Source of the DNA: Candidatus Micropelagos thuwalensis
GTDB lineage: Bacteria; Pseudomonadota; Alphaproteobacteria; RS24
Direction: 5' to 3'
Assembly (NCBI RefSeq): GCF_000469155.1
Contig: NZ_AWXE01000004.1
Coordinates: forward strand, 434,001-498,000
DNA: 64,000 nt
Under the pieces are notes generated by a model. That model did not search any database. It saw only the letters and a program-made list of their open reading frames with translations, and was not told where the DNA came from. The position numbers were made by a program, and so were the translations under genes. Below, piece after piece: positions 1-64,000 of the stretch (the stretch's first letter is position 1; each line of letters starts with the position of its first letter).

Positions 1-998
1 TCCAGACCCATATAGGACAGCGCACGCTCGGTTGCTTTGCGACGCGCTTCATTATCAATTTCTGCCGGATCCGGGACACGACCATTAATGGAAATCACAT
101 CCTGCGGACTTGTTCCCCAAGTAACAAGTGGCGGCAAATTCGCTGAATCAATCGTGATTTCTCGATCAAAAACAGCTTCAGGGTCAGACCGCAATGTCTG
201 CCAATAGGCAACAGCAGCATCCCAATCTGCACCTTTTGGCGCTCTTGGTTTGTCTTTTAAATACTCAAATGTCTTTTCATCCGGCGCAATCAGTCCTGCA
301 CGTGCACCCGCCTCAATAGACATATTACAAAGCGTCATCCGCCCTTCCATAGTCAGCGCTTCAATTGCCGGGCCTGCATACTCCAGAACATAACCTGTAC
401 CGCCGGCTGTACCAATTTCACCGATAACAGCAAGCGCGATATCTTTAGCCGTGATGTAATCAGGCGCTTCGCCAATAACATTGACGCGGAAATTCTTCGC
501 TTTGCGTTGAGCCAGCGTCTGCGTAGCAAGCACATGCTCAACCTCAGAAGTACCAATGCCATGTGCAAGTGCACCAAACGCACCATGTGTTGATGTATGG
601 CTATCACCGCAAACAATGGTTAAGCCCGGCAGGGTAAATCCTTCCTCAGGGCCGGTGACATGCACAATGCCCTGGCGCAAGTCCATCATACCAATATGGT
701 CAATACCGAAGTCAGCGCAGTTTTTTTCAAGTGTCTCGATTTGAATACGGCTTTGCTCGTCTTCAATGGCCTCAATACCGCCGGCACGATTGGTTGTTGG
801 GATATTATGGTCAGCAACGGCAAGTGTTTTGGATGGAACACGTACCTGACGACCTGACATTCTTAGCCCTTCAAAAGCCTGCGGGCTGGTGACCTCATGA
901 ATGAGATGCCTGTCAATATAAAGGAGGCAATTGCCGTCATCCTGTTCATCCACAAGATGCGCCTGCCAGATTTTATCATAGAGCGTCGTATGAGACAT
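1..998 (-). CDS. leuC: 3-isopropylmalate dehydratase large subunit, C-terminus beyond window edge
   Basis: Catalyses the isomerisation of 2- to 3-isopropylmalate in leucine synthesis, as a cytosolic [4Fe-4S] heterodimer with LeuD. The first ~332 of the usual ~470 residues are present. Aconitase-family motifs are visible: ADHNIPT near residue 62 and [13 protein letters not shown] near 129. The Fe-S cysteines of the family lie further on, outside the window. The ATG at 998 is preceded by a clear GGAGAGGTG ribosome-binding site. It is the last gene of the minus-strand ffh-rpsP-rimM-trmD-rplS run, the standard alphaproteobacterial order, 100 bases after rplS. The gap contains a weak inverted repeat (GCCCTG/CAGGGC with a 20-base loop) that could be an attenuating or processing structure, but no convincing terminator. 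Confidence 0.96.
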
Positions 999-1098
999 GA
1001 GTTCACCTCTCCAAAACAGCCCTGAATTGAATGAATTTTAACTGCCAGGGCACAAACAAAAAGATACCACAATGAATGGCATTCAAGAAACCAGCGGC

Positions 1099-1563
1099 TT
1101 ATTCAGTGCCACCTTCAGTAGGTGTAATAGCTTCAGCCGTGTCAATTTGAGATTCTTCTTGTACCGGCTGGGCATCCACAGCAGGATTTTCAGCGACTTT
1201 ACGCGCTGTCCGGCGCTCAGTAATTCTGGCTGCTTTACCAGTCAATCCGCGCAGGTAATAAAGTTTTGCGCGACGGACGCGTCCACGACGTACCACCTCA
1301 ATGCTGTCAACCAGCGGGCTGTAAATGGGAAAAACACGCTCAACACCTTCACCATAGCTAATCTTACGTACGGTAAAGCTGGAATTGAGGCCACTGCCTG
1401 AGCGGGCAATACACACACCTTCATAGGCCTGAATACGCTCGCGCGTGCCTTCCTTAACCTTCACATTCACCTTTAACGTATCTCCAGCTTGGAAATCCGG
1501 CACGTTTTTGTCTGCAGCAATTTCTGCAATATGTTCGCGGTTCAGTTCATCAATCAAGTTCAT
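1099..1563 (-). CDS. rplS: 50S ribosomal protein L19
   Basis: Large-subunit ribosomal protein at the subunit interface. The L19 core covers residues 1 to ~115 and includes the [14 protein letters not shown] segment. It is followed by a ~40-residue acidic tail that E. coli L19 (115 residues) lacks. I chose the ATG at 1563 because the family starts directly with a helix like [10 protein letters not shown] and a GGA lies about 7 bases upstream. The in-frame ATG at 1575, four codons earlier, has no ribosome-binding site. It follows trmD after 234-246 bases, an unusually long gap for this operon, which may hold a separate promoter. Confidence 0.95.
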
Positions 1564-1623
1564 GGCATCATCCATTATAAACTGGCTAAAAACAGCCCGC
1601 AGGCCACCTATTAAGCCTAGCCG

Positions 1624-1652
1624 AATATGTTTGGTACAGTTATCGGCATCAA
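1624..1652 (-). promoter_or_regulatory. Possible sigma70-type promoter for rplS
   Basis: On the minus strand TTGATG (1647-1652) and CATATT (1624-1629) are separated by exactly 17 bases, matching four of six positions in each consensus box. It lies about 60 bases before rplS, in the one long gap of an otherwise tight operon. Seen by eye only; AT-rich DNA gives such matches by chance. Confidence 0.25.
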
Positions 1653-1809
1653 AAAATTTCTACTTTGAAAACACAGTTTCAAACCGAATGGGGGCAATTA
1701 ACACGGAAACTCACCCTTGTCACCCCTTTTTGCCCATAAAAACAGGTAATTTCACCATATAAATGCACAATATATGCTGTAGGTGTTAAAATCGGTAAAA
1801 TACACCCGA

Positions 1810-2508
1810 TTAGGGCTTTTTTTTGTAGATTTCCCACAAATCTGGTCGTCTTTCGCGGGTAATTTGTTCAGACATCTCCTGCCGCCAGGCCTCTACCTTA
1901 GCGTGGTCGCCAGACGTCAGAATTTCGGGGATGCTATGCCCTTCAAACTCTGCCGGTCGTGTATAATGCGGGTATTCCAACAAACCCGCTGAGAAACTTT
2001 CATCTTCACCCGAACGCGCATCGCCCATAACACCAGGGCGCAAGCGCAAAGCCGCATCCAACACGACTTGCGCGGCGACTTCACCGCCAGACAATACATA
2101 ATCGCCAAGGCTGACTTCTTCAACCTCGCGTGTATCGTAAAAACGCTCATCTATACCTTCAAAACGCGAGCAAAAGACAATGACACCCGGGCCATCTGCC
2201 AATTCCTGAACCCGTTTCTGGGTTAGAGGTTTGCCGCGCGGGGTCATTGACATAACCGGCAAACCGGGATGTGCCGCAATCGCTGCATCATAGGCCGCCG
2301 CCGCGATATCTGCGCGTAACACCATACCTGCGCCACCGCCTGACGGCGTATCATCCACGGATTGATGCTTGCCCGTCCCGAAATCACGCAAAGCGACAAT
2401 ATCGAGCGACCAAACGCCTTCATCCAGTGCACGACCAGCCAGCGCGTGTCCCAACATGCCGGGAAAAGCTTCCGGTAAAAGAGTAATCACACAGGCTTGC
2501 CAACTCAT
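1810..2508 (-). CDS. trmD: tRNA (guanine37-N1)-methyltransferase TrmD
   Basis: Methylates G37 next to the anticodon of several tRNAs using S-adenosylmethionine, which prevents +1 frameshifting. At 232 residues it has normal length. It shows the SPOUT/trefoil-knot sequence [16 protein letters not shown] near residues 134-149, [12 protein letters not shown] near residues 54-65, and the [12 protein letters not shown] substrate loop. Its start codon overlaps the rimM stop by four bases (ATGA), which implies translational coupling. Function is clear from sequence and operon position. Confidence 0.97.
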
Positions 2509-3098
2509 TCGCTTGCCTCATCGTCAAAATCTTGTGGCGGGATAACTATAAGCGTTCCTGATTGAAAATCAATTTCAGGTATATTGATTTTGGTAAAGGG
2601 AATAAACTGGCCATCAATATCCAGCAAGTCGGCTGAGCCAAAATTATAAACAGCTTTAACCGTCCCCAGTTTCTCACCTTGTTCTGTCACCGCCACAAGG
2701 CCTATCAAATCAGCATGATAATAATCTTCTTCTTCCAGTTTAGGCAGGTTATCGCGCGTAATATAAAGACGGGTACCTTTAAGTGCTTCTGCATGTGACC
2801 GTGATGTGATGTTTTTAAATCGAACACGAGCACCCATTTTATCAGGATAGGCATCTAAAATCTCAAAAGAATTTTGCCCGACCTCATCCCACAAAGCACC
2901 GTAAGCAGCAATATCCATGGGGTTTTCAGTGAATGTCTTAATTCTAACATCCCCTTTTACCCCATGTGCTCCGGCAACCGCACCCACACATATTCGAAAG
3001 GTGTCACGATCGCCGTTTGCATCATGGGAAGGTGCGCTCGCATCAGTGGCGCGCGCACCCTGAAAACCCCCTGCATCTCCGTTTTTTCGGGACGCCAA
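2505..3098 (-). CDS. rimM: 16S rRNA processing protein RimM
   Basis: Assembly factor for the 30S head; binds S19 and helps 16S rRNA maturation. The RimM N-domain starts at ~residue 35 ([19 protein letters not shown]) and the PRC-barrel domain follows (DLIGLVAV... to [12 protein letters not shown]). The start is a TTG immediately after the rpsP stop: no in-frame ATG or GTG exists before the conserved domain, and an AAGGA site in the rpsP 3' end sits about 7 bases upstream. The first ~33 residues are an extra polar leader not typical of RimM. It overlaps trmD by four bases. Confidence 0.94.
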
Positions 3099-3638
3099 TT
3101 AGTCTTCCTTCTCAGCCTCTTCAGCAGGAGCTTCTTCAGCAGGAGCTTCTTCGGCAGGAGCTTCTTCGTCAGGAGCTTCTTCAGCAGGAGCTTCTTCAGC
3201 AGGAGCTTCTTCAGCAGGAGCTTCTTCAGTAGGAGCTTCTTCGGCAGGTGCTTCCTCGGCAGGCGCTTCTTCAGCAGCTGCTTTCTCTGCTTCTTTCGCG
3301 GCTTCCTCAGCTTCTTGCTTGGCGGCTAAGCGCTCTTGCGCTTTGGCACCGGGAAGAGCTTTTTGTGGGTTATTACGCTCTTTACGCTTCCACATGCCAG
3401 CTTCATCCAAAAATCTTGCCACGCGATCAGATGGCTTCGCACCTTTTTCAAGCCAGTGCTTGATACGATCTAGCTCAAGTTGCAGACGCTCAGTGTTATC
3501 CTTCGGCAAAAGAGGGTTATAAATACCCACTCTTTCAATAAACCGACCGTCACGGGGCATCCGGCTGTCAGCAACAACAATCCGGTAATAAGGACGTTTC
3601 TTTGCCCCACCTCGGGACATACGAATTTTAAGTGCCAT
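3099..3638 (-). CDS. rpsP: 30S ribosomal protein S16 with long acidic repeat tail
   Basis: Residues 1 to ~82 are a normal S16 ([24 protein letters not shown]..., then [11 protein letters not shown] and [16 protein letters not shown]). S16 is usually 80-130 residues; this one has 179. The extra part is an Ala/Glu-rich linker (100-122) followed by ten five-residue units of the form EEAPA (123-172) and a short EEAEKED end, giving a strongly acidic, proline-spaced tail. The ATG at 3638 has an AAAGGAA site about 9 bases upstream. Alanine/acid-rich S16 tails occur in some alphaproteobacteria, but the regular repeat here is notable. It lies between ffh (27-base gap) and rimM (0-base gap). Confidence 0.96.
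3123..3272 (-). repeat. 15-base tandem repeat, ten units, inside rpsP
   Basis: Ten consecutive 15-base units encode EEAPA with two single-residue variants ([10 protein letters not shown]). Several neighbouring units are identical at DNA level, especially around 3123-3240, whereas units nearest the S16 core have diverged (gcttcctcggcaggc). This suggests recent expansion by slippage or unequal crossover at the distal end. Because the unit is a multiple of three, copy-number change keeps the reading frame. Confidence 0.95.
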
Positions 3639-3665
3639 AAGTTATATTCCTTTCAAATCACTTAA

Positions 3666-5177
3666 TCATTTCTTTTTAGGGGGAAAACCTGTCTTCGCGC
3701 CGCCCGCAAACGGGTCGGTGAAGGACGATCCCCCTAATTGTTTGGAAAGCTGGTCAAAATCCGGCATTTGGTTGCCGGTTGGTAAATCTGCCGGTAAATC
3801 AGCAGGAAGATTTCCGCCTAATCCGTCCATATTTCCACCCAGACCGCCACCGAGCGCACCCATCATGCCCGACAGACCACCCTTGCCCATTTTTTTCATC
3901 ATATCCGCCATTTGGCGGTGCATTTTTATGAGTTTGTTAACATCCTGGACCTGCGTGCCAGACCCTGCGGCGACCCGCTTTTTACGGCTGGCATTTAATA
4001 ATTTCGGATTGTCTTTTTCGGCTTGTGTCATCGACGAAACAATCGCGGCCTGACGGATTAGCTCTTTATCATCCATGCCAAGATTACCAAGCTGTTTGGC
4101 CTTTTTGCCCAGCAGATTACCGGGCAGCATATTCAACACCCCGGCCATACCCCCCATGCGCTGCATTTGTTTGAGCTGTTCCGCCATGTCTTCCAGCGTA
4201 AACTGCCCTTTTTTCATGCGCGCGGCCATTTTTTCAGCTTTTTCAGCATCCAAAGTTTCGGCAGCTTTTTCGACCAATCCGACAACATCGCCCATGCCAA
4301 GAATTCGACCGGCTATACGCTGGGCATCAAAAGCCTCAATTTTGTCAGTGCCTTCACCTGTCCCCAAAAACTTAATCGGGACGCCCGTCACATGCCGCAT
4401 AGAAAGAGCCGCACCGCCGCGCCCGTCACCCTCGGTTCGGGTCAAGACAATCCCACTCAGGCTGACACGCTGACTGAATTTCTCGGCAATAGTGACGGCT
4501 TCCTGACCGGTCAGACTATCGGCAACCAACAAGACTTCCTTCGGGGTTGAAATTTTTTCAATCTTAGCAAGCTCTGCCATGAGAGCTTCATCCGCATTAG
4601 TCCGACCTGCCGTATCAAGCATAACCACATCAAAACCGCCAAGCCGACCAGCATCCAATGCGCGTTGAGCGATGGAAACAGGACGTTGCCCTTCAACAAT
4701 CGGTAGGGTTTCAACTTCAATTTGCTCTCCAAGCACACGAAGCTGCTCCATAGCCGCAGGTCGCGAGGTATCCAGTGATGCCATCAGGACTTTTTTCTTT
4801 TCGCTTTTCAGTCGGCGCGCAATTTTCGCCGTGCTGGTTGTTTTACCGGAACCTTGAAGACCAACCATCATCACAGGCACGGGCGGCACAGCATCAAATG
4901 AAAGTGGCACAGCCTCCCCGAGCATAGTGACCAACTCATCATGAACGATTTTAATAACTTGTTGACCCGGCTGAACGGATTTAAGAACATTTGCTCCCAC
5001 CGCGGCTGGTTTAACAGATGCTATGAAATCTTTGACAACAGGCAAGGCGACATCGGCTTCCAACAGCGCTTTTCGAACTTCCTGAAGCGCGGCGTCGACA
5101 TCTTTTTCAGACAGCGCACCGCGCCCGGTCAAGCGGTCAAATATACCTTCCAGATTTTCAGACAGTGTTTCAAACAT
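3666..5177 (-). CDS. ffh: Signal recognition particle protein Ffh (SRP54)
   Basis: GTPase of the signal recognition particle; binds 4.5S RNA and hydrophobic signal sequences and docks on FtsY. The N domain is at 1-~90. The G domain has P-loop GLQGSGKT (106-113) and DTAGR (188-192). The methionine-rich M domain runs from ~300 and includes a MHRQMADMMKKMGKGG stretch and a Gly-rich C-tail. The guanine-specificity motif, usually TKxD (TRxD in many alphaproteobacteria), reads TRTE (246-249): the guanine-binding Asp is Glu, encoded GAG. FtsY in this window keeps TKLD. Length 503 is normal. First gene of the minus-strand operon. Confidence 0.97.
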   Translation of the reverse strand: MFETLSENLEGIFDRLTGRGALSEKDVDAALQEVRKALLEADVALPVVKDFIASVKPAAVGANVLKSVQPGQQVIKIVHDELVTMLGEAVPLSFDAVPPVPVMMVGLQGSGKTTSTAKIARRLKSEKKKVLMASLDTSRPAAMEQLRVLGEQIEVETLPIVEGQRPVSIAQRALDAGRLGGFDVVMLDTAGRTNADEALMAELAKIEKISTPKEVLLVADSLTGQEAVTIAEKFSQRVSLSGIVLTRTEGDGRGGAALSMRHVTGVPIKFLGTGEGTDKIEAFDAQRIAGRILGMGDVVGLVEKAAETLDAEKAEKMAARMKKGQFTLEDMAEQLKQMQRMGGMAGVLNMLPGNLLGKKAKQLGNLGMDDKELIRQAAIVSSMTQAEKDNPKLLNASRKKRVAAGSGTQVQDVNKLIKMHRQMADMMKKMGKGGLSGMMGALGGGLGGNMDGLGGNLPADLPADLPTGNQMPDFDQLSKQLGGSSFTDPFAGGAKTGFPPKKK

Positions 5178-5488
5178 GTCTATTTTTCATCCATTCGCTT
5201 CTATGGTCACACGGCTTTCCACATGACTATTTTCCAACCGATAATGCACCCGAGGACGAATATCGTTGTCGGGTGTTGATTTTGCTCCAATGAGCGAAAC
5301 CAGATAATGTTACTTATCTATGTGATTTGACGACAAACTAGGCAGAGAGAGGCAGAAAGTCAAGTAAAGCAGACGCTTACATCTAAACTCACATATCGTA
5401 ATAGATGCAAAACTGGCTATTTTCACCTAATCTGCCTATATAGGCGCTATTAAGCTAATTTTTGTAAATACAATTTGGGACACCCGTT
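5178..5488. other. Divergent intergenic region ffh / dapF
   Basis: 311 bases without a gene between two divergent operons, so promoters for both are expected here. I cannot assign convincing -35/-10 pairs. The only distinct element is a perfect 12-base palindrome GCCTATATAGGC at 5434-5445, about 44 bases before the dapF start, which could be an operator or coincide with a -10 (TATATA). No RNA gene recognised. Confidence 0.5.
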
Positions 5489-6397
5489 GTGACGAAAACA
5501 AACGGACAGGACAATTTGAGGCCTTTCTCCAGAATGAATGGGTTGGGGAATGATTTCATCATTTTTGATGTGATGGATGATAATACGCTATTGCCTGACG
5601 ATATCTCCAAAAATATGTGGCGCAATATTGCTGATAGAGACAATCCTGCGACCAAAGGGTGCGACCAAATTTTGATTTTGCGACCGCCTTTATCCAAAGG
5701 TGACTGTTTTATGGATATCCTTAACGCAGATGGGAGCCAAGCGGAGTCCTGCGGCAACGGCACGCGTGCTGTGGCCGCTTATATTGCGAAACACAAAGGT
5801 CAGACCAACCCAGTGATTGAAACGCTCGGCGGGTCACTATCCTGCGCGGTCATGCCAGAAAATCGCGTGGAAGTTACCATGCCGGCGCCAAAATTTGCAT
5901 GGACTGATATTCCCGTGGCCGAAGAAGTCAAAACTAACGGTGTGAAATTACATGATGACTTGCCCCCGGCTTTTCTTGTGAATGTTGGCAATCCGCATGC
6001 TGTATTTTTTGCTTCTAAGAAAACCAAATGGATGGCTTCAAAATTTGGTAGCGATCTTGAAATGCATCCACTCTTTCCTCAGCAAGCAAATATAAATTTT
6101 GCGCAAATATTGCGCGATTTTGAGAGAGCAACGATTTTGTTGCACACATGGGAGCGCGGTGCTGGGCTTACCAAAGCCTGCGGCACGGGCGCATGCGCGA
6201 CGGCAATCGCCGCCATTGAACTGGGCGCAACAAGATTGCCGGACGGCACATTACGAACCGAAGTGGATATTATCCCACCCGTTAATCGTGACAGGAATGA
6301 AAGCGACATCATCACCATTCGCTATCAACCGGGGGCAGAGACATATATTATGCGCGGACCTGCAGAATTTGAATTTGACGGGAAGGTAAGCCTGTGA
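5489..6397 (+). CDS. dapF: Diaminopimelate epimerase
   Basis: Converts LL- to meso-diaminopimelate for lysine and peptidoglycan synthesis, with a PLP-independent two-cysteine mechanism. Both catalytic cysteines are visible: C88 in ESCGNGTR and C231 in ACGTGACATA. The N-terminal MNGLGNDFIIFD signature is at 16-27. The start is GTG at 5489; an in-frame ATG at 5534 would begin right at the signature and cut off the first beta strand (RPFSR), so GTG is preferred. Its stop overlaps the next gene's GTG start by four bases, forming the alphaproteobacterial dapF-mtaB-ftsY set. Confidence 0.96.
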   Translation: MTKTNGQDNLRPFSRMNGLGNDFIIFDVMDDNTLLPDDISKNMWRNIADRDNPATKGCDQILILRPPLSKGDCFMDILNADGSQAESCGNGTRAVAAYIAKHKGQTNPVIETLGGSLSCAVMPENRVEVTMPAPKFAWTDIPVAEEVKTNGVKLHDDLPPAFLVNVGNPHAVFFASKKTKWMASKFGSDLEMHPLFPQQANINFAQILRDFERATILLHTWERGAGLTKACGTGACATAIAAIELGATRLPDGTLRTEVDIIPPVNRDRNESDIITIRYQPGAETYIMRGPAEFEFDGKVSL

Positions 6398-7677
6398 GGA
6401 AAAATAACGACCTTACAGTCAGGAATTTTGGATGCCGTCTCAATGCGCTGGACGGCGATCATATTCGTGATGCAGCTCACAAAGCCGGGCTGGCACAAGC
6501 CACAATCATTAACAGCTGTGCCGTGACTTCTGAAGCTGTCAGACAGGCACGTCAGGCCGTACGTAAAGCGGCAAAAACGAAACCAGAAACGCCAATTATT
6601 GTGACGGGCTGTGCCGCCCAAACTGACGGTGAAGCCCTCGCCGCCATGCCGGAAGTCAGTAAGGTTCTGGGTAATGAAGAAAAGTTTTTACCGTCCTCTT
6701 ATGCGTCACAATACACGCAACAAGACGAAACTGTTCAAGTCAGTGATATTATGGCGCTTACCCGCGCCGTGCCGCGACTCAATGTGCCACAACAAAACCG
6801 CGCGCGCGCTTTTGTTCAGGTGCAAACAGGGTGTGACCATAGATGTACATTTTGCATTATCCCATTCGGGCGCGGAAATTCTCGTTCAACCCCGATAGCG
6901 GAAGTCGTGGAAAATTGCCAAACGCTCATCGCATCAGGTCATCGGGAAATTGTCCTCACAGGCGTGGATATTACAAGCTGGGGAGGGGACCTTACAGATT
7001 CTGAAAATGAGGGTTTAGGCGATTTGGTATCAGCTATTTTAGAAAATACACCCACGCTAGAACGACTCCGTCTGTCATCCGTGGATGCAGTCGAACTGGA
7101 TGCTAAATTGCTTGATCGTGTTGTGCGGGACAAACGTGTCATGCCGCATTTACACCTTTCTTTGCAAGCCGGTGACGATATGATTCTAAAACGAATGAAG
7201 CGCCGCCACACGCGTGAAGATGCAATTGCTTTTTGCCACGAGATCAAAGCCAAAAGGCCCGATATGGTCTTTGGTGCAGATATCATTGCGGGCTTTCCGA
7301 CTGAAACCGACGAGATGTTCGAAAATTCCCTCAAGCTGGTTGAGACATGTGAAATTGTCTGGCTTCATGTTTTTCCGTTTTCACCACGCCCTGACACGCC
7401 GGCGGCTAAAATGCCCCAACTCTCTGGCGAAACAATCCGCGAGCGTGCCAGATTATTGCGCGAAGCCAGTGATAAAGTCAGACAAAATTGGCTGGAAACG
7501 CAAATAGGCTCAACTCTAAAAGGTCTGATTGAAAAACCGGGTCAAGCACGTAGTGAAACTTTTGCCATGATTGATTTTTCCAATGAAGAAGAAAACAACT
7601 CTCCAATAGGCGACATATATAATTTTGAAATCACCGGACATGACGGCTCAAAATTAATCGGAAAGCGTCTTGCTTGA
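6394..7677 (+). CDS. mtaB: tRNA t6A37 methylthiotransferase, MtaB type
   Basis: Radical-SAM enzyme of the MiaB/RimO/MtaB family that adds a methylthio group to N6-threonylcarbamoyl-adenosine 37 of ANN-decoding tRNAs. The three N-terminal cluster cysteines are C14, C42 and C73, and the radical-SAM CxxxCxxC is C147/C151/C154. A short C-terminal TRAM-like region ends the 427-residue protein. The MtaB assignment rather than MiaB rests on the NFGCRLNALDGD opening and dapF/ftsY neighbours. It starts with GTG within the dapF stop; a GGAAGG site is upstream. The substrate tRNA modification partner TsaD is also in this window (36429-37502). Confidence 0.9.
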   Translation: MRKNNDLTVRNFGCRLNALDGDHIRDAAHKAGLAQATIINSCAVTSEAVRQARQAVRKAAKTKPETPIIVTGCAAQTDGEALAAMPEVSKVLGNEEKFLPSSYASQYTQQDETVQVSDIMALTRAVPRLNVPQQNRARAFVQVQTGCDHRCTFCIIPFGRGNSRSTPIAEVVENCQTLIASGHREIVLTGVDITSWGGDLTDSENEGLGDLVSAILENTPTLERLRLSSVDAVELDAKLLDRVVRDKRVMPHLHLSLQAGDDMILKRMKRRHTREDAIAFCHEIKAKRPDMVFGADIIAGFPTETDEMFENSLKLVETCEIVWLHVFPFSPRPDTPAAKMPQLSGETIRERARLLREASDKVRQNWLETQIGSTLKGLIEKPGQARSETFAMIDFSNEEENNSPIGDIYNFEITGHDGSKLIGKRLA

Positions 7678-7702
7678 CAGGAATGAGAGAGAACTGAAAC
7701 TG

Positions 7703-8623
7703 ATGGGAATTTTTAACCGCCTTAAATCCGGCCTCTCCAAATCGAGCCGCACGCTTGGGGAAAACCTTGGGAGTATTATCCGCCGTCGGCGGCTGGATAA
7801 GGAGACACTCCAGGAACTTGAAGAATTGTTGATAACCTCAGATCTGGGTCTATCTGCATCGGCAGATATTATCGCCAATATCGCCCAGAAAAAAATTGAG
7901 GGCGACGTTTCTGAAACCGACATCAAAGAAATACTCGCCGCAGAAATTTCAGAAAAACTCGCGCCCCATAGCGGGGCCTTAAACCCCAACACGCATCAGC
8001 CATTTGTCATTCTTATGACGGGGGTAAATGGTGCAGGTAAAACCACCACCATTGGCAAGCTGGCAAACAAATTTCAAAATGACGGAAAATCTGTGATGCT
8101 TGCAGCGGGTGACACATTCCGAGCTGCTGCGATTGAACAACTTACCATCTGGGGAGAACGCGCCAATGTCCCCGTGGTCACCACCAAGCAGGGCGGTGAT
8201 GCGGCAGGGCTGGCATATAACGCTTTACAACAAGCCAAGACCACCGGCACAGATATTTTGATGATTGATACGGCGGGACGTTTGCAATCGAACACCGACC
8301 TCATGGCTGAGCTTGAAAAAATAATCCGCGTGCTTCGCAAAATTGACCCTGACGTGCCACATGCCTCGCTCCTCATCCTGGACGCCACCACTGGGCAAAA
8401 CGCCCTCACGCAAGCAGAGATTTTTCAAAAATCTGCCGAAACATCTGGCATTATTATGACCAAACTAGATGGCACAGCACGCGGCGGGGTACTGGTTGCG
8501 ATTGCCGAGCGCCTTAATTTGCCAATACATTATATTGGTGTTGGGGAAAAGGCAGAAGACCTTCTGCTATTTGATGCGGAGTCTTATGCGCGTGCACTGG
8601 TCGGGCTAGAAGATATCGCTTAA
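7703..8623 (+). CDS. ftsY: Signal recognition particle receptor FtsY
   Basis: Membrane-associated GTPase that receives SRP-ribosome complexes and hands them to SecYEG. From the ATG at 7703 it has 306 residues: amphipathic N-terminal helix (MGIFNRLKSGLSK), N domain, and G domain with GVNGAGKT, DTAGR and TKLDG motifs. There is no long acidic A domain, as is common in alphaproteobacteria. The reading frame is open upstream to a TTG at 7670 inside mtaB, but that would put ten polar residues before the conserved amphipathic helix, so the ATG is preferred. Convergent with the NUDIX gene, three bases apart. Confidence 0.96.
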   Translation: MGIFNRLKSGLSKSSRTLGENLGSIIRRRRLDKETLQELEELLITSDLGLSASADIIANIAQKKIEGDVSETDIKEILAAEISEKLAPHSGALNPNTHQPFVILMTGVNGAGKTTTIGKLANKFQNDGKSVMLAAGDTFRAAAIEQLTIWGERANVPVVTTKQGGDAAGLAYNALQQAKTTGTDILMIDTAGRLQSNTDLMAELEKIIRVLRKIDPDVPHASLLILDATTGQNALTQAEIFQKSAETSGIIMTKLDGTARGGVLVAIAERLNLPIHYIGVGEKAEDLLLFDAESYARALVGLEDIA

Positions 8624-8626
8624 CGC

Positions 8627-9202
8627 TTAACCGGTATAGTTAAAGCCGGGAGTCTCGAGCCAATCTTCCGGCTGGGGCGCAGGCGGAAAGCTATCCATTT
8701 CCCGTGTTTCATAAAAATATTTTAGTGCCCAGTAAACACTCGGAAATGCCAGTTCTGCCCAAGGAATTTCCTCCCAGTCAAATAAAGCGACTTCAACAGT
8801 TTCATCACCGGCAGCAATGTTGGGAGAGCGCAAGTAACCCCGATAAAATATCTGCACCTGACTAATGCGTTCAATATTATAGATTGCCAGCAAGGGGCCG
8901 ATTTCGACATCCGCACACGCTTCCTCTCTGGCTTCGCGGGCGGCGCCTTGTTGTGTTGTCTCTCGCTGTTCCATGAAACCTGCAGGAAGTGTCCAGAAAC
9001 CTTTGCGCGGCTCAATATCCCGCCGACACATAAGTATCTTGCCTTCCCAAAGCGCAACGACACCGGCGACGATTTTTGGATTCACGTAATCAATAAACCC
9101 GCATGTGTCGCAAATATTTCTGGTGAGAGTGTCATTGTCCGGTGCGCGTTTTGAAAAAAGCGGGACGTGATTGTAATCTCGTGATTTATCCTGAAAAACC
9201 AT
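8627..9202 (-). CDS. NUDIX hydrolase
   Basis: Pyrophosphohydrolase of the NUDIX superfamily acting on a nucleoside-diphosphate-X substrate I cannot specify; the domain order resembles the NADH pyrophosphatase-like/ADP-ribose type. The NUDIX box is complete: G-x5-E-x7-REAREE in GFMEQRETTQQGAAREAREEA minus its last residue. A CDTCG half of a zinc ribbon precedes it, but the second CxxC partner is not visible. The ATG at 9202 is chosen because GAGGGGG lies just upstream; the frame also opens from a GTG at 9220, which contains that ribosome-binding site. 191 residues. Confidence 0.88.
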   Translation of the reverse strand: MVFQDKSRDYNHVPLFSKRAPDNDTLTRNICDTCGFIDYVNPKIVAGVVALWEGKILMCRRDIEPRKGFWTLPAGFMEQRETTQQGAAREAREEACADVEIGPLLAIYNIERISQVQIFYRGYLRSPNIAAGDETVEVALFDWEEIPWAELAFPSVYWALKYFYETREMDSFPPAPQPEDWLETPGFNYTG

Positions 9203-9237
9203 GTGACCCCCTCGCGACACTGAAACGCAAATAACAA

Positions 9238-9828
9238 CTACTCGTATGATATCCCTAACATTGGAAGTAATACTTCAGCAATTATTTCCTGTGTTAAAGG
9301 GCCGATATGACGGTGCAAAATCTTGCCATCACCGTCAATGACAAAAGTTTCCGGCACACCATAAACACCAAAACCAATCGCGACGCGGCCATCTTTGTCC
9401 ATACCGATTTTTTTATACGGGTTACCCAGACCGGACAAAAAACGGATGGCCGCTTCTGTTTTGTCTTTATAATTAAGGCCATAAATAGGAACACCGGCGC
9501 GTGCCAACGACATCAAGGCGGGGTGCTCCTCACGACAAGGGACACACCAACTCGCCCAGATGTTGAGTAAAGACACATCACCCTTTTTTAGATCCGACGC
9601 ATCAAATCCATTAAAGCCATTCTCCGAATGATTGGTCTGAAGAGGAGATAAAGAAAACGCCGGAACGGATTTATTAATAAGAACAGAAGGAAGCGAAGAG
9701 GGATCACCTTTTTGCAGGGCAAATAAGAACAAGATGAATATTAAAACAAAAACTGCAAAGAAGATGAAATGTCTTCCCAATGTTCTCACCTTATGAGCTT
9801 TTGGTGGCATCTTCTGATTTAAATTCAT
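9238..9828 (-). CDS. ccmG: Thiol:disulfide interchange protein CcmG/DsbE
   Basis: Membrane-anchored periplasmic thioredoxin that keeps apocytochrome c cysteines reduced for haem attachment. It has one N-terminal transmembrane helix (about residues 20-38 from the ATG at 9828), then a thioredoxin fold with WASWCVPC (C95, C98) and the VYGVPETFVID cis-proline loop. Start candidates are ATG at 9828 or 9810, both inside the end of ccmD; either gives a normal anchor. The longer frame to 9876 lacks support. Part of ccmABCDG; ccmE, ccmF and ccmH are not in this window. Confidence 0.93.
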   Translation of the reverse strand: MNLNQKMPPKAHKVRTLGRHFIFFAVFVLIFILFLFALQKGDPSSLPSVLINKSVPAFSLSPLQTNHSENGFNGFDASDLKKGDVSLLNIWASWCVPCREEHPALMSLARAGVPIYGLNYKDKTEAAIRFLSGLGNPYKKIGMDKDGRVAIGFGVYGVPETFVIDGDGKILHRHIGPLTQEIIAEVLLPMLGISYE

Positions 9829-9940
9829 CTTCAATCTGCTTCCTGAAGCTAAAATAAGCGCGCAAGGTACGCGCAATCATCAGACATAAAATCACTCCCG
9901 TCGCGCCATAGCTGAAGCCTATATAAAAATTATGCTCCAT
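9791..9940 (-). CDS. ccmD: Haem exporter protein CcmD (49 residues)
   Basis: Small bitopic membrane protein that helps release holo-CcmE from the CcmABC haem ABC complex. The sequence begins MEHNFYIGFSYGATGV, has a single transmembrane helix (about 8-27) followed by a basic RTLRAYFSFRKQ segment and a charged tail, as in the family. It starts one base after the ccmC stop and its last ~38 bases overlap the 5' end of ccmG. Too short for usual ORF length cut-offs, but position and topology make it secure. Confidence 0.9.
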   Translation of the reverse strand: MEHNFYIGFSYGATGVILCLMIARTLRAYFSFRKQIEDEFKSEDATKSS

Positions 9941-9941
9941 T

Positions 9942-10676
9942 TCAGCTTGCTATCCTATTTGTCGTTTCAACTAAACCCAGACGCCTGACACGTAATTTTT
10001 GTTTAAAAATTTCTGTCTGCATCCGCAAAAGCCAGAGGGCAAAAAACAAGAGCTGGAAACCCAACGCCATAACCAATAAAGGCCAGAGATAATCACTGTG
10101 AAGCGCGGGCGCATCAAACCGTGAAACACTTGCAGGTTGGTGAAGCGTGTTCCACCAATCTACTGAGAATTTAACGATCGGCACATTAACAAAGCCAACA
10201 ATCGCAAGAACCGACGAAACACGCCCGGCCTGTAGCGGGTCTTCAATCGCCGTCCATATCGCCAGATAGCCAAGATAGATGAAAAACAGCACCAGAACTG
10301 AGGTGAGGCGGGCATCCCAAACCCACCAAGTTCCCCACATCGGCTTGCCCCAAAACGCCCCTGTGATGAGCGTTATCAGGGTAAAGCCAGCACCGATGAG
10401 CCCCGCAGATTTGGCGGCAACATGACCTAGCGGATGGCGAAATACCAGACCGAAGATCGAAGAAATGGTCAAAAATGTATAAACAAATAAAGACATCCAG
10501 GCGGCAGGGACATGAATAAACATAATGCGTACCGTCATACCTTGCTGGTAATCAGCCGGAGCAGAAAAAGCCATGTAAAGACCAACGCAGAGACACACAA
10601 TGCTCAAACCCCAGACCGGCAAAGTCAGGCGCTGAGCGAGTTGCATAAATCTATTTGGATTGGCGTAGGTAAACAT
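9942..10676 (-). CDS. ccmC: Haem exporter permease CcmC
   Basis: Inner-membrane haem-handling protein that presents haem to CcmE. It has 244 residues with six predicted membrane segments and the tryptophan-rich haem-binding motif WGTWWVWD at 114-121 on the periplasmic side. The HVPAAW segment (55-60) and the conserved periplasmic histidines fit the family. It starts with ATG 47 bases after ccmB and is followed by ccmD after one base, consistent with a single ccm operon. Confidence 0.95.
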   Translation of the reverse strand: MFTYANPNRFMQLAQRLTLPVWGLSIVCLCVGLYMAFSAPADYQQGMTVRIMFIHVPAAWMSLFVYTFLTISSIFGLVFRHPLGHVAAKSAGLIGAGFTLITLITGAFWGKPMWGTWWVWDARLTSVLVLFFIYLGYLAIWTAIEDPLQAGRVSSVLAIVGFVNVPIVKFSVDWWNTLHQPASVSRFDAPALHSDYLWPLLVMALGFQLLFFALWLLRMQTEIFKQKLRVRRLGLVETTNRIAS

Positions 10677-10723
10677 TTGGTTAATCTATCTGCACTTAAC
10701 AGAAAGTCAAAGCGACATGATGG

Positions 10724-11395
10724 TCATTTGAGAAAAGCGCGCAATGCCGCAGCCGCAACTAATGGACCAAAAAATAGGGCTGCACCGCCTATTGATAGTA
10801 AAAGAAGTACGGCGTTTAACCATTCATCAGTGTCTGCACCATTCAGAATTTGCGACAACGCAGAACTCCCAAAAATCAACACCGGCACATAAAGCGGCAT
10901 CACCACAAGGGCGGCGAGCAAACCACTGCGCGAAACCCCCGCAGCAAGAGCACTCCCCATCATCCCGAGAAAACTCATCGCCGGACTACCCGCAAACAAA
11001 ATCAAGCAAACGGGAAGCAAGCTTGGCGTATCAATATTCAATAAAAGCCCAGCGAGTGGCGCGGTCAGAACCAGCGGTAAAACAATCCCCAACCAATGCG
11101 CCACGCCCTTCGCAAGTAGCAGGATTTCAAGTGGGCAGTCAGACAGGAGATATTGGTCAAAACTCCCATCTTCTAAATCAGCTTGAAAAATAGACTCCAA
11201 CGATAACAGCACAGCCAGTAAAAGTGCCACCCAGACGAGTCCCGGCGCAATGTCATGCAAGAGTTTTAAATCTGGCCCCAGACCAAAAGGTATCAACGCA
11301 ACAGCAATCATGAAAAAACTTATGGAAAGACCGGCTGAATTTTCACGCCATGCCATCACAACATCTTGACGCATAAGGGCAATAAAACTGCTCAT
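10724..11395 (-). CDS. ccmB: Haem ABC exporter permease CcmB
   Basis: Membrane component of the CcmAB transporter whose ATPase cycle frees holo-CcmE from CcmC. It is 223 residues long with six hydrophobic segments. Typical features are the early FIALMRQDVVMAWRE amphipathic start, the LLSLESIFQADLEDGSFDQYLLS coupling region (split here around residues 65-88) and the FAGSPAMSFLGMMGSAL segment. The start codon overlaps the ccmA stop by four bases. Confidence 0.95.
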   Translation of the reverse strand: MSSFIALMRQDVVMAWRENSAGLSISFFMIAVALIPFGLGPDLKLLHDIAPGLVWVALLLAVLLSLESIFQADLEDGSFDQYLLSDCPLEILLLAKGVAHWLGIVLPLVLTAPLAGLLLNIDTPSLLPVCLILFAGSPAMSFLGMMGSALAAGVSRSGLLAALVVMPLYVPVLIFGSSALSQILNGADTDEWLNAVLLLLSIGGAALFFGPLVAAAALRAFLK

Positions 11396-12018
11396 GGTTT
11401 TACACCGCCTATCATCAAATCATGTGTCGTGAATGACAACTGCTCATGACTGGCAGCGATTATCAAACCATTTTGCGCTAAATGCGCCTGCGCCATGTCC
11501 GTTAGCCAGTCTTTGCCATTATCATCCAGCCCGTTCAGGGGTTCATCAAGCAACCATATCGGACGCGGGGCGGCGATAAGACGCGTCAATGCCAGTCGGC
11601 GTTGTTGCCCTGAAGATAAAGCAGCGGTTTTCATGTCCACCAGACCATCAATACCCGCCGCTTGCAAAATATCTGCCGGCGATATTGATGACATGCCATT
11701 GCCGTGAAATGCCGCCCAGAAAGACAGGTTTTCCATAACGGTTTTTTGCTTTTTCAGAGCGTTTTGGTGTCCTATGTAATGATAGAGCGAGGACGTTTCA
11801 GGGCGTTTTAAAGACCCACCGGAAATCGGTAAAAACCCAGCTAATATGCGCAATAGAGAGGTTTTACCTGACCCGTTCGCACCTCGAACCATCATCGCCA
11901 TGCCCGATTGAAGACTAAAATCCAGATCGGTAAAAACAAGGCGCGCACTTCGATGACAAGAGAGTGATTTACCCTCTATAAAAATGTCGGATTGCGGGAA
12001 ATTATAAGAATTAATCAT
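11392..12018 (-). CDS. ccmA: Cytochrome c biogenesis ATP-binding protein CcmA
   Basis: ABC ATPase of the CcmABCD complex. Walker A RGANGSGKTS (45-54), signature LSSGQQ (134-139) and Walker B WLLDEP (155-160) are intact; the protein is 208 residues, as usual. First gene of the ccmABCDG minus-strand operon and divergent from acnA. The ATG at 12018 lacks a clear ribosome-binding site and may be leaderless or weakly translated; no better in-frame start is nearby. Confidence 0.95.
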   Translation of the reverse strand: MINSYNFPQSDIFIEGKSLSCHRSARLVFTDLDFSLQSGMAMMVRGANGSGKTSLLRILAGFLPISGGSLKRPETSSLYHYIGHQNALKKQKTVMENLSFWAAFHGNGMSSISPADILQAAGIDGLVDMKTAALSSGQQRRLALTRLIAAPRPIWLLDEPLNGLDDNGKDWLTDMAQAHLAQNGLIIAASHEQLSFTTHDLMIGGVKP

Positions 12019-12158
12019 CGGGGTTAATATACACTTGTGTGAACAAAAAAATAAATTTTTCTAAGGCGTGGAAATTAAAATCTAAAAACAGTATATTCCC
12101 TTAAAATTGGTTTAATTCCAAACTAACAGCACATCATATAGCTAATCAGGGGATCTAC
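12019..12158. promoter_or_regulatory. Divergent promoter region ccmA / acnA
   Basis: 140 AT-rich bases between two divergent genes. An inverted repeat TTGG-TTTAATT-CCAA lies at about 12107-12121, 38 bases before the acnA start, and could be an operator. The acnA ribosome-binding site GGGGAT is five bases before its ATG. I cannot assign definite -35/-10 boxes. Confidence 0.3.
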
Positions 12159-14942
12159 ATGGCGACGCAACGTGTCAGCAAAACTGCAGTTAAAAAAACT
12201 CAAAATAAAAAACCGACCACAAAATCTCGGGCGACAAAAAAGACATCACCCAAACATCCAAACAGCTTTAAAGCACTTAGAACACTTAAAGTTGGCGCAA
12301 AATCCTATACCTATTTCAGTTTGAAACAGGCAGAAAAAAATGGTCTAGATGGAATTTCCGCGCTGCCATATTCAATGAAAGTCTTGCTAGAAAACCTTCT
12401 GCGCCATGAGGATGGAGAGACAGTCACAGCTGATGATATTATCGCGATAAAAAAATGGATGTCGCGCCGCAAATCTAATCGTGAGATTGCCTATCGTCCG
12501 GCGCGCGTATTGATGCAGGATTTCACCGGAGTTCCGGCTGTTGTTGACCTTGCCGCAATGCGGAACGCCATGGAAAATATTGGCGGTAACCCTAAAAAGA
12601 TTAACCCGCTTACCCCTGTTGATCTGGTGATTGACCACTCCGTTATGGTTGACCATTTTGGCACAAATTCATCATTGAAACAAAATGTTGATCTTGAATA
12701 TGACCGCAATAAAGAACGCTATGAATTTTTGCGCTGGGGCAGCCAAGCCTTTGAAAATTTTCGTGTCGTCCCACCCGGAACAGGTATTTGTCACCAGGTT
12801 AACCTAGAAAATCTGGCGCAAACTGTTTGGACAAAAAAAACATCACTTAACGGTAAATCCGTTGAAGTCGCATATCCCGATACACTTGTCGGCACAGATA
12901 GCCACACGACTATGGTTAATGGTCTGTCCGTATTGGGCTGGGGCGTCGGCGGCATTGAAGCTGAAGCAGCCATGCTTGGTCAGCCGATTTCTATGTTGCT
13001 GCCTGAGGTCGTTGGGTTCAAACTGACCGGTCAATTACCTGAAGGTGCGACTGCGACAGATTTGGTTCTAACAATTGTCGAAATGCTCCGCGAGAAAGGT
13101 GTTGTGGGTAAATTTGTAGAATTTTATGGCGAAGGCCTGGACGCACTGTCTCTCGAAGATCAAGCAACAATAGCCAATATGGCGCCTGAATATGGCGCAA
13201 CCTGCGGTTTCTTCCCAGTGGATATGGATACGTTAGGTTATTTAAAAGCCACAGGGCGCGCACCTTCCCGCATTCAGCTGGTTGAAAAATATGCCAAAGC
13301 ACAGGGCATGTTCCGTACTTCCCAATCACCGGACCCCAACTTCACCTCTAAATTGAGTTTGAAACTTGAAGATATACGCCCAAGCCTTGCTGGACCAAAA
13401 CGCCCGCAAGACCGTGTTCTAATGGAAGATATGGCGGATAATTTCAGCCAAGCCCTTGAAGACCTTGGCACTGCTAAATATGCCCGTAACAAACGTGTCG
13501 CCGTTAAAGGCGAGAAATTTGACCTCGGTCACGGTGATGTAGCGATTGCAGCCATTACATCTTGCACAAACACCTCTAATCCTTCGGTGATGATTGGTGC
13601 GGGATTACTGGCACAAAATGCTGTTGCCAAAGGACTGACTGTCAAGCCATGGGTCAAAACATCCCTTGCGCCCGGATCACAGGTCGTGACGGAATATTTG
13701 AAAGAAGCTGGGCTTCAAACTTCCCTCAACAAGCTCGGATTTAATCTCGTCGGGTATGGCTGTACAACTTGTATCGGTAATTCAGGCCCCTTATCAAAGC
13801 CGATTTCAGAGGCGATTAACAAAAATGATTTGATCGTAACCTCCGTCTTATCCGGTAACAGGAATTTTGAAGGTCGCGTCAGTCCGGATGTGAAAGCCAA
13901 TTACCTCGCCTCACCATTATTGGTTGTTGCCTATGCCATCGCCGGTACGGTTAAAATCAATCTGGCAACAGACCCGGTTGGTCATGATAAAAAAGGAAAT
14001 CCTGTTTATCTCTCGGATATCTGGCCATCTAGCCATGATATTTCCGACACGGCGCGTAAGGCCGTGAAGCCAAGCATGTTTAAAAGCCGTTATGCAGATG
14101 TATTTAAAGGCGATACTGGCTGGCGCAAAATCAAGGCGCAAAAAGGTCAGACTTTCGACTGGAATACGAAATCCACTTATGTCCAGAAACCATCCTTCTT
14201 TGATGATTTGGGTGACCAGGACGTTAAAGATATTCAACCGATTAACGATGCACATATTCTTGCCCTTCTTGGTGATAGTATCACAACTGATCATATTTCC
14301 CCGGCAGGCTCGATTAAGGCTGACAGCCCAGCAGGGAGTTATTTGACGAAAAACAAAGTGAAGGCGCAAAACTTTAACTCTTACGGTTCACGACGCGGTA
14401 ATCACGAAGTGATGATGCGCGGTACATTTGCCAATATCCGTATCCGTAATCATATGGCACCAGGAACCGAAGGCGGCGTCACACGTCACCAACCGTCAAA
14501 TAAAGAAATGAGCATTTATGATGCCGCCATTGAATATGCAAAATCTGAAACACCTTTAGTGATTTTTGCTGGTAAGGAATATGGCACAGGCTCTAGCCGC
14601 GACTGGGCAGCCAAAGGCACAAGATTGCTGGGTGTTCGCGCAGTTATTGCTGAAAGCTTTGAGCGTATTCACCGTTCAAACCTTGTCGGCATGGGTGTTG
14701 CACCGCTTCAATTTGCTGAAGGCGATAGCTGGGCAAAACTGAAGCTGGATGGCTCTGAGAAAATTACCATTGAAGGTCTGGATAAGTTGAACCCCCGCCA
14801 GAAAGTTCAAATGGTGATAGAACGGGCAAAAGGGCGGAAGACTAAAGTCACCCTGCTCAGCCGTATCGACACTCAAAACGAGACGGAATATTTCCGTAGT
14901 GGCGGTATTTTGCAGTATGTTCTTCGTCAACTCGCTGCCTAA
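12159..14942 (+). CDS. acnA: Aconitate hydratase A with lysine-rich N-terminal extension
   Basis: TCA-cycle enzyme converting citrate to isocitrate through a [4Fe-4S] cluster. Cluster cysteines are C469 (TSCTNTS) and C535/C538 (GCTTCIGN). Domains run in normal order: N-terminal 1-3 ([24 protein letters not shown] near 118), linker, and domain 4 ([16 protein letters not shown] near 807). The family usually starts at about residue 36 here ([20 protein letters not shown]). The preceding ~34 residues are rich in Lys/Thr/Ser and strongly basic. The ATG has GGGGAT at good spacing and no later start would keep the first domain, so the extension appears real. Followed 47 bases later by DUF2794. Confidence 0.97.
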
Positions 14943-14989
14943 ATAAGAGACTATTTGCCTTGCCGGCGAATTTACGTCAGGATTAGATT

Positions 14990-15406
14990 ATGAGTCAGTC
15001 TAAATCCTTGCAATTTGTCGGCAATGCTTATGATCTCGAAAAGCAAAGTGCGGCGCGACCTTCAAAGCTTACGATGTGGACGCGGCAAGAGCTGGACATC
15101 ATTTTATCTCTCTACGGCAGACATGTCGCTGATGGACTTTGGCGAGACTATGGCATTGACGCGATGAAAGATTTAGCTGTTTTCAGCATTTTTAAGCGTG
15201 CACATGATCACCCGCTTTATCGAATCGAAAAAAGCCCATCCCTCCATAAAAGGCAGGGCATGTATGCACTGGTCAACAGCCACGGGCATGTCCTGAAGCG
15301 CGGCCACGACCTCACTCAAGTTCTCAAAGCTATCAAAACGAAAAAGGGGGGCGAGAGGAAAAGCAAAAAAGGCGCAGGTAATCCGCGCCTTTTAAACCAG
15401 ATTTAA
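14990..15406 (+). CDS. DUF2794 family protein
   Basis: Small, basic, cytosolic protein of 138 residues with no known function. The conserved DUF2794 core is plain: TRQELDIILSLYGRHVADGLWRDYGIDAM minus flanks (residues ~31-60), FSIFKRAHDHPLYRIEK, and a LKRGHDLTQVLKAI end. The family is restricted largely to Alphaproteobacteria and often sits beside acnA, as here. The last ~20 residues are Lys/Gly-rich and their codons contain a terminator hairpin (15367-15393). Confidence 0.88.
   Translation: MSQSKSLQFVGNAYDLEKQSAARPSKLTMWTRQELDIILSLYGRHVADGLWRDYGIDAMKDLAVFSIFKRAHDHPLYRIEKSPSLHKRQGMYALVNSHGHVLKRGHDLTQVLKAIKTKKGGERKSKKGAGNPRLLNQI
15365..15393. terminator. Bidirectional terminator inside the DUF2794 3' end
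   Basis: Perfect 9-base-pair stem AAAAGGCGC (15367-15375) / GCGCCTTTT (15385-15393) with a 9-base loop. Read on the minus strand the stem ends in six T, giving a good rho-independent terminator 33 bases after the BAX-inhibitor gene stop; on the plus strand it ends in four T. The plus-strand arm is coding sequence of the DUF2794 gene. Confidence 0.8.
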
Positions 15407-15425
15407 TTGTTAATATGATCTCTAA

Positions 15426-16142
15426 CTATTCTCGATTACCGAGGAATTGAAGCAGGAAGAGGAACATATTAACAAAATCAAGATACAGTCTTAGGGCACC
15501 GAGAACTGCCTTCTTTTCAGCTGTTTCTCTCGTATCACCAGCATAATACATCTGCTTAATCGCCTGCGTGTCATAAGCCGTCAGGGCTGCGAACAACAAC
15601 ACACCAATCACAGAAATCGCAAAATGCATCGCCGCACTGGCCATGAAAATATTGACGATGGAAGCGAGAATAATGCCGATAAGCCCCATAAAAAGGAAGG
15701 AACGCATACCCGACAGGTCTTTCTTGGTGGTGTAGCCATAAAGGCTCAGCGCACCGAAAGATGCAGAAGTGACCAAAAATGTTGTCACAATACTTTCTTG
15801 TGTGAAGACCAGTAAAATATAGGACAGAGAAAAACCCATAATACCTGAATAGGTAAAGAAGGTTGTTCGCGCTGTATTAGCCGACATTTTGTGTAGTCGC
15901 GCGGATAAATAAAAGACAACACCAAGCGGTGCAAACATCACGACCCAAACGAGTGGCGTATTGGCAATAGCTTGATAAATGCCTGATGAAGCACCAAAAA
16001 ATGCTGCCAGTGCAGTCACAAGCAATCCAACGGACATATAGTTGTAAACTTTCAGCATATAAATGCGCAGGCCTTCGTCTATGTCACGGCTACGCGCTTC
16101 TGCTGCGAGGTTTTGAGAGTTCATATTGTCAAAATCAGACAT
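15426..16142 (-). CDS. BAX inhibitor-1 / YccA family membrane protein
   Basis: Integral membrane protein of the BI-1 (UPF0005) family, related to E. coli YccA/YbhL; in bacteria linked to FtsH modulation or ion leak, exact role unknown. It has 238 residues with seven hydrophobic segments. The cytosolic N-terminus ends in DIDEGLRIYMLKVYNYM, a hallmark of the proteobacterial family, and the C-terminal YLDFVNMFLFLLQFLGNR motif is present, including the conserved Asp residues in AYDTQAIKQMYYAGD. A terminator lies 33 bases downstream. Confidence 0.93.
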   Translation of the reverse strand: MSDFDNMNSQNLAAEARSRDIDEGLRIYMLKVYNYMSVGLLVTALAAFFGASSGIYQAIANTPLVWVVMFAPLGVVFYLSARLHKMSANTARTTFFTYSGIMGFSLSYILLVFTQESIVTTFLVTSASFGALSLYGYTTKKDLSGMRSFLFMGLIGIILASIVNIFMASAAMHFAISVIGVLLFAALTAYDTQAIKQMYYAGDTRETAEKKAVLGALRLYLDFVNMFLFLLQFLGNRE

Positions 16143-16237
16143 GTATCACCTTTCAAGTTGATATTAACTAATATCTGTTGTTAGACCCAAAAATTCAAGG
16201 GTTAACTGTCAAAAACCTAACCATTTTAAATTGCTTT

Positions 16238-18910
16238 CTAATCCGAACGCAAAACAGGGGCGGCCTTGGCGCCGAGACTGCGCCATGTTCCCAAAAGCCC
16301 CAGGAACATGGATATGCCCGTCGCACAGGCAACCGTCAGAACCAATGTGCCAGGCAACATCACCCATGTAATGCCCAATACAAATTTTACAATCGCCCAA
16401 GCCGCGAATGTACCAATAAAAGTAGCTATAAGCGCGGCGCCTAAACCGGTAAGTCCGTATTCAATCAGATAAACATATAAAATCCGGCGCCGCGCCGCGC
16501 CCAATACTTTCATAATGACAGCATCATAGACACGTTTGCGATGCCCACCCGCAATTGCCCCAGACAGCACAAGAATACCTGTAATGATTGACAGCGCACT
16601 CATTGCGCGTACGGCCAGACCAAAATCATCGAGAATATCCTTTATTGTTTCCAGCGACTCCTTAATGCGGATAACCGTAATATTCGGGTATTCATTTATT
16701 AAAGCACGCCTAAGTGCAGCCTCTCCGACCACTGGAAGTGCTTTGCGCAGATTATCAGGTTCAACATCATCTAATGAAATTGTCATCAAATGGGCATGCG
16801 GGGCAGATGCAAGAGGTTGAGGCGAAAACAGGAATACAAAGTTAATGCCCATCGACTCCCAGTCAACTTTTCGCATATTAGCGATTTCAGCTGTAAAGGG
16901 CCGCCCAAGCACATTCATTGTGACCGTATCGCCAATCTCAAGCCCCAGACCCTCAGCGATCTCATAATCCATCGATACTAAAGGCGGGCCACCATAATCT
17001 GAAGGCCACCATTCACCTTCCGTCAAAACAACGCCTTCTGGTTTCCCAGCAGCATAAGTCAGTCCGCGATCACCGCGAAGCACCCATTCAGCTTCCGGAG
17101 CAGGTGTGACATCCCTTGAGGGTACCCCATTCACATGAGTTAACTTGCCACGCAACATCGGGCTGGTATTTAACTCTCTGAAACCGTCGGAAGCCTGTGC
17201 AAGACTTTTCACACCCTCTAATTGTTGCGTTTGTACATCCAGCAAAAAGAAGGATGGCGCCATGTCAGGAATATCGCCATCAATCTCGGCTTTCAAATTA
17301 CCATCGACCAAAGAGATGACAGATAATAATGTCACCGCCAGCCCGACAGATAACATCACCGCCAGTGTCGGCGAGTCGGGGCGGTGAATATTTTTTAACG
17401 CAATCCGAAATTCCGGACTTGGTAATTTGCGGCGACGTCCGGCAAAACGCGCAAGGTTTGAAATAATGCCTGCCGCAATTCTGAGAATAAGATAACTGGC
17501 TGTCACCCCAGCAAGAAACCAGAACGTAATCTCAATATATCTGACCACTAAAAATGAAATTAAAACAAGACCAAGCAAGCACACTGCATAAAGACACATG
17601 ACCCAGAAGGGCAGCGTTGTTTTTTCCGACACGAGGCTATCGCGAAACAGACCCGCTACGGGTATCGCCTGCGCGCGCGCCAATGGATTTAATGCAAATC
17701 CGATGGCAGTCAGCACACCAAATCCAGTCGCGGCAGCCAAAGGCGCCGGAAATAACCGCATATCTAGGTCAAATGGTAAAAGCGTTGCCAAAAGCCCATT
17801 TGCCAATAAAGGTGTCAACGCGCCCAAAGTAAGACCGATAAGAATTCCTAATAAAGCCATCAAGAAAATTTGCAGCATGTAGAACAAAAATACTAAAGCC
17901 CCCGTCGCACCGAGTGACTTGATTATGGCAATGGTATTACGACGATGGTCAAGATAGGCACGCACAGCATTCCCGACACCAATTCCACCCACCACAAGAG
18001 CTGTCAGACCAACCAGTGTCAGGAAAATAGCCATGCGTTCAATACTGCGGCGTAAAGATGGCGAGGCATCCGTGCGTTCCTTGATTTGCCATCCAGCATC
18101 AGGAAAAGCTGAATTCATTTCACCCTTGGCGGCTTTGAGGTCACTCTCCGATAGTTGCGTTTTGGCACGCAGACGGTAATTATTTTCAACAAAACTGCCC
18201 GGCTGATAAAGCCCAGAATGACGCGCCCCCGCCTCACTCAAGAGAACACGAGGGCCGATGGAAAAACCGCTGGACAATCTATCTGGCTCAGAAAGAATAA
18301 CCCCAGTGACCGGAAAAAAACCGGAGCCTATTTTAATTGTATCCCCCACCTCAATGCCGAGTGTTTCCAACAGAGACGGCTCAACTAATGCGCCATATTT
18401 TTCCTCTTCCAAACCTTTCGTGAATTTAGGTTTCTGTAAACCTAGTGCGACGCGCGGCTCAATCGCAGGTTGAGTCTCGAGCTTGCCATAAAGCGGATAA
18501 ATAGAGTCGACGGCTTTTAACTCGACCAGAGTATGACGCATCTGGTCGACGTCATCATTTTCCTGGTCTTGGCTGTAACGCACCATGCTGCGCATTTCTC
18601 TTGATGAGGATATGTCATAACGAGACTGCAACCACTCTTCTTCGTTAGCGTCCAAAGTACGGTGCATCATTGTAATTGACAGGTCGCCACCCAAAATGGA
18701 TTGCCCCTTCTCATTTAAACCAGACACCAACGCCTCTGATAGCGACCCCACACCAGCAATGGCCATAACGCCGAGCGCAAGACAAGCCAGAAAAATACGA
18801 AAGCCCTTGATGCCACCTTTAAGCTCACGAAATGCTAAACGGGCGGCTAAGCGGACCATCATGAGGGGTTTCAGGTTGTTGAAGCCTGATGATTGTTTGT
18901 CAACCGGCAT
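16238..18910 (-). CDS. ABC transporter permease, FtsX/MacB-type (YbbP-like)
   Basis: Large inner-membrane permease with 890 residues. It has two FtsX domains (hydrophobic clusters at ~270-430 and ~760-880), two periplasmic MacB-PCD-like regions and an extra central pair of membrane segments, the layout of E. coli YbbP. With the adjacent ATPase it probably moves a lipid or lipoprotein across or out of the membrane; the substrate is unknown. The ATG at 18910 follows GGGGTGAT within the end of the ATPase gene (11-base overlap), whereas the alternative ATGs at 18862/18859 have no ribosome-binding site. Neighbours tesA and the ATPase reproduce the E. coli tesA-ybbA-ybbP arrangement. Confidence 0.92.
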   Translation of the reverse strand: MPVDKQSSGFNNLKPLMMVRLAARLAFRELKGGIKGFRIFLACLALGVMAIAGVGSLSEALVSGLNEKGQSILGGDLSITMMHRTLDANEEEWLQSRYDISSSREMRSMVRYSQDQENDDVDQMRHTLVELKAVDSIYPLYGKLETQPAIEPRVALGLQKPKFTKGLEEEKYGALVEPSLLETLGIEVGDTIKIGSGFFPVTGVILSEPDRLSSGFSIGPRVLLSEAGARHSGLYQPGSFVENNYRLRAKTQLSESDLKAAKGEMNSAFPDAGWQIKERTDASPSLRRSIERMAIFLTLVGLTALVVGGIGVGNAVRAYLDHRRNTIAIIKSLGATGALVFLFYMLQIFLMALLGILIGLTLGALTPLLANGLLATLLPFDLDMRLFPAPLAAATGFGVLTAIGFALNPLARAQAIPVAGLFRDSLVSEKTTLPFWVMCLYAVCLLGLVLISFLVVRYIEITFWFLAGVTASYLILRIAAGIISNLARFAGRRRKLPSPEFRIALKNIHRPDSPTLAVMLSVGLAVTLLSVISLVDGNLKAEIDGDIPDMAPSFFLLDVQTQQLEGVKSLAQASDGFRELNTSPMLRGKLTHVNGVPSRDVTPAPEAEWVLRGDRGLTYAAGKPEGVVLTEGEWWPSDYGGPPLVSMDYEIAEGLGLEIGDTVTMNVLGRPFTAEIANMRKVDWESMGINFVFLFSPQPLASAPHAHLMTISLDDVEPDNLRKALPVVGEAALRRALINEYPNITVIRIKESLETIKDILDDFGLAVRAMSALSIITGILVLSGAIAGGHRKRVYDAVIMKVLGAARRRILYVYLIEYGLTGLGAALIATFIGTFAAWAIVKFVLGITWVMLPGTLVLTVACATGISMFLGLLGTWRSLGAKAAPVLRSD

Positions 18911-19580
18911 CAATCACCCCATCGCGTAAACTGATAATGCGATCGCATCTTTGAGCAAGGGTCATATCATGCGTCACCATAATAAGTGTCACATTCAGGC
19001 TATCCTTAAGACCAAATATTAAATCCATAATTTGTGAGCCGTTTGATTGGTCAAGATTCCCTGTCGGCTCATCCGCGAGCAAAACAGGCGGCTGAGCAAT
19101 CATCGCCCTCGCCAAAGCAACACGTTGTTGTTCGCCGCCCGATAATTGCCCAGGATAATGCTCTAGACGGTGTGCGAGACCAACATTTGCCAGCGCCGTT
19201 TCTGCTGTTTCCAAATAATCTGCACCCATGCCAGCAAGCTCCAGTGGAAGTGTAACATTTTCAAATGCCGTCAATGTTGGAATGAGATGAAAAGATTGGA
19301 AAACAATACCAATATTTTTTTGACGAAAACGTGCCAGCGCGTCCTCATCCATGTCGGAGAGGCAATGTCCATTCATTACCACGCTACCAGAACTTGGTAG
19401 TTCCAGACCTGCAAGCGTCATCAATAAGGTCGATTTGCCTGAACCGGATGGACCGGTTAGACCAATCGCTTCGCCTTTCTTGACAGACAGGTCGATGCCT
19501 TTAAGGATATGGATGTCTCCAGCTAAGCTGGGCAAGGAGACATGTAGGTTTTTTACTTCCAAAAGGGAATCGGCAGACAT
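18900..19580 (-). CDS. ABC transporter ATPase, LolD/YbbA type
   Basis: Cytosolic ATPase (226 residues) partnering the downstream permease. Walker A GPSGSGKST (43-51), Q-loop QSF, signature LSGGEQQRVALARA (145-158) and Walker B LLADEP (~166) are intact, with the DEPTGNLD sequence of the MacB/LolD/YbbA subfamily. Its ATG (19578-19580) shares two bases with the ATG of the opposite-strand esterase gene. GGAGTG lies ~10 bases upstream within the esterase's codons. Confidence 0.94.
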   Translation of the reverse strand: MSADSLLEVKNLHVSLPSLAGDIHILKGIDLSVKKGEAIGLTGPSGSGKSTLLMTLAGLELPSSGSVVMNGHCLSDMDEDALARFRQKNIGIVFQSFHLIPTLTAFENVTLPLELAGMGADYLETAETALANVGLAHRLEHYPGQLSGGEQQRVALARAMIAQPPVLLADEPTGNLDQSNGSQIMDLIFGLKDSLNVTLIMVTHDMTLAQRCDRIISLRDGVIDAG

Positions 19581-20313
19581 GTTTGGTAAGCACTCCGGTA
19601 TATTTCAAGGATATAAGACTTTGCAAATATATCAGACCTATACGATTAATTCAGGTTTCTGGACGCCTATTTTATGCGCCTTAATTTTTGGTGCAATTTT
19701 AGTATGCCTCAGCCCTCAGAATGCAAAAAGTGAAACTCCTTTAATAGTAATCACCATGCTAGGTGACAGCCTGACAGCAGGGTATGGCTTACCAATTGGC
19801 GAGGGGCTTACCGATCAACTTCAGACCGCCCTAGATAAAAAAACCGATAAAATGAAAAAAATTCGTGTCATTAATGCCGGTGTCTCAGGCGATACAACAG
19901 CTGGCGGATTGGCGAGATTTGAGTGGTCAATTCCAACTCAAACAGATGCAATTATCATTGCTTTAGGTGGTAATGACGCCCTGCGCGGTATACCACCGGA
20001 GACGACCATTAAAAATATTGAAGCCATGATTATCAAGGCCAATCAAGCTGGTCTACCTGTTCTACTTGCTGGCATGACAGCGCCGCGCAATATGGGTGAA
20101 GACTATGTGCAAAAGTTTGATGCCATCTATCCGCATCTGGCTGAGAAATATAATCTCGTCTTTATGCCGTTTTTACTTGAAGGCGTGGCGGCAGACCCAG
20201 CACTTAATCAAGCTGATTTCATTCACCCGAACCGGGAAGGGGTTGCCATTATGGTCAAAAATTTACTGTCATATATCGACCAACTCACCCATCAGCTCAA
20301 CAAAAACGATTAA
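19579..20313 (+). CDS. tesA: TesA-like arylesterase / lysophospholipase, GDSL family
   Basis: Periplasmic SGNH hydrolase of the TesA/ApeA family acting on acyl esters or acyl-CoA thioesters. Block I is MLGDSLTAGYG (Ser64), block III ALGGNDALRG, block V QADFIHPN, which supplies Asp/His. A hydrophobic signal (about residues 29-46, TPILCALIFGAILVCL) precedes the domain, behind a rather long 28-residue N-region. The ATG at 19579 is chosen because the frame to 19351 is antisense to the ATPase gene and lacks relatedness. AAGGGAAT is ~11 bases upstream. 244 residues. Confidence 0.9.
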   Translation: MFGKHSGIFQGYKTLQIYQTYTINSGFWTPILCALIFGAILVCLSPQNAKSETPLIVITMLGDSLTAGYGLPIGEGLTDQLQTALDKKTDKMKKIRVINAGVSGDTTAGGLARFEWSIPTQTDAIIIALGGNDALRGIPPETTIKNIEAMIIKANQAGLPVLLAGMTAPRNMGEDYVQKFDAIYPHLAEKYNLVFMPFLLEGVAADPALNQADFIHPNREGVAIMVKNLLSYIDQLTHQLNKND

Positions 20314-20424
20314 GAAAAAAAATGTAATCAGTGAGGATTATTCAAATTACAATATTGAAATTATCCGCTTAGACCTGACATACTGCCTCTAATACTTATT
20401 TTTAATATGGTTTAGGAGATGATT

Positions 20425-20733
20425 ATGACGGGCACAGTTGATAAACTTTCCACTACAGAACGACGAGAAGCCATGGCAACGCTCAAAGGCTGGCAAAAAA
20501 AACGTGGGCGTGATGCAATCACCAAAAAATTTATATTTAAAGATTTTTCATCAGCTTTTGGCTGGATGAGTCGGGTCGCCATGAAAGCCGAACAAATGGA
20601 TCATCATCCCGAGTGGTTCAATGTATATAATCGTGTAGAAGTGATTTTAACAACTCATGATGCCGGTGGTATTTCTCAGTTGGATATTGACATGGCACGC
20701 TTTATGGACCGCACAGCACCCAGACAAAAATAG
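20425..20733 (+). CDS. phhB: Pterin-4a-carbinolamine dehydratase (PhhB/DCoH)
   Basis: Dehydrates 4a-hydroxytetrahydropterin in pterin recycling, normally for phenylalanine hydroxylase or molybdopterin metabolism. The catalytic signature [18 protein letters not shown] minus ends is present (residues ~55-70) and the ~100-residue length is normal. The ATG at 20425 lies six bases after AGGAG; the ATG at 20419 directly abuts that site, so the second is preferred. No phenylalanine hydroxylase is nearby. Confidence 0.92.
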
Positions 20734-21077
20734 AGGATATTATTTAATTCGGTCATTCAATCTTCTGCCAATTCTTATGGGAGGCCACTTTAATGGGGGG
20801 AGGTCTCCGGCTGCTCGTTTCCCGAATTCTTATTTTAAAAACCGGATCCCTAACTGCTTCCCTGAACTTAGAGTGCTGAAACACTGCAAATTGAATTATT
20901 ATTGAGAGGTTTTTATCAATTTGAAGTCATAATCATTTATATTCCCCAAGTCTTAACATAGGGTTAAGCGCCCTTCATAAAGACGACTCATGACACAACA
21001 TTTCAACCTAAACAGGTGACGACAATCTGCACCCATCGACAAATTTATATCTGCGTTTTTATCTTAGTAGGATGATT
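20734..21077. other. Intergenic region phhB / quinone reductase, content unassigned
   Basis: 344 bases between convergent genes. One possible structured element is a 7-base-pair hairpin GGAGGCC (20780-20786) / GGTCTCC (20802-20808) with a G-rich loop, in a purine-rich patch at 20778-20812. I do not recognise tRNA, tmRNA, 4.5S or 6S features. A short open frame across it (to 20905) is a continuation of an out-of-frame shadow of phhB and looks non-coding. No clear terminator for either gene. Confidence 0.4.
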
Positions 21078-22082
21078 TCAGCGGCCCATATTAATAACAA
21101 GTTTCCCCATCACCTTTCTTTCAGCCATCTGCGTAAGAGCTTTTGCTGCATCTTCCAAAGGATAGACCCCAGAAATATGCGGCTTTATTTTCCCGTCCTG
21201 AAACATGCCCATTAACTCGATAATATTCTGCCGTGCATCTTTAGGTTGCTCCGCATTAAAACGCCCCCAGAACACACCGACCAGTGAAGTGCCTTTGAGC
21301 AAGGTCAAGTTTAGCGGTATCTTAGGAATATAACCGGCAACAAAACCGACAACAAGATAGCGCCCGCCCCAAGCCATTGCCCGCACAGCAGGTTCAGCAT
21401 AATCACCGCCAATGGCGTCATAAACAACGTCAACACCTTTTCCCCCTGTGAGATTTTTAACCTCTTCGGAAAATGCTTTTTGTTCATCCGGGGACAAACC
21501 ACCGGTTTTATAAAGAAGCGTGTCATCGGCACCATGGTCACGACAGACCTGCAATTTGTCCTCAGATGATGCCGCTGCAATTACACGCGCACCCATCGCT
21601 TTACCAAGCTCAACAGCGGCCAGCCCAACCCCGCCAGATGCGCCCATGATAAATAAAGTCTCACCGGCTTGAATTCTCGCACGGTCTTTAAGTGCATGAT
21701 AGGATGTGCCGTAGGTCAGTCCCATTGCGGCCGCGATTTTAAAATCCAAACTATCAGGAATAGGCATACAAAGCGCGGCTGGAAGCGCGATTTCATCCCG
21801 GAAACCCCCAGTTCCACAGACAGCCATTACTCTGTCACCAATTTTCAGCGTTTCGACTTTGTCACCTGCAGCGATGACTTCGCCGGAAACTTCTCCACCA
21901 GGAGAAAAGGGCAGAGGGGGTTTAATCTGATATAAATTTTGAATAACCAGAACATCGGGATAATTAACCGCAGCATTATGAACCTTGATAACAACATCAT
22001 TTTCACCGGCTGTTGGAGACTCAATGTCTTCAAGCACGAGACTTTCCGGCGGACCATAATCTTTGCATAAAATGGCTCTCAT
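21078..22082 (-). CDS. NADPH:quinone oxidoreductase, zinc-free medium-chain dehydrogenase
   Basis: Member of the QOR branch of the MDR superfamily (334 residues). It has a GroES-like N-domain (SPGGEVSGEV) and a Rossmann domain with GASGGVGLAAVELGKAMGARV minus its end at ~145-160. No structural or catalytic zinc cysteine/aspartate pattern is seen, so quinone or enoyl reduction with NADPH is more likely than alcohol oxidation; the substrate is unknown. Divergent from the SpoU methyltransferase with an 80-base gap. Confidence 0.88.
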   Translation of the reverse strand: MRAILCKDYGPPESLVLEDIESPTAGENDVVIKVHNAAVNYPDVLVIQNLYQIKPPLPFSPGGEVSGEVIAAGDKVETLKIGDRVMAVCGTGGFRDEIALPAALCMPIPDSLDFKIAAAMGLTYGTSYHALKDRARIQAGETLFIMGASGGVGLAAVELGKAMGARVIAAASSEDKLQVCRDHGADDTLLYKTGGLSPDEQKAFSEEVKNLTGGKGVDVVYDAIGGDYAEPAVRAMAWGGRYLVVGFVAGYIPKIPLNLTLLKGTSLVGVFWGRFNAEQPKDARQNIIELMGMFQDGKIKPHISGVYPLEDAAKALTQMAERKVMGKLVINMGR

Positions 22083-22162
22083 TTATTTCCCCTAAAGAAT
22101 TTCCAATTCGTGAAATCTAAAGTTATTATTCTACTTTGTAAAAACAAAAAAAGGAAAACCTC

Positions 22163-22672
22163 ATGCGTGGTTATTTTGGCATTGGTGTTGAAGGCATTTC
22201 TAAGCCTATGAACATGGGCAGTCTCATACGTTCAGGTCATGCATTTGGTGCCAGTTTTGCGTTTACGGTTGATGCCAATTACAAAGTTCGCGAAGCACGT
22301 TCAGACACATCCAAAACACCAAAAAATATCCCCTGGTATGACTGGGATAATCTTGAAGACATGATACTCCCAAGACATTGCCAGCTTGTCGGGGTTGAAC
22401 TGGTGGACGAAGCAATCGACCTGCCGAGTTTCACGCATCCACGATGCGCGGCCTATGTGCTGGGCCCTGAGCGGGGCACATTGTCGGAAGCCATGCTTGA
22501 TAAATGTGATCACATCATCCGCGTGCCAACGCATTTTTGTTTAAATGTTCAGATTGCGGGCGCGGTTGTGATGTATGACCGGATGCAGAGTTTTGGCAAA
22601 TTTGAAGACCGTCCGGTTATGCCTGGGGGGAATCCGCGCCGCAAGCGTAAAGCCATCTCCCCATCCGAGTAA
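22163..22672 (+). CDS. TrmH/SpoU family RNA 2'-O-methyltransferase
   Basis: SPOUT methyltransferase, 169 residues, the size of TrmL/YibK-like enzymes. Motif 1 is NMGSLIRSGHAFG (~17-29), motif 2 YVLGPERGTLSEA (~97-109), motif 3 VPTHFCLNVQIAGAVVMYDR (~121-140). In motif 3 the usual Ser before LNV is Cys. The exact target nucleotide cannot be read from sequence. AAAGGAAAACCTC upstream gives a ribosome-binding site. Tail-to-tail with the sigma factor gene, ten bases apart. Confidence 0.9.
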   Translation: MRGYFGIGVEGISKPMNMGSLIRSGHAFGASFAFTVDANYKVREARSDTSKTPKNIPWYDWDNLEDMILPRHCQLVGVELVDEAIDLPSFTHPRCAAYVLGPERGTLSEAMLDKCDHIIRVPTHFCLNVQIAGAVVMYDRMQSFGKFEDRPVMPGGNPRRKRKAISPSE

Positions 22673-22682
22673 GGGCAATAAA

Positions 22683-23354
22683 TCAGACTTTCCCGTCTAG
22701 CGCTTCTTTTAGTCGCGTGAAGGATAAGCGTAAACGTGACTTCACCGTGCCTAAGGGTAGTCCCGTTTCTTTGGAAATTTCGCTATGCGACCAACCTTTA
22801 TAGAAAGCTAGCTTCACTAGCTCGACTTGCTCTTCCGGCAGTGTCGCCATAGCGGAATGCACTTCTGCCTTGCGCTCAGCCATAATGACCGCATCATCAG
22901 GCTGCACTTCTTCATCCGGCACTAAAGCAGGATCTTCGGGGTCCAGTTCAGGATATTTCTCACGTCTTAAAATATCAATCCGCCGGTTACGCGCGATGGT
23001 GAACAGCCATGTTGATGCGGCGGCCTTGCGGCGATCGAAAAGCGCAGCCTTGCGCCAGACCGTTAACATCACATCCTGTACGAGTTCTTCCGCTTGGGCT
23101 TCGGAGGAACCGAGGCGCATAAGATAACCTTTAAGTCGTGGCGCAAAATATTCGAATAATTTTTTAAATGCAGCTTTGCTTTTATGCGCGGCAATGTCTT
23201 CAATTAAAGTAGCAAGCTCAGACATAGCCGCCTTGTCAGCCGGGGACAGCTTTTTCCGAGGCTTGGACTTTGAAGCAGATTTACTCGTCGCAGGTGGCGT
23301 GTCGGGCGACCCCGACTTCACGTCAACACTCCGGCCGCTAGATGTTCCGGCCAC
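22683..23354 (-). CDS. ECF-type RNA polymerase sigma factor, RpoE/ECF11-like
   Basis: Alternative sigma factor of 223 residues. Region 2 (FEYFAPRLKGYLMRLG... TWLFTIARNRRIDILRREKYPEL) spans ~64-130 and region 4 (LPEEQVELVKLAFYKGWSHSEISKETGLPLGTVKSRLRL) ~170-210. The sequence style resembles Rhodobacter RpoE (ECF11), which is controlled by the zinc anti-sigma ChrR and responds to singlet oxygen. A Ser/Lys/Pro-rich leader of ~40 residues precedes region 2. No ChrR or other anti-sigma gene is adjacent: downstream is the convergent methyltransferase, upstream the divergent IalB-like gene. GTG start with an AAGGAG site seven bases upstream. Confidence 0.92.
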   Translation of the reverse strand: MAGTSSGRSVDVKSGSPDTPPATSKSASKSKPRKKLSPADKAAMSELATLIEDIAAHKSKAAFKKLFEYFAPRLKGYLMRLGSSEAQAEELVQDVMLTVWRKAALFDRRKAAASTWLFTIARNRRIDILRREKYPELDPEDPALVPDEEVQPDDAVIMAERKAEVHSAMATLPEEQVELVKLAFYKGWSHSEISKETGLPLGTVKSRLRLSFTRLKEALDGKV

Positions 23355-23434
23355 GTTCGACTCCTTGCATATTCAAATTCAAATCATTCTAAACAAACTC
23401 CATCCACCGTCCAGATGCAAGTTAAAAAGCCTTC

Positions 23435-23462
23435 TTTTATCCACGGCGAATGGTGTTTATCA
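23435..23462 (-). promoter_or_regulatory. Candidate autoregulated ECF promoter of the sigma factor gene
   Basis: Minus-strand TGATA (23458-23462), exactly 18 bases, then TAAAA (23435-23439). The Rhodobacter sigma-E consensus I know is TGATC-N18-TAAGA, so eight of ten positions match with the right spacing. It lies 80 bases before the sigma factor's GTG. ECF11 sigma genes are normally autoregulated, so position and sequence agree. Confidence 0.45.
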
Positions 23463-23523
23463 CTCAAAATCGAGCCCTACAAAAAATATGGAATTATTCA
23501 GCGACGCAAATTATGATAACTAA

Positions 23524-24132
23524 ATGTCAAAAAATTCAGCCACCCCTTATTTCATGTTCCACCAGATGCTTCAAAATTTAAGCCGTTTAGCTCTTGCCAT
23601 TGTGATGGCTGTCGGGTCTTTCACGATTTGGAGTGTTTCAAACGCCGCCTTATCGCAAGTATACGCTGCCACACCCGAAAAAATCGGGACGTTTCGTTAT
23701 TGGCGCGTCTATCAACTTGGCATTGGCGTGAATAAGGTTTGCTATATGCTTTCTGAACCCGTTGAGAAACTCCCTCGCAATGTGCGCCGCGGAAAAATTT
23801 ATTTTTCTATCATGCATCATCCGGCAAATGGTGTCCGTAACGAGGCTTCAGTAAGTGTCGGATATCCTTTCTCTGCAAAAAGCAATCCCTATGCCCGCAT
23901 CGGAACAGATAGCTTTGACTTTGATTCAGGTGTTCAGATGGAAGCCGATCCGTCTTGGGCGTGGCTTCGTAACCCCGCCCATCATGACCGCTTGATTGAT
24001 ATGATGAAACGCGGAAACCAGCTTGTCTTTAAAGGCACGTCAGCACGCGGAACATTGACGACGGATACCTACTCTCTGCTTGGTTTCTCAAAGGCACTGG
24101 CGCGGCTTAACCAAGCCTGCCCTGCTCCTTAG
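23524..24132 (+). CDS. Invasion-associated locus B (IalB)-family exported protein
   Basis: Probably periplasmic protein of 202 residues. A signal peptide is visible ([20 protein letters not shown], about residues 22-41), followed by an IalB-type domain: FRYWRVYQL, then [31 protein letters not shown] and [17 protein letters not shown]. Two cysteines (C74 and the one in the last AC pair) could form a disulfide. The family is widespread in Alphaproteobacteria, with no enzymatic role known to me. It is divergent from the ECF sigma gene and ends just before rlmN. Confidence 0.8.
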
Positions 24133-24145
24133 TAGACGGATCCTT

Positions 24146-25291
24146 ATGTCTCCCCTTTCCGCTCAACCCCCGACCTCATTGGTCGGGCTTAACCGCACCG
24201 CACTGAAGCAGGTACTCGCTAATATTGGGGTTGCGGACAAAGAGCAGAATATGCGTGTCCGCCAAATATGGAGTTGGCTTTATGTCCAAGGCGTACAAGA
24301 CATTGACAAAATGACGACATTGTCGGGCGCGTTGCGCAATAAACTTGCCGAACGCCATACTCTTAAGCGACTTTACGTCAGCGAAAAGCAGGTTTCGGAA
24401 GACGGCACTCGGAAATATCTCTTTAAACTGCATGACGGGCATGAAATTGAAACCGTCTATATCCCGGAGACTGGTCGCGGCACATTATGCATTTCCAGCC
24501 AAGTCGGTTGCACCTTAAACTGCACTTTCTGTCATACCGGCACGATGCGTCTTGTGAGGAATCTTGAGCCACATGAAATCGTCAGTCAGCTTGTCGCTGT
24601 GCGTGACGATCTTGACGACTGGCAGAATAATGAGGCCAAACGCGCTGTCAGTAACATTGTGATGATGGGTATGGGCGAGCCGCTTTATAATACCGATCAT
24701 GTGATTAATGCGCTCAATGTTATGAGCGACGGTGATGGCACGGCACTCTCAAAGCGCCGCATCACGCTGTCCACATCTGGCGTCGTGCCTGAGATTGCGC
24801 GCGTTGGCGACGCGACGGGTGTCATGCTGGCTATTTCTCTCCACGCTGTACGTGATGATTTACGCAACGAACTTGTTCCATTAAACAAAAAATATCCGAT
24901 TGAAGAATTGCTGGATGCCTGTCGTGCCTATCCGGGTCTGTCCAATGCACGGCGCATCACATTTGAATATGTCATGTTGAAAGACGTGAATGACAGCGAC
25001 GCAGATGCACATGAGCTTGTGCGACTTCTGTCAGGCATTCCAGCAAAAATTAATCTCATCCCGTTCAACCCGTGGCCCGGCTCACCTTATGAATGTTCGA
25101 GCCGGAATCGGATTATGAAATTTGCCGATATTGTTAATCATGCAGGTTATGCTAGCCCCGTGCGGACACCGCGCGGGCGAGATATTATGGCAGCTTGCGG
25201 CCAGTTGAAATCTGCCAGTGAAAAAATGTCGGCGGCAGACCGCAAGCAAGCTGAGCTTGCCGCCCAGCGTCTGAACCGACCGGTAAATTAG
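24146..25291 (+). CDS. rlmN: 23S rRNA / tRNA adenine-C2 methyltransferase RlmN
   Basis: Radical-SAM enzyme methylating A2503 of 23S rRNA and A37 of some tRNAs. It has the CxxxCxxC cluster motif C122/C126/C129 (GCTLNCTFC), the SAM-binding MGMGEPLYN and the C-terminal catalytic cysteine C351 (AACGQL). 381 residues from the ATG at 24146, close to E. coli RlmN. The frame stays open to 24080 within the IalB-like gene, but that part is antisense-free read-through without family similarity; GGAT precedes the chosen ATG by ~5 bases. Confidence 0.96.
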
Positions 25292-25313
25292 TGTAGGGAG
25301 TAAAGCGCAAGTG

Positions 25314-26198
25314 ATGGAAGTAGATGAGATTAATGTCGGCGGGGACAGGCTCGCACTCAGGATTTTCAGACCCCGCGATAATCGTCTGAATGGTGCGGCA
25401 GTTGTTCTTGCACATGGATTATCCTGCACTATGGATAGCCGCCTTTTTGCTTTTGCAGAGAAATTCGCTGAAGCGGGTCTCACCGCCATTACATTTGATT
25501 ATCGCAATTTCGGTTTTAGCGGCGGACGTTTGCGACAATATATCAATGTCCCTAATCAGATGGAGGATTGGCATCACGTGCTAGGCTATGCCAGAGGTCT
25601 CCCCAATATTGACCCGGATCGTATTGTGCTTTGGAGCACATCTTTTGGCGGGGGGCTGGCAACGCATGTCGCGAATGATGACGGGAATATTCGCGCTGTC
25701 GTCGCACAATGTCCGATGATGGATAATCCAAAAACAATCAAGCTGGGCATGTCACAACGCAGTCCGGCACAGAATAACAGATTAAAACGCCTTGCCATGA
25801 CAGCAGCACTCATGAATCTCGTCGGTCTGCGTGGCCCGTGCCTGCCTGTGACTGATCCCAGCCGCATGTCGATTATTCCTAGCGACGAGTCAGTGAAATT
25901 TCATGAAGTTGGCGGCCCAATGTGGATTAACAAAGTTGCTGTGCTGAGCTTTGCCAAAGGGGAAACACATACTAATAACCCAATACAAATTGCCGGAGAA
26001 TTTAATACTCCTATAATGTTGCAAATCTGCAAGAAGGATGAAACAGTTGATAATTCAGGGACAGAGGCATTTGCTGACATTGCGGGTGAATGTGTGACCA
26101 AGAAATACTATGACTGTGGTCATTTTGACTTATATTTGGAACCACTATTCAAGAATGCCTCTTCAGATGCAGCAGAGTTTTTTATAGGGAATCTATAA
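25314..26198 (+). CDS. Alpha/beta hydrolase
   Basis: Probable serine esterase or peptidase-like hydrolase, 294 residues. The N-terminal strand has VVLAHGLSCTMDSRLFAFAEKFAEAGL with the HG oxyanion element; the nucleophile is the Ser in LWSTSFGGGLATH near residue 110. The acid and His are probably in KKDETVDNSG and DCGHFDLY near the C-terminus. It resembles the dienelactone-hydrolase/S15-like group; the natural substrate is unknown. GTG (25311) and ATG (25314) are adjacent; AGGGAG is upstream and the ATG is preferred. Confidence 0.85.
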   Translation: MEVDEINVGGDRLALRIFRPRDNRLNGAAVVLAHGLSCTMDSRLFAFAEKFAEAGLTAITFDYRNFGFSGGRLRQYINVPNQMEDWHHVLGYARGLPNIDPDRIVLWSTSFGGGLATHVANDDGNIRAVVAQCPMMDNPKTIKLGMSQRSPAQNNRLKRLAMTAALMNLVGLRGPCLPVTDPSRMSIIPSDESVKFHEVGGPMWINKVAVLSFAKGETHTNNPIQIAGEFNTPIMLQICKKDETVDNSGTEAFADIAGECVTKKYYDCGHFDLYLEPLFKNASSDAAEFFIGNL

Positions 26199-26327
26199 AA
26201 TCTGCTTTTAAGTTGAGCTAATAGTGATTTAAATTTTACTTATGAAACTTGATAGAAAATGTTAACTTCATAATTATAATACATATATTAGATAAGTTAG
26301 TTAAGATAATCCCTAGTTGGAGAAACT
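26199..26327 (+). promoter_or_regulatory. argG promoter region
   Basis: 129 very AT-rich bases before argG. A perfect TATAAT hexamer is at 26275-26280. The nearest -35-like hexamer, TTGATA at 26249-26254, is 20 bases away, too long for a standard promoter, so the start site stays uncertain. GGAGAAACT precedes the ATG. No riboswitch or ARG-box pattern recognised. Confidence 0.3.
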
Positions 26328-27539
26328 ATGCTCTCTGATCAAATAAAAAAAATTGTGCTGGCTTATTCCGGCGGGCTGGATACGTCCATCATCCTGAAAT
26401 GGTTGCAGGAGACCTATGACTGTGAAGTTGTCACCTTCACAGCAGATTTAGGACAGGGCGAGGAGCTTGAACCAGCACGGCAAAAAGCCGAAATTCTGGG
26501 CATTAAAGAGATTTTTATCGAAGATTTGCGCGAAGAATTCGTGCGTGATTATGTGTTTCCCATGTTCCGCGCCAATGCGATTTATGAAGGCATATATCTG
26601 CTCGGCACATCTATTGCGCGGCCGCTTATTTCAAAAAGGCAGGTGGAAATCGCCGCCGCAACCGGCGCGGATGCCGTCTGTCACGGGGCGACAGGCAAGG
26701 GCAATGATCAAGTCAGATTTGAGCTTTCCTATTATGCCCTAAATCCCGACATTAAAGTTGTCGCGCCGTGGCGGGAGTGGGATTTAAACTCCCGTGAAAA
26801 GCTCATTGCCTATGCCGAACAAAACCAAATCCCCGTCCCGACGGATAAGCGCGGCGAAGCGCCTTTTTCTGTCGATGCGAATCTCCTGCATACCTCCAGC
26901 GAAGGTAAAGTGCTGGAAGATCCGGCGATGCCATGTCCGGATTATGTCTATCAGCGCACCATCGCGCCCGAAGACGCGCCGGATATACCGACTGAAATCA
27001 CCATTGGCTTTAAAGCCGGTGATGCGGTCTCCATTAATGGTGAATACATGTCCCCCGCGACTTTGCTGGAAAAACTGAACGTACTTGGCGGCGCAAATGG
27101 TATCGGGCGGCTGGATTTAGTAGAGAACAGATTTGTCGGCATGAAATCACGCGGCGTTTATGAGACACCCGGCGGCACTATTCTGCTGGCCGCTCATCGG
27201 GGCATAGAATCCATAACCCTTGACCGGGGAGCAGCGCATCTCAAAGACGATTTGATGCCACGTTATGCCGAGCTGATTTATAACGGCTTCTGGTTCTCGC
27301 CGGAGCGCGAAATGTTACAAGCCGCCATTGATGCCAGCCAGACACATGTGACCGGTGAGGTAACGCTGAAACTCTATAAAGGATCAGTCGATGTGATCAC
27401 GCGGCAGTCACCCTATTCGCTTTATTCTGAAGCACATGTCACTTTTGAGGAAGATGCAGTTTACGACCAGAAAGACGCGGAGGGCTTTATCCGCCTCAAT
27501 GCGTTGCGACTTAAACTGCTCGCCAGGCGGAACGGTTAA
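26328..27539 (+). CDS. argG: Argininosuccinate synthase
   Basis: Joins citrulline and aspartate with ATP cleavage in arginine synthesis. It has the P-loop-like pyrophosphatase motif [10 protein letters not shown] (residues ~8-17), [15 protein letters not shown] around 117-131 and the [18 protein letters not shown] segment near 266. 403 residues is the normal type I length. The ATG has GGAG seven bases upstream. It overlaps the opposite-strand folD by four bases at the stop codons, with no terminator between them. Confidence 0.98.
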
Positions 27540-28429
27540 AGATTTATTTTATCAAGTCCGGCCTGCACACAAGCGGCATCGAGCGTATTTTTCAACAAAC
27601 ACGCAATCGTCATCGGCCCGACCCCGCCAGGAACGGGCGTGATATGCCCTGCAATTTCAGCCACGGCCTCAAAGTCCACATCGCCAACCAGACGGGTTTT
27701 TCCTTCCCCGCGTTCTGGTGCATCAATGCGGTTAATGCCCACATCAATCACACAAGCCCCCGGCTTGACCCAATCCGCTTTCACCATTTCCGGTATGCCA
27801 ACGGCAGCAACCAGTATATCTGCCGTCCGACATAAATCTGCCAAATCGCGCGTTCTTGAATGTGCCATCGTAACGGTGCAATTTTCTTGCAGGAGTAATT
27901 GCGCCACCGGTTTGCCGACAAGATTAGACCGCCCGACAATCACCGCATGCAAACCTTCAAGATTGCCTAATGTCTGCTTGGCAAGCATTACACTACCTTG
28001 CGGCGTACAGGGTGTTAAGGCATCCAATCTCGAGGCGAGGCGACCGGCATTGACGGGGTTCAACCCATCCACATCTTTGCTTGGAGAAATAGTTTCGATA
28101 ATCGTTTGTTGAGTGATCTGAGGCGGCACAGGGAACTGCACCAGAATACCATGCACGTCATCGTCTTTATTTAATGCGGTAACTTGTGCGATTAAGTCGG
28201 CTTCGGACACGTCTTTATCAAGGCGATACTCAAATGAAGCCATACCTGCAGCTTTGGTCGCTACACCCTTATTGCGGACGTAAACTTGACTCGCCGGATC
28301 CTCCCCGACCAACACAACAGCCAGACCAGGGGTCAGATTATGCGTTGTTTTTAAATCTGCAACCCCAACGCCGATACGTGCGCGAAATTCTTCTGCAATC
28401 GCCTTACCGTCAATCATCGCAGCAGGCAT
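27536..28429 (-). CDS. folD: Bifunctional methylene-THF dehydrogenase / methenyl-THF cyclohydrolase FolD
   Basis: Interconverts one-carbon forms of tetrahydrofolate with NADP. Signatures are [17 protein letters not shown] (catalytic Tyr/Lys), [13 protein letters not shown], the Rossmann [14 protein letters not shown] and the terminal [16 protein letters not shown]. 297 residues is normal. The ATG follows the yggT stop immediately (TAAATG) with an AGG seven bases before, so the two genes are co-transcribed and probably coupled. Confidence 0.97.
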
Positions 28430-28720
28430 TTAAAACCTGCCGGGCGTGAAAATTTCCCACATTAAATCGCGCAAAAACATCAACCCTAAAATTATAATTA
28501 CTGGCGAGAGATCAAGCCCTCCCAATGGCGGCAAAAATTGCCTGATACGACGATAAACAGGTTCCGTTAAACTGTTAACGGCCTGCGAAAAACTATAAAC
28601 AAACTGATTACGGGTATTTATGACATTAAACGCTATTAGCCATGACATAACAGCGCTCGCAATAATGACATAAATGTAAAGCGTGATAATCGTGTCGATA
28701 AGTTTTAACAGAGCCAGCAT
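28430..28720 (-). CDS. YggT family membrane protein
   Basis: Small inner-membrane protein of 96 residues with two hydrophobic hairpins (about 5-27 and 70-90) and the YggT centre PVYRRIRQFLPPLGGLDLSPVI. Related proteins are linked to cell-division or thylakoid FtsZ positioning (YlmG) and potassium uptake in other organisms; its role here is unproven. Sits directly upstream of folD with no spacing, a common alphaproteobacterial pair. Confidence 0.92.
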   Translation of the reverse strand: MLALLKLIDTIITLYIYVIIASAVMSWLIAFNVINTRNQFVYSFSQAVNSLTEPVYRRIRQFLPPLGGLDLSPVIIILGLMFLRDLMWEIFTPGRF

Positions 28721-28792
28721 TATATTCCCCGTCTGGTATGAGTTAATTTTTTTAGTAACAACTTATATTCAAGCGTAACCTTACACCTTACT

Positions 28793-29566
28793 TTACATAG
28801 CACTAATGCCGCCATCCACCTTCAACTCAGAGCCCGTGACAAATTTCGACTCATCACTAGCAAGATATAGCACAGCATAGGCAACATCGTTAACTTCACC
28901 AATGCGCCCAAGAGGAATTTGACGAATAAGTTTTTCTTTCAGGGACTCCCGGTCAAGACTAGCCGTGAAGGAGTCCAAAATGGGCGTGTCCACAAAACTT
29001 GGATGCACAGAATTACAACGAATATTGTAATTCTTACGGGCGCAATGCAAGGCGACAGATTTGCTCAACATCCAAACACCTGCTTTAGCAGAATTATACG
29101 CCGCCATATTGTGACCAGCAATCAGACCCGCAATGGACGATATATTCACAATAGAGCTGGGCGCATCCTCCCGCATGTAGGGGAGGGCGTACTTACAGCC
29201 AAAAAACACAGAGTCGAGATCAACCTTATGCACTTTTTCCCAAAGTTCGAAACTCGTACCCTCAATCGTGCCGCCATCCCCAATGCCAGCATTATTAACT
29301 AGAATACTCATTCCGCCCATTGCTTCAGCACCCTCCTCAAGTGTTGTCTGCCATTCAGACTCACTGGTAACATCATGCGCAAACGCAAAGGCCGTCCCAT
29401 CACCATTGCTTTCATTAATCGCATCACGTGTCGCTTGCGCACTGTCCAGATTAATATCCGTTACGCAAACTTTAGCACCCTCAGAGGCTAGCATTTCAGA
29501 AATAGCGCGTCCAAGACCCGAACCCGCGCCTGTCACGAAAGCTTTTTTTCCTTCAACTCTTCCCAT
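28793..29566 (-). CDS. Short-chain dehydrogenase/reductase
   Basis: Classical SDR of 257 residues. The cofactor loop is VTGAGSGLGRAI (12-23), the structural motif NNAGIG, the catalytic Ser in NISSIAG, Tyr/Lys in AAYNSAKAG, and the C-terminal VDGG. Asp37 in VTDIN favours NAD over NADP. It resembles cyclopentanol or hydroxysteroid dehydrogenases, but the substrate cannot be told. A purine-rich GAGAGA site precedes the ATG. Neighbours give no pathway clue. Confidence 0.9.
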   Translation of the reverse strand: MGRVEGKKAFVTGAGSGLGRAISEMLASEGAKVCVTDINLDSAQATRDAINESNGDGTAFAFAHDVTSESEWQTTLEEGAEAMGGMSILVNNAGIGDGGTIEGTSFELWEKVHKVDLDSVFFGCKYALPYMREDAPSSIVNISSIAGLIAGHNMAAYNSAKAGVWMLSKSVALHCARKNYNIRCNSVHPSFVDTPILDSFTASLDRESLKEKLIRQIPLGRIGEVNDVAYAVLYLASDESKFVTGSELKVDGGISAM

Positions 29567-29629
29567 AATTTATCTCTCTTTTAACAGCCGGAAGACCAGC
29601 AATAAAAATCATGTTTATCAGAAATGAGC

Positions 29630-30361
29630 TCAGGTACGAAGCTTCTTTAAGAAAACACCTAACCGGTTTTGAGCAATATAATCCCTGATTCCGAAAGGCA
29701 AATAAAGCAAACAGAAAACAAAGATGACCAGCGGCACAATCGGCACCAAATGGAATGGCGGCTCGGGGAAGAATGTCATAAGATTTAGTCCCTGCGGTTT
29801 TGCTGTCAGATACCAGAAATTTGCATTTTCTCCCAAAAACAGATTTATCGGATAAAGAATAAGTGCCGCACAAACCGTAATCCCAATCGTTGTAAGAATA
29901 TCTCTGGCGACTGGACGCTCATGCAAGGCGATAAGCGCATAGAATACACCCAACAAAATTAGACCATGACTAACAAAAAACGGAACATAAGTAATGTGGG
30001 GGTAAAAATATTGCAAATCAGGCTGAAAAATAGCCATTGTCGCGCCGCCAATACCCCAGAAATAACCAATCACAAAATAAATCCGCTGACGCGAAACAAG
30101 GTAGACCGCAATCGCAATTGAAGACAAATCGCACATGTGTAACGGCAAGGCCTGTTGCCAAGGATACCCAAAAGAGGGCGTATCGATGGTCTGTCTCATC
30201 ATATGATAGACAATGACAACTGCAATCGAAACACCAGCTGTATAGCGTGTCTCTTCTCTACGGCCGCGAAACGTAAGCGGAATGAAAAATGCCAGCCCCA
30301 AAGTAATGGCGATTGTCAGCAGGTGCATAGGCGTAAATATTTCAAAAGGGGTAAAGGTCAT
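29630..30361 (-). CDS. YwaF/TIGR02206 family membrane protein
   Basis: Integral membrane protein (243 residues) with about seven hydrophobic segments. The family signature LPLHMCDLSSIAIAVYLV is at ~70-87 and HGLILLGVFYAL around 131. Function is unknown; members are annotated as TIGR02206 or YwaF. Not obviously co-transcribed with the neighbouring genes (63 and 93 bases away). Confidence 0.85.
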   Translation of the reverse strand: MTFTPFEIFTPMHLLTIAITLGLAFFIPLTFRGRREETRYTAGVSIAVVIVYHMMRQTIDTPSFGYPWQQALPLHMCDLSSIAIAVYLVSRQRIYFVIGYFWGIGGATMAIFQPDLQYFYPHITYVPFFVSHGLILLGVFYALIALHERPVARDILTTIGITVCAALILYPINLFLGENANFWYLTAKPQGLNLMTFFPEPPFHLVPIVPLVIFVFCLLYLPFGIRDYIAQNRLGVFLKKLRT

Positions 30362-30454
30362 TTAATCAACTACAAACAATCTAACTATCTTAAAAACTTA
30401 GGACTAATATAACAGCGATAATATTCATCTCATAATGACCCAAAAATTCATTGC

Positions 30455-30910
30455 CTAGGTGATTTGAGAAAAACTGAAAACCTCATCAGGCGTCACATCA
30501 TCCATGCTCGGTTTCCAAAGCGCCTGATTGGCAAGATGCGTGTCAAAAAACTCAATCAGCTTGGTAATTTTTCCATCCCGGACTGTTGCAATATGCGCGT
30601 AAACTTGATTGTAACTTTTGCCACTCGACGCAATGCCTTCATTCTGAGCAATGGCAACAACCTTGTCGCCTTCCGCACACATGATTTCGACATTTTTGCA
30701 AAAAACAATGTCTTCGGGGTTCACACAACCGAAAACTGTCCCGATAATATCCGCCATAAATCTTGATTTGCCGATATATCGACCCGTCAAAACCCCACCC
30801 GCATTCGGAACAATAAGTTCAAAGTTTTCATCCACCAGCATTTCAAGGCCAGCCGCATCGCCACCAGAAATACAACCGTAAAACGATTTTACTATATCTC
30901 GATTATCCAT
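30455..30910 (-). CDS. NTF2/SnoaL-like protein
   Basis: Cytosolic cone-fold protein of 151 residues. It has the opening VKSFYGCISGGDAAGLEMLVDENFE minus ends, the conserved DGKITKLIEFFDT strand pair, and a TGRYIGKSRFMADI helix. This is the SnoaL-like/ketosteroid-isomerase-like pattern, which includes isomerases, hydrolases and non-enzymatic binders; a specific activity cannot be assigned. Divergent from the hotdog thioesterase gene with a 163-base AT-rich gap. Confidence 0.8.
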   Translation of the reverse strand: MDNRDIVKSFYGCISGGDAAGLEMLVDENFELIVPNAGGVLTGRYIGKSRFMADIIGTVFGCVNPEDIVFCKNVEIMCAEGDKVVAIAQNEGIASSGKSYNQVYAHIATVRDGKITKLIEFFDTHLANQALWKPSMDDVTPDEVFSFSQIT

Positions 30911-31073
30911 AGCTTTCCCCCAATCTTCACTACACCGCCGCCCTAAGCAAAAGTGAACTACCTAAAAACATAGGAAATATATTTATATTATTGCCATCAA
31001 TTAATCGCTATCTATTGATAGTGTCCCATCTATTATTTATGTAATTCATGTGTCACAGGTTTTGGAGACCATC

Positions 31074-31511
31074 ATGCAAGAACAACATTTCAAAAAACTT
31101 GAGAACATGTATCACGCCGCACCCTTTCAGGAGTTAATTAAATCAAAACTGAAAATCTCCGAAGGTAAAGCAGAATTGGAAATGGAAATCGACCCGATAC
31201 TGCATCATGCCGCAGATGCCATTCATGGCTTTGTGTATTTTAAGATGATGGATGATGTTGCCATTTTTGCCGCCAATTCCTTAGAAGAAGAATTTTTTCT
31301 TCTGACCTCAAGTTTCAATCTGTATTTTTTACGGCCAGTTCAGTCAGGAAAAATAAGAGGCGTTGGTAAAGTCGTCAGTAGAACTAAAACTCAATATATT
31401 GCCGAGGCTGTTATCTATAATGATGAAAATAAAGAAATCGGGCGCGGTAGTGGTACTTTTGCCATGAGTCGAAAACCTTTCGCCGACGTGCCGGGTTACA
31501 AGTTAGACTAA
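31074..31511 (+). CDS. PaaI-type hotdog-fold thioesterase
   Basis: Probable acyl-CoA thioesterase of 145 residues. The hotdog helix and active loop are seen as HHAADAIHGFVYFKMMDDVAIFAAN, with the typical HGG reduced to HG-F; the rest of the fold (SFNLYFLRPVQSGKIRGVGKVV, then AEAVIYNDENKEIGRGSGTF) is standard. The ATG at 31074 is preferred because TGGAG is seven bases upstream; the frame is open to an earlier ATG-less stretch at 31050. Confidence 0.85.
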   Translation: MQEQHFKKLENMYHAAPFQELIKSKLKISEGKAELEMEIDPILHHAADAIHGFVYFKMMDDVAIFAANSLEEEFFLLTSSFNLYFLRPVQSGKIRGVGKVVSRTKTQYIAEAVIYNDENKEIGRGSGTFAMSRKPFADVPGYKLD

Positions 31512-31694
31512 GGCAATAAAAAAAGCCCCGCCATAAAGACGAGGCCAGTGTGTACAAAAGTACATTCCTTTAGGGAGGGTATTAATAATAACGACACTCG
31601 TTCAAATTGTTTAATCAATAACTGCAATTTATCTATCTATATAGGCAAAAATCTCGTGCCTAATTATAGATACGCATACGTACATAATTTTTGA
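31512..31694 (-). ncRNA. Possible small RNA or 3' leader: CCCUCCC patch, hairpin and terminator
   Basis: Downstream of the tRNA-like gene the minus strand reads: AT-rich DNA, then ACCCTCCCTAAAGG (about 31567-31580), a UUUU-loop hairpin TGTAC/GTACA (31551-31564), and a strong rho-independent terminator. The CCCUCCC patch could pair with ribosome-binding sites, like the loops at 37538-37592. I find no convincing promoter and it may simply be the 3' end of the heme-operon transcript. Confidence 0.3.
31518..31545 (-). terminator. Rho-independent terminator for the hem operon/tRNA
   Basis: On the minus strand GCCTCG (31545-31540), nine-base loop, CGGGGC (31530-31525) form a six-pair stem with one G-U, followed by seven T. 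The T run is only on the minus strand, so it ends transcripts from the heme operon side, not the hotdog gene. Confidence 0.8.
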
Positions 31695-31769
<75 letters not shown>

Positions 31770-31856
31770 GTGTTACCACAAATACCCTACCGAGAATTTA
31801 TTTGTCCTGCAGACAGGCTTGGTTTCTAAAAATTTTCTTAATGTTTTGAGATGCGC

Positions 31857-33236
31857 TTATCCTATAAGCGCTGTCCCTGTAGAAGCCGATGACATCATCT
31901 GCCCCGGATAGCCCCATTTAAAGGCATCAATCTGGCCCGTTTCGGGACACACAGCCTGCCATGATGTCGCTTCCCCCGTCGGGCCAATCCAACAAGCGTC
32001 GGGCCCAGCCGTTAGGGCGCGGTCCATCCACTCACGGGCAAGCCCCGCATCCTCATTCTCGCCAATTTCAAGGTCAGCCATCAATCGGCATACGCGCCGC
32101 GTTGGTGTTTCGGCTTCTTCACGCAAAGCAACACGCGCCATGCTCCAGCGCCGCGCCTTGATTGCCGCGCCGGCGAGCGCGATACGACTTTCATAATGTG
32201 TGCGGTTTTTCGAAGTGAGTTTTTGAACCAGCTTCAGACTTTGCAAAGCAGACTTACCGGGTTGTAATGCGAGATAAGCGGGCACCAAATCTGGGTGTGG
32301 GTTTCTCTTCCAAAGCTGTTCAATACGTTTAATAATTTTATGTGCCGCGCTACCACTCATATTTGCCGAGGCAAGCTGAGATGCCAGAACAAGCGCTGGG
32401 ATAAAATCTGGAGCGAGAATAATTGCACGTTGGACAAGTTTTAACCCCTGCGCCCGTATCTTGGCGTTTTCATTTTCCGTTAATTGCAAAGCGAGGGCCT
32501 GCCCCTCAGCAACCAACAAAACCGCCCGCAATCGCTTGGCGTCAGACTTTTCAATGCCGCCACGCGCAACAAGCCGGTCAACAAGTTTTAACGCCTCCTG
32601 CCAATTACCCTCACCCGCCTCTATTTGAAAAAGCCCACGCAGCGCCCAGACGGGTTTATTTTTGGTGCCGGATGCGGCGAGCGTGTGTTCCAGATGCTCA
32701 CGTGCCTCATCTTTTTTTCCTTCCGCCAATGCCATAGAAAATAGACCACGATAGCCAAGTTCCTTTGGATTGTTTTGCTTACTTGTCGGAGCAGGCAAAG
32801 CAATCAATGCTTTATATTTTTCTTCTGCTAAACGATGATTACTGTCCATTCGCGCCGCCTGAGCCGCGAGCAATAAAGGTAAGCCATTATCGGGTAAATT
32901 GTTTTGTGCCTCTAGCGCAGCTCTATTTGCCTCAGCGACATTACCCTCAGCCAAAGACATGAGACTACCTGCCATTGCCGCCTCACCACGTGCCTTTTTT
33001 TGCTTGCGGCGCGTGGCTTTGAACCTTTCCGGCCAGTTAATAAGCCAGGCATAACCGCGCCACAAAACCAGAAGGATAAAAAAGATCACAAGCGTTACCC
33101 CGATACCGGTAGCAACACTTGTACGCAATTCGTATCCCGGCCAGCGCAACACCAGATCACCCGGGCGATCACCAAGCCAAATAGCCACAACACCAATAAG
33201 TGTCAGGAGAATTATGTTGAACAAAGGCCGTCTCAT
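31857..33236 (-). CDS. hemY: HemY-family membrane protein with TPR repeats
   Basis: Inner-membrane protein of 459 residues with two N-terminal transmembrane helices (about 6-22 and 42-60) in a HemY_N domain (GDRPGDLVLRWPGYELRTS), followed by TPR-like helical repeats up to ~430. The proteobacterial HemY accompanies heme-synthesis genes, but is not the protoporphyrinogen oxidase of the same name in Bacillus. Its start overlaps the Mic60-like gene by four bases. Last protein gene of the hemC-hemD-mic60-hemY operon. Confidence 0.9.
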   Translation of the reverse strand: MRRPLFNIILLTLIGVVAIWLGDRPGDLVLRWPGYELRTSVATGIGVTLVIFFILLVLWRGYAWLINWPERFKATRRKQKKARGEAAMAGSLMSLAEGNVAEANRAALEAQNNLPDNGLPLLLAAQAARMDSNHRLAEEKYKALIALPAPTSKQNNPKELGYRGLFSMALAEGKKDEAREHLEHTLAASGTKNKPVWALRGLFQIEAGEGNWQEALKLVDRLVARGGIEKSDAKRLRAVLLVAEGQALALQLTENENAKIRAQGLKLVQRAIILAPDFIPALVLASQLASANMSGSAAHKIIKRIEQLWKRNPHPDLVPAYLALQPGKSALQSLKLVQKLTSKNRTHYESRIALAGAAIKARRWSMARVALREEAETPTRRVCRLMADLEIGENEDAGLAREWMDRALTAGPDACWIGPTGEATSWQAVCPETGQIDAFKWGYPGQMMSSASTGTALIG

Positions 33237-34459
33237 TCCACTTGCTCCTTACCCTTCGAGGGAGATTCAAGTTCGCTCAATACAACCAGCAAGCGACGGC
33301 TTTCCACATACCCCTGTAGATCTTCCATCCATGCCTTCAAGTCAGATTGCATGTCGGCCGGTAATTGACGACTAAGCTTAAGTGCCTCCGCGGGCTGTTC
33401 ATTAAGCAAAGCCTGTTCAATTTGCGCCAGATAAGATGCAGAGCCAGCAGCAGCATTAACTTCCTGAATGTCAGAATAATCTGTCCGTCTAATACGAATC
33501 CATTCTCCCAATCCATCCATCAAACGATCAAGCCAGCGTTGGGCCCAGCCCTCTGTCGTCTCATCACCATTTTTGTCGGATGGCGCGAGACGCAAAAGGC
33601 CGGAGATACGATCTTGAAATGTTTCTGTCAGGCGTTCCAGCGATTGAATGCCCTCACGCGCATATGGTCGAACCCAGTCAAGCGAGGCGTTCAATTGCCC
33701 TTCAGCTTCGATAGCTTTTAACTCTTTTTCAAACGGGCCACCCCCGATAATTGCTTGTGCCAATCGTTCTGCGGGTTTTTGAGATCCTCCAGCAGAAAAG
33801 GCTTGCGGTAAAACAGATAATCTTTTCTCTCTCAGCGCCTCAACGGAACGCGATAAGGTTTCAAGTTTTTTGGCGTCACTCAAAAGTAGGGATCTATTTT
33901 CATCACTACGCTCTTGCAATGCCGAGATTAGCGCGTCCAGTCCCGCCAACCGTGTCTCAAGATTTTCTGTATCTTCAAGGCCTGTCAGCTTTTCATTAAA
34001 TTCAGAGAACAGGGTCAAAGCTGCTTCGTTGCGGGCTTTAATCTGATTGATTTCGTCTTGCAGAGATTTCAATTCATCTGCTTTGGATTGAAGATTATTC
34101 TCCAGCGCTTCAAGTTGCGTTTTATTTTGAGGGTTAAACACCCCTATCTGAAACAAGACACCAAATGTCATCCCCAGCGAAAGGGCTGATGTAACGATAA
34201 TCAGCAAAAGCGTTGAAACAAGACGCCGCATTATATTTTTTCGAGGTGTATGTGTCGTCATATCAATAAAAGGGGGAACACTGCCAGATGTAGCTGATGA
34301 GGTTTTAGCCTCATCTTTTTCGGGTTCGATAATTTCGGCTTCCACATCATTGTTACGCGCCCCTGATGAGGTGTTTCCTTGACCGGGAACAGATCTGGAT
34401 CTCGGGGTTTTCCCACGAGTTTTGATTTGCGTTTTACGTGTTGGTTTTCTGGCAGCCAT
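33233..34459 (-). CDS. Mitofilin/Mic60-like inner-membrane protein (COG4223)
   Basis: Single-pass membrane protein of 408 residues: a basic and Pro/Ser-rich cytosolic N-terminus, a transmembrane segment at about 80-102 (LVSTLLLIIVTSALSLGMTF), then a long coiled coil (~112-230) and a C-terminal helical domain with a mitofilin-like signature. Alphaproteobacterial Mic60 homologues are known to lie beside heme genes and to shape intracytoplasmic membranes. The ATG at 34459 (MAARKPTRK) is preferred to the open frame extending to 34525. Sits between hemD and hemY. Confidence 0.8.
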   Translation of the reverse strand: MAARKPTRKTQIKTRGKTPRSRSVPGQGNTSSGARNNDVEAEIIEPEKDEAKTSSATSGSVPPFIDMTTHTPRKNIMRRLVSTLLLIIVTSALSLGMTFGVLFQIGVFNPQNKTQLEALENNLQSKADELKSLQDEINQIKARNEAALTLFSEFNEKLTGLEDTENLETRLAGLDALISALQERSDENRSLLLSDAKKLETLSRSVEALREKRLSVLPQAFSAGGSQKPAERLAQAIIGGGPFEKELKAIEAEGQLNASLDWVRPYAREGIQSLERLTETFQDRISGLLRLAPSDKNGDETTEGWAQRWLDRLMDGLGEWIRIRRTDYSDIQEVNAAAGSASYLAQIEQALLNEQPAEALKLSRQLPADMQSDLKAWMEDLQGYVESRRLLVVLSELESPSKGKEQVE

Positions 34460-34570
34460 ATATTGCTCAAATTGCGAATCACAACAACTTATCCACATGA
34501 TGCCTTTTGCATCAGTGTGTTGCAACGTTCTAAAATAATTCCCTAAATAATGAAAAAAATTTCAGTAATT

Positions 34571-35290
34571 CTAAGCCAGCAGCGCCAACATACTTTCCTC
34601 GGTTGTGGTTGCAGCAACTTTTATGTTCGCAACCCCTGCTTGCCTCAAAATTTTAGCAACTGCTTCCGATAAACAATAGGCTGTCATCGAAAGTTTGATG
34701 CCGGCCAGCGTCGTAAGGGCAACAAAATGCTTGGCAGTTCTGGAGGAATAAAACATGACAGCATCTATCTCACCCGAAATTAACTGTGTTGCGATATTAT
34801 CCGGAAAGGCGGGAATTGTGTCAGCGCGATAAAGCACCACTGAGGCAGCGTCATAACCCGCATCACAAAGTTGTTCGACAAGATTTCCGGTTTGATCGCG
34901 TCCAGAAATATGAACCAGCGCACCTGATATGTGAGGTGTGTTCGTTCCCTTGATCATCTCAACAAGACTCCGGACATCCCCCCCCGCTTCTGAGACAGTT
35001 TGAAAACCTGCCGCTTTACAGGCATCCGCCGTTGCAGGTCCAACAGCAAAAACGGGGCGCTCAGAGTTTTGCGTTAAACCATGATGAGAGGCCGCCCGCA
35101 CCCCATTCGCACTTGTAAAAAGGTAGGCCTGCGCTGCATCGAGAATCTGTGATGTTTGGGAGTCCACTTCTTCGACAGGCAAGATATTTATATCCAGCAT
35201 CGGACAAGCAGAAACGGTGAAGCCCTGCTCAATGAGTTTGTTTTTTAATGCCGGAATATCATCTTTGGGGCGCGTTAATAGTATATGCAT
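34571..35290 (-). CDS. hemD: Uroporphyrinogen-III synthase
   Basis: Closes and inverts ring D of hydroxymethylbilane to make uroporphyrinogen III. 240 residues from the ATG at 35290 (MHILLTRPKDDI), with the two-lobed pattern: FTSANGVRA in lobe one, AVGPATADACKAAGF linking, and MFYSSRTAKHF plus CLSEAVAKILRQAG in lobe two. The sequence is poorly conserved in general, but operon position after hemC confirms it. The frame is open to a GTG at 35329 overlapping hemC; the ATG fits the family start better. Confidence 0.93.
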   Translation of the reverse strand: MHILLTRPKDDIPALKNKLIEQGFTVSACPMLDINILPVEEVDSQTSQILDAAQAYLFTSANGVRAASHHGLTQNSERPVFAVGPATADACKAAGFQTVSEAGGDVRSLVEMIKGTNTPHISGALVHISGRDQTGNLVEQLCDAGYDAASVVLYRADTIPAFPDNIATQLISGEIDAVMFYSSRTAKHFVALTTLAGIKLSMTAYCLSEAVAKILRQAGVANIKVAATTTEESMLALLA

Positions 35291-35309
35291 GCATCTCAGA
35301 GCGTATGCT

Positions 35310-36281
35310 CTATCCCCCCAACTTATCACTGACTGGTATCAGTTCAGGATGGTTATCCCGAATATCCTGCGCGATACGCTGACCCAAAGCGGCAGCATCA
35401 TTCACAGAGCCGGTAATCTCTGCATCGGCACAAATCTGACCATCTACAGATAATAACCGTCCGGTAAGTGTCAGCCTGTCTTCCGTGACGTCGGCATAGG
35501 CCGCAATCGGCGTTTTACAGGAGCCGTCCAATCGCGCCATAAATTCACGTTCCGCGGTGATTTGCGCTTGGGTGATGGCACAATTTAAAGGTTTAAGCAG
35601 CTCTATCAGTTCTGCATCATCTTTACGGGTCTGTAAGGCTAGCGCTCCCTGCCCAGGTGCAGGCAGCATTTGATCTATCGGCATAATTTTATCGACACGC
35701 TCACTCAGTCCCAGTCTTTTTAATCCGGCCATGGCAAGTAAAGTCGCTGCGATGGCATCAGTGTTCTCATTACTCTGTGTCAATCGGCTGATACGCGTAC
35801 CCACATTGCCCCGCAGTAAGCCAATGTCCAAATCGGGGTTTAGACGCAACGACTGTGCCTGACGCCTTAAAGAAGCGGTGCCGAATTTGGTCTGCGGCGG
35901 CAAATCCTCAAGGTTCTTTATTCCTTTAAGTGCCGGTGCCAGAATGAGCGCATCGCGTGCATCTTCTCGTGGCGGAATAGCTGCGACACACAATCCGTCA
36001 GGGTCTTGCGTCGGCAAATCCTTAAGTGAGTGGACCGCAAAATCAAGATCGCCTGAAAGCAATTTGTTCTCTAGCTCCTGCGTAAACAAACCCTTGCCGC
36101 CCACTTTAGAGAGTGCCTGATCTAATAGAATATCGCCTTTAGTATCAATGGGAATAAGGTGAATACGCGACTCAGACCAGCCATGCGCCGCACAAAGTGA
36201 ACGGGCAATTTCTTGACTTTGCGCCATTGCGAGGGGCGATTTACGCGTACCAAGATGAAAAATTCGGCTCAAAAAAGCCAC
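35310..36281 (-). CDS. hemC: Porphobilinogen deaminase (hydroxymethylbilane synthase)
   Basis: Polymerises four porphobilinogens on a dipyrromethane cofactor. The cofactor cysteine is C255 in GSCKTPIAAYA; substrate contacts include SLKDLPT and TASLRRQAQ. Length is 323 residues (family ~310). No ATG start exists: the frame opens with GTG at 36281, but a TTG at 36272 (three codons on) lies 5-6 bases after GAGGTGG and is the likelier initiation codon. First gene of the heme operon, divergent from tsaD by 147 bases. Confidence 0.96.
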   Translation of the reverse strand: MAFLSRIFHLGTRKSPLAMAQSQEIARSLCAAHGWSESRIHLIPIDTKGDILLDQALSKVGGKGLFTQELENKLLSGDLDFAVHSLKDLPTQDPDGLCVAAIPPREDARDALILAPALKGIKNLEDLPPQTKFGTASLRRQAQSLRLNPDLDIGLLRGNVGTRISRLTQSNENTDAIAATLLAMAGLKRLGLSERVDKIMPIDQMLPAPGQGALALQTRKDDAELIELLKPLNCAITQAQITAEREFMARLDGSCKTPIAAYADVTEDRLTLTGRLLSVDGQICADAEITGSVNDAAALGQRIAQDIRDNHPELIPVSDKLGG

Positions 36282-36428
36282 CTCACTGGCAAAAATTGAT
36301 ATAAGGAAGACAATTCATTCTGTCTGGTTTACAGTTCTTACCAGTTTAGGACAAGTGGACTTTAGAACAAGTAGAAAGCTTATGCGCCAACAGGCTAACC
36401 CGCACTCAATATCATCTGGAATTTCACA

Positions 36429-37502
36429 ATGACATTGACCGTTCTCGGTATTGAAACAAGTTGCGATGAAACAGCGGCTGCAGTTATTCGGCTTGACCCT
36501 GAAAAACCCGATGGCCCCGGTGAAATTCTATCTAATTGCGTGCATAGCCAGATAGATGCTCACGCACCTTATGGTGGGGTTGTCCCCGAAATCGCAGCAC
36601 GCAGACATGTCAGCATTATTGACGGGCTTGTTGAGCAAGCTGTTGCCGACGCCGATATAAACCTTACAGAGCTTGACGGTATCGCCGCCACAGCCGGACC
36701 AGGATTGGTCGGCGGCGTCATGGTAGGGTTAATGACCGGCAAAATGCTTGCCCTGTCTCTTGATAAGCCTTTTATCGGTGTGAATCATCTTGAGGGACAT
36801 GCCCTTACGGTGAGATTATGCGCGCCTTTGGCGTTTCCTTATTTGTTATTGCTGGTATCCGGCGGGCACTGTCAACTCATAGCCGTTAAGGATCACGGAC
36901 TTTACGAAACCTACGGCTCAACTTTAGACGACGCGGCCGGAGAAGCTTTTGATAAAGCCGCAAAATTAATGGGATTAGGTTATCCCGGTGGACCTGCAAT
37001 AGAAAAACTGGCGCAAAAGGGTGATGCAACCGTTTTTGACTTACCGCGCCCACTTACAGGCGACGGCGGGTGTGACTTTTCTTTTTCAGGTCTCAAAACG
37101 GCCTTGCGAGTGCGCGCCACACAAATGCAACCCGTCAGTGAAACTGATTTGGCGAATTTGGCAGCAAGCCTTCAACAAGCTATTACGGATTGTCTGGTCG
37201 AGCGCAGTCACAATGCCATGCGTCGGTTTTCACAAGACCGGTCAGCACAAGCAGGTGATAACGCTCATTTGAAATTTGTTGTCGCTGGCGGCGTAGCAGC
37301 CAATACGCATATTAAGACGGCCCTGGAGCAAATGTGTGACAAAGAAAATTTCTCGTTTCATGTCGCCCCGCCCCACCTTTGCACGGATAATGCTGCCATG
37401 ATTGCATGGGCGGGCGCAGAGAGGCTGCGTATCGGCAAACTTAGTATGCTGAATATGGCAGCACGCCCGCGATGGCCGTTAATGGAACTTAACAGGCTAT
37501 AA
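36429..37502 (+). CDS. tsaD: tRNA N6-adenosine threonylcarbamoyltransferase TsaD
   Basis: Transfers threonylcarbamoyl to A37 of ANN-decoding tRNAs, giving t6A, which is also the substrate of the MtaB encoded at 6394-7677. Metal ligands H120 and H124 (VNHLEGHAL), the PGPGLVGG nucleotide loop (~88-96 region TAGPGLVGG) and the late [11 protein letters not shown] are all present. 357 residues, starting [11 protein letters not shown] at residue 8. Followed by a strong bidirectional terminator 22 bases downstream. Its gpsA partner gene follows after the small-protein locus and a tetR. Confidence 0.97.
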
Positions 37503-37516
37503 TCAATAGGAAATTC

Positions 37517-37600
37517 CCTCAAAAAAAACGCTGACGGGGGAGGGAACCGTCAGCGTTTTAAGCCTTTTCAGGCGATTGCGAGGGGAGGGAATCTCGCAAA
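37517..37600 (-). ncRNA. Tandem anti-Shine-Dalgarno hairpins (CcsR/cuckoo-like sRNA candidate)
   Basis: The minus-strand RNA directly after the small gene's stop forms three elements. Hairpin 1: TTGCGAG/CTCGCAA (37593-37599 with 37576-37582), seven pairs. Mini-hairpin GCCT-GAAA-AGGC (37562-37573). Hairpin 2: thirteen perfect pairs AAAACGCTGACGG/CCGTCAGCGTTTT (37547-37559 with 37525-37537) ending in a run of eight T. The loops of hairpins 1 and 2 share UUCCCUCCC, complementary to GGGAGGG-type ribosome-binding sites. In Rhodobacter, CcsR1-4 RNAs with CCUCCUCCC loops are processed from the mRNA of a small protein gene in the same arrangement. Whether it is processed here is untested. Confidence 0.6.
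37525..37559. terminator. Strong bidirectional terminator after tsaD and the small-protein gene
   Basis: Thirteen-pair perfect stem with a nine-base loop. On the minus strand it runs into eight consecutive T (37521-37528 complement); on the plus strand into four T, 22 bases after the tsaD stop. It is also hairpin 2 of the candidate sRNA. Confidence 0.92.
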
Positions 37601-37726
37601 TTAGATTAAGTAACCACCTGCAGTGTTCTGTGTAAGAACCGCAAAGCCGTATAAAGCAAGCAAAGCAGCAATCAGCGTTGGTACATTGAGAAACTGCTTC
37701 AAAGATTTAAAGAAACGCTTATTCAT
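37601..37726 (-). CDS. 41-residue hydrophobic small protein
   Basis: Unannotated small gene. The product starts MNKRFFKSLKQFLNVP, then has a single hydrophobic segment PTLIAALLALYGFAVLTQ (about 16-33) and ends AGGYLI. The N-terminus is basic, so an inside-positive one-helix membrane protein is expected. The ribosome-binding site AAAGGAT is 7-8 bases before the ATG at 37726 (a second ATG abuts at 37729). It is flanked upstream by a possible heat-shock-type promoter and downstream by the tandem anti-SD hairpins. It is not a DUF1127 protein, the usual partner of such RNAs. I do not recognise a family. Confidence 0.65.
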   Translation of the reverse strand: MNKRFFKSLKQFLNVPTLIAALLALYGFAVLTQNTAGGYLI

Positions 37727-37769
37727 CATTATATCCTTTCAAAGCAATCTGTGCTCTCGACACTTATGA

Positions 37770-37798
37770 ATATAGGGTATCTGGAAATAAAAAACAAT
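37770..37798 (-). promoter_or_regulatory. Candidate RpoH-type promoter for the small-protein/sRNA unit
   Basis: Minus-strand ATTG (37795-37798), 17 bases, then CCCTATAT (37770-37777). The -10 closely resembles the sigma-32 CCCCATnT form and the -35 retains TTG. It lies 41-44 bases before the small gene's ATG within otherwise very AT-rich DNA (37780-37937), where a C-rich -10 stands out. TATATT overlaps, so a sigma70 reading is possible. Confidence 0.4.
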
Positions 37799-37937
37799 AA
37801 ATATTTTGATTTTTATTCATTATTTACCAAAAAAGATGATTATATTTACAACTTATTGATTCTAATATATTATTTAAACAAAAGATTTAATATTTAGTTA
37901 AATTTATCATAAAAAATTGGATATTATGACAAATATA

Positions 37938-38573
37938 TTAAAGGGAAAGAGTGTTTGGTAGGGTTACTTCTGTCTCTAAATGGTCGTTGTTTACCAATCC
38001 TGAGAAGAAGAGTTTCAACATTTCCGACAACTCTACCTCAAGATCTTGAAGTGTTTGGTGCGTGAATAGCTGCGGGTAGTGATATTTCATGGTCGCGGCT
38101 TGTAAAGTAGCAGCGGTTCTGGAGATATCATGAACGACAAATTCGCCGGTTTTACGGCCATAATCCAGAACGATAGCTATGACACGGCGCTCACGGCGAA
38201 GACTTTCAAGTAAAAAACGAGGCCTTTGTGAGGAAACAATTTGAGCCAACTCAACTGCTTTTGGCTTGTTTTCAAGTTTATGAAAGCTCTCTCTCAAGCC
38301 TGAGAACATTACTTCCTCAAGCCTCTCCTGAGCTGAACGAACAGGACAGTCAATAAGCGGACGAAGCCGATCAACAGTCATAATTGACTCTTCGCGCGCA
38401 ATCTCAATAGCTATATCCAGTTTTCCCTTAAAATAACGATAAAGATTGCCTGGAGACATATTGCAGTCTGCAGCTACTTCAGCCATTGTGGTCTTAGGAT
38501 AACCGTAGTGAAGAAAACGTTCTTTAGCCGCCAGAATAATCTGTGCTCTTGTGTTTAAGTCCAAGTCACTCAT
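37938..38573 (-). CDS. TetR-family transcriptional regulator
   Basis: DNA-binding repressor-type protein of 211 residues. The TetR helix-turn-helix is at ~10-55 (AAKERFLHYGYPKTTMAEVAADCNMSPGNLYRYFKGK, split around the recognition helix SPGNLYRYF). The C-terminal ligand domain has no recognisable specificity. Divergent from gpsA with an 83-base gap and upstream of the small-protein locus on the same strand; either could be a target. Ends at 37938 without an evident terminator. Confidence 0.9.
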   Translation of the reverse strand: MSDLDLNTRAQIILAAKERFLHYGYPKTTMAEVAADCNMSPGNLYRYFKGKLDIAIEIAREESIMTVDRLRPLIDCPVRSAQERLEEVMFSGLRESFHKLENKPKAVELAQIVSSQRPRFLLESLRRERRVIAIVLDYGRKTGEFVVHDISRTAATLQAATMKYHYPQLFTHQTLQDLEVELSEMLKLFFSGLVNNDHLETEVTLPNTLSL

Positions 38574-38656
38574 CAGATATTTTTAAGTGCAAAATAATGA
38601 ATAATCAATAAATTATTTACCAACACATTTTTAGTAAACGACTGATAGAGAACAAA

Positions 38657-39673
38657 ATGCAAGAAAGCTCTAAATTTACAAAACCGTGCGTCATCGGCGC
38701 GGGTGCTTGGGGGACAGCTCTGGCTGAACTGATTGCCCGCCACGAAAGACCTGTTAAACTCTGGGCGTTTGAGGAGGCAGTCATTCAATCTATTGGTCAA
38801 CAGAACGAGAATACACTTTATCTGCCTGGTATTAAACTTTCCTCACACATCACTCCAACCGGGGACATGCAAGATCTTTCCGACTGTGACCTCATCCTTA
38901 TGGTTACGCCCGCACAACACATGTCGCAAATCTTACGCAATCTCAAACCACACATCAGTCACGATGCCATTATCGTGTTATGCGCAAAAGGCCTTGAGCA
39001 AAAATCTCTGAAATTTATGTCTGAAGTCGCATCCGATTATTTTGACATAAGCCGTCTCGCAGTGCTGTCCGGCCCTAGCTTCGCCGCTGATGTAGCCAAA
39101 GGTTTGCCAACAGCTGTCACTCTCGCTTGTCAAAACATGGCGCTGGGTGAGAAAATCTCAACAACTATCGGTCACCCGCATTTTCGTTTTTATATGTGCG
39201 ATGACCTTATCGGGGCTGAAATTGGTGGGGTTGTTAAAAATATTCTCGCAATTGCCTGTGGCATTGTTGACGGGCGCGGCATGGGTGAAAGTGCCCGCGC
39301 CGCCCTTACGGCACGGGGCTATGCGGAAATGACCCGGCTGGGCATAAAACTTGGTGCTAATCCTCAAACTCTTGGCGGCCTCGCCGGACTGGGAGATTTA
39401 ATTCTCACCTGCACCAGCACCAATTCTAGAAACTATTCCCTTGGTATCGCCCTTGGAGAAGGCGGGCAGGATGCTAATGCAGCAGATATTATGGCGTCGC
39501 GTAGAAGTGTCAGTGAAGGAGCATTGAGCGCACCAGCACTGATCGAACTGGCAACAAAACATCAAGTGGAAATGCCAATCTGCAACGCCATTGCCGATAT
39601 TGTCGCCGGGCATGTCAGCGTAGATATGGCGATTTCGCAACTCCTCGCACGTCCTTTCACAAGCGAGATTTAA
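38657..39673 (+). CDS. gpsA: Glycerol-3-phosphate dehydrogenase [NAD(P)+]
   Basis: Makes sn-glycerol-3-phosphate from dihydroxyacetone phosphate for phospholipid synthesis. Cofactor loop GAGAWGTALA (14-23), SGPSFAADVAKGLPTAVTLA, catalytic Lys in GGVVKNILAIACGI, and LAGLGDLILTCTS are all present. 338 residues, normal. In the common alphaproteobacterial order it follows tsaD; here a small-protein locus and a tetR lie between. Confidence 0.97.
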   Translation: MQESSKFTKPCVIGAGAWGTALAELIARHERPVKLWAFEEAVIQSIGQQNENTLYLPGIKLSSHITPTGDMQDLSDCDLILMVTPAQHMSQILRNLKPHISHDAIIVLCAKGLEQKSLKFMSEVASDYFDISRLAVLSGPSFAADVAKGLPTAVTLACQNMALGEKISTTIGHPHFRFYMCDDLIGAEIGGVVKNILAIACGIVDGRGMGESARAALTARGYAEMTRLGIKLGANPQTLGGLAGLGDLILTCTSTNSRNYSLGIALGEGGQDANAADIMASRRSVSEGALSAPALIELATKHQVEMPICNAIADIVAGHVSVDMAISQLLARPFTSEI

Positions 39674-39695
39674 TTATCATAATTTTTCTGATAGG

Positions 39696-39729
39696 CTTCA
39701 CTGTCTTAATTCTCTAAGACGGCTTGAAG
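39696..39729 (+). promoter_or_regulatory. Hairpin abutting the YciI gene ribosome-binding site
   Basis: CTTCA-CTGTCTTA / TAAGACGG-(CT)-TGAAG forms about 13 pairs with a six-base loop and a two-base bulge, and the AGGAG site of the next gene (39730-39734) starts at its foot. It could be an RNA-processing or translation-control element between gpsA and the YciI gene; no U-tract follows, so it is not a typical terminator. Confidence 0.45.
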
Positions 39730-39742
39730 AGGAGTTGGTAAG

Positions 39743-40051
39743 TTGAAATTTTGTTTTATCTGCTGGGACAAACCGAACCAGCTAAAACTGCGCGCCTCAA
39801 CGCGCGAGGCCCATCTGACTTATCTTCGAAATGCTGGCAATGTTTTTTTTGCTGGCCCATTTATGTCAGAGAAAGATGATAAGTCTGACGCCTCACCAAC
39901 GCCCATAGGCAGCATGCTTGTTATTGAAGCCGAAGACCGGCAAGCCGCAGAAAATTGGGCTGCCGCCGACCCTTATGCAATTGCAGGTCTTTTTGACAGT
40001 GTGGAAATTCATCCCTGGAATCACTCATTTGGAAGCTTGCCAAAAGCCTGA
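39743..40051 (+). CDS. YciI family protein
   Basis: Small ferredoxin-like alpha+beta-barrel protein of 102 residues. It has KFCFICWDKPNQLKLRASTREAHLTYL and the conserved His/Asp pair (H24 in REAHL; D in the AADPYAIAGLFDSVEI segment). The family's activity is largely unknown. It begins with TTG at 39743, preceded by GAGGAG; no ATG or GTG is available in this frame near the conserved start. Forms a plus-strand run gpsA-yciI-EVE-Rieske. Confidence 0.88.
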   Translation: MKFCFICWDKPNQLKLRASTREAHLTYLRNAGNVFFAGPFMSEKDDKSDASPTPIGSMLVIEAEDRQAAENWAAADPYAIAGLFDSVEIHPWNHSFGSLPKA

Positions 40052-40083
40052 TAAACTCCATCTCAGTTAGAGAGGAGACGTCT

Positions 40084-40527
40084 ATGGCTTACTGGCTTTT
40101 TAAATCTGAACCGGGCAATTGGAGTTGGGATAATCAATGCGCGCGCGGCAAAAAAGGCGAGCATTGGGATGGCGTTCGTAATTTCCTCGCCAACAAGCAA
40201 ATGAAAAATATGAAGCTTGGTGACAAGGGGTTTTTTTATCACTCCGTGAATGAAAAACGCATTATGGGAACGGTCAAGGTGATTAAAGAACATTATCCCG
40301 ATCATACAGATGAGTCTGGTCGATTTGGCATGGTGGACATCGTCGCGCTCGAGTCAGCTGAGAAATTCGTAACATTGGCCGATATCAAAGCAGAGGAAAA
40401 ACTCGCCAACATGGTGCTCGTCAATAACTCTCGGCTCTCCGTCCAACCTGTCACAGCTGCTGAATGGAAATTCGTTTGTAAAATGGCAGGCCTTGACCCT
40501 AGCGGGAAAACACAAAACGCTTTTTGA
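40084..40527 (+). CDS. EVE-domain protein
   Basis: Cytosolic protein of 147 residues with a full EVE (PUA-like) domain: YWLFKSEPGNWSWDNQ at the start, WDGVRNFLANKQMKNMKLGDKGFFYHS and KEHYPD. EVE domains bind modified bases in nucleic acids; human THYN1 is the eukaryotic relative. AGAGGAGACGTCT upstream gives the ribosome-binding site. Its stop overlaps the next gene's ATG by one base. Confidence 0.93.
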   Translation: MAYWLFKSEPGNWSWDNQCARGKKGEHWDGVRNFLANKQMKNMKLGDKGFFYHSVNEKRIMGTVKVIKEHYPDHTDESGRFGMVDIVALESAEKFVTLADIKAEEKLANMVLVNNSRLSVQPVTAAEWKFVCKMAGLDPSGKTQNAF

Positions 40528-40922
40528 TGCCCACGGAAGATACACCACATAAGTCAGGCAAGCTTATCCCTCTCATAGCCCTCGACAATTTGAAGGCAGG
40601 GGAAACCAAAGGCATCGAAATTGAGCACGTTGATGATGACAATGGCATCAAAGATAGCGGCAAAGAGACCACGCGGCTGGATTTGATTATCTGGCATCAA
40701 GGAGATGCCATACGCGTTTTCAAAAATGCATGCCCGCATATCGGCTTACCACTCGAAACTTTTCCTGACCGATTTTTAACAGCAGATAAAAAGCACCTGA
40801 TATGCTCGGCACATGCCGCGACGTTTAACCTCGACGGAATGTGCATTGCCGGCCCCTGCCCTGGAAAAAGTCTGACTGAATACAAAACGATGAGACTTGA
40901 CGGATGGTTGATGCTGGGCTGA
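40527..40922 (+). CDS. Rieske [2Fe-2S] domain protein
   Basis: Single-domain Rieske protein of 131 residues. Cluster ligands are CPHIG (C-x-H) and CSAHAA (C-x2-H). Unlike classical respiratory Rieske proteins no extra disulfide cysteines are evident in the loops. A 35-residue insertion rich in Asp/Glu (EHVDDDNGIKDSGKE) precedes the cluster. Start ATG overlaps the EVE gene's stop (TGATG), implying coupling; no ribosome-binding site of its own. Electron-transfer partner unknown. Confidence 0.88.
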   Translation: MPTEDTPHKSGKLIPLIALDNLKAGETKGIEIEHVDDDNGIKDSGKETTRLDLIIWHQGDAIRVFKNACPHIGLPLETFPDRFLTADKKHLICSAHAATFNLDGMCIAGPCPGKSLTEYKTMRLDGWLMLG

Positions 40923-40932
40923 ACTAACCATT

Positions 40933-40954
40933 ATGAGAGTGACACAGCTCTCAT
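40933..40954 (+). promoter_or_regulatory. Leader hairpin between the Rieske gene and acs
   Basis: Perfect seven-pair hairpin ATGAGAG/CTCTCAT with an eight-base loop, starting 10 bases after the Rieske stop. No U-run follows, so it is a weak terminator at best and may be an mRNA 3' end or an acs leader element. Confidence 0.4.
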
Positions 40955-40998
40955 TGCACTAAGACTGAGACAAATAAAGCCAGTTAAGAAATTAAAAC

Positions 40999-41007
40999 GG
41001 GGGGGGG
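40999..41007 (+). promoter_or_regulatory. Nine-G homopolymer acting as the acs ribosome-binding site
   Basis: Nine consecutive G end two bases before the acs ATG (spacer TA). The run occupies the place of the Shine-Dalgarno sequence, which otherwise is absent. It is the longest G run in the window and such tracts slip easily during replication. Confidence 0.8.
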
Positions 41008-41009
41008 TA

Positions 41010-42953
41010 ATGGACGATACGATTTTTCCGGTCACCAACGATGTGGCAGCGCAAGCACTTATAGATGATGAAAACTATCAGGCCATGTATGCCGAAAGCA
41101 TTGCCGACCCTGAGAGTTTTTGGAACAAGCATGGTAAGCGCATAGACTGGATTAAACCCTATACAAAAATCAAAAACACGAAGTACAGCAAAGAAGATGT
41201 TTCTATAAAATGGTATGAGGACGGCACACTGAACGCTTGTTGGAACTGTGTTGACCGGCATCTTGAAGAATATGGCGATCAAATCGCTATCATATGGGAA
41301 GGGGATGAACCTGACCAATCTGCCAATATTACCTACAAACAATTACATGAGGAAGTTTGCCTATTTGCCAACACGCTTAAGGCCAATGGCGTCCGCAAAG
41401 GTGACAGGGTCACGATTTATATGCCCATGATACCGGAAGCAGCCTATGCCATGCTGGCCTGTGCGCGTATCGGGGCTGTTCATTCAGTTGTCTTTGGCGG
41501 CTTCTCCCCCGAGGCACTTGCTGGACGTATTCTCGATTGTGAAAGCACTTGCGTAATTACAGCTGATGAAGGTGTCAGAGGCGGTAAGAAAATCCCGCTT
41601 AAAGCAAATACCGATGAAGCGCTAGCACAATGCCCGGATGTGTCGGCAGTTGTTGTTGTCAAACGCACGGGCGGCGATATCACAATGACCGCAGGTCGCG
41701 ATGTCTGGTATCACGAAGAAAAGACCAAAGTATCCTCCGATTGCCCTGCAGAGGAAATGTCTGCTGAAGACCCGCTGTTTATTCTTTATACATCCGGCTC
41801 TACCGGCAAGCCTAAAGGCGTGTTGCACACAACCGGCGGTTACATGGTCTATGCCTCAATGACGCATGAATATGTGTTTGATTATAAACCCGGTGAAGTT
41901 TATTGGTGCTCAGCTGATGTGGGATGGGTGACAGGCCATACATATATCGTTTATGGCCCCCTATCGAACAGAGCCACAACAGTGATGTTTGAAGGCGTGC
42001 CGAATTACCCTGACAGTTCCCGCTTCTGGCAGGCCTGCGACAAGCATCAGGTTAATATTTTTTATACAGCTCCCACGGCCTTGCGCGCATTGATGCGCGA
42101 GGGTGATGCCCCCGTTAAATCAGCCAGCCGAAAGAGTATCAGACTGCTAGGTTCTGTCGGGGAACCGATTAACCCTGAAGCATGGCTTTGGTATTATAAT
42201 GTCGTCGGCGACGGGCGATGCCCAATTGTGGACACATGGTGGCAGACAGAAACCGGCGGTGCGTTAATTACACCGCTACCGGGCGCAACGGCATTGAAAC
42301 CAGGTTCAGCAACACGGCCATTTTTTGGCATTAAACCTGTGCTGATGGACACCGACGGCAAGGTTCTGGAGGGCGCAACATCAGGTAATTTATGCCTTGA
42401 AGATAGCTGGCCCGGACAAATGCGTACCGTTTACGGCGATCATCAGCGATTCATCGACACTTATTTCGTGCAATATCCTGGCACATATTTTACCGGAGAT
42501 GGCTGCCGCCGTGACGAGGACGGCTATTATTGGATTACAGGCCGTGTTGATGATGTACTAAATGTATCCGGTCATAGGCTCGGCACAGCAGAAATTGAAA
42601 GCGCGCTTGTGGCGCATCCCGATGTAGCTGAAGCAGCGGTTGTCGGCTATCCGCATGATATTAAAGGGCAGGGCATTTATTGCTATATCACGCTCAATGC
42701 TGGTCTCACAGGCGATGATGATTTGAAAAAAACCTTGGTGCAATGGGTCCGCAAGGAAATCGGGCCAGTTGCTGCGCCTGATCTTCTTCAATTCGCTTCC
42801 GGCTTACCTAAAACACGATCAGGCAAAATCATGCGGCGTATTTTAAGAAAAATCGCTGAGGATGACTTTTCTAATCTCGGCGATACATCAACACTCGCAG
42901 ATCCGGGGGTGGTTGAGGATTTAATCGATAACCGCCAAAATAAATCGGCGTAA
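41010..42953 (+). CDS. acs: Acetyl-coenzyme A synthetase
   Basis: AMP-forming ligase making acetyl-CoA from acetate. Core motifs: [22 protein letters not shown] minus its end (~258-277), [10 protein letters not shown] (~409-418), and the C-terminal catalytic Lys in [12 protein letters not shown] (~604-615). 647 residues is normal for Acs. Begins after the poly-G tract. Tail-to-tail with the SDHAF4-like gene six bases away. Confidence 0.97.
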
Positions 42954-42959
42954 TTCAGA

Positions 42960-43148
42960 TTAAAAATCTGTGACGATGCCTTTTTTCTCCCAGTCCCCAT
43001 AACGTGTGGGTTCTGGGCCTTCTTGCCCGCCTTTTTCTGGGGGGAGTTGTGATTTGATATTTTCCTGCCGTCGATGTGCGGCTTCTTCAAGCGCGCGCTT
43101 GGCGGCATCACGGCGGCGTGTATCGGCATTTTCAGTTTCAGTCGTCAT
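42960..43148 (-). CDS. DUF1674 / SDHAF4-like succinate dehydrogenase assembly factor
   Basis: 62-residue protein with the DUF1674 signature at its C-terminus (GGQEGPEPTRYGDWEKKGIVTDF in parts, residues 40-62), preceded by a charged helix. The mitochondrial member SDHAF4 helps SdhA flavinylation and assembly. Its 5' end is divergent from rsmB, only ~50 bases away, and it faces acs. Confidence 0.9.
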   Translation of the reverse strand: MTTETENADTRRRDAAKRALEEAAHRRQENIKSQLPPEKGGQEGPEPTRYGDWEKKGIVTDF

Positions 43149-43199
43149 GATGCTTATATGGTATCATATCGGCGAAATGCCAAGGAGATTGGTAAGAGA

Positions 43200-44579
43200 A
43201 TGACAAAAAAACCGAATTGCCGTCGCGCAGCAGCCGCAATGCTGGCGGCTATAGAGCGAGGAAAGACAATGGATGAGGCCGCTGACAGACTGTCAGATTT
43301 GTCTCCGCCTGACCGTCGTCTCGCCAAAGCCATGGTCATGTTTGCCCTGCGGCGACGCGGCGACATTACCGCCATATTAGCAAAATATATCAAACGCAAT
43401 ATTCCAGGGCGACCTCACCTGGCGCGCGCATTGCTACAAATTGGGGCTGTACAAATTTTATTGATGGACATTCCTGACCATGCCGCCGTGGCAGAAACTG
43501 TCACTGCATGCGGCCGTGGAGAAGCCCCCTATCGTGGGCTAATAAATGCTGTATTGAGAAAACTCGTTACTGAGAAAAAAAATAGTGACAAGACCAACAA
43601 GGACGACACTCAGAAACACGGGTTGAGCTACGACCCGCTATCCAATTTCCCAGAATGGATGGTGGCCCAATGGCGAGAAAATTATGGCTCCGAGAAAGCT
43701 GAAAGCATAGCCGATATACACTGCCAGAAACCGCCATTGGATCTTTGTTTCAAATCTGCTGAAGCCATGCCACTGTTTATAAACGCACTCAGTCAATCAG
43801 ATATATCCAACATAAACATACATCAGCTATCCCCCAATGTGCTTCGGCTAATGGATGCAGTTGATGTTGAAACCTTGCCGGGTTTTGAGGCGGGCGATTG
43901 GTGGGTGCAAGATTATGCCGCCACCTTGCCGGTTATCTGGCTCGATAAGCTTCTTGCAGAAAACAAACAAATAGACGCAACCATACTTGACCTTTGCGCC
44001 GCGCCAGGCGGTAAAACCATGCAACTTGCATCCAGGGGACATCATCTGACTGCGCTTGACATTTCTGCCTCCAGATTAGATAGGCTCAAAGCTAATCTGA
44101 CACGCACCTTGCTTACAGCAGAGATCATTCAAGCAGATGTAATGGAAAACACCATACCCTACCTCAAGGAGAAGACATTTGATGCTGTTTTATTGGATGC
44201 GCCTTGTTCAGCAACAGGTACCATCCGTCGTCATCCTGACCTACCCCTGCACCGGAGAGAGAAAGAAGTTCTTAAATTGACAGAAATTCAAAAAAATATG
44301 CTCAACCGTGCAGACAAATGGGTCAGAGTCGGTGGGTTTCTAGCCTATGTGACCTGCTCACTTGACCCGCGAGAGGGCGAAGAACAACTAAAAGAATTTC
44401 TTGAGCAACATCCAAATTATGAGGCCTGCGCCCCAACTGGATTGCCCGATGAATTATGCGGACATCAGAATAAAGGCAGCGCATTTGGTTATTTACGAAC
44501 CACGCCGGCAGATTGGCGTGATGAGGGCGGCATGGATGGGTTTTTTGCGAGTGTCTTAAAAAAGATTAAAGCTTCCTAA
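43200..44579 (+). CDS. rsmB: 16S rRNA m5C967 methyltransferase RsmB
   Basis: Methylates C967 of 16S rRNA. NusB-like RNA-binding domain (~1-140) then a Rossmann methyltransferase: SAM loop DLCAAPGGKT, motif IV DAPCSATGTIRRHPD with C336 and motif VI TCSLDPREGE with nucleophile C386. The ATG at 43200 (MTKKPNCRR) is chosen; the frame opens at 43074 on the opposite strand of the SDHAF4 gene, which is not credible coding. 459 residues. Confidence 0.94.
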   Translation: MTKKPNCRRAAAAMLAAIERGKTMDEAADRLSDLSPPDRRLAKAMVMFALRRRGDITAILAKYIKRNIPGRPHLARALLQIGAVQILLMDIPDHAAVAETVTACGRGEAPYRGLINAVLRKLVTEKKNSDKTNKDDTQKHGLSYDPLSNFPEWMVAQWRENYGSEKAESIADIHCQKPPLDLCFKSAEAMPLFINALSQSDISNINIHQLSPNVLRLMDAVDVETLPGFEAGDWWVQDYAATLPVIWLDKLLAENKQIDATILDLCAAPGGKTMQLASRGHHLTALDISASRLDRLKANLTRTLLTAEIIQADVMENTIPYLKEKTFDAVLLDAPCSATGTIRRHPDLPLHRREKEVLKLTEIQKNMLNRADKWVRVGGFLAYVTCSLDPREGEEQLKEFLEQHPNYEACAPTGLPDELCGHQNKGSAFGYLRTTPADWRDEGGMDGFFASVLKKIKAS

Positions 44580-44694
44580 ACAGGCTCTTAGATAGACCCC
44601 GCGATAAAACCCTGTATAACCCCTTATCAGTAGCTTGCTACAAGCATTAAACTGCTTTAATCATTTAATAATTCGCTAATATTTAGGGGAATCC

Positions 44695-45366
44695 ATGAGT
44701 CCCGAAAGCAGAGTAAAAATTTCACCTTCCATCCTTGCGGCAGATTTTGCCTGTATTGGGGAAGAAGTTACTGCGATATGTGAGGCCGGTTGCGATTATG
44801 TTCATGTGGATGTCATGGACGGGCATTTTGTTCCGAATTTGACCATCGGACCAGGCGTTGTAAAAGCAATAAAACCGCATGCCAGTAAGCCGCTGGATGT
44901 GCATCTTATGATATCTCCGGTGGATGCCTTTATCGATTTATTTGCCGAGGCAGGGGCGGATATCATTACATTTCATCCCGAAGCTGGGCCGCATCCGCAT
45001 CGAACCGTCCAAGCGATTAAAGCGGCGGGATGCAAAGCCGGTATATCCTTGAATCCGGCAACACCAATCGCGGCACTTGAAGAGTTAATTGAGGATATTG
45101 ATCTCATCCTGGTCATGTCAGTCAATCCCGGTTTTGGTGGACAGAAATTTATAAAAACTCAATTAGAAAAAATTCGCCGTATTCGCGACCTCATCACTGC
45201 TGCCGGAAGGGAGATAGAACTAGAAGTTGACGGTGGCGTTAATTCAAAAAATGCCGAGGAAATTATTACCGCCGGGGCCGATGTACTTGTTGCGGGAACT
45301 GCCGTATTCCAAAACGGAAGGCAAGCCTATGCTGATAACATCAGGGCTCTAAGGCCCTCCGGCTAA
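44695..45366 (+). CDS. rpe: Ribulose-phosphate 3-epimerase
   Basis: TIM-barrel enzyme of the pentose phosphate pathway. Metal ligands in HVDVMDGHFVPNLTIGP (~37-53) and the LEVDGGVN strand with the late GTAVF phosphate site. 223 residues, normal. The 115-base gap after rsmB has a short inverted repeat GTAGC-TT-GCTAC (44630-44641) of unknown meaning; AGGGGAATCC is the ribosome-binding site. Confidence 0.97.
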   Translation: MSPESRVKISPSILAADFACIGEEVTAICEAGCDYVHVDVMDGHFVPNLTIGPGVVKAIKPHASKPLDVHLMISPVDAFIDLFAEAGADIITFHPEAGPHPHRTVQAIKAAGCKAGISLNPATPIAALEELIEDIDLILVMSVNPGFGGQKFIKTQLEKIRRIRDLITAAGREIELEVDGGVNSKNAEEIITAGADVLVAGTAVFQNGRQAYADNIRALRPSG

Positions 45367-45387
45367 AACAATAAGCGGTTTTGCTTA

Positions 45388-47082
45388 ATGCATTATACTG
45401 ATTTGATAGCCGCCTTTATTCTCAGAGTTTTCTGGAAGTGTAAACGCTGGCTTCTCATATATTTACCTAAGAAGCCCTTACTGGAAGGCCCCTATCCTGA
45501 GCCGGGAATCTCTTATCCAACATCCTTAAACCCTGGCAATCCGGCAAGGGGGGAAGCTTGGCTTAATGGTGACTATTCTTTGCGCGGGGCGATTGTTAAC
45601 GCACCTGGTAACAATCCATTTTATTTGCGCCCACCTAATGAAGAATGGGCGATGTCTTTGCAAAGCTTTGATTGGTTGCAACACATCATCGCGCTCAACA
45701 CACCCAAGACAAACATGATTGCCGTTCAAGCTATTCAGGATTGGGTCACCTACACCAGCTTGAGCAATCGGCTGGCTTGGCGGTCTGAAATTATTGCGCG
45801 CAGACTGATGGTCTGGAGTCAAGCTTTACCGTTTCTCATGCCGTTCATGACAACCATAGACCGTGCCAAAGTCTTGACTTCAATGGGGACACAAGCGCGC
45901 TATCTGGAACATATGGTAGAAAGCACGCTGCCTGGATATGCCCGCATCGTGTCTGCTTGCGGCCTGACCTATTCTGCCTTTGCGATAACTGGCGGGAGTG
46001 GTCGGCTTCAAACAGGTATCAGAATTTTATGTCGTGAATTAAAGAAACAAATATTACAAGATGGCGGTCATATCAGCCGCGAGCCAAAACACCTCGCGCA
46101 ACTTCTGATGGATCTCACTGCCATTCGTCTCGCCATGCAACAGAGACATATTGAAGTCCCGCAGGATATCAATGCAAGTTGTAACCTCATTTCCTCAGCG
46201 ATTGATTTTTATTGCTTTCCGGACGGTCAATTCTGTGTCTTCAACGGCAGCACACAGGGTGAGAAGTCTATGATAGATGCCGCCAAAAAACTGAAGCCAA
46301 AAAATTCTAAAGGATTTCAATACGCAACTGCCAGCGGCTATCAGAAACTTATTTCTGGCCAAAGCCATATTATAATGGATGTCGGCAAGACCCCACCGGC
46401 GACCTATAGCCAAAACGCCCATATCGCACCATTGGCGTTCGAGTTCGCACATAATACCCAACGCATTTTTGTTAATTGTGGGCCTAATCTTGTAAATGGC
46501 AATGAGTGGCGAGAGGCGTCGCGCACCCCAGCGGCACATAACACGCTGAGCTTTCCAAGCTTGTCATCAAACTTTTTTATAAAAAGCGATTTCTCCAAAA
46601 AAATGCTTGGGACGAGATTATCAACATCAAATTTAAAATGTGTCGCAAGACGTATCGAAGACTCCGGAGGCACCTGGCTTGAAGCCTCGCATAATTTGTT
46701 TGCGAAATTAAACGGCTATTCGCACCATCGGCGCATTTATCTGATGACGGATGGATATGACTTTCGGGGAGAGGATTCACTTCTCCCATCCGGCAAAACC
46801 CAAACACCATCTAAATTTGCCATTCGGTTTCACCTTCATCCCAATATTAATGCCTCCGCATCCTCTGACGGAAAATCCGTTTTACTCGCCTATAAAAGAG
46901 GCCCGGGTTGGATATTTCTGTGCAGTGGGACACATCTGGAGAGCATGCAAGTCATGGAAAGTGTTTATATGGGGCAGCATGGCTATCCGGTGCGTAGCAA
47001 CCAAATCGTTCTGACTGGCATGCCTGACAGCAATGGTGCTTTTATCAATTGGGGTCTGAAAGTTGCCCACGACATTGAGTAA
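45388..47082 (+). CDS. Heparinase II/III-family protein
   Basis: 564-residue protein with an alpha-toroid N-terminal region (WLQHIIALNTP to ~350) and a C-terminal heparinase II/III beta-sandwich (GPNLVNGNEWREASRTPAAHNTLSF, HHRRIYLMTDGYDFRGED). Family members cleave uronate-containing polysaccharides; this branch is conserved between rsmB/rpe and purH in many alphaproteobacteria, which suggests a housekeeping envelope role rather than polysaccharide feeding. No clear signal peptide; the hydrophobic DLIAAFILRVFW start (5-16) could be an anchor. Activity unproven. Confidence 0.88.
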   Translation: MHYTDLIAAFILRVFWKCKRWLLIYLPKKPLLEGPYPEPGISYPTSLNPGNPARGEAWLNGDYSLRGAIVNAPGNNPFYLRPPNEEWAMSLQSFDWLQHIIALNTPKTNMIAVQAIQDWVTYTSLSNRLAWRSEIIARRLMVWSQALPFLMPFMTTIDRAKVLTSMGTQARYLEHMVESTLPGYARIVSACGLTYSAFAITGGSGRLQTGIRILCRELKKQILQDGGHISREPKHLAQLLMDLTAIRLAMQQRHIEVPQDINASCNLISSAIDFYCFPDGQFCVFNGSTQGEKSMIDAAKKLKPKNSKGFQYATASGYQKLISGQSHIIMDVGKTPPATYSQNAHIAPLAFEFAHNTQRIFVNCGPNLVNGNEWREASRTPAAHNTLSFPSLSSNFFIKSDFSKKMLGTRLSTSNLKCVARRIEDSGGTWLEASHNLFAKLNGYSHHRRIYLMTDGYDFRGEDSLLPSGKTQTPSKFAIRFHLHPNINASASSDGKSVLLAYKRGPGWIFLCSGTHLESMQVMESVYMGQHGYPVRSNQIVLTGMPDSNGAFINWGLKVAHDIE

Positions 47083-47148
47083 AAGTGAGGCGGACTTACC
47101 TTGCTCGGCCCGTCGAATCCCTGCATATCGACTCTATGTTGCCCGTTT

Positions 47149-47170
47149 ACTTTTAAGCCGTTTTAAAAGT
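47149..47170 (+). promoter_or_regulatory. AT-rich hairpin upstream of purH
   Basis: ACTTTTAA-gccgtt-TTAAAAGT: eight perfect pairs and a six-base loop, 44 bases before the purH start. Too AT-rich for a good terminator; could be an operator or stall site. The preceding GTCGAATCC resembles a tRNA T arm but no cloverleaf is present. Confidence 0.35.
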
Positions 47171-47213
47171 TCAATTTATGAAAAAATAATGTCATTCAAA
47201 AGGAGATATAGGT

Positions 47214-48806
47214 TTGGTTAGTTCTTTACGTCCGGTTTCAAGAGCCTTGATTTCGGTATCCGACAAGGATGGCATTGTCGATTTCGCAACAGCTTTGGCA
47301 GAAAAAAATATCGAACTCGTCTCGACCGGTGGCACGGCAGAAACACTTTCCAAAGCAGGGCTTACCGTTCGTGATGTGTCAGAATTAACCGGCTATCCAG
47401 ATATGATGGACGGGCGTGTCAAGACGCTCCATCCTGGTGTTCATGGTGGGCTGCTCGCCATACGCGATAATGAAACACACCAAGCCGCTATGACAGAACA
47501 CAACATCCAGCCCATTGATATGCTGGTGGTGAACCTTTACCCGTTTGAGAAAACGCTCGCGGCAGGCGGCGATTTTGATAAATGTATTGAGAATATTGAT
47601 ATTGGCGGCCCTGCCATGATCCGCGCAGCAGCAAAGAACCATGGTGATGTTGCCGTCATCGTCGATAATCAAGATTTTACCGCAGTCCTTGAAGCGCTTG
47701 CTGAACATGACGGAAAATTGACGGGCAGTTTGCGTAAAAGTTTGGCACAAAAGGCTTATGCACGAACGGCAGCTTATGATGCCGCCATATCTAACTGGTT
47801 TGCCGACCAACTGGATACATCCACCGAACCTGATTACCGCAGTCTTGGCGGGCGTTTGAAGCAATCACTCAGATATGGTGAAAACCCGCATCAGAATGCC
47901 GGTTTTTATGTTGGCGGCCCGAAACGTTTCGGTGTTGCTACGGCAGAACAAATCCAAGGTAAAGAACTTTCCTTCAATAACATTAACGACACCAATGCGG
48001 CCTTTGAATTGGTTGCCGAAATGGATGCCGACATAGCGGCCTGTGCGATTATTAAGCATGCCAATCCTTGCGGTGTAGCAACTGCAGCGAGTATGTTGGA
48101 GGCTTTTGCTAATGCCCTCAAATGCGATCCTGTCAGTGCTTTTGGCGGGATTATTGCGCTTAATAAAACACTCGACGCCGAAACTGCAACGGAGGTGACC
48201 AACATTTTCACGGAAGTTATTATTGCTCCAGACGCAGATGAAGAGGCCCGGGCTATTATTGGCGAGAAGAAAAATCTGCGCCTCTTGCTCACTGGCGGCA
48301 TGCCCGACCCTGCCGAAGCAGGACTGGATGTCAGAACCGTAAGCGGTGGCTTGTTAGTACAGAACCGCGATAATGGTCGGATTAGTCGGGATATGCTTCA
48401 AGTTGTGACGAAGCGCCAGCCAGATGAAAGAGAGCTCGAGGACATGCTATTTGCTTTCCGTGTCGCCAAGCATGTGAAGTCTAATGCAATTGTCTATGCC
48501 AAAAACGGCGCAACAGTCGGGATTGGCGCAGGACAAATGAGCCGGATTGACAGTGCGCGTATCGCTGCCAGTAAATCTGAGGATGCCGCTAAAGCGGCGG
48601 CGGAAGACGAAGCCCTTGCAAAAGGGTCGGTTGTCGCATCAGATGCGTTCTTCCCTTTTGCGGATGGACTTATAAGCGCAGCACAAGCTGGGGTAACTGC
48701 GGTCATTCAACCGGGCGGTTCCATTCGCGATGATGAGGTGATCGCCGCTGCGGATGAGGCAGGTCTCGCAATGGTGGTCACAAATATGCGCCACTTCAAG
48801 CACTAA
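47214..48806 (+). CDS. purH: Bifunctional AICAR transformylase / IMP cyclohydrolase
   Basis: Catalyses the last two steps of IMP synthesis. N-terminal cyclohydrolase domain ([42 protein letters not shown]) and C-terminal transformylase domain with KHANPCGVA near residue 281. 530 residues, normal. It starts with TTG at 47214, nine bases after AAAGGAG; no ATG/GTG alternative precedes the conserved strand. Confidence 0.97.
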
Positions 48807-48822
48807 GCGTTAAGATTTTTTA

Positions 48823-49278
48823 TCACCCAAAAAGGCGTGTGACCGTCTCGGCCACACATGCTGGCTTTTCTTCGCCTTCAATTTCAATGGTCGCTTTAAC
48901 AACTAATTGAATACCGCCACCCGCTTCTTCAACGGATACGACTTCGGATGTACCGCGCACACGCGAACCGACTTTCACCGGATTAATGAAGCGCACCTTG
49001 TTACACCCATAATTAATGCCCATGGCGACCTTATTGATCGTATAGGTCTCTTTCATCAGCATTGGCAACAAGGAAAGAGTGAGAAAACCATGTGCAATAG
49101 TTGTCCCGAACGGGCTTTGTTCCGCCATTTCTTTATTAACGTGTATCCATTGATGGTCGCCTGTCGCGTCGGCAAACATATTGACGCGATCTTGGTCAAT
49201 TTCCATCCATTCTGACGTCCCGAGTGTTTGTCCCTCAGTACCCAGCATATCATTTGGTGTTTCAAATACTGCAGCCAT
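48823..49278 (-). CDS. MaoC-family (R)-specific enoyl-CoA hydratase-like protein
   Basis: Hotdog protein of 151 residues with the hydratase-2 motif FADATGDHQWIHVN (Asp/His pair) and SPFGTTIAHGFLTLSLLP. Likely hydrates or dehydrates an acyl-CoA; chain length unknown. The ATG at 49278 is chosen because GAGGG is five bases upstream; earlier in-frame ATG codons at 49308 and 49323 have weak sites and add a non-conserved leader. Tail-to-tail with purH. Confidence 0.9.
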   Translation of the reverse strand: MAAVFETPNDMLGTEGQTLGTSEWMEIDQDRVNMFADATGDHQWIHVNKEMAEQSPFGTTIAHGFLTLSLLPMLMKETYTINKVAMGINYGCNKVRFINPVKVGSRVRGTSEVVSVEEAGGGIQLVVKATIEIEGEEKPACVAETVTRLFG

Positions 49279-49391
49279 GTGTCCCTCATTGAATTTAATT
49301 GTAGCCATGATTATCCAACCCAATCCAGATTACAAGCCAAAACAATGCGATAAGTGAACGAAAACGGGGGAAGAGGCATAAATAATATTTA

Positions 49392-49436
49392 TTCGTACAT
49401 TCGTACGAACTTGATTGTAATTCACACTAATTTGTG
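49392..49436 (+). promoter_or_regulatory. Operator-like repeats upstream of cysD
   Basis: A direct repeat TTCGTACA (49392-49399)/TTCGTACG (49400-49407), the second unit being part of a perfect 10-base palindrome TTCGTACGAA (49400-49409). A second, looser inverted repeat CACA-CTAATT-TGTG follows at about 49423-49436. Such paired palindromes suit a dimer-of-dimers repressor, and the operon's last gene encodes a TetR protein. Confidence 0.45.
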
Positions 49437-49468
49437 CAAATTTAGCGACTTCAAAAGAAAGATTTATT

Positions 49469-50386
49469 ATGTCTGCAACCGCACAAATTCACCTGACACA
49501 TCTTCAAAGACTTGAGGCAGAAGCCATTCACATTATGCGTGAAGTTGTTTCAGAGGCTCAAAACCCCGTCATGCTTTATTCAATCGGCAAGGATAGCGCT
49601 GTAATGCTTCATCTGGCTATGAAAGCATTTTATCCATCTAAACCCCCTTTTCCGCTTCTACATGTGGATACTGGCTGGAAATTTAAGGAAATGATCGCTT
49701 TTCGGGATGATCTGGTTGCGAAGCTCGGCCTGGAGTTGCTAACCCACACCAATCCCGACGGATTGGCGGACGGCGTTGGCCCTTTTACCCATGGATCTGC
49801 GGTTCATACAGATATCATGAAAACACAGGCACTTAAACAGGCGCTTGATAAATATGAATTTGACGCCGCTTTCGGGGGTGCACGCCGGGATGAAGAAAAA
49901 AGTCGTGCAAAGGAACGCATTTTCTCTTTCAGGTCAGCTCAACATCAGTGGGATCCGAAAAACCAGCGCCCGGAGCTATGGTCCATTTATAATGTTCAAA
50001 AACATGAGGGTGAGTCCATTCGAGTATTTCCACTATCCAACTGGACTGAATTAGATATTTGGCAATACATTCATCTTGAGCAAATCCCTATTGTACCGCT
50101 TTATTTTGCTGCCGAACGTCCTGTTGTTGAGCGCGATGGCACGCTGATTTTTGTCGATGATGACCGCATGCCACTTAATGACGGCGAACAACCAATGCTC
50201 AAAAATGTCCGCTTTAGAACACTTGGTTGTTACCCGCTAACAGGCGCAGTTGAAAGCACAGCCGATACATTACAGGGCATTATTCAAGAAATGCTACTCA
50301 CGCGCACTTCAGAACGCCAAGGGCGTGTCATTGACCATGACCAAGCCGCCTCAATGGAGAAGAAAAAACAGGAGGGGTATTTCTGA
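49469..50386 (+). CDS. cysD: Sulfate adenylyltransferase subunit 2
   Basis: Small catalytic subunit that forms APS from sulfate and ATP. PP-loop [13 protein letters not shown] (~34-46), the [16 protein letters not shown] sequence (~134-149) and the [14 protein letters not shown] segment. 305 residues, normal. AGAAAGA is the only site before the ATG. One-base overlap with cysNC. Confidence 0.97.
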
Positions 50387-52287
50387 TGCACCAATCCGAT
50401 TTAATCTCAAACGATATCGACGCCTATTTGAAGGCGCATGAAAATAAATCCCTTTTGCGTTTTATCACATGCGGCTCCGTTGATGACGGCAAATCCACTC
50501 TCATCGGGCGATTGCTCTATGAGTCAAAAATGATTTTTGAAGACCAACTGACCACACTTGAACAGGACTCAAAAAAGGTTGGCACTCAGGGTGAGAATAT
50601 TGACTTCGCTCTCTTGGTCGACGGATTGGCAGCAGAACGCGAACAAGGCATCACCATTGATGTTGCATATCGTTTTTTTGCCACTGAACACCGGAAATTC
50701 ATTGTCGCCGATACGCCGGGTCACGAACAATATACCCGCAATATGGCAACCGGTGCCTCCACGGCAGATTTGGCAGTGTTGCTGATAGATGCGCGCCAAG
50801 GTGTTCTAACCCAAACAAAACGCCACGCCTTCATCGCTTCCCAGCTGGGTGTAGGCCATATTGTTCTGGCGGTGAATAAGATGGATTTAGTTGATTACAG
50901 CGAGAATGTTTTCAACGAGATTGTTGAGGATTTCAAAGCCTTTGCCGCGCAACTAGATATTCCTAATCTCCATGCCATTCCTGTCTCAGCTCTTGTCGGC
51001 GATAATATTGTTGACGGTAGCCGGTTCATGCCCTGGTATGAAGGGCCAAGCCTGCTCGGTTATCTAGAGGGGGTGGATGTTGAAGCTGAAGAAACCAGCC
51101 TGCCATTCCGTATGCCCGTGCAATGGGTCAACCGGCCAGATTTGGATTTTAGGGGTTATGCCGGGCGCATTGCTGGCGGCATTATTCGCCCTGGGGATGA
51201 TATCCGCGTTCTACCATCTGGCAAACAGAGTAAAATCGCCCGTATCGTCACCATGGATAGCGATTTGGATGAAGCCGTATCCGGACAGTCTGTGACACTG
51301 ACCCTTACTGATGAGATTGATATTTCGCGCGGCGATGTGATTGCAACCTCCGAAACCCCGCCGGAAATTTCCGATCAGTTTGACACCACCATCATTTGGT
51401 TATCAGAGGAGCCAATGCTTCCCGGACGTTCCTACAGAATGAAAACAAGCTCTCGACTTGTTTCCGCAACTGTCAACGCGCCCAAGCATAAAACAGATGT
51501 GAATACGCTGCAAAAACTTCCGGCGAAGACATTACAACTTAATGAGATTGGTAATTGTACACTTGCCGTTGACCGCCCGATTGCTTTTGACAGCTATGCT
51601 GAAAACCGCCAAACCGGCAGCTTCATTCTGATTGATCGTATGACCAATAACACCGTCGGCATGGGTATGATAAACTTCCCACTCAGGCGGGCAGCCAATA
51701 TTCACTGGCAAAATCTCGATATCAATAAGGCTGCCAATGCGGAGCAAAAAGGTCAAAACCCTGCTGTTTTATGGTTTACCGGCTTGTCGGGATCCGGCAA
51801 ATCCACGATTGCCAATGAGGTTCAAAGACGCCTCTATGCCACCGGACGGCATAGTTTTATTTTAGATGGCGATAATGTCCGTCATGGCCTTAACCGCGAC
51901 CTCGGTTTTACTGACGCGGACCGCGTAGAAAATATCCGCCGTGTCGCCGAAGTTTCAAAGCTGATGGTTGAGGCCGGATTAATTACGCTCGTTTCATTTA
52001 TTTCCCCTTTCCGGGCTGAAAGAGAACTGGCCCGCAACCTTATGGAAGAGGGAGAATTCATCGAAATTTTTGTGAACACACCTTTATCAGTTGCTGAAAC
52101 CAGAGACCCTAAAGGGCTCTACAAAAAAGCGCGCGCCGGGAATTTGAAAAACTTTACAGGTATCGACAGCCCCTATGAAGCGCCTGAAAACCCTGAAATA
52201 GAAATTAACACTGCGGAGATGAGTGTTGAAGATGCGGCTGAGCGCGTGATAAACGGGCTCATTGAAAGAGGCATTATAGAGGTATAA
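50386..52287 (+). CDS. cysNC: Bifunctional sulfate adenylyltransferase subunit 1 / APS kinase (CysN-CysC fusion)
   Basis: GTPase subunit that drives APS synthesis, fused to APS kinase giving PAPS, as in NodQ. N-terminal EF-Tu-like G domain: GSVDDGKST (30-38), [17 protein letters not shown] and NKMD. APS kinase domain from ~455: [12 protein letters not shown] (~462-473), [26 protein letters not shown]. 633 residues. A PAPS- rather than APS-reducing assimilation route or sulfation is implied; the reductase is not in the window. Its TAA overlaps the next ATG. Confidence 0.97.
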
Positions 52288-52928
52288 TGTCAGTCAAGGC
52301 ATATGATAAATTGGGCGATAAAGCAGGCGACAAAGTGCCAAAAAGTAATACCCGTCGTATCGGCTCGGCAGGTTTAATTGAGGTCGCTTATAACTTTATC
52401 TCTACACAGGGACTAGACAGATTGACATTCCGGCATATCGCCAGTCATGCGAATTGCTCGCTCGGCACGCTGACATATCATTTTAGTTCTAGAGAAGATT
52501 TAATCAGCGCAGTTTTGAGCGATAAAATTCTACCTGCTATGCAACAGGGTGTCTTGCTACCCAATCATCCAAATCCTGCGCTTGCCTTTCTTGAAACGAT
52601 CAAACAAAGCCTGCCCTATGAAGAAACAGCGAAAGACCACTGGCGGGTGCGGCTTGAATTAATGGGGTTTGCAGCCCAAAACCCGATATTCAGAACTCGC
52701 TTCAGACAAGTTGAAACAGCGCGTATCAGATATCTGGAAAAGCTTTTTTCACGACTGAAAAGCCTCGGGAAAATGTCAGCGGACACAGATATATCAAAAC
52801 GCGCCACTCAAACCATACAATTCGAAACCGGGGCAGCACTCTCAATGTTGAACGCAAAAGATATTGACCGTGTCGCCACAGGAGATGCGTTTATAGACTG
52901 GTTAAAATCAATTCTTGATTTAAACTAG
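52287..52928 (+). CDS. TetR-family regulator in the sulfate-activation operon
   Basis: 213-residue regulator with a TetR helix-turn-helix (LIEVAYNFISTQGLDRLTFRHIASHANCSLGTLTYHF, about residues 30-66). Start codon shares one base with the cysNC stop, so it must be co-transcribed and probably translationally coupled. TetR control of cysDNC is unusual (CysB/CysR are typical), so autoregulation through the palindromes at 49392-49436 is a plausible inference. The ligand domain shows no clear family. Confidence 0.88.
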   Translation: MSVKAYDKLGDKAGDKVPKSNTRRIGSAGLIEVAYNFISTQGLDRLTFRHIASHANCSLGTLTYHFSSREDLISAVLSDKILPAMQQGVLLPNHPNPALAFLETIKQSLPYEETAKDHWRVRLELMGFAAQNPIFRTRFRQVETARIRYLEKLFSRLKSLGKMSADTDISKRATQTIQFETGAALSMLNAKDIDRVATGDAFIDWLKSILDLN

Positions 52929-53002
52929 GTGCATCATAATTCTTTTATAAAGCCTCGTTAGAATATGCCTGTGTTGGATAGAAACCAAATAAGATTAGAC
53001 AA

Positions 53003-53872
53003 ATGCTAGATAAAAATTCGCAAGACCACCAAGAAACGCCGAGTGCTGCGCGCCCTATTCCTGCCGTAACCGATAAAAATGAGCGTGAGAAATGGCGACG
53101 CCTTCCTTTCGACGGACCCCGAAATTTTCGAGATTTAGGCGGCTACATAAACCAAGATGGCAAGGCCGTTAAATGGGGGGTCATTTATAGAGCCGACAGG
53201 CTATCTGCCCTAACCGATGCAGATATAGATTATTTTAAAAGGCTCAATATTCGGAAGATTATCGACTTTCGCTCAGATCATGAGAGGAAAGAAGCGCCTA
53301 GCCGCACTGATACACTTGAGGACACCCAAACCTTATGGATGGAAGTTTTTGAGGGCGGCGCTTTTGTGGAAGATATGTGGCGCAGTCTTTTTAGTGGTGA
53401 ATTATCTGATGCCAGCCATTTACATGATATGATGAAAGCTGCCAATCGCAGATTTGTTAGCCATCATAATAATGTTTTTGCCAATTTCTTTAAGCTACTT
53501 CTTGAGGATGAGAATATCCCACTTCTATTTCATTGTATGGGCGGAAAAGACCGTACCGGTTTTGCCGCTGCAATGATTTTATCAGCACTTAAGGTGCCGG
53601 AAGACACCATCATGAAGGATTATTTGCTGACGAACACTCTAACAGCGGCTTCCACTGAAATTCGCAAGAAGAACCTCAAAGAACGTCTTGAGAGAGACAT
53701 CGCGGACGATTTATTGGATGCGGTTATGAAAGTCCAGGCCGATTACTTAAATGCCGGTTTTGAGACGATTCACGAAGAATATGGTTCCGTCGAGAGCTTC
53801 CTCAAAGAAGGCCTCGAACTGGGTTCCGTGGAAATCGAAGAGTTACAAAGACGCTATCTCACAGAAGATTAG
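53003..53872 (+). CDS. Tyrosine/serine protein phosphatase, IphP family
   Basis: Dual-specificity-like phosphatase of 289 residues. The CX5R active loop is HCMGGKDRTG (C178, R184), preceded by the IphP signature GPRNFRDLGGY (38-48) and the YRADRLSAL segment. Substrate may be phosphoprotein or phospholipid; not decidable. No signal peptide, so probably cytosolic. Convergent with the ferredoxin gene with a four-base overlap at the stop codons. Confidence 0.9.
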   Translation: MLDKNSQDHQETPSAARPIPAVTDKNEREKWRRLPFDGPRNFRDLGGYINQDGKAVKWGVIYRADRLSALTDADIDYFKRLNIRKIIDFRSDHERKEAPSRTDTLEDTQTLWMEVFEGGAFVEDMWRSLFSGELSDASHLHDMMKAANRRFVSHHNNVFANFFKLLLEDENIPLLFHCMGGKDRTGFAAAMILSALKVPEDTIMKDYLLTNTLTAASTEIRKKNLKERLERDIADDLLDAVMKVQADYLNAGFETIHEEYGSVESFLKEGLELGSVEIEELQRRYLTED

Positions 53873-54186
53873 GCGCTCATATCAACATAAATATCATCAT
53901 TTTCTATTTTAACAGGAAAAACCCGTATCGGTTTTTTTGTCAGGGCACCAATAGGTGAGCCGTCTTTTAGGTCAAACCTTTGCCCATGAAGCGGACAGAA
54001 AACGAAACATCCCCGAATGCGCCCACCTTCAAGCGGCTGAAGTTGATGAGTACACATATTCTCAACCGCGTAGATACCTTCAACGGTTTTGCAAATTAGA
54101 ACCGACACACCATTTAAATCAAAAGCGCGATTTTCATTTTCTTCAAGGGTATCCACCCCCGTTGCCAACACAAAATTATCGGACAC
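53869..54186 (-). CDS. Rieske-type ferredoxin
   Basis: 105-residue soluble [2Fe-2S] protein of the NirD/BphF type: CTHQLQPLEGG (C-x-H) and CPLHGQRFDL (C-x2-H) with FDLKDGSPIGALTKKPIRVFPV. Such ferredoxins feed electrons to ring-hydroxylating oxygenases, and an oxygenase alpha subunit is encoded at 56782-58017, making it the natural partner. A ferredoxin reductase is missing. Third gene of the minus-strand arm after the CoA-transferase and acyl-CoA dehydrogenase genes. Confidence 0.9.
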   Translation of the reverse strand: MSDNFVLATGVDTLEENENRAFDLNGVSVLICKTVEGIYAVENMCTHQLQPLEGGRIRGCFVFCPLHGQRFDLKDGSPIGALTKKPIRVFPVKIENDDIYVDMSA

Positions 54187-54218
54187 CTTAAACTCCTGCA
54201 GAAAGCCTTAATTTGACC

Positions 54219-55382
54219 TTATTGGGCACGTTGATTAAAACGTCGACCCACCATAGCGGAGGCAATATTCACCTTCTGAATATCAATGGCACCACCAGCA
54301 ATACCCCAGCCCCATGAGTCGCGCATCCGGCGTTCCATATTGAAATCTTTGGAATAGCCATAAGCCCCCATTAGCTGAACGGCGTTGGAAGTTACTTCGC
54401 GCGCAATTTCATTGGCAAAACATTTGGCAACAGAAGAGTCGAGAATACTCGGCAAATTATCCTCCGCATTAGAGGCCGCACGATGAATAAGCAGACGTGC
54501 CGCTTCAACCCGCATTTGCATCTCCGCAAGCCTAATCTGGACAGCCTGAAAATCGACAATAGGTTTTCCGAATTGCTTGCGGTCCTGCACATAGACCATC
54601 ACATCCTCCAGCGCACCCGAAGCCTGCCCCAACGCCATGGTGGCATTGCCACAACGCTCAAGATCAAACGCTTCCATCAGCTTCTTAAATCCGCCTGCCG
54701 GAACAATAATATTTTCTAAAGGCACCTCAGCATCATCCAAAAAAATGTCACAAGAAGGGACTCCGCGGAAACCCATAAGACTTTCCTGCTGGCCGAAAGA
54801 TATGCCTGGCGCGTCTTTCTCGACAAAAACAGCACCAATGCCTTTCGCGCCCGGATCATCGGACAAACGGCAATAAACAACATAACCATCCGCATGACCG
54901 CCGCCGGAGCACCATCTTTTTAGCCCGTTCAAAATCACCTTATCGTTAGTCACGCGTCCTTTGGTCTTCAAATCCGTCAAAGCCGAGCCAGCATCCGGCT
55001 CAGACATGGCTACCGCCACAATCATTTCACCAGAACAGACTTCTGGGATGACTCTTTTCTTCAAGCTCTCTTCAGCAAAATGTTCAATCGCTTTGACGGG
55101 ACCAACACAGGATTCAAAAACAGGAAACGCAATGGCTGAAGAAATTTTGGCAAATTCTTCAAGGACTATCAGCGCGTCAATATTACCAAGACCAAGCCCG
55201 CCATATTCTTCAGGCACATTAATGCCCAGAAAGCCCATCTCACCATATTTGCGAATGAGTTCATGTGTCGGAGGTGATGCCTCAGTCTCACAAATTTGCG
55301 CAGCTTCCGGTAATTCCGATTGCGCGAAATCTCTGGCAGTTTTCTGAAATGCTTGCTGATCTTCGGTTAATTTGAAATCCAT
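54219..55382 (-). CDS. Acyl-CoA dehydrogenase, IVD/LCAD-type catalytic base
   Basis: FAD enzyme (387 residues) introducing a 2,3 double bond into an acyl-CoA. Motifs: AMSEPDAGSAL (125-135), RWCSGGGHADG region and the FAD segment MGAYGYSKDF. In the C-terminal motif, where MCAD has its catalytic Glu (IYEGT), this protein has IAGGA (G363). A Glu is instead present at residue 242 in FDLERCGNA, the position of the base in isovaleryl- and long-chain acyl-CoA dehydrogenases. This suggests a branched or bulky acyl substrate. 16 bases downstream of the CoA-transferase gene. Confidence 0.92.
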   Translation of the reverse strand: MDFKLTEDQQAFQKTARDFAQSELPEAAQICETEASPPTHELIRKYGEMGFLGINVPEEYGGLGLGNIDALIVLEEFAKISSAIAFPVFESCVGPVKAIEHFAEESLKKRVIPEVCSGEMIVAVAMSEPDAGSALTDLKTKGRVTNDKVILNGLKRWCSGGGHADGYVVYCRLSDDPGAKGIGAVFVEKDAPGISFGQQESLMGFRGVPSCDIFLDDAEVPLENIIVPAGGFKKLMEAFDLERCGNATMALGQASGALEDVMVYVQDRKQFGKPIVDFQAVQIRLAEMQMRVEAARLLIHRAASNAEDNLPSILDSSVAKCFANEIAREVTSNAVQLMGAYGYSKDFNMERRMRDSWGWGIAGGAIDIQKVNIASAMVGRRFNQRAQ

Positions 55383-55398
55383 GATATTTCCCTATCGG

Positions 55399-56601
55399 CT
55401 AGATAATGCCTTGTGTTTCAAGTTCCTCAATTTGAGCGTCGGACAGTCCAAGCTCACTTAAAATTTCTGCGTTATGACCCCCGATTTCCGGCGGCGCTGT
55501 CGGCGCGTTGGGGGTCAATGATGAAAACTGTGCCGGCAGACCCAAAACGGGGGCAAACTTGCCTTCCATTCCATTGACCGCAACAGATGTAAAATAAGAC
55601 ATGGCACCAGCCTGCGGATTGTCAAGGGCTTGTTGCAGCGACAAAACGGGCCCACTGGGCACGCCCTTTTCCTGAAGCAGTGCTAATGCCTCAGAAGTTG
55701 TACGTTGAGAACACCACGCGGCCATGATGTCGCATAAAACATCATTATTATCGCCACGATGCTGGTCAGACTGAAACCGTTCATCTTCGACAAGCTCCGG
55801 CTTACCAACAGTCTCTGCCCATCGCTTGAACAAATTGTTACCTACCGTATGCACCAGAATGTGCCCGTCCGATGTTGCAAACACATCCGACGGCGCAGAG
55901 GTCTGTACCCGGTTGCCCGTTCCAACACGGTCAATTCCTGTGACACCCTGTTCAATGAGGTGTGCATTCATCACCGCCAGTGCTGTGTTCAATAAGGAAG
56001 TCTGAACATGCTGGCCTTTGCAAGTCTTATCACGCTCCTTCAGCGCGGCCATGGTTGCAAATGCCGACATCAGTGCCGTTGCATAATCTACATAGGGCGC
56101 ACCAGCCTTAACCGGATTACCGGGGACTCCTGTCAGATACATCGCGCCGGACATGGCCTGCCCGATACCGTCAAATCCGCCCTTAGTGCTGTCAGGTCCC
56201 GTATCACCGAAACCAGTTTGGGTCACCAGAATAATTTCAGGGCAACGCCGGGACACTGTTTCCCAGTCCAAACCGAGGCGCCGGAGCGCCACGGGTGGCA
56301 GATTTGCTACGACAATATCTGCGGTATCGACTAACTTCCCTAAAATCTCACGCCCACGTTCGTCCGAAAGATTTAGTGATAGTGATTTTTTACCCCATCC
56401 GGTCTGATATATCAGACCACCCTCGCCGGGCTGCCCATTATCATCGAAAGAAAGGGGCGAAATAAACCTATCTTCTCCACCATCCGGGCGCTCGACCCGA
56501 ATAACATCTGCCCCAAGCGCACCCAGAAGCGTTGCACAATAGGGGCCTGCAACATAACGGCCAATATCGATCACTCTGATATTTTCCAATAAATTAGACA
56601 T
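55399..56601 (-). CDS. Family III CoA-transferase (CaiB/BaiF type)
   Basis: Moves CoA between carboxylic acids, here presumably activating or recycling the substrate of the catabolic cluster. 400 residues. N-terminal IRVIDIGRYVAGPYCATLLGALGADVIRVE in parts and the catalytic Asp as D172 in GAPYVDYATALMSA. The Rossmann-like opening and GFGDTGPDSTKGGFDGIGQAMSG segment are typical. First gene of the minus arm of the divergent cluster. Confidence 0.93.
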   Translation of the reverse strand: MSNLLENIRVIDIGRYVAGPYCATLLGALGADVIRVERPDGGEDRFISPLSFDDNGQPGEGGLIYQTGWGKKSLSLNLSDERGREILGKLVDTADIVVANLPPVALRRLGLDWETVSRRCPEIILVTQTGFGDTGPDSTKGGFDGIGQAMSGAMYLTGVPGNPVKAGAPYVDYATALMSAFATMAALKERDKTCKGQHVQTSLLNTALAVMNAHLIEQGVTGIDRVGTGNRVQTSAPSDVFATSDGHILVHTVGNNLFKRWAETVGKPELVEDERFQSDQHRGDNNDVLCDIMAAWCSQRTTSEALALLQEKGVPSGPVLSLQQALDNPQAGAMSYFTSVAVNGMEGKFAPVLGLPAQFSSLTPNAPTAPPEIGGHNAEILSELGLSDAQIEELETQGII

Positions 56602-56781
56602 ATTTTTTTAATTACAGATTATAAAGTTCTCAGTTAATATTTATTATATACAATTGTACTAGACTGATTGCGAGCTATATAAGTCTTTCTTATAGGCATG
56701 AATACTTTACCTGATTGAGAGTTATACGCATATCTTTTATATGTATAAGAAAATCCTATTACTAAATAAAATGGACATTTA
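56602..56781. promoter_or_regulatory. Divergent control region of the catabolic cluster
   Basis: 180 AT-rich bases between the CoA-transferase and oxygenase genes. A plausible plus-strand promoter is TTGCGA (56668-56673), 17 bases, TATAGG (56691-56696). A minus-strand TATAAT lies at about 56643-56648. Next to it is a perfect palindrome TACAATTGTA (56649-56658), well placed for an operator affecting both directions. Looser inverted repeats CTATATAAG/CTTATAG and CATAT/ATATG follow. No regulator gene is part of the cluster. Confidence 0.4.
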
Positions 56782-58017
56782 ATGGACGCCTCACGTATAA
56801 AAACCTTAGAAGAAGGTATGGCTTATGAGCAATCTCGGGAGGGACCGCCCCCAGGGTTCCCAAAATTGCCTCCAATTCCTGCGAAAAGATATACCGATCA
56901 GGTTTTTTTTGATCTCGAAATAGAGCATCTGTGGAAAAAAAGCTGGCTCTTCGCCTGTCATATGGATGAGTTGCCGGAACCGGGCAGCTTTTATCTCTGG
57001 GAACGCATTGGGTCGCCGATTTTTATCGTACGCGGACGTGATGATAAATTACGCGGCTTTTACAATACTTGCCGCCACCGTGGTGCGCCAGTTGTGCGCG
57101 AGCAGACAGGCCGCCGCAATCTTTTCGTATGTACTTATCATGGCTGGTCTTATGACGATAAAGGACATCTGATTAACATGCGCGACCCACGTGATTTTCC
57201 TGATTTTGACAAGTCCTGTCACAGTCTGGTTGAGGTCGGCGTTGAAGTTTTCGGCAAAATGGTCTTCATCAATCTTGATAAAGATGCAAAGCCACTGATG
57301 GATTATCTTCATCCGGTACCAACAGATATGGCGCAGTTCCAGAGTGAAAATATGCGCCTTGTCAGAAAAACAACATTGGATATTAAGTGCAATGTTAAAA
57401 TCCTGCTGGATGCATTTCAGGAGACATACCACCTGAAATCCATTCACCAAAAAACCGTCGATAGATTTCTGGATCATCTGGGCACATATATTGAGCTATG
57501 GCCAAATGGTCATTCACGAATGGTTACGCCGCATCGGGATCCTAACTGGGTTGACCCGGGCGTTGAGGGCCTACCTGAAGTCGAGACTGTTGGCGAAGTT
57601 GGGCGTGTAAATAATTTCTCATATAATATTTATCCTAATATTGTCTGCCCGCCTTATGCCAGTGGCAACTCATTAATTATCTTCTGGCCTAAAACCATTA
57701 ACACGATGGAAATTGAGGTCATTTGGGTTGCGCCTGATTGGGGGGACGGCCCATTATCTGACATCTGGGAGACGCGTCTGGGAAATTTTGATAAAATCCT
57801 CGAAGAAGACACCCAATTCGCCGAACAAATTCAAATCTCTGTTGAGTCAGACGGCTTTCAAGGCACACCTCTTTCATATCAGGAGAGACGCATCTATCAC
57901 TGGCACGAACATTTGGATAGGCTGATTGGCGAAGAGAACCTCCCAGAGGGTACGCGCATTGAGCCCCTAATGGGGCCTTATATCATGGACCCTTACGCCT
58001 CCAAAGCCGGGGAATAA
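56782..58017 (+). CDS. Ring-hydroxylating oxygenase alpha subunit (Rieske oxygenase)
   Basis: Terminal oxygenase component, 411 residues. Rieske cluster ligands C97/H99 (CRHRG) and C117/H120 (CTYHGW). Mononuclear iron site: the bridging D210 and H217/H222 in DAFQETYHLKSIH, with the third ligand probably the Asp in EEDTQFAEQ. Family members dihydroxylate aromatics or demethylate/hydroxylate amines and terpenoids. No beta subunit is encoded nearby, so an alpha-3 type enzyme is expected. Electrons could come from the ferredoxin at 53869-54186. First gene of the plus arm. Confidence 0.93.
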   Translation: MDASRIKTLEEGMAYEQSREGPPPGFPKLPPIPAKRYTDQVFFDLEIEHLWKKSWLFACHMDELPEPGSFYLWERIGSPIFIVRGRDDKLRGFYNTCRHRGAPVVREQTGRRNLFVCTYHGWSYDDKGHLINMRDPRDFPDFDKSCHSLVEVGVEVFGKMVFINLDKDAKPLMDYLHPVPTDMAQFQSENMRLVRKTTLDIKCNVKILLDAFQETYHLKSIHQKTVDRFLDHLGTYIELWPNGHSRMVTPHRDPNWVDPGVEGLPEVETVGEVGRVNNFSYNIYPNIVCPPYASGNSLIIFWPKTINTMEIEVIWVAPDWGDGPLSDIWETRLGNFDKILEEDTQFAEQIQISVESDGFQGTPLSYQERRIYHWHEHLDRLIGEENLPEGTRIEPLMGPYIMDPYASKAGE

Positions 58018-58027
58018 AGGGTATCCG

Positions 58028-59476
58028 ATGGCAAATTTTGGACTTATCGCATATGGCAGCTATTTGCCGTTTCAAGCAATTTCGCGTCAGTCTATTTTTG
58101 ACCAGATTGGTTGGATACAAGGCGGCTTAAAGGCATACGCCAAAGGCAAAAGAAGTTATGCCGATTGGGATGAAGACGCAGTGACGCTTGCCGTCGCCGC
58201 CGCTCGCCAATTGCTAAAAACCGCCGATAATACACAAGTTCAACAACTCAGTTTTGCCTCGACCACAGCCCCGTTTCTTGATCGTTCCAATGCCGGTATC
58301 GTTGCGGCTGCGCTTGATTTAGCTGACCACACACATTGTTACGACTCATCGGGCAGTCAACGTGCAGCACTCGCCCCACTGGTCACGGCCTGTCACAATC
58401 AAAGCGATGGACTGCTAATTGCCGCGGGCGAAAAAAAACCTGTTCAGCCTGCAAATGTCATGGAAATGCTGGCTGGAGATGCCGGTGCGGCCATACTAAC
58501 AGGATCTAAAAATGTAATTGCCGAATTAGTTGCTACCCAATCTGTGCGTTCAGATTTCGTTGACCATTACCGCACTGCAGAAAGCGGTACGGATTATGTG
58601 CTGGAAGAACGCTGGGTGCGTGAAGAGGGATTGGCAAAAATCGTTTCGCCTCTCATTACGACACTTTTGGAAGAAAATAATCTGAGCGTTGAGGATATTG
58701 ACCACTTTATTCTTCCTGTCGCTTATCCGTCTCATGCCCGTGCTATTGCCCGCAAATGCGGTATTCAAGAAGACGCTGTTGCGGATGCACTGTTTACGGA
58801 TTGTGGCTTCTCAGGTGTCGCGCACCCTTTGCTTATGCTGAATGACTGCCTTGACCGCGCAACGCCGGATAGTCTGATTTTATTGACCGGGTTTGGTCAA
58901 GGAATGGATGCCATTCTTCTGAGGACAACCGAAAAAATTACGCGCTATCAGGCATCTATCACAGTTCAGAACTTTATGACTAATTTACGGATTGAGGATA
59001 ATTATCCGCGTTTCCTGGCCTCTAACGGGCAATTCCACCCGGATTGGGGGATGCGCGCAGAGCGCGATAATCGCACCGCTCAAACCGTTGCTTTTGACAA
59101 AAGCCGCGATATTTACGGCCTTGTTGGCGGTATCTGCACCTCATGTGGTACGCCTCAATTCCCCAAAGCCAGACGATGCGTGAACCCAGAGTGTAACGCA
59201 CTTGATACCCAGCAATATTACCGTTTTGCCGATATACCTGCCACGGTGAAATCTTTTACGGAAGATTGGATGGCCTTTAACCGCAACCCACCATTAATTT
59301 ACGGAAATATCTCCTTTGAGGGCGGCGGTAATATGTTTATCGAAATGACAGGATTTGCCCCCGGGGATATTGCCATTGGAGACAAAGTTGAGATGGATTT
59401 CCGTATTAAGGATATTGATGACAAGCGCGGCTTCCACAGATATTTCTGGAAAGCTGCCGCTCAGAGAAAAGTGTAA
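58028..59476 (+). CDS. HMG-CoA synthase-like thiolase-fold protein fused to DUF35
   Basis: Two-part protein of 482 residues. Residues 1 to ~330 have the HMG-CoA synthase/KAS III fold (GSYLPFQAISRQSI, AGEKKPVQPANVMEMLAGDAGAAIL). The C-terminal ~130 are a DUF35 module: a zinc ribbon with C370, C373, C384 and C389, then an OB fold (NPPLIYGNISFEGGGN). At the normal nucleophile site the sequence is CYDSSGSQRAAL (104-115), without a Cys in the active position. In archaea separate thiolase, HMG-CoA synthase and DUF35 proteins form one complex; here two are fused and the thiolase follows 14 bases later. Reaction unknown. Confidence 0.85.
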   Translation: MANFGLIAYGSYLPFQAISRQSIFDQIGWIQGGLKAYAKGKRSYADWDEDAVTLAVAAARQLLKTADNTQVQQLSFASTTAPFLDRSNAGIVAAALDLADHTHCYDSSGSQRAALAPLVTACHNQSDGLLIAAGEKKPVQPANVMEMLAGDAGAAILTGSKNVIAELVATQSVRSDFVDHYRTAESGTDYVLEERWVREEGLAKIVSPLITTLLEENNLSVEDIDHFILPVAYPSHARAIARKCGIQEDAVADALFTDCGFSGVAHPLLMLNDCLDRATPDSLILLTGFGQGMDAILLRTTEKITRYQASITVQNFMTNLRIEDNYPRFLASNGQFHPDWGMRAERDNRTAQTVAFDKSRDIYGLVGGICTSCGTPQFPKARRCVNPECNALDTQQYYRFADIPATVKSFTEDWMAFNRNPPLIYGNISFEGGGNMFIEMTGFAPGDIAIGDKVEMDFRIKDIDDKRGFHRYFWKAAAQRKV

Positions 59477-59490
59477 GGCGAAGGACTGAC

Positions 59491-60690
59491 ATGGCTGAAG
59501 GTATTAAAGACAAAGTCGCTATCATAGGCATGGGTTGTAGTAAATTCGGCGAACGCTGGGATGCGCGCCCCGAAGACCTCATCACCGAAGCTTTTGAAGA
59601 AGCTCTTAACGATGCAAAGATTGAAAAAGAGAGCATAGATGCTGCCTGGTTTGGGGTATTTTATGACGAACAAAATGTCGGCAAATCTGCTTATCCGCTG
59701 TCGCAATATTTACGCTTGCCGAATATCCCCGTCACCCGTGTTGAAAATCTATGTGCCACTGGAACGGAGTCCCTGCGCGGTGCAGTCTATGCCGTAGCGG
59801 CTGGCGCATGTGACATTGCACTCGCCGTCGGATGTGAAAAATTAAAAGATACTGGTTTTGCCGGTCTCCCTGAACGAACAAAAGGGACATTTGAAGACCT
59901 TTATCAGCCCGGCTTTACCCCGCCAGGCGCCTTTGCACAACTTGGCGCAGCCTATGCCCATAAATACGGGCTGGATATGGCAGACCTTAAAAAGGCCATG
60001 GCACATGTTTCTTGGAAGAGCCATGAAAACGGATTTTTAAACCCAAAAGCACATTTACGCAAAAAACTGTCTATCGAACAGATTCTCAACGCCCCCCCGG
60101 TTGCCTATCCATTGGGTGTATTTGACTGTTGTGGCGTATCGGACGGAGCCTCATGCGCGATTGTTGCCCGCCCGGAAATCGCCAAAGATCTTGTCGGTGA
60201 AAATTTTGTTACGGTTAAGTCCATGCAACTATCCCCCTCCAATGGTGTTGAAATGGGTCACCAGTCTTGGGACGGCGCAGGGACGGTCACAACGCGCAAA
60301 GCCTCAGAACGCGCTTATGCCGAGGCCGGTATCAGTAATCCGCGTGCGGATATCAGTTTGACCGAAGTTCATGATTGCTTCTCTATTACTGAGCTTGTGC
60401 TGATGGAAGATCTATGGCTCTCGGATGACGGCAAGGCCCCCAATGATATTCTGGATGGCAGATTTGATGCGACAGGTGACATTCCCTGTCAGATTGATGG
60501 CGGTCTTAAATGTTTCGGTCATCCCGTCGGCGCATCAGGACTGCGCATGACCTATGAAATTTATCTACAACTGCTTGGTCGTGCCAATGACCGACAGCTT
60601 AAAGACCCCAAATTTGGACTAGCGCATAATCTTGGGGGCATTCCGAACAGAAATGTTGCCGCGGTATCAATATTTGGGATGAACGAATAG
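59491..60690 (+). CDS. SCP2-type thiolase
   Basis: Thiolase of 399 residues in the lipid-transfer (SCPx) branch. Nucleophile C88 (ENLCATGTESLR), His in EVHDCFSITE, and second Cys/His in KCFGHPVGASG. All catalytic residues are intact, unlike steroid aldolases of the Ltp2 type, so thiolytic cleavage of a 3-ketoacyl-CoA or condensation is expected. SCP2 thiolases act on bulky substrates such as branched or sterol side-chain acyl-CoA. Lies between the HMGS-like/DUF35 gene and the SDR with 10-15-base gaps. Confidence 0.92.
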   Translation: MAEGIKDKVAIIGMGCSKFGERWDARPEDLITEAFEEALNDAKIEKESIDAAWFGVFYDEQNVGKSAYPLSQYLRLPNIPVTRVENLCATGTESLRGAVYAVAAGACDIALAVGCEKLKDTGFAGLPERTKGTFEDLYQPGFTPPGAFAQLGAAYAHKYGLDMADLKKAMAHVSWKSHENGFLNPKAHLRKKLSIEQILNAPPVAYPLGVFDCCGVSDGASCAIVARPEIAKDLVGENFVTVKSMQLSPSNGVEMGHQSWDGAGTVTTRKASERAYAEAGISNPRADISLTEVHDCFSITELVLMEDLWLSDDGKAPNDILDGRFDATGDIPCQIDGGLKCFGHPVGASGLRMTYEIYLQLLGRANDRQLKDPKFGLAHNLGGIPNRNVAAVSIFGMNE

Positions 60691-60699
60691 GATATTCAA

Positions 60700-61575
60700 A
60701 TGTCAGACAAAAACCAGCCCCTTCAGTCCTCTGAATATGGAGGCATGTCCATTGAGGAGCTCGCGACGGCCTCAACCGTCTACCGCGCAGATTTGCTCAC
60801 GAGTCAGACGATTGTTATTTCCGGCGCAGGGACGGGTATGGGACGCGCTATGGCTTTTCTGGCAGCACGTTTGGGCGCCAATGTCGTGATTTGTGGGCGT
60901 CGCGAAGAGAAGCTTCAAGAAGTTAAAGACGGCATCAGGCAACATGTCGGACGCGATATTGAATATGCCCAAGTGAATATCCGTGACCCTGAAAATGTCG
61001 AAAACTTTATTACAGATATCTTTGATCGCCACGGCACCATTCACGCTTTGATAAACAGCGCGGGCGGGCAGTTCTCACAGGCTGCGATTGATTTCTCGCG
61101 AAAGGGCTGGCTGGCTGTCATTGACACCAATCTGAATGGCACATGGTGGATGATGCAGGAAGCCGCCAAAAAATGGTGCGACACCGGACAAGAAGGCAAT
61201 ATCATTAATATCGCTGCCTATGTGGAGCGCGGCATGCCACAATCCGCACATAGCTGTGCTGCGCGCGCAGGTGTGATTTATCTCTCGAAAACTGTTTCTA
61301 CCGAATGGGCTGAACATAACATTCGTGTGAATTGTATTGCCCCCGGTGCGATTGAAACCGAAGGCGTGACACAGTATCCGCCAGAGGCACTGCAAGAATT
61401 TCACAGAGCTAATCCGATGAAACGATTTGGCGATGTCTGGGATGTGGCGGAGACAACAATTTATCTCGTCGCCCCCTCCTCAAAATTCGTTACCGGTGAA
61501 GTTATCACCGTTGATGGCGGGATGGCGCAACACGGCTGGGTGTGGCCTATGGGTAAACCGGAATATTTCAAATAG
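60700..61575 (+). CDS. Short-chain dehydrogenase/reductase, 2,4-dienoyl-CoA reductase-like, variant active site
   Basis: SDR of 291 residues with a ~38-residue N-terminal extension before the cofactor loop ISGAGTGMGRAM (40-51). Near the usual Tyr-x3-Lys it reads QSAHSCAARAGV (181-192): no Tyr, and the Lys kept even in dienoyl-CoA reductases is Arg (R189). VICGRREEK indicates NADP preference. The resemblance to DECR suggests reduction of an unsaturated acyl-CoA, but activity needs testing. Last gene of the plus arm, nine bases from the convergent SDR. Confidence 0.85.
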   Translation: MSDKNQPLQSSEYGGMSIEELATASTVYRADLLTSQTIVISGAGTGMGRAMAFLAARLGANVVICGRREEKLQEVKDGIRQHVGRDIEYAQVNIRDPENVENFITDIFDRHGTIHALINSAGGQFSQAAIDFSRKGWLAVIDTNLNGTWWMMQEAAKKWCDTGQEGNIINIAAYVERGMPQSAHSCAARAGVIYLSKTVSTEWAEHNIRVNCIAPGAIETEGVTQYPPEALQEFHRANPMKRFGDVWDVAETTIYLVAPSSKFVTGEVITVDGGMAQHGWVWPMGKPEYFK

Positions 61576-61584
61576 TCATAACCG

Positions 61585-62337
61585 CTAGAATTTTACAATC
61601 GCCCCACCATCGACATTCAAGCCAAGACCGGAAATAAACTGGCTTTCTTTCTGAGCCAGGAAAACTGCCGCATGGGCAACATCCTCCGGCTGACCCAGAC
61701 GCCCGACAGGGGCTTTCTCAATCCAGTAATTACGGAAATCTTCATCCTCAAAATAAGGAGCTGACAAAGCTGTCACCACTGCGCCCGGCTGGAGATAATT
61801 CACAGTAATACCATATTGACCGAGATCGACAGCCATGGATTTTGTCATACCGGCAACAGCATGTTTCGACGTGCCATAAACAAAGAGATTTGGGCCACCC
61901 ATATCAGACATGATGGAGCCGAGGTTGATAATACGTCCGGTATCGGATTTCTTTAATTCGGGCAGGGCAGCGCGTGTGATGCGAAACATTGAGGTCACGT
62001 TAATCGCCATGGTCTTTTCCCATAGCTCCTCGCCTTCTCCTTCGACACTATCCGGCCAGGAAATGCCGGCATTATTTACCAGGACATCAAACCCGCCCAT
62101 CGCCGCTATTGCCGCCGATACGATATTTTGTGGCGCATCTGTTTCAGTAATATCTTGTTCCAGTGGCGTCACACCCTCAACATCTGTAAAATTTTGTGAG
62201 ACCGCGCTATCGGGTAAATCCACAACCAATACTTGTGCCCCCTCGCGTGCATAAGCCAGCACAATGGCCTCACCAATGCCTGAAGCACCGCCCGTTACGA
62301 TAGCTTTGCGACCTGATAATAATTGTCTGTCAGACAT
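61585..62337 (-). CDS. Short-chain dehydrogenase/reductase, classical
   Basis: 250-residue SDR with complete catalytic set: VTGGASGIGEAI (14-25), NNAGIS, Ser in NLGSIMS, Tyr/Lys in FVYGTSKHAV and C-terminal NVDGG. Asp in VVDLPD favours NAD. AGGAGGGT lies just before the ATG (62341-62347 complement), the strongest ribosome-binding site in this part. Likely a hydroxyacyl-CoA or alcohol dehydrogenase of the same catabolic route; substrate unknown. Confidence 0.9.
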   Translation of the reverse strand: MSDRQLLSGRKAIVTGGASGIGEAIVLAYAREGAQVLVVDLPDSAVSQNFTDVEGVTPLEQDITETDAPQNIVSAAIAAMGGFDVLVNNAGISWPDSVEGEGEELWEKTMAINVTSMFRITRAALPELKKSDTGRIINLGSIMSDMGGPNLFVYGTSKHAVAGMTKSMAVDLGQYGITVNYLQPGAVVTALSAPYFEDEDFRNYWIEKAPVGRLGQPEDVAHAAVFLAQKESQFISGLGLNVDGGAIVKF

Positions 62338-62413
62338 AGAACCCTCCTATAGTAAGCACTTAAAATTAGTCTATCTGTATGAACAGATTTTCATAGCTAC
62401 TTTTCTTTACAGT

Positions 62414-62449
62414 ATAAAAAAAGGCCGGCTTCAAAAGAAACCGGCCTTT
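62414..62449 (-). terminator. Rho-independent terminator of the TonB-dependent receptor gene
   Basis: Minus strand: AAAGGCCGG (62449-62441), a 12-base loop region with three extra pairs possible, CCGGCC (62428-62423), then a run of seven T. It lies ~20 bases after the receptor stop and ~80 before the downstream SDR start, separating the two. Confidence 0.9.
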
Positions 62450-62468
62450 AAATTTGTATAAACTAACT

Positions 62469-64000
62469 TTAGAAGTCGAACGTCATTTCAACACCAGCTG
62501 TACGTGGTGGGCCATATTGTGAGAACACCCACAATGTAGCAACCGGCTGTGATGAAACGCGGTAGCGCTCATCAGTAGCATTTTTTACAAATGCACGGAC
62601 GCTGTAGTTATTGCTGTTGTCAATCAACGCATAGGACACATCAATCAGCGTTTTGCTTTCAAGAACAGTGTCATAAGCTTCACCGAGATCAGAGTAGTTA
62701 TTGACTTGATCATCTTCGTGGAAGATTGTCATCACAGCTTGACCAGTAATATCACCATAGTCCTGCTCATAAGAGACTTGCAGAGCAGCCTGGACTTCAG
62801 GTGTTCTGGTCAATGGACGGTCGGAGAAGTCAACATCGATTGTGCCGTCAAAATTGGTGTCGGCCTCAAACTTGTCAAAATCACCATCCTGTAGTGATAA
62901 ATTACCCTGAATTGTTAAACCCGGAACCTTGGCAGGTACAAAGGTAAACTCAGTTTCAATACCATTCACAGTAGCTTCAGCAGCGTTGAAGAAGCGTGTT
63001 TCCTGATCGTTCCCAAAAGTCGCTGCAATCTGACGCTGAGCATCTGTGTACTCGACATTAAATGCGGCGACATTTAAACGAAGCTGATTATCAAAGAGGT
63101 CCGATTTCAAACCAATTTCAATTGAGTCAGCATATTCAGGGTTAGTAGGTGCAATATTGGCCGCACTCAATGCAGCAACTGTGCCTGTTTGGTCGTTAAA
63201 CGCACCTGACTTAAAGCCTCTGGCATATGTGATGTATGAGAATACATCGTCAGATACTTGATAAGATGCTGTGAAACGATAGCTATCTTCTTCCCAAGTT
63301 TGATCAGTCCCAAGAACACCAGCAGAATATGTCGTGAAGTCAGCAGCAGCCAAAGGTCCGCCAATTGTTGCAGCCGTCAAGTTAACATCAAACCCACCTG
63401 TAAGAGATTGAAAAGGTACTCGATTACGACCGATCCAAGCTTTATCTTCTTCTGTGTAACGGAAACCACCACTAAGTGAGAGTCTGTCGCTCACATCATA
63501 AGTGGCATCAATAAATACAGCCTGAGCTTCCTGCTGCTGAGCACTACAGAGTACAAGTGGCGTATTGTTATATGTACCAGGGAATGGAGGTGCACCACCA
63601 ACATTTGCAAAGTAATCAAGGAAACCAAGTATTTGTGTCACACAGAAAGTTGTATCGTCTTCCTGCATAAATATACCAGTAACATATTCAAGATTACCCC
63701 CGAGATCAGAGGCGTAACGCAACTCATATTGGGTTGTTTCACGAACATCTGCTCGGTTTGCATCAAATAAGGAAAGTGTACCATTCACACCTGTATAAGT
63801 ACTAGGTAGAAGTGAATCTTGTTCTCTTTTTCCAGCCATGAAGAACACATTACCTTTGTCCATAGCGTATTCAAGGTTGAGATAGAGACCATCAACATCA
63901 ACTTGGTGACCCTGAGACATATTCAATAGATTATCATCTCTGTCAGTAGATGCCGCATTGTTCAAAGGATCACCTGGCTGAACTGGTGCATTAAAAATTC
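62469..64000 (-). CDS. TonB-dependent outer-membrane receptor, N-terminus beyond window edge
   Basis: C-terminal ~510 residues of a TonB-dependent receptor beta barrel; plug domain and signal peptide lie outside the window. Features: alternating amphipathic strands, the LSLSGGFRYTEEDKAW segment, FSYITYARGFKSGAFND, the hallmark NYSVRAFVKNATDERYRVSS near the end, and a terminal Phe (MTFDF) that marks outer-membrane barrel proteins. The frame is open to the window edge, so the apparent start at 63965 (TTG) is not real. Two Cys pairs in the FCVTQILG...LVLCSAQQQ loop may form a disulfide. It probably imports the cluster's substrate; siderophore or vitamin uptake is possible. Confidence 0.93.
   Translation of the reverse strand, partial: IFNAPVQPGDPLNNAASTDRDDNLLNMSQGHQVDVDGLYLNLEYAMDKGNVFFMAGKREQDSLLPSTYTGVNGTLSLFDANRADVRETTQYELRYASDLGGNLEYVTGIFMQEDDTTFCVTQILGFLDYFANVGGAPPFPGTYNNTPLVLCSAQQQEAQAVFIDATYDVSDRLSLSGGFRYTEEDKAWIGRNRVPFQSLTGGFDVNLTAATIGGPLAAADFTTYSAGVLGTDQTWEEDSYRFTASYQVSDDVFSYITYARGFKSGAFNDQTGTVAALSAANIAPTNPEYADSIEIGLKSDLFDNQLRLNVAAFNVEYTDAQRQIAATFGNDQETRFFNAAEATVNGIETEFTFVPAKVPGLTIQGNLSLQDGDFDKFEADTNFDGTIDVDFSDRPLTRTPEVQAALQVSYEQDYGDITGQAVMTIFHEDDQVNNYSDLGEAYDTVLESKTLIDVSYALIDNSNNYSVRAFVKNATDERYRVSSQPVATLWVFSQYGPPRTAGVEMTFDF

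Follow-up and report, generated by a model that had tools for sequence, protein, structure and literature searches.

A small gene followed directly by hairpins that share a C-rich loop, found in a 64,000-nucleotide stretch of an alphaproteobacterial genome (hereafter the window), raises the question of whether protein and hairpins form a functional unit and, if so, whether that unit belongs to a known group of regulatory RNAs. The earlier note on this DNA had proposed a distant, RpoH-driven member of the CcsR/cuckoo-type stress RNAs. The window comes from a member of the marine PS1 clade (Alphaproteobacteria) close to IMCC14465, and the locus contains the following features, in window coordinates:

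37517-37798, minus strand: the unit as a whole, by direct reading of the letters
38598-38619: tetR-side dyad TAAATAATTTATTGATTATTCA, located before the gene and recognised by footprint; predicted TetR operator, containing the likely tetR -35 (TTGATT)
37938-38573, minus strand: tetR, a TetR/AcrR-family regulator (Pfam TetR_N and TetR_C_27), syntenic and adjoining the unit
37798-37819: unit-side dyad TGAATAAAAATCAAAATATTTA; predicted TetR operator, abutting the unit -35; overlooked in the earlier note
37770-37797, minus strand: promoter core ATTGTT-N17-CTATAT, equally N16-CCTATAT; alphaproteobacterial sigma-70-like
37601-37726, minus strand: ORF of 41 codons for a putative single-helix membrane microprotein, with the core LALYGxxxxTxxxxG order-wide
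37576-37599, minus strand: hairpin 1, TTGCGAG-ATTCCCTCCC-CTCGCAA, 7 pairs; loop AUUCCCUCCC (37583-37592), anti-Shine-Dalgarno-like
37562-37573, minus strand: mini-hairpin GCCU-GAAA-AGGC, 4 pairs, between hairpins 1 and 2; overlooked in the earlier note
37521-37559, minus strand: hairpin 2, an intrinsic terminator with loop UUCCCUCCC (37538-37546) and an eight-U tail
36429-37502, plus strand: tsaD, convergent with the unit, whose U tract ends 19 bp from the tsaD stop

Along the minus strand from 37829 to 37520, the order is dyad, TTG, N19, CTATAT, leader, GAAAGGATATAATG-ATG, ORF, hairpin 1, mini-hairpin, and hairpin 2 with its U tract. TTG (37797-37795) and CTATAT (37775-37770) are separated by 19 nt, and the distance from the same TTG to CCCTATAT (37777-37770) is the 17 nt given previously. 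Transcription is predicted to start at about 37763, and the leader is ~37 nt long. Direct reading bears out the rest of the original description as well: the ORF (MNKRFFKSLKQFLNVPTLIAALLALYGFAVLTQNTAGGYLI) is preceded by GAAAGGATATA; the two hairpins carry TTCCCTCCC in both loops (37591-37583 and 37546-37538); and the terminator, AAAACGCTGACGG-TTCCCTCCC-CCGTCAGCGTTTT (37559-37525), has 13 pairs and eight T at 37528-37521. A second in-frame ATG is present one codon upstream of the ORF start, at 37729.

Conservation was assessed in 28 genomes of the order, representing six genera of one family, with g1 denoting the genus of the window. Relatives recovered with a profile of the ORF are IMCC14465 and metagenome-assembled genomes (MAGs) labelled Rhodobiaceae or PS1 clade. 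A homologue of the ORF is present in 23 of the 28 genomes, and in 14 of the 15 whose completeness is at least 90% and contamination at most 5%. The single exception among these better genomes (G018) retains the dyad and promoter, and its contig ends within the 5′ leader of the unit, before the ORF. Of the other genomes without a homologue, one (G005) has a contig that ends inside tetR, and the remaining three are MAGs of 69-79% completeness. The unit occupies a constant position between tetR and tsaD in the 23 genomes, and the gene order gpsA-tetR-unit-tsaD-hemC is preserved wherever the loci are long enough. No true homologue of the ORF was found outside the order in a class-wide search of a 385-genome sample. 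Two weak matches from outside were discarded, as they lie within long unrelated proteins and have no C-rich hairpins downstream.

The ORF is a genuine coding gene under purifying selection, in agreement with the original reading of it as real. Its pN/pS ratio is 0.10 in g1, 0.20 in g3, 0.36 in g6 and 0.45 in g4, while the other two frames give values above 1. Across the order the product measures 40-42 residues, and M, A25, L26, Y27, G28, T33 and G38 are invariant among the homologues. Searches with the ORF against Pfam, NCBIfam and PHROGs gave no significant match, and a profile search of PDB chains returned one non-significant, unrelated match and no similarity to chains of AcrZ, the small RND-pump partner of E. 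coli that is itself a single-helix inner-membrane microprotein. The hydropathy profile contains one 19-residue segment near +2 behind a basic N-terminus, and an AlphaFold model (mean pLDDT 73, pTM 0.37) consists of a short N-terminal helix and a helix spanning residues 16-41. We infer a single-helix membrane microprotein, as had been suggested. The idea that it is DUF1127 in disguise was rejected, because a comparison of profiles with a DUF1127 protein gave no match; DUF1127 itself was not detected in any of the 28 genomes.

Downstream of this gene, C-rich hairpins begin directly 3′ of the stop codon at all 23 loci, and at each of them the hairpins present the same loop on different stems in tandem, a feature of the CcsR/CcaF1 arrangement. 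The loops centre on CCUCCC, with some reduced to CUCCC or CCUCC, and the stems differ both among the hairpins of an array and among genera. The number of hairpins also varies: the claim that there are only two describes g1, which has two plus the mini-hairpin, whereas other genera have up to four. The g1 mini-hairpin sits where other genera have a GGCC-CCUCC-GGCC hairpin, which suggests a degenerate remnant. In four g4 genomes the third hairpin has lost the C-rich loop, and the g1 mini-hairpin has probably lost its loop likewise.

The pattern of substitutions in the terminator hairpin is that of a maintained stem. Among its 10 distinct sequences, 100% of cells are paired, double changes occur at 5 of 10 pairs and no pair is broken; the covariation score is 0.50, whereas shuffled versions give 0.22 (sd 0.04), and shifting the pairing partner abolishes it. 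The full set of 23 loci agrees with this pattern, and the terminator loops always contain CCTCCC. The second hairpin of g3, g4 and g6 shows the same compensatory behavior, exemplified by GTAATCATAA/TTATGATTAC versus GCAACCATAA/TTATGGTTGC. Thus, comparison of relatives, which the earlier note had proposed as a check, reveals loops that stay fixed across the order while the stems change with compensation.

These data bear on the simplest account of the locus, namely a small membrane-protein gene of the usual kind that ends in a strong terminator, with loops that are incidental and no trans-acting sRNA. The last hairpin is indeed a perfect intrinsic terminator, but two to four same-loop hairpins on different stems, found order-wide and with compensatory stem changes, are difficult to accommodate in such an account, as is the chance expectation of ~0.02 per 64 kb even without conservation. 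We therefore regard the plain-terminator reading as very improbable, as the earlier note had also argued.

Further features were noted in two genera. In g6 (L018, L020), the UAA stop codon of the ORF forms part of the first stem, so that a terminating ribosome would disturb that hairpin, and translation termination could control it. Genus g4 has, at L043, L047, L054, L055, L056, L059 and L060, a second, putative stand-alone RNA, in which a terminator is accompanied by one hairpin or two with CUCCUCCC-type loops; it is divergent from a gene whose product resembles a DUF3604 protein. In addition, two g4 genomes (L048 1501-1612 and L049 692-808) have terminators with CUCCUCCC loops directly after a TonB-dependent-receptor-like gene, which may represent further 3′-UTR anti-Shine-Dalgarno RNAs.

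The chance estimate derives from order-2 Markov versions of the window, in which pairs of CCTCC hairpins no more than 120 nt apart are expected 0.017 times per 64 kb. The sequence TTCCCTCCC occurs eight times in the 1.96-Mb genome, two of these being in the loops of the unit, 45 nt apart. The other sites were considered as further arrays and rejected, since they are not hairpin arrays; two of them lie opposite perfect GGGAGGGAA Shine-Dalgarno sequences, to which they are complementary. The low Markov expectation, the paired TTCCCTCCC sites and the conservation across the order establish that the unit is more than a chance assembly. A generic scan for sigma-70 promoters and terminators had missed it, owing to the consensus and loop-length limits of the scan.

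Upstream of the ORF, the region can be aligned across the order only in one block, consisting of TGAATA-N10-TATTYA, then ATTGTTTTTT, then CTATAT, with a spacing that is fixed apart from one single-base exception. The alphaproteobacterial sigma-70 pattern is CTTGAC-N17-CTATAT and that of RpoH1 is CTTGAA-N16-CCTATAT (PMC8844928, PMC4843759), and the unit promoter, ATTGTT-N16-C-CTATAT, meets both. In genus g4 the sequence is GCTATAT, which still agrees with sigma-70 but no longer with the RpoH CCTATAT. Judged by these motifs, the promoter would fit alphaproteobacterial sigma-70 at least as well as RpoH, and so the proposed RpoH control is unsupported, although the g1 sequence still allows it. Genome-wide, TTG-N16-18-CCTATAT has 11 sites, about half of them inside genes, and is uninformative as a test for RpoH; the intergenic sites precede the unit, an hflK-like gene (named by eye from its sequence) and a few others.

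The strongest promoter feature is instead the 22-bp dyad TGAATA-N10-TATTYA, which abuts the unit -35 and recurs over the -35 of the adjacent tetR. On the unit side it is present at each of the 22 loci whose sequence covers the region, with 11-12 of the 12 half-site bases. On the tetR side it is found in 19 of 19 genomes compared, where it reads close to TGAATAWTTTRTTGATTRTTCA between flanks that have fully diverged on both sides, and it is by this comparison a phylogenetic footprint. The TTGATT within it is spaced from the start codon as would suit a -35 element if the tetR mRNA were leaderless, a placement that suggests autorepression of tetR. Each genome has 0-5 exact TGAATA-N10-TATTYA sites when strands are counted, and in the complete genome G008 they occur only at tetR and the unit. 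A dyad shared by tetR and a regulated gene, and rare elsewhere, is the feature expected of a TetR-autoregulated operator system. Judged from the shared motif, binding of the dyad by the TetR protein is highly probable. Since the dyad abuts the unit -35 and does not overlap it, TetR may activate the unit rather than repress it.

A third site exists in the window genome, where TRAATA-N10-TATTYA has one further occurrence (G000:C1:539741-539762; L141, L144), preceding an operon for a membrane-fusion/AcrB-type RND pump. This site is kept in five g1 genomes, with 10-11 of the 12 half-site bases. In other genera, the sequences preceding the RND homologues yielded nothing comparable, and the link to efflux is therefore limited to g1. 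The TetR protein has weak similarity to drug- and fatty-acid-responsive TetR proteins.

How, then, does the unit relate to known systems? The classical CIN1 layout is CcaF1-CcsR1-4 (PMC10253847), and the CcsR1-4 RNAs arise from the DUF1127 transcript through RNase E (PMC10253847, PMC8307010). The unit resembles this CcsR1-4/CcaF1 locus (CIN1, cuckoo RNA) of Rhodobacter sphaeroides in having a small ORF followed by tandem C-rich anti-Shine-Dalgarno hairpins on unrelated stems, in an array that ends with a terminator hairpin and probably derives from one precursor transcript. It differs in its protein, a hydrophobic single helix rather than a DUF1127 partner; in its loop, UUCCCUCCC rather than CCUCCUCCC; and in the TetR-type operator at its promoter, the two to four hairpins and the neighborhood. 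The likeness of layout, put forward originally, holds in a side-by-side comparison with a genome from another family of the class (G048), in which a DUF1127 gene precedes a row of CUCCUCCUCCC loops. That locus (L062/L039/L058) has about eight C-rich loops after the DUF1127 gene, most of them CUCCUCCUCCC, as compared with four in R. sphaeroides.

Similar comparisons can be drawn with the ar14 RNAs, which carry CCUCCUCCC in each hairpin loop where the unit has UUCCCUCCC, with the core CCUCCC common to both. The Rfam ar14 covariance model (RF02344) scores 31.9 bits in the window against a gathering cut-off of 58.8, and across the order its best score is 46.0 bits, in g6, with none of the genomes over the cut-off. 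Elsewhere in the window, an ffh sRNA (Rfam RF01793) at 5239-5290 lies above its cut-off. The ar14 RNA NfeR1 of Sinorhizobium meliloti, like the unit, has several hairpins, each with an anti-Shine-Dalgarno loop and divergent stems, as well as a CTATAT -10 promoter and a conserved upstream element. NfeR1, whose CCUCCUCCC loops provide redundant anti-Shine-Dalgarno motifs, pairs with ntrB at the start of translation and thereby silences it (PMC10746234). It is a trans-sRNA under LsrB and NtrC for which that paper mentions no linked protein gene, whereas the unit has a linked ORF. AbcR1 and AbcR2 also share anti-Shine-Dalgarno motifs with the unit and use them to silence transport and metabolic mRNAs; they have two distinct motifs and are regulated by LsrB and RpoH1. 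To our knowledge, the AbcR RNAs have neither a linked microprotein gene nor identical loops that recur.

A distant but true member of the CcsR/cuckoo (CIN1) group, transcribed through RpoH during heat or oxidative stress, would account for the architecture, which equals that of the DUF1127-CcsR-type locus of G048, for the sub-threshold ar14 matches at the locus (up to 46 bits in g6), and for CCTATAT at N16, which fits RpoH1 too. The failure to detect DUF1127 in any genome of the order, the ar14 scores below cut-off throughout, the GCTATAT of g4 and a tetR-shared dyad that points to another regulator make such membership unlikely, and neither the RpoH control nor the CcsR/cuckoo membership put forward in the earlier note is supported. 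On present evidence, the unit works like the CcsR/cuckoo/ar14 RNAs but falls outside them by its protein partner, its ar14 score and its loop.

We consider it likely that the locus specifies a TetR-controlled transcript that gives rise to both a membrane microprotein and anti-Shine-Dalgarno sRNAs. A sigma-70-type promoter would drive one transcript containing the ORF for the 40-42-residue inner-membrane protein and the two to four hairpins, given that there is no room for another promoter and only a single terminator. By analogy with CcsR1-4, processing may convert the 3′ part into one or more short stable sRNAs. The C-rich loops (YCCUCCC or close to it) would then pair with Shine-Dalgarno sequences and block the translation of several mRNAs. 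Computed pairing energies are about -9 kcal/mol with GGAGG and about -19 kcal/mol with GGGAGGGAA; because the loop is UUCCCUCCC rather than the CCUCCUCCC of known anti-Shine-Dalgarno sRNAs, pairing with GGAGG-type sequences would amount to ~5 bp unless the Shine-Dalgarno sequence is GGGAGGGAA-like. In the window genome, GGGAGGGAA, the exact complement of the loop, serves as Shine-Dalgarno sequence for two genes, one encoding an SSF-type symporter and the other short with a GTG start (G000:C1:249577, L031; G000:C4:29732, L035). Both are no more than candidate targets, because Shine-Dalgarno positions can be expected to contain purine-rich words. Hfq is encoded in 22 of the 28 genomes of the order.

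It could be that the loops serve instead as sites for an RNA-binding protein, in 3′-end protection or protein titration, rather than as antisense seeds. A loop kept in repeated hairpins with unrelated stems would suit a protein too, and the microprotein could target its own RNA in the manner of CcaF1; this seems improbable for a hydrophobic helix that is not a basic RNA binder, and for loops that are complementary to Shine-Dalgarno sequences and near those of proven anti-Shine-Dalgarno sRNAs.

Under the TetR-controlled arrangement, the TetR-family protein would bind the dyad at its own promoter and at that of the unit, and a ligand, probably membrane-active, would release it, such that protein and sRNAs are made together. 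The microprotein is alike to AcrZ in being a single helix and has no sequence match to it, and co-regulation with an RND pump is possible in g1 only; given this g1 link, an AcrZ-like role is worth testing. Conceivably, a TetR sensor of membrane-active compounds could thus command, through one transcript, an AcrZ-like microprotein that modulates RND export and anti-Shine-Dalgarno sRNAs that shut down the synthesis of uptake proteins, raising export and lowering import, in a system evolved independently of the DUF1127/CcsR unit or by protein swap. We regard this extended scheme as speculative and doubtful.

As far as the present searches reach, this is a real, order-wide protein-sRNA unit that had been previously undescribed. 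A small protein gene with a tandem anti-Shine-Dalgarno sRNA array is already known, with DUF1127 as the partner; what is new is that the same RNA architecture is joined to a predicted TetR operator and to a membrane microprotein unrelated to DUF1127, in an order where DUF1127 was not detected. That the same architecture occurs with a different protein and a different switch makes the coupling of protein and sRNA look modular or convergent, and the unit offers a natural comparison when asking why such coupling exists. With a predicted dedicated regulator and a near-unique operator, it is testable in the cultured strain IMCC14465, and for a streamlined marine order that has received little study it would be a candidate regulatory sRNA system.
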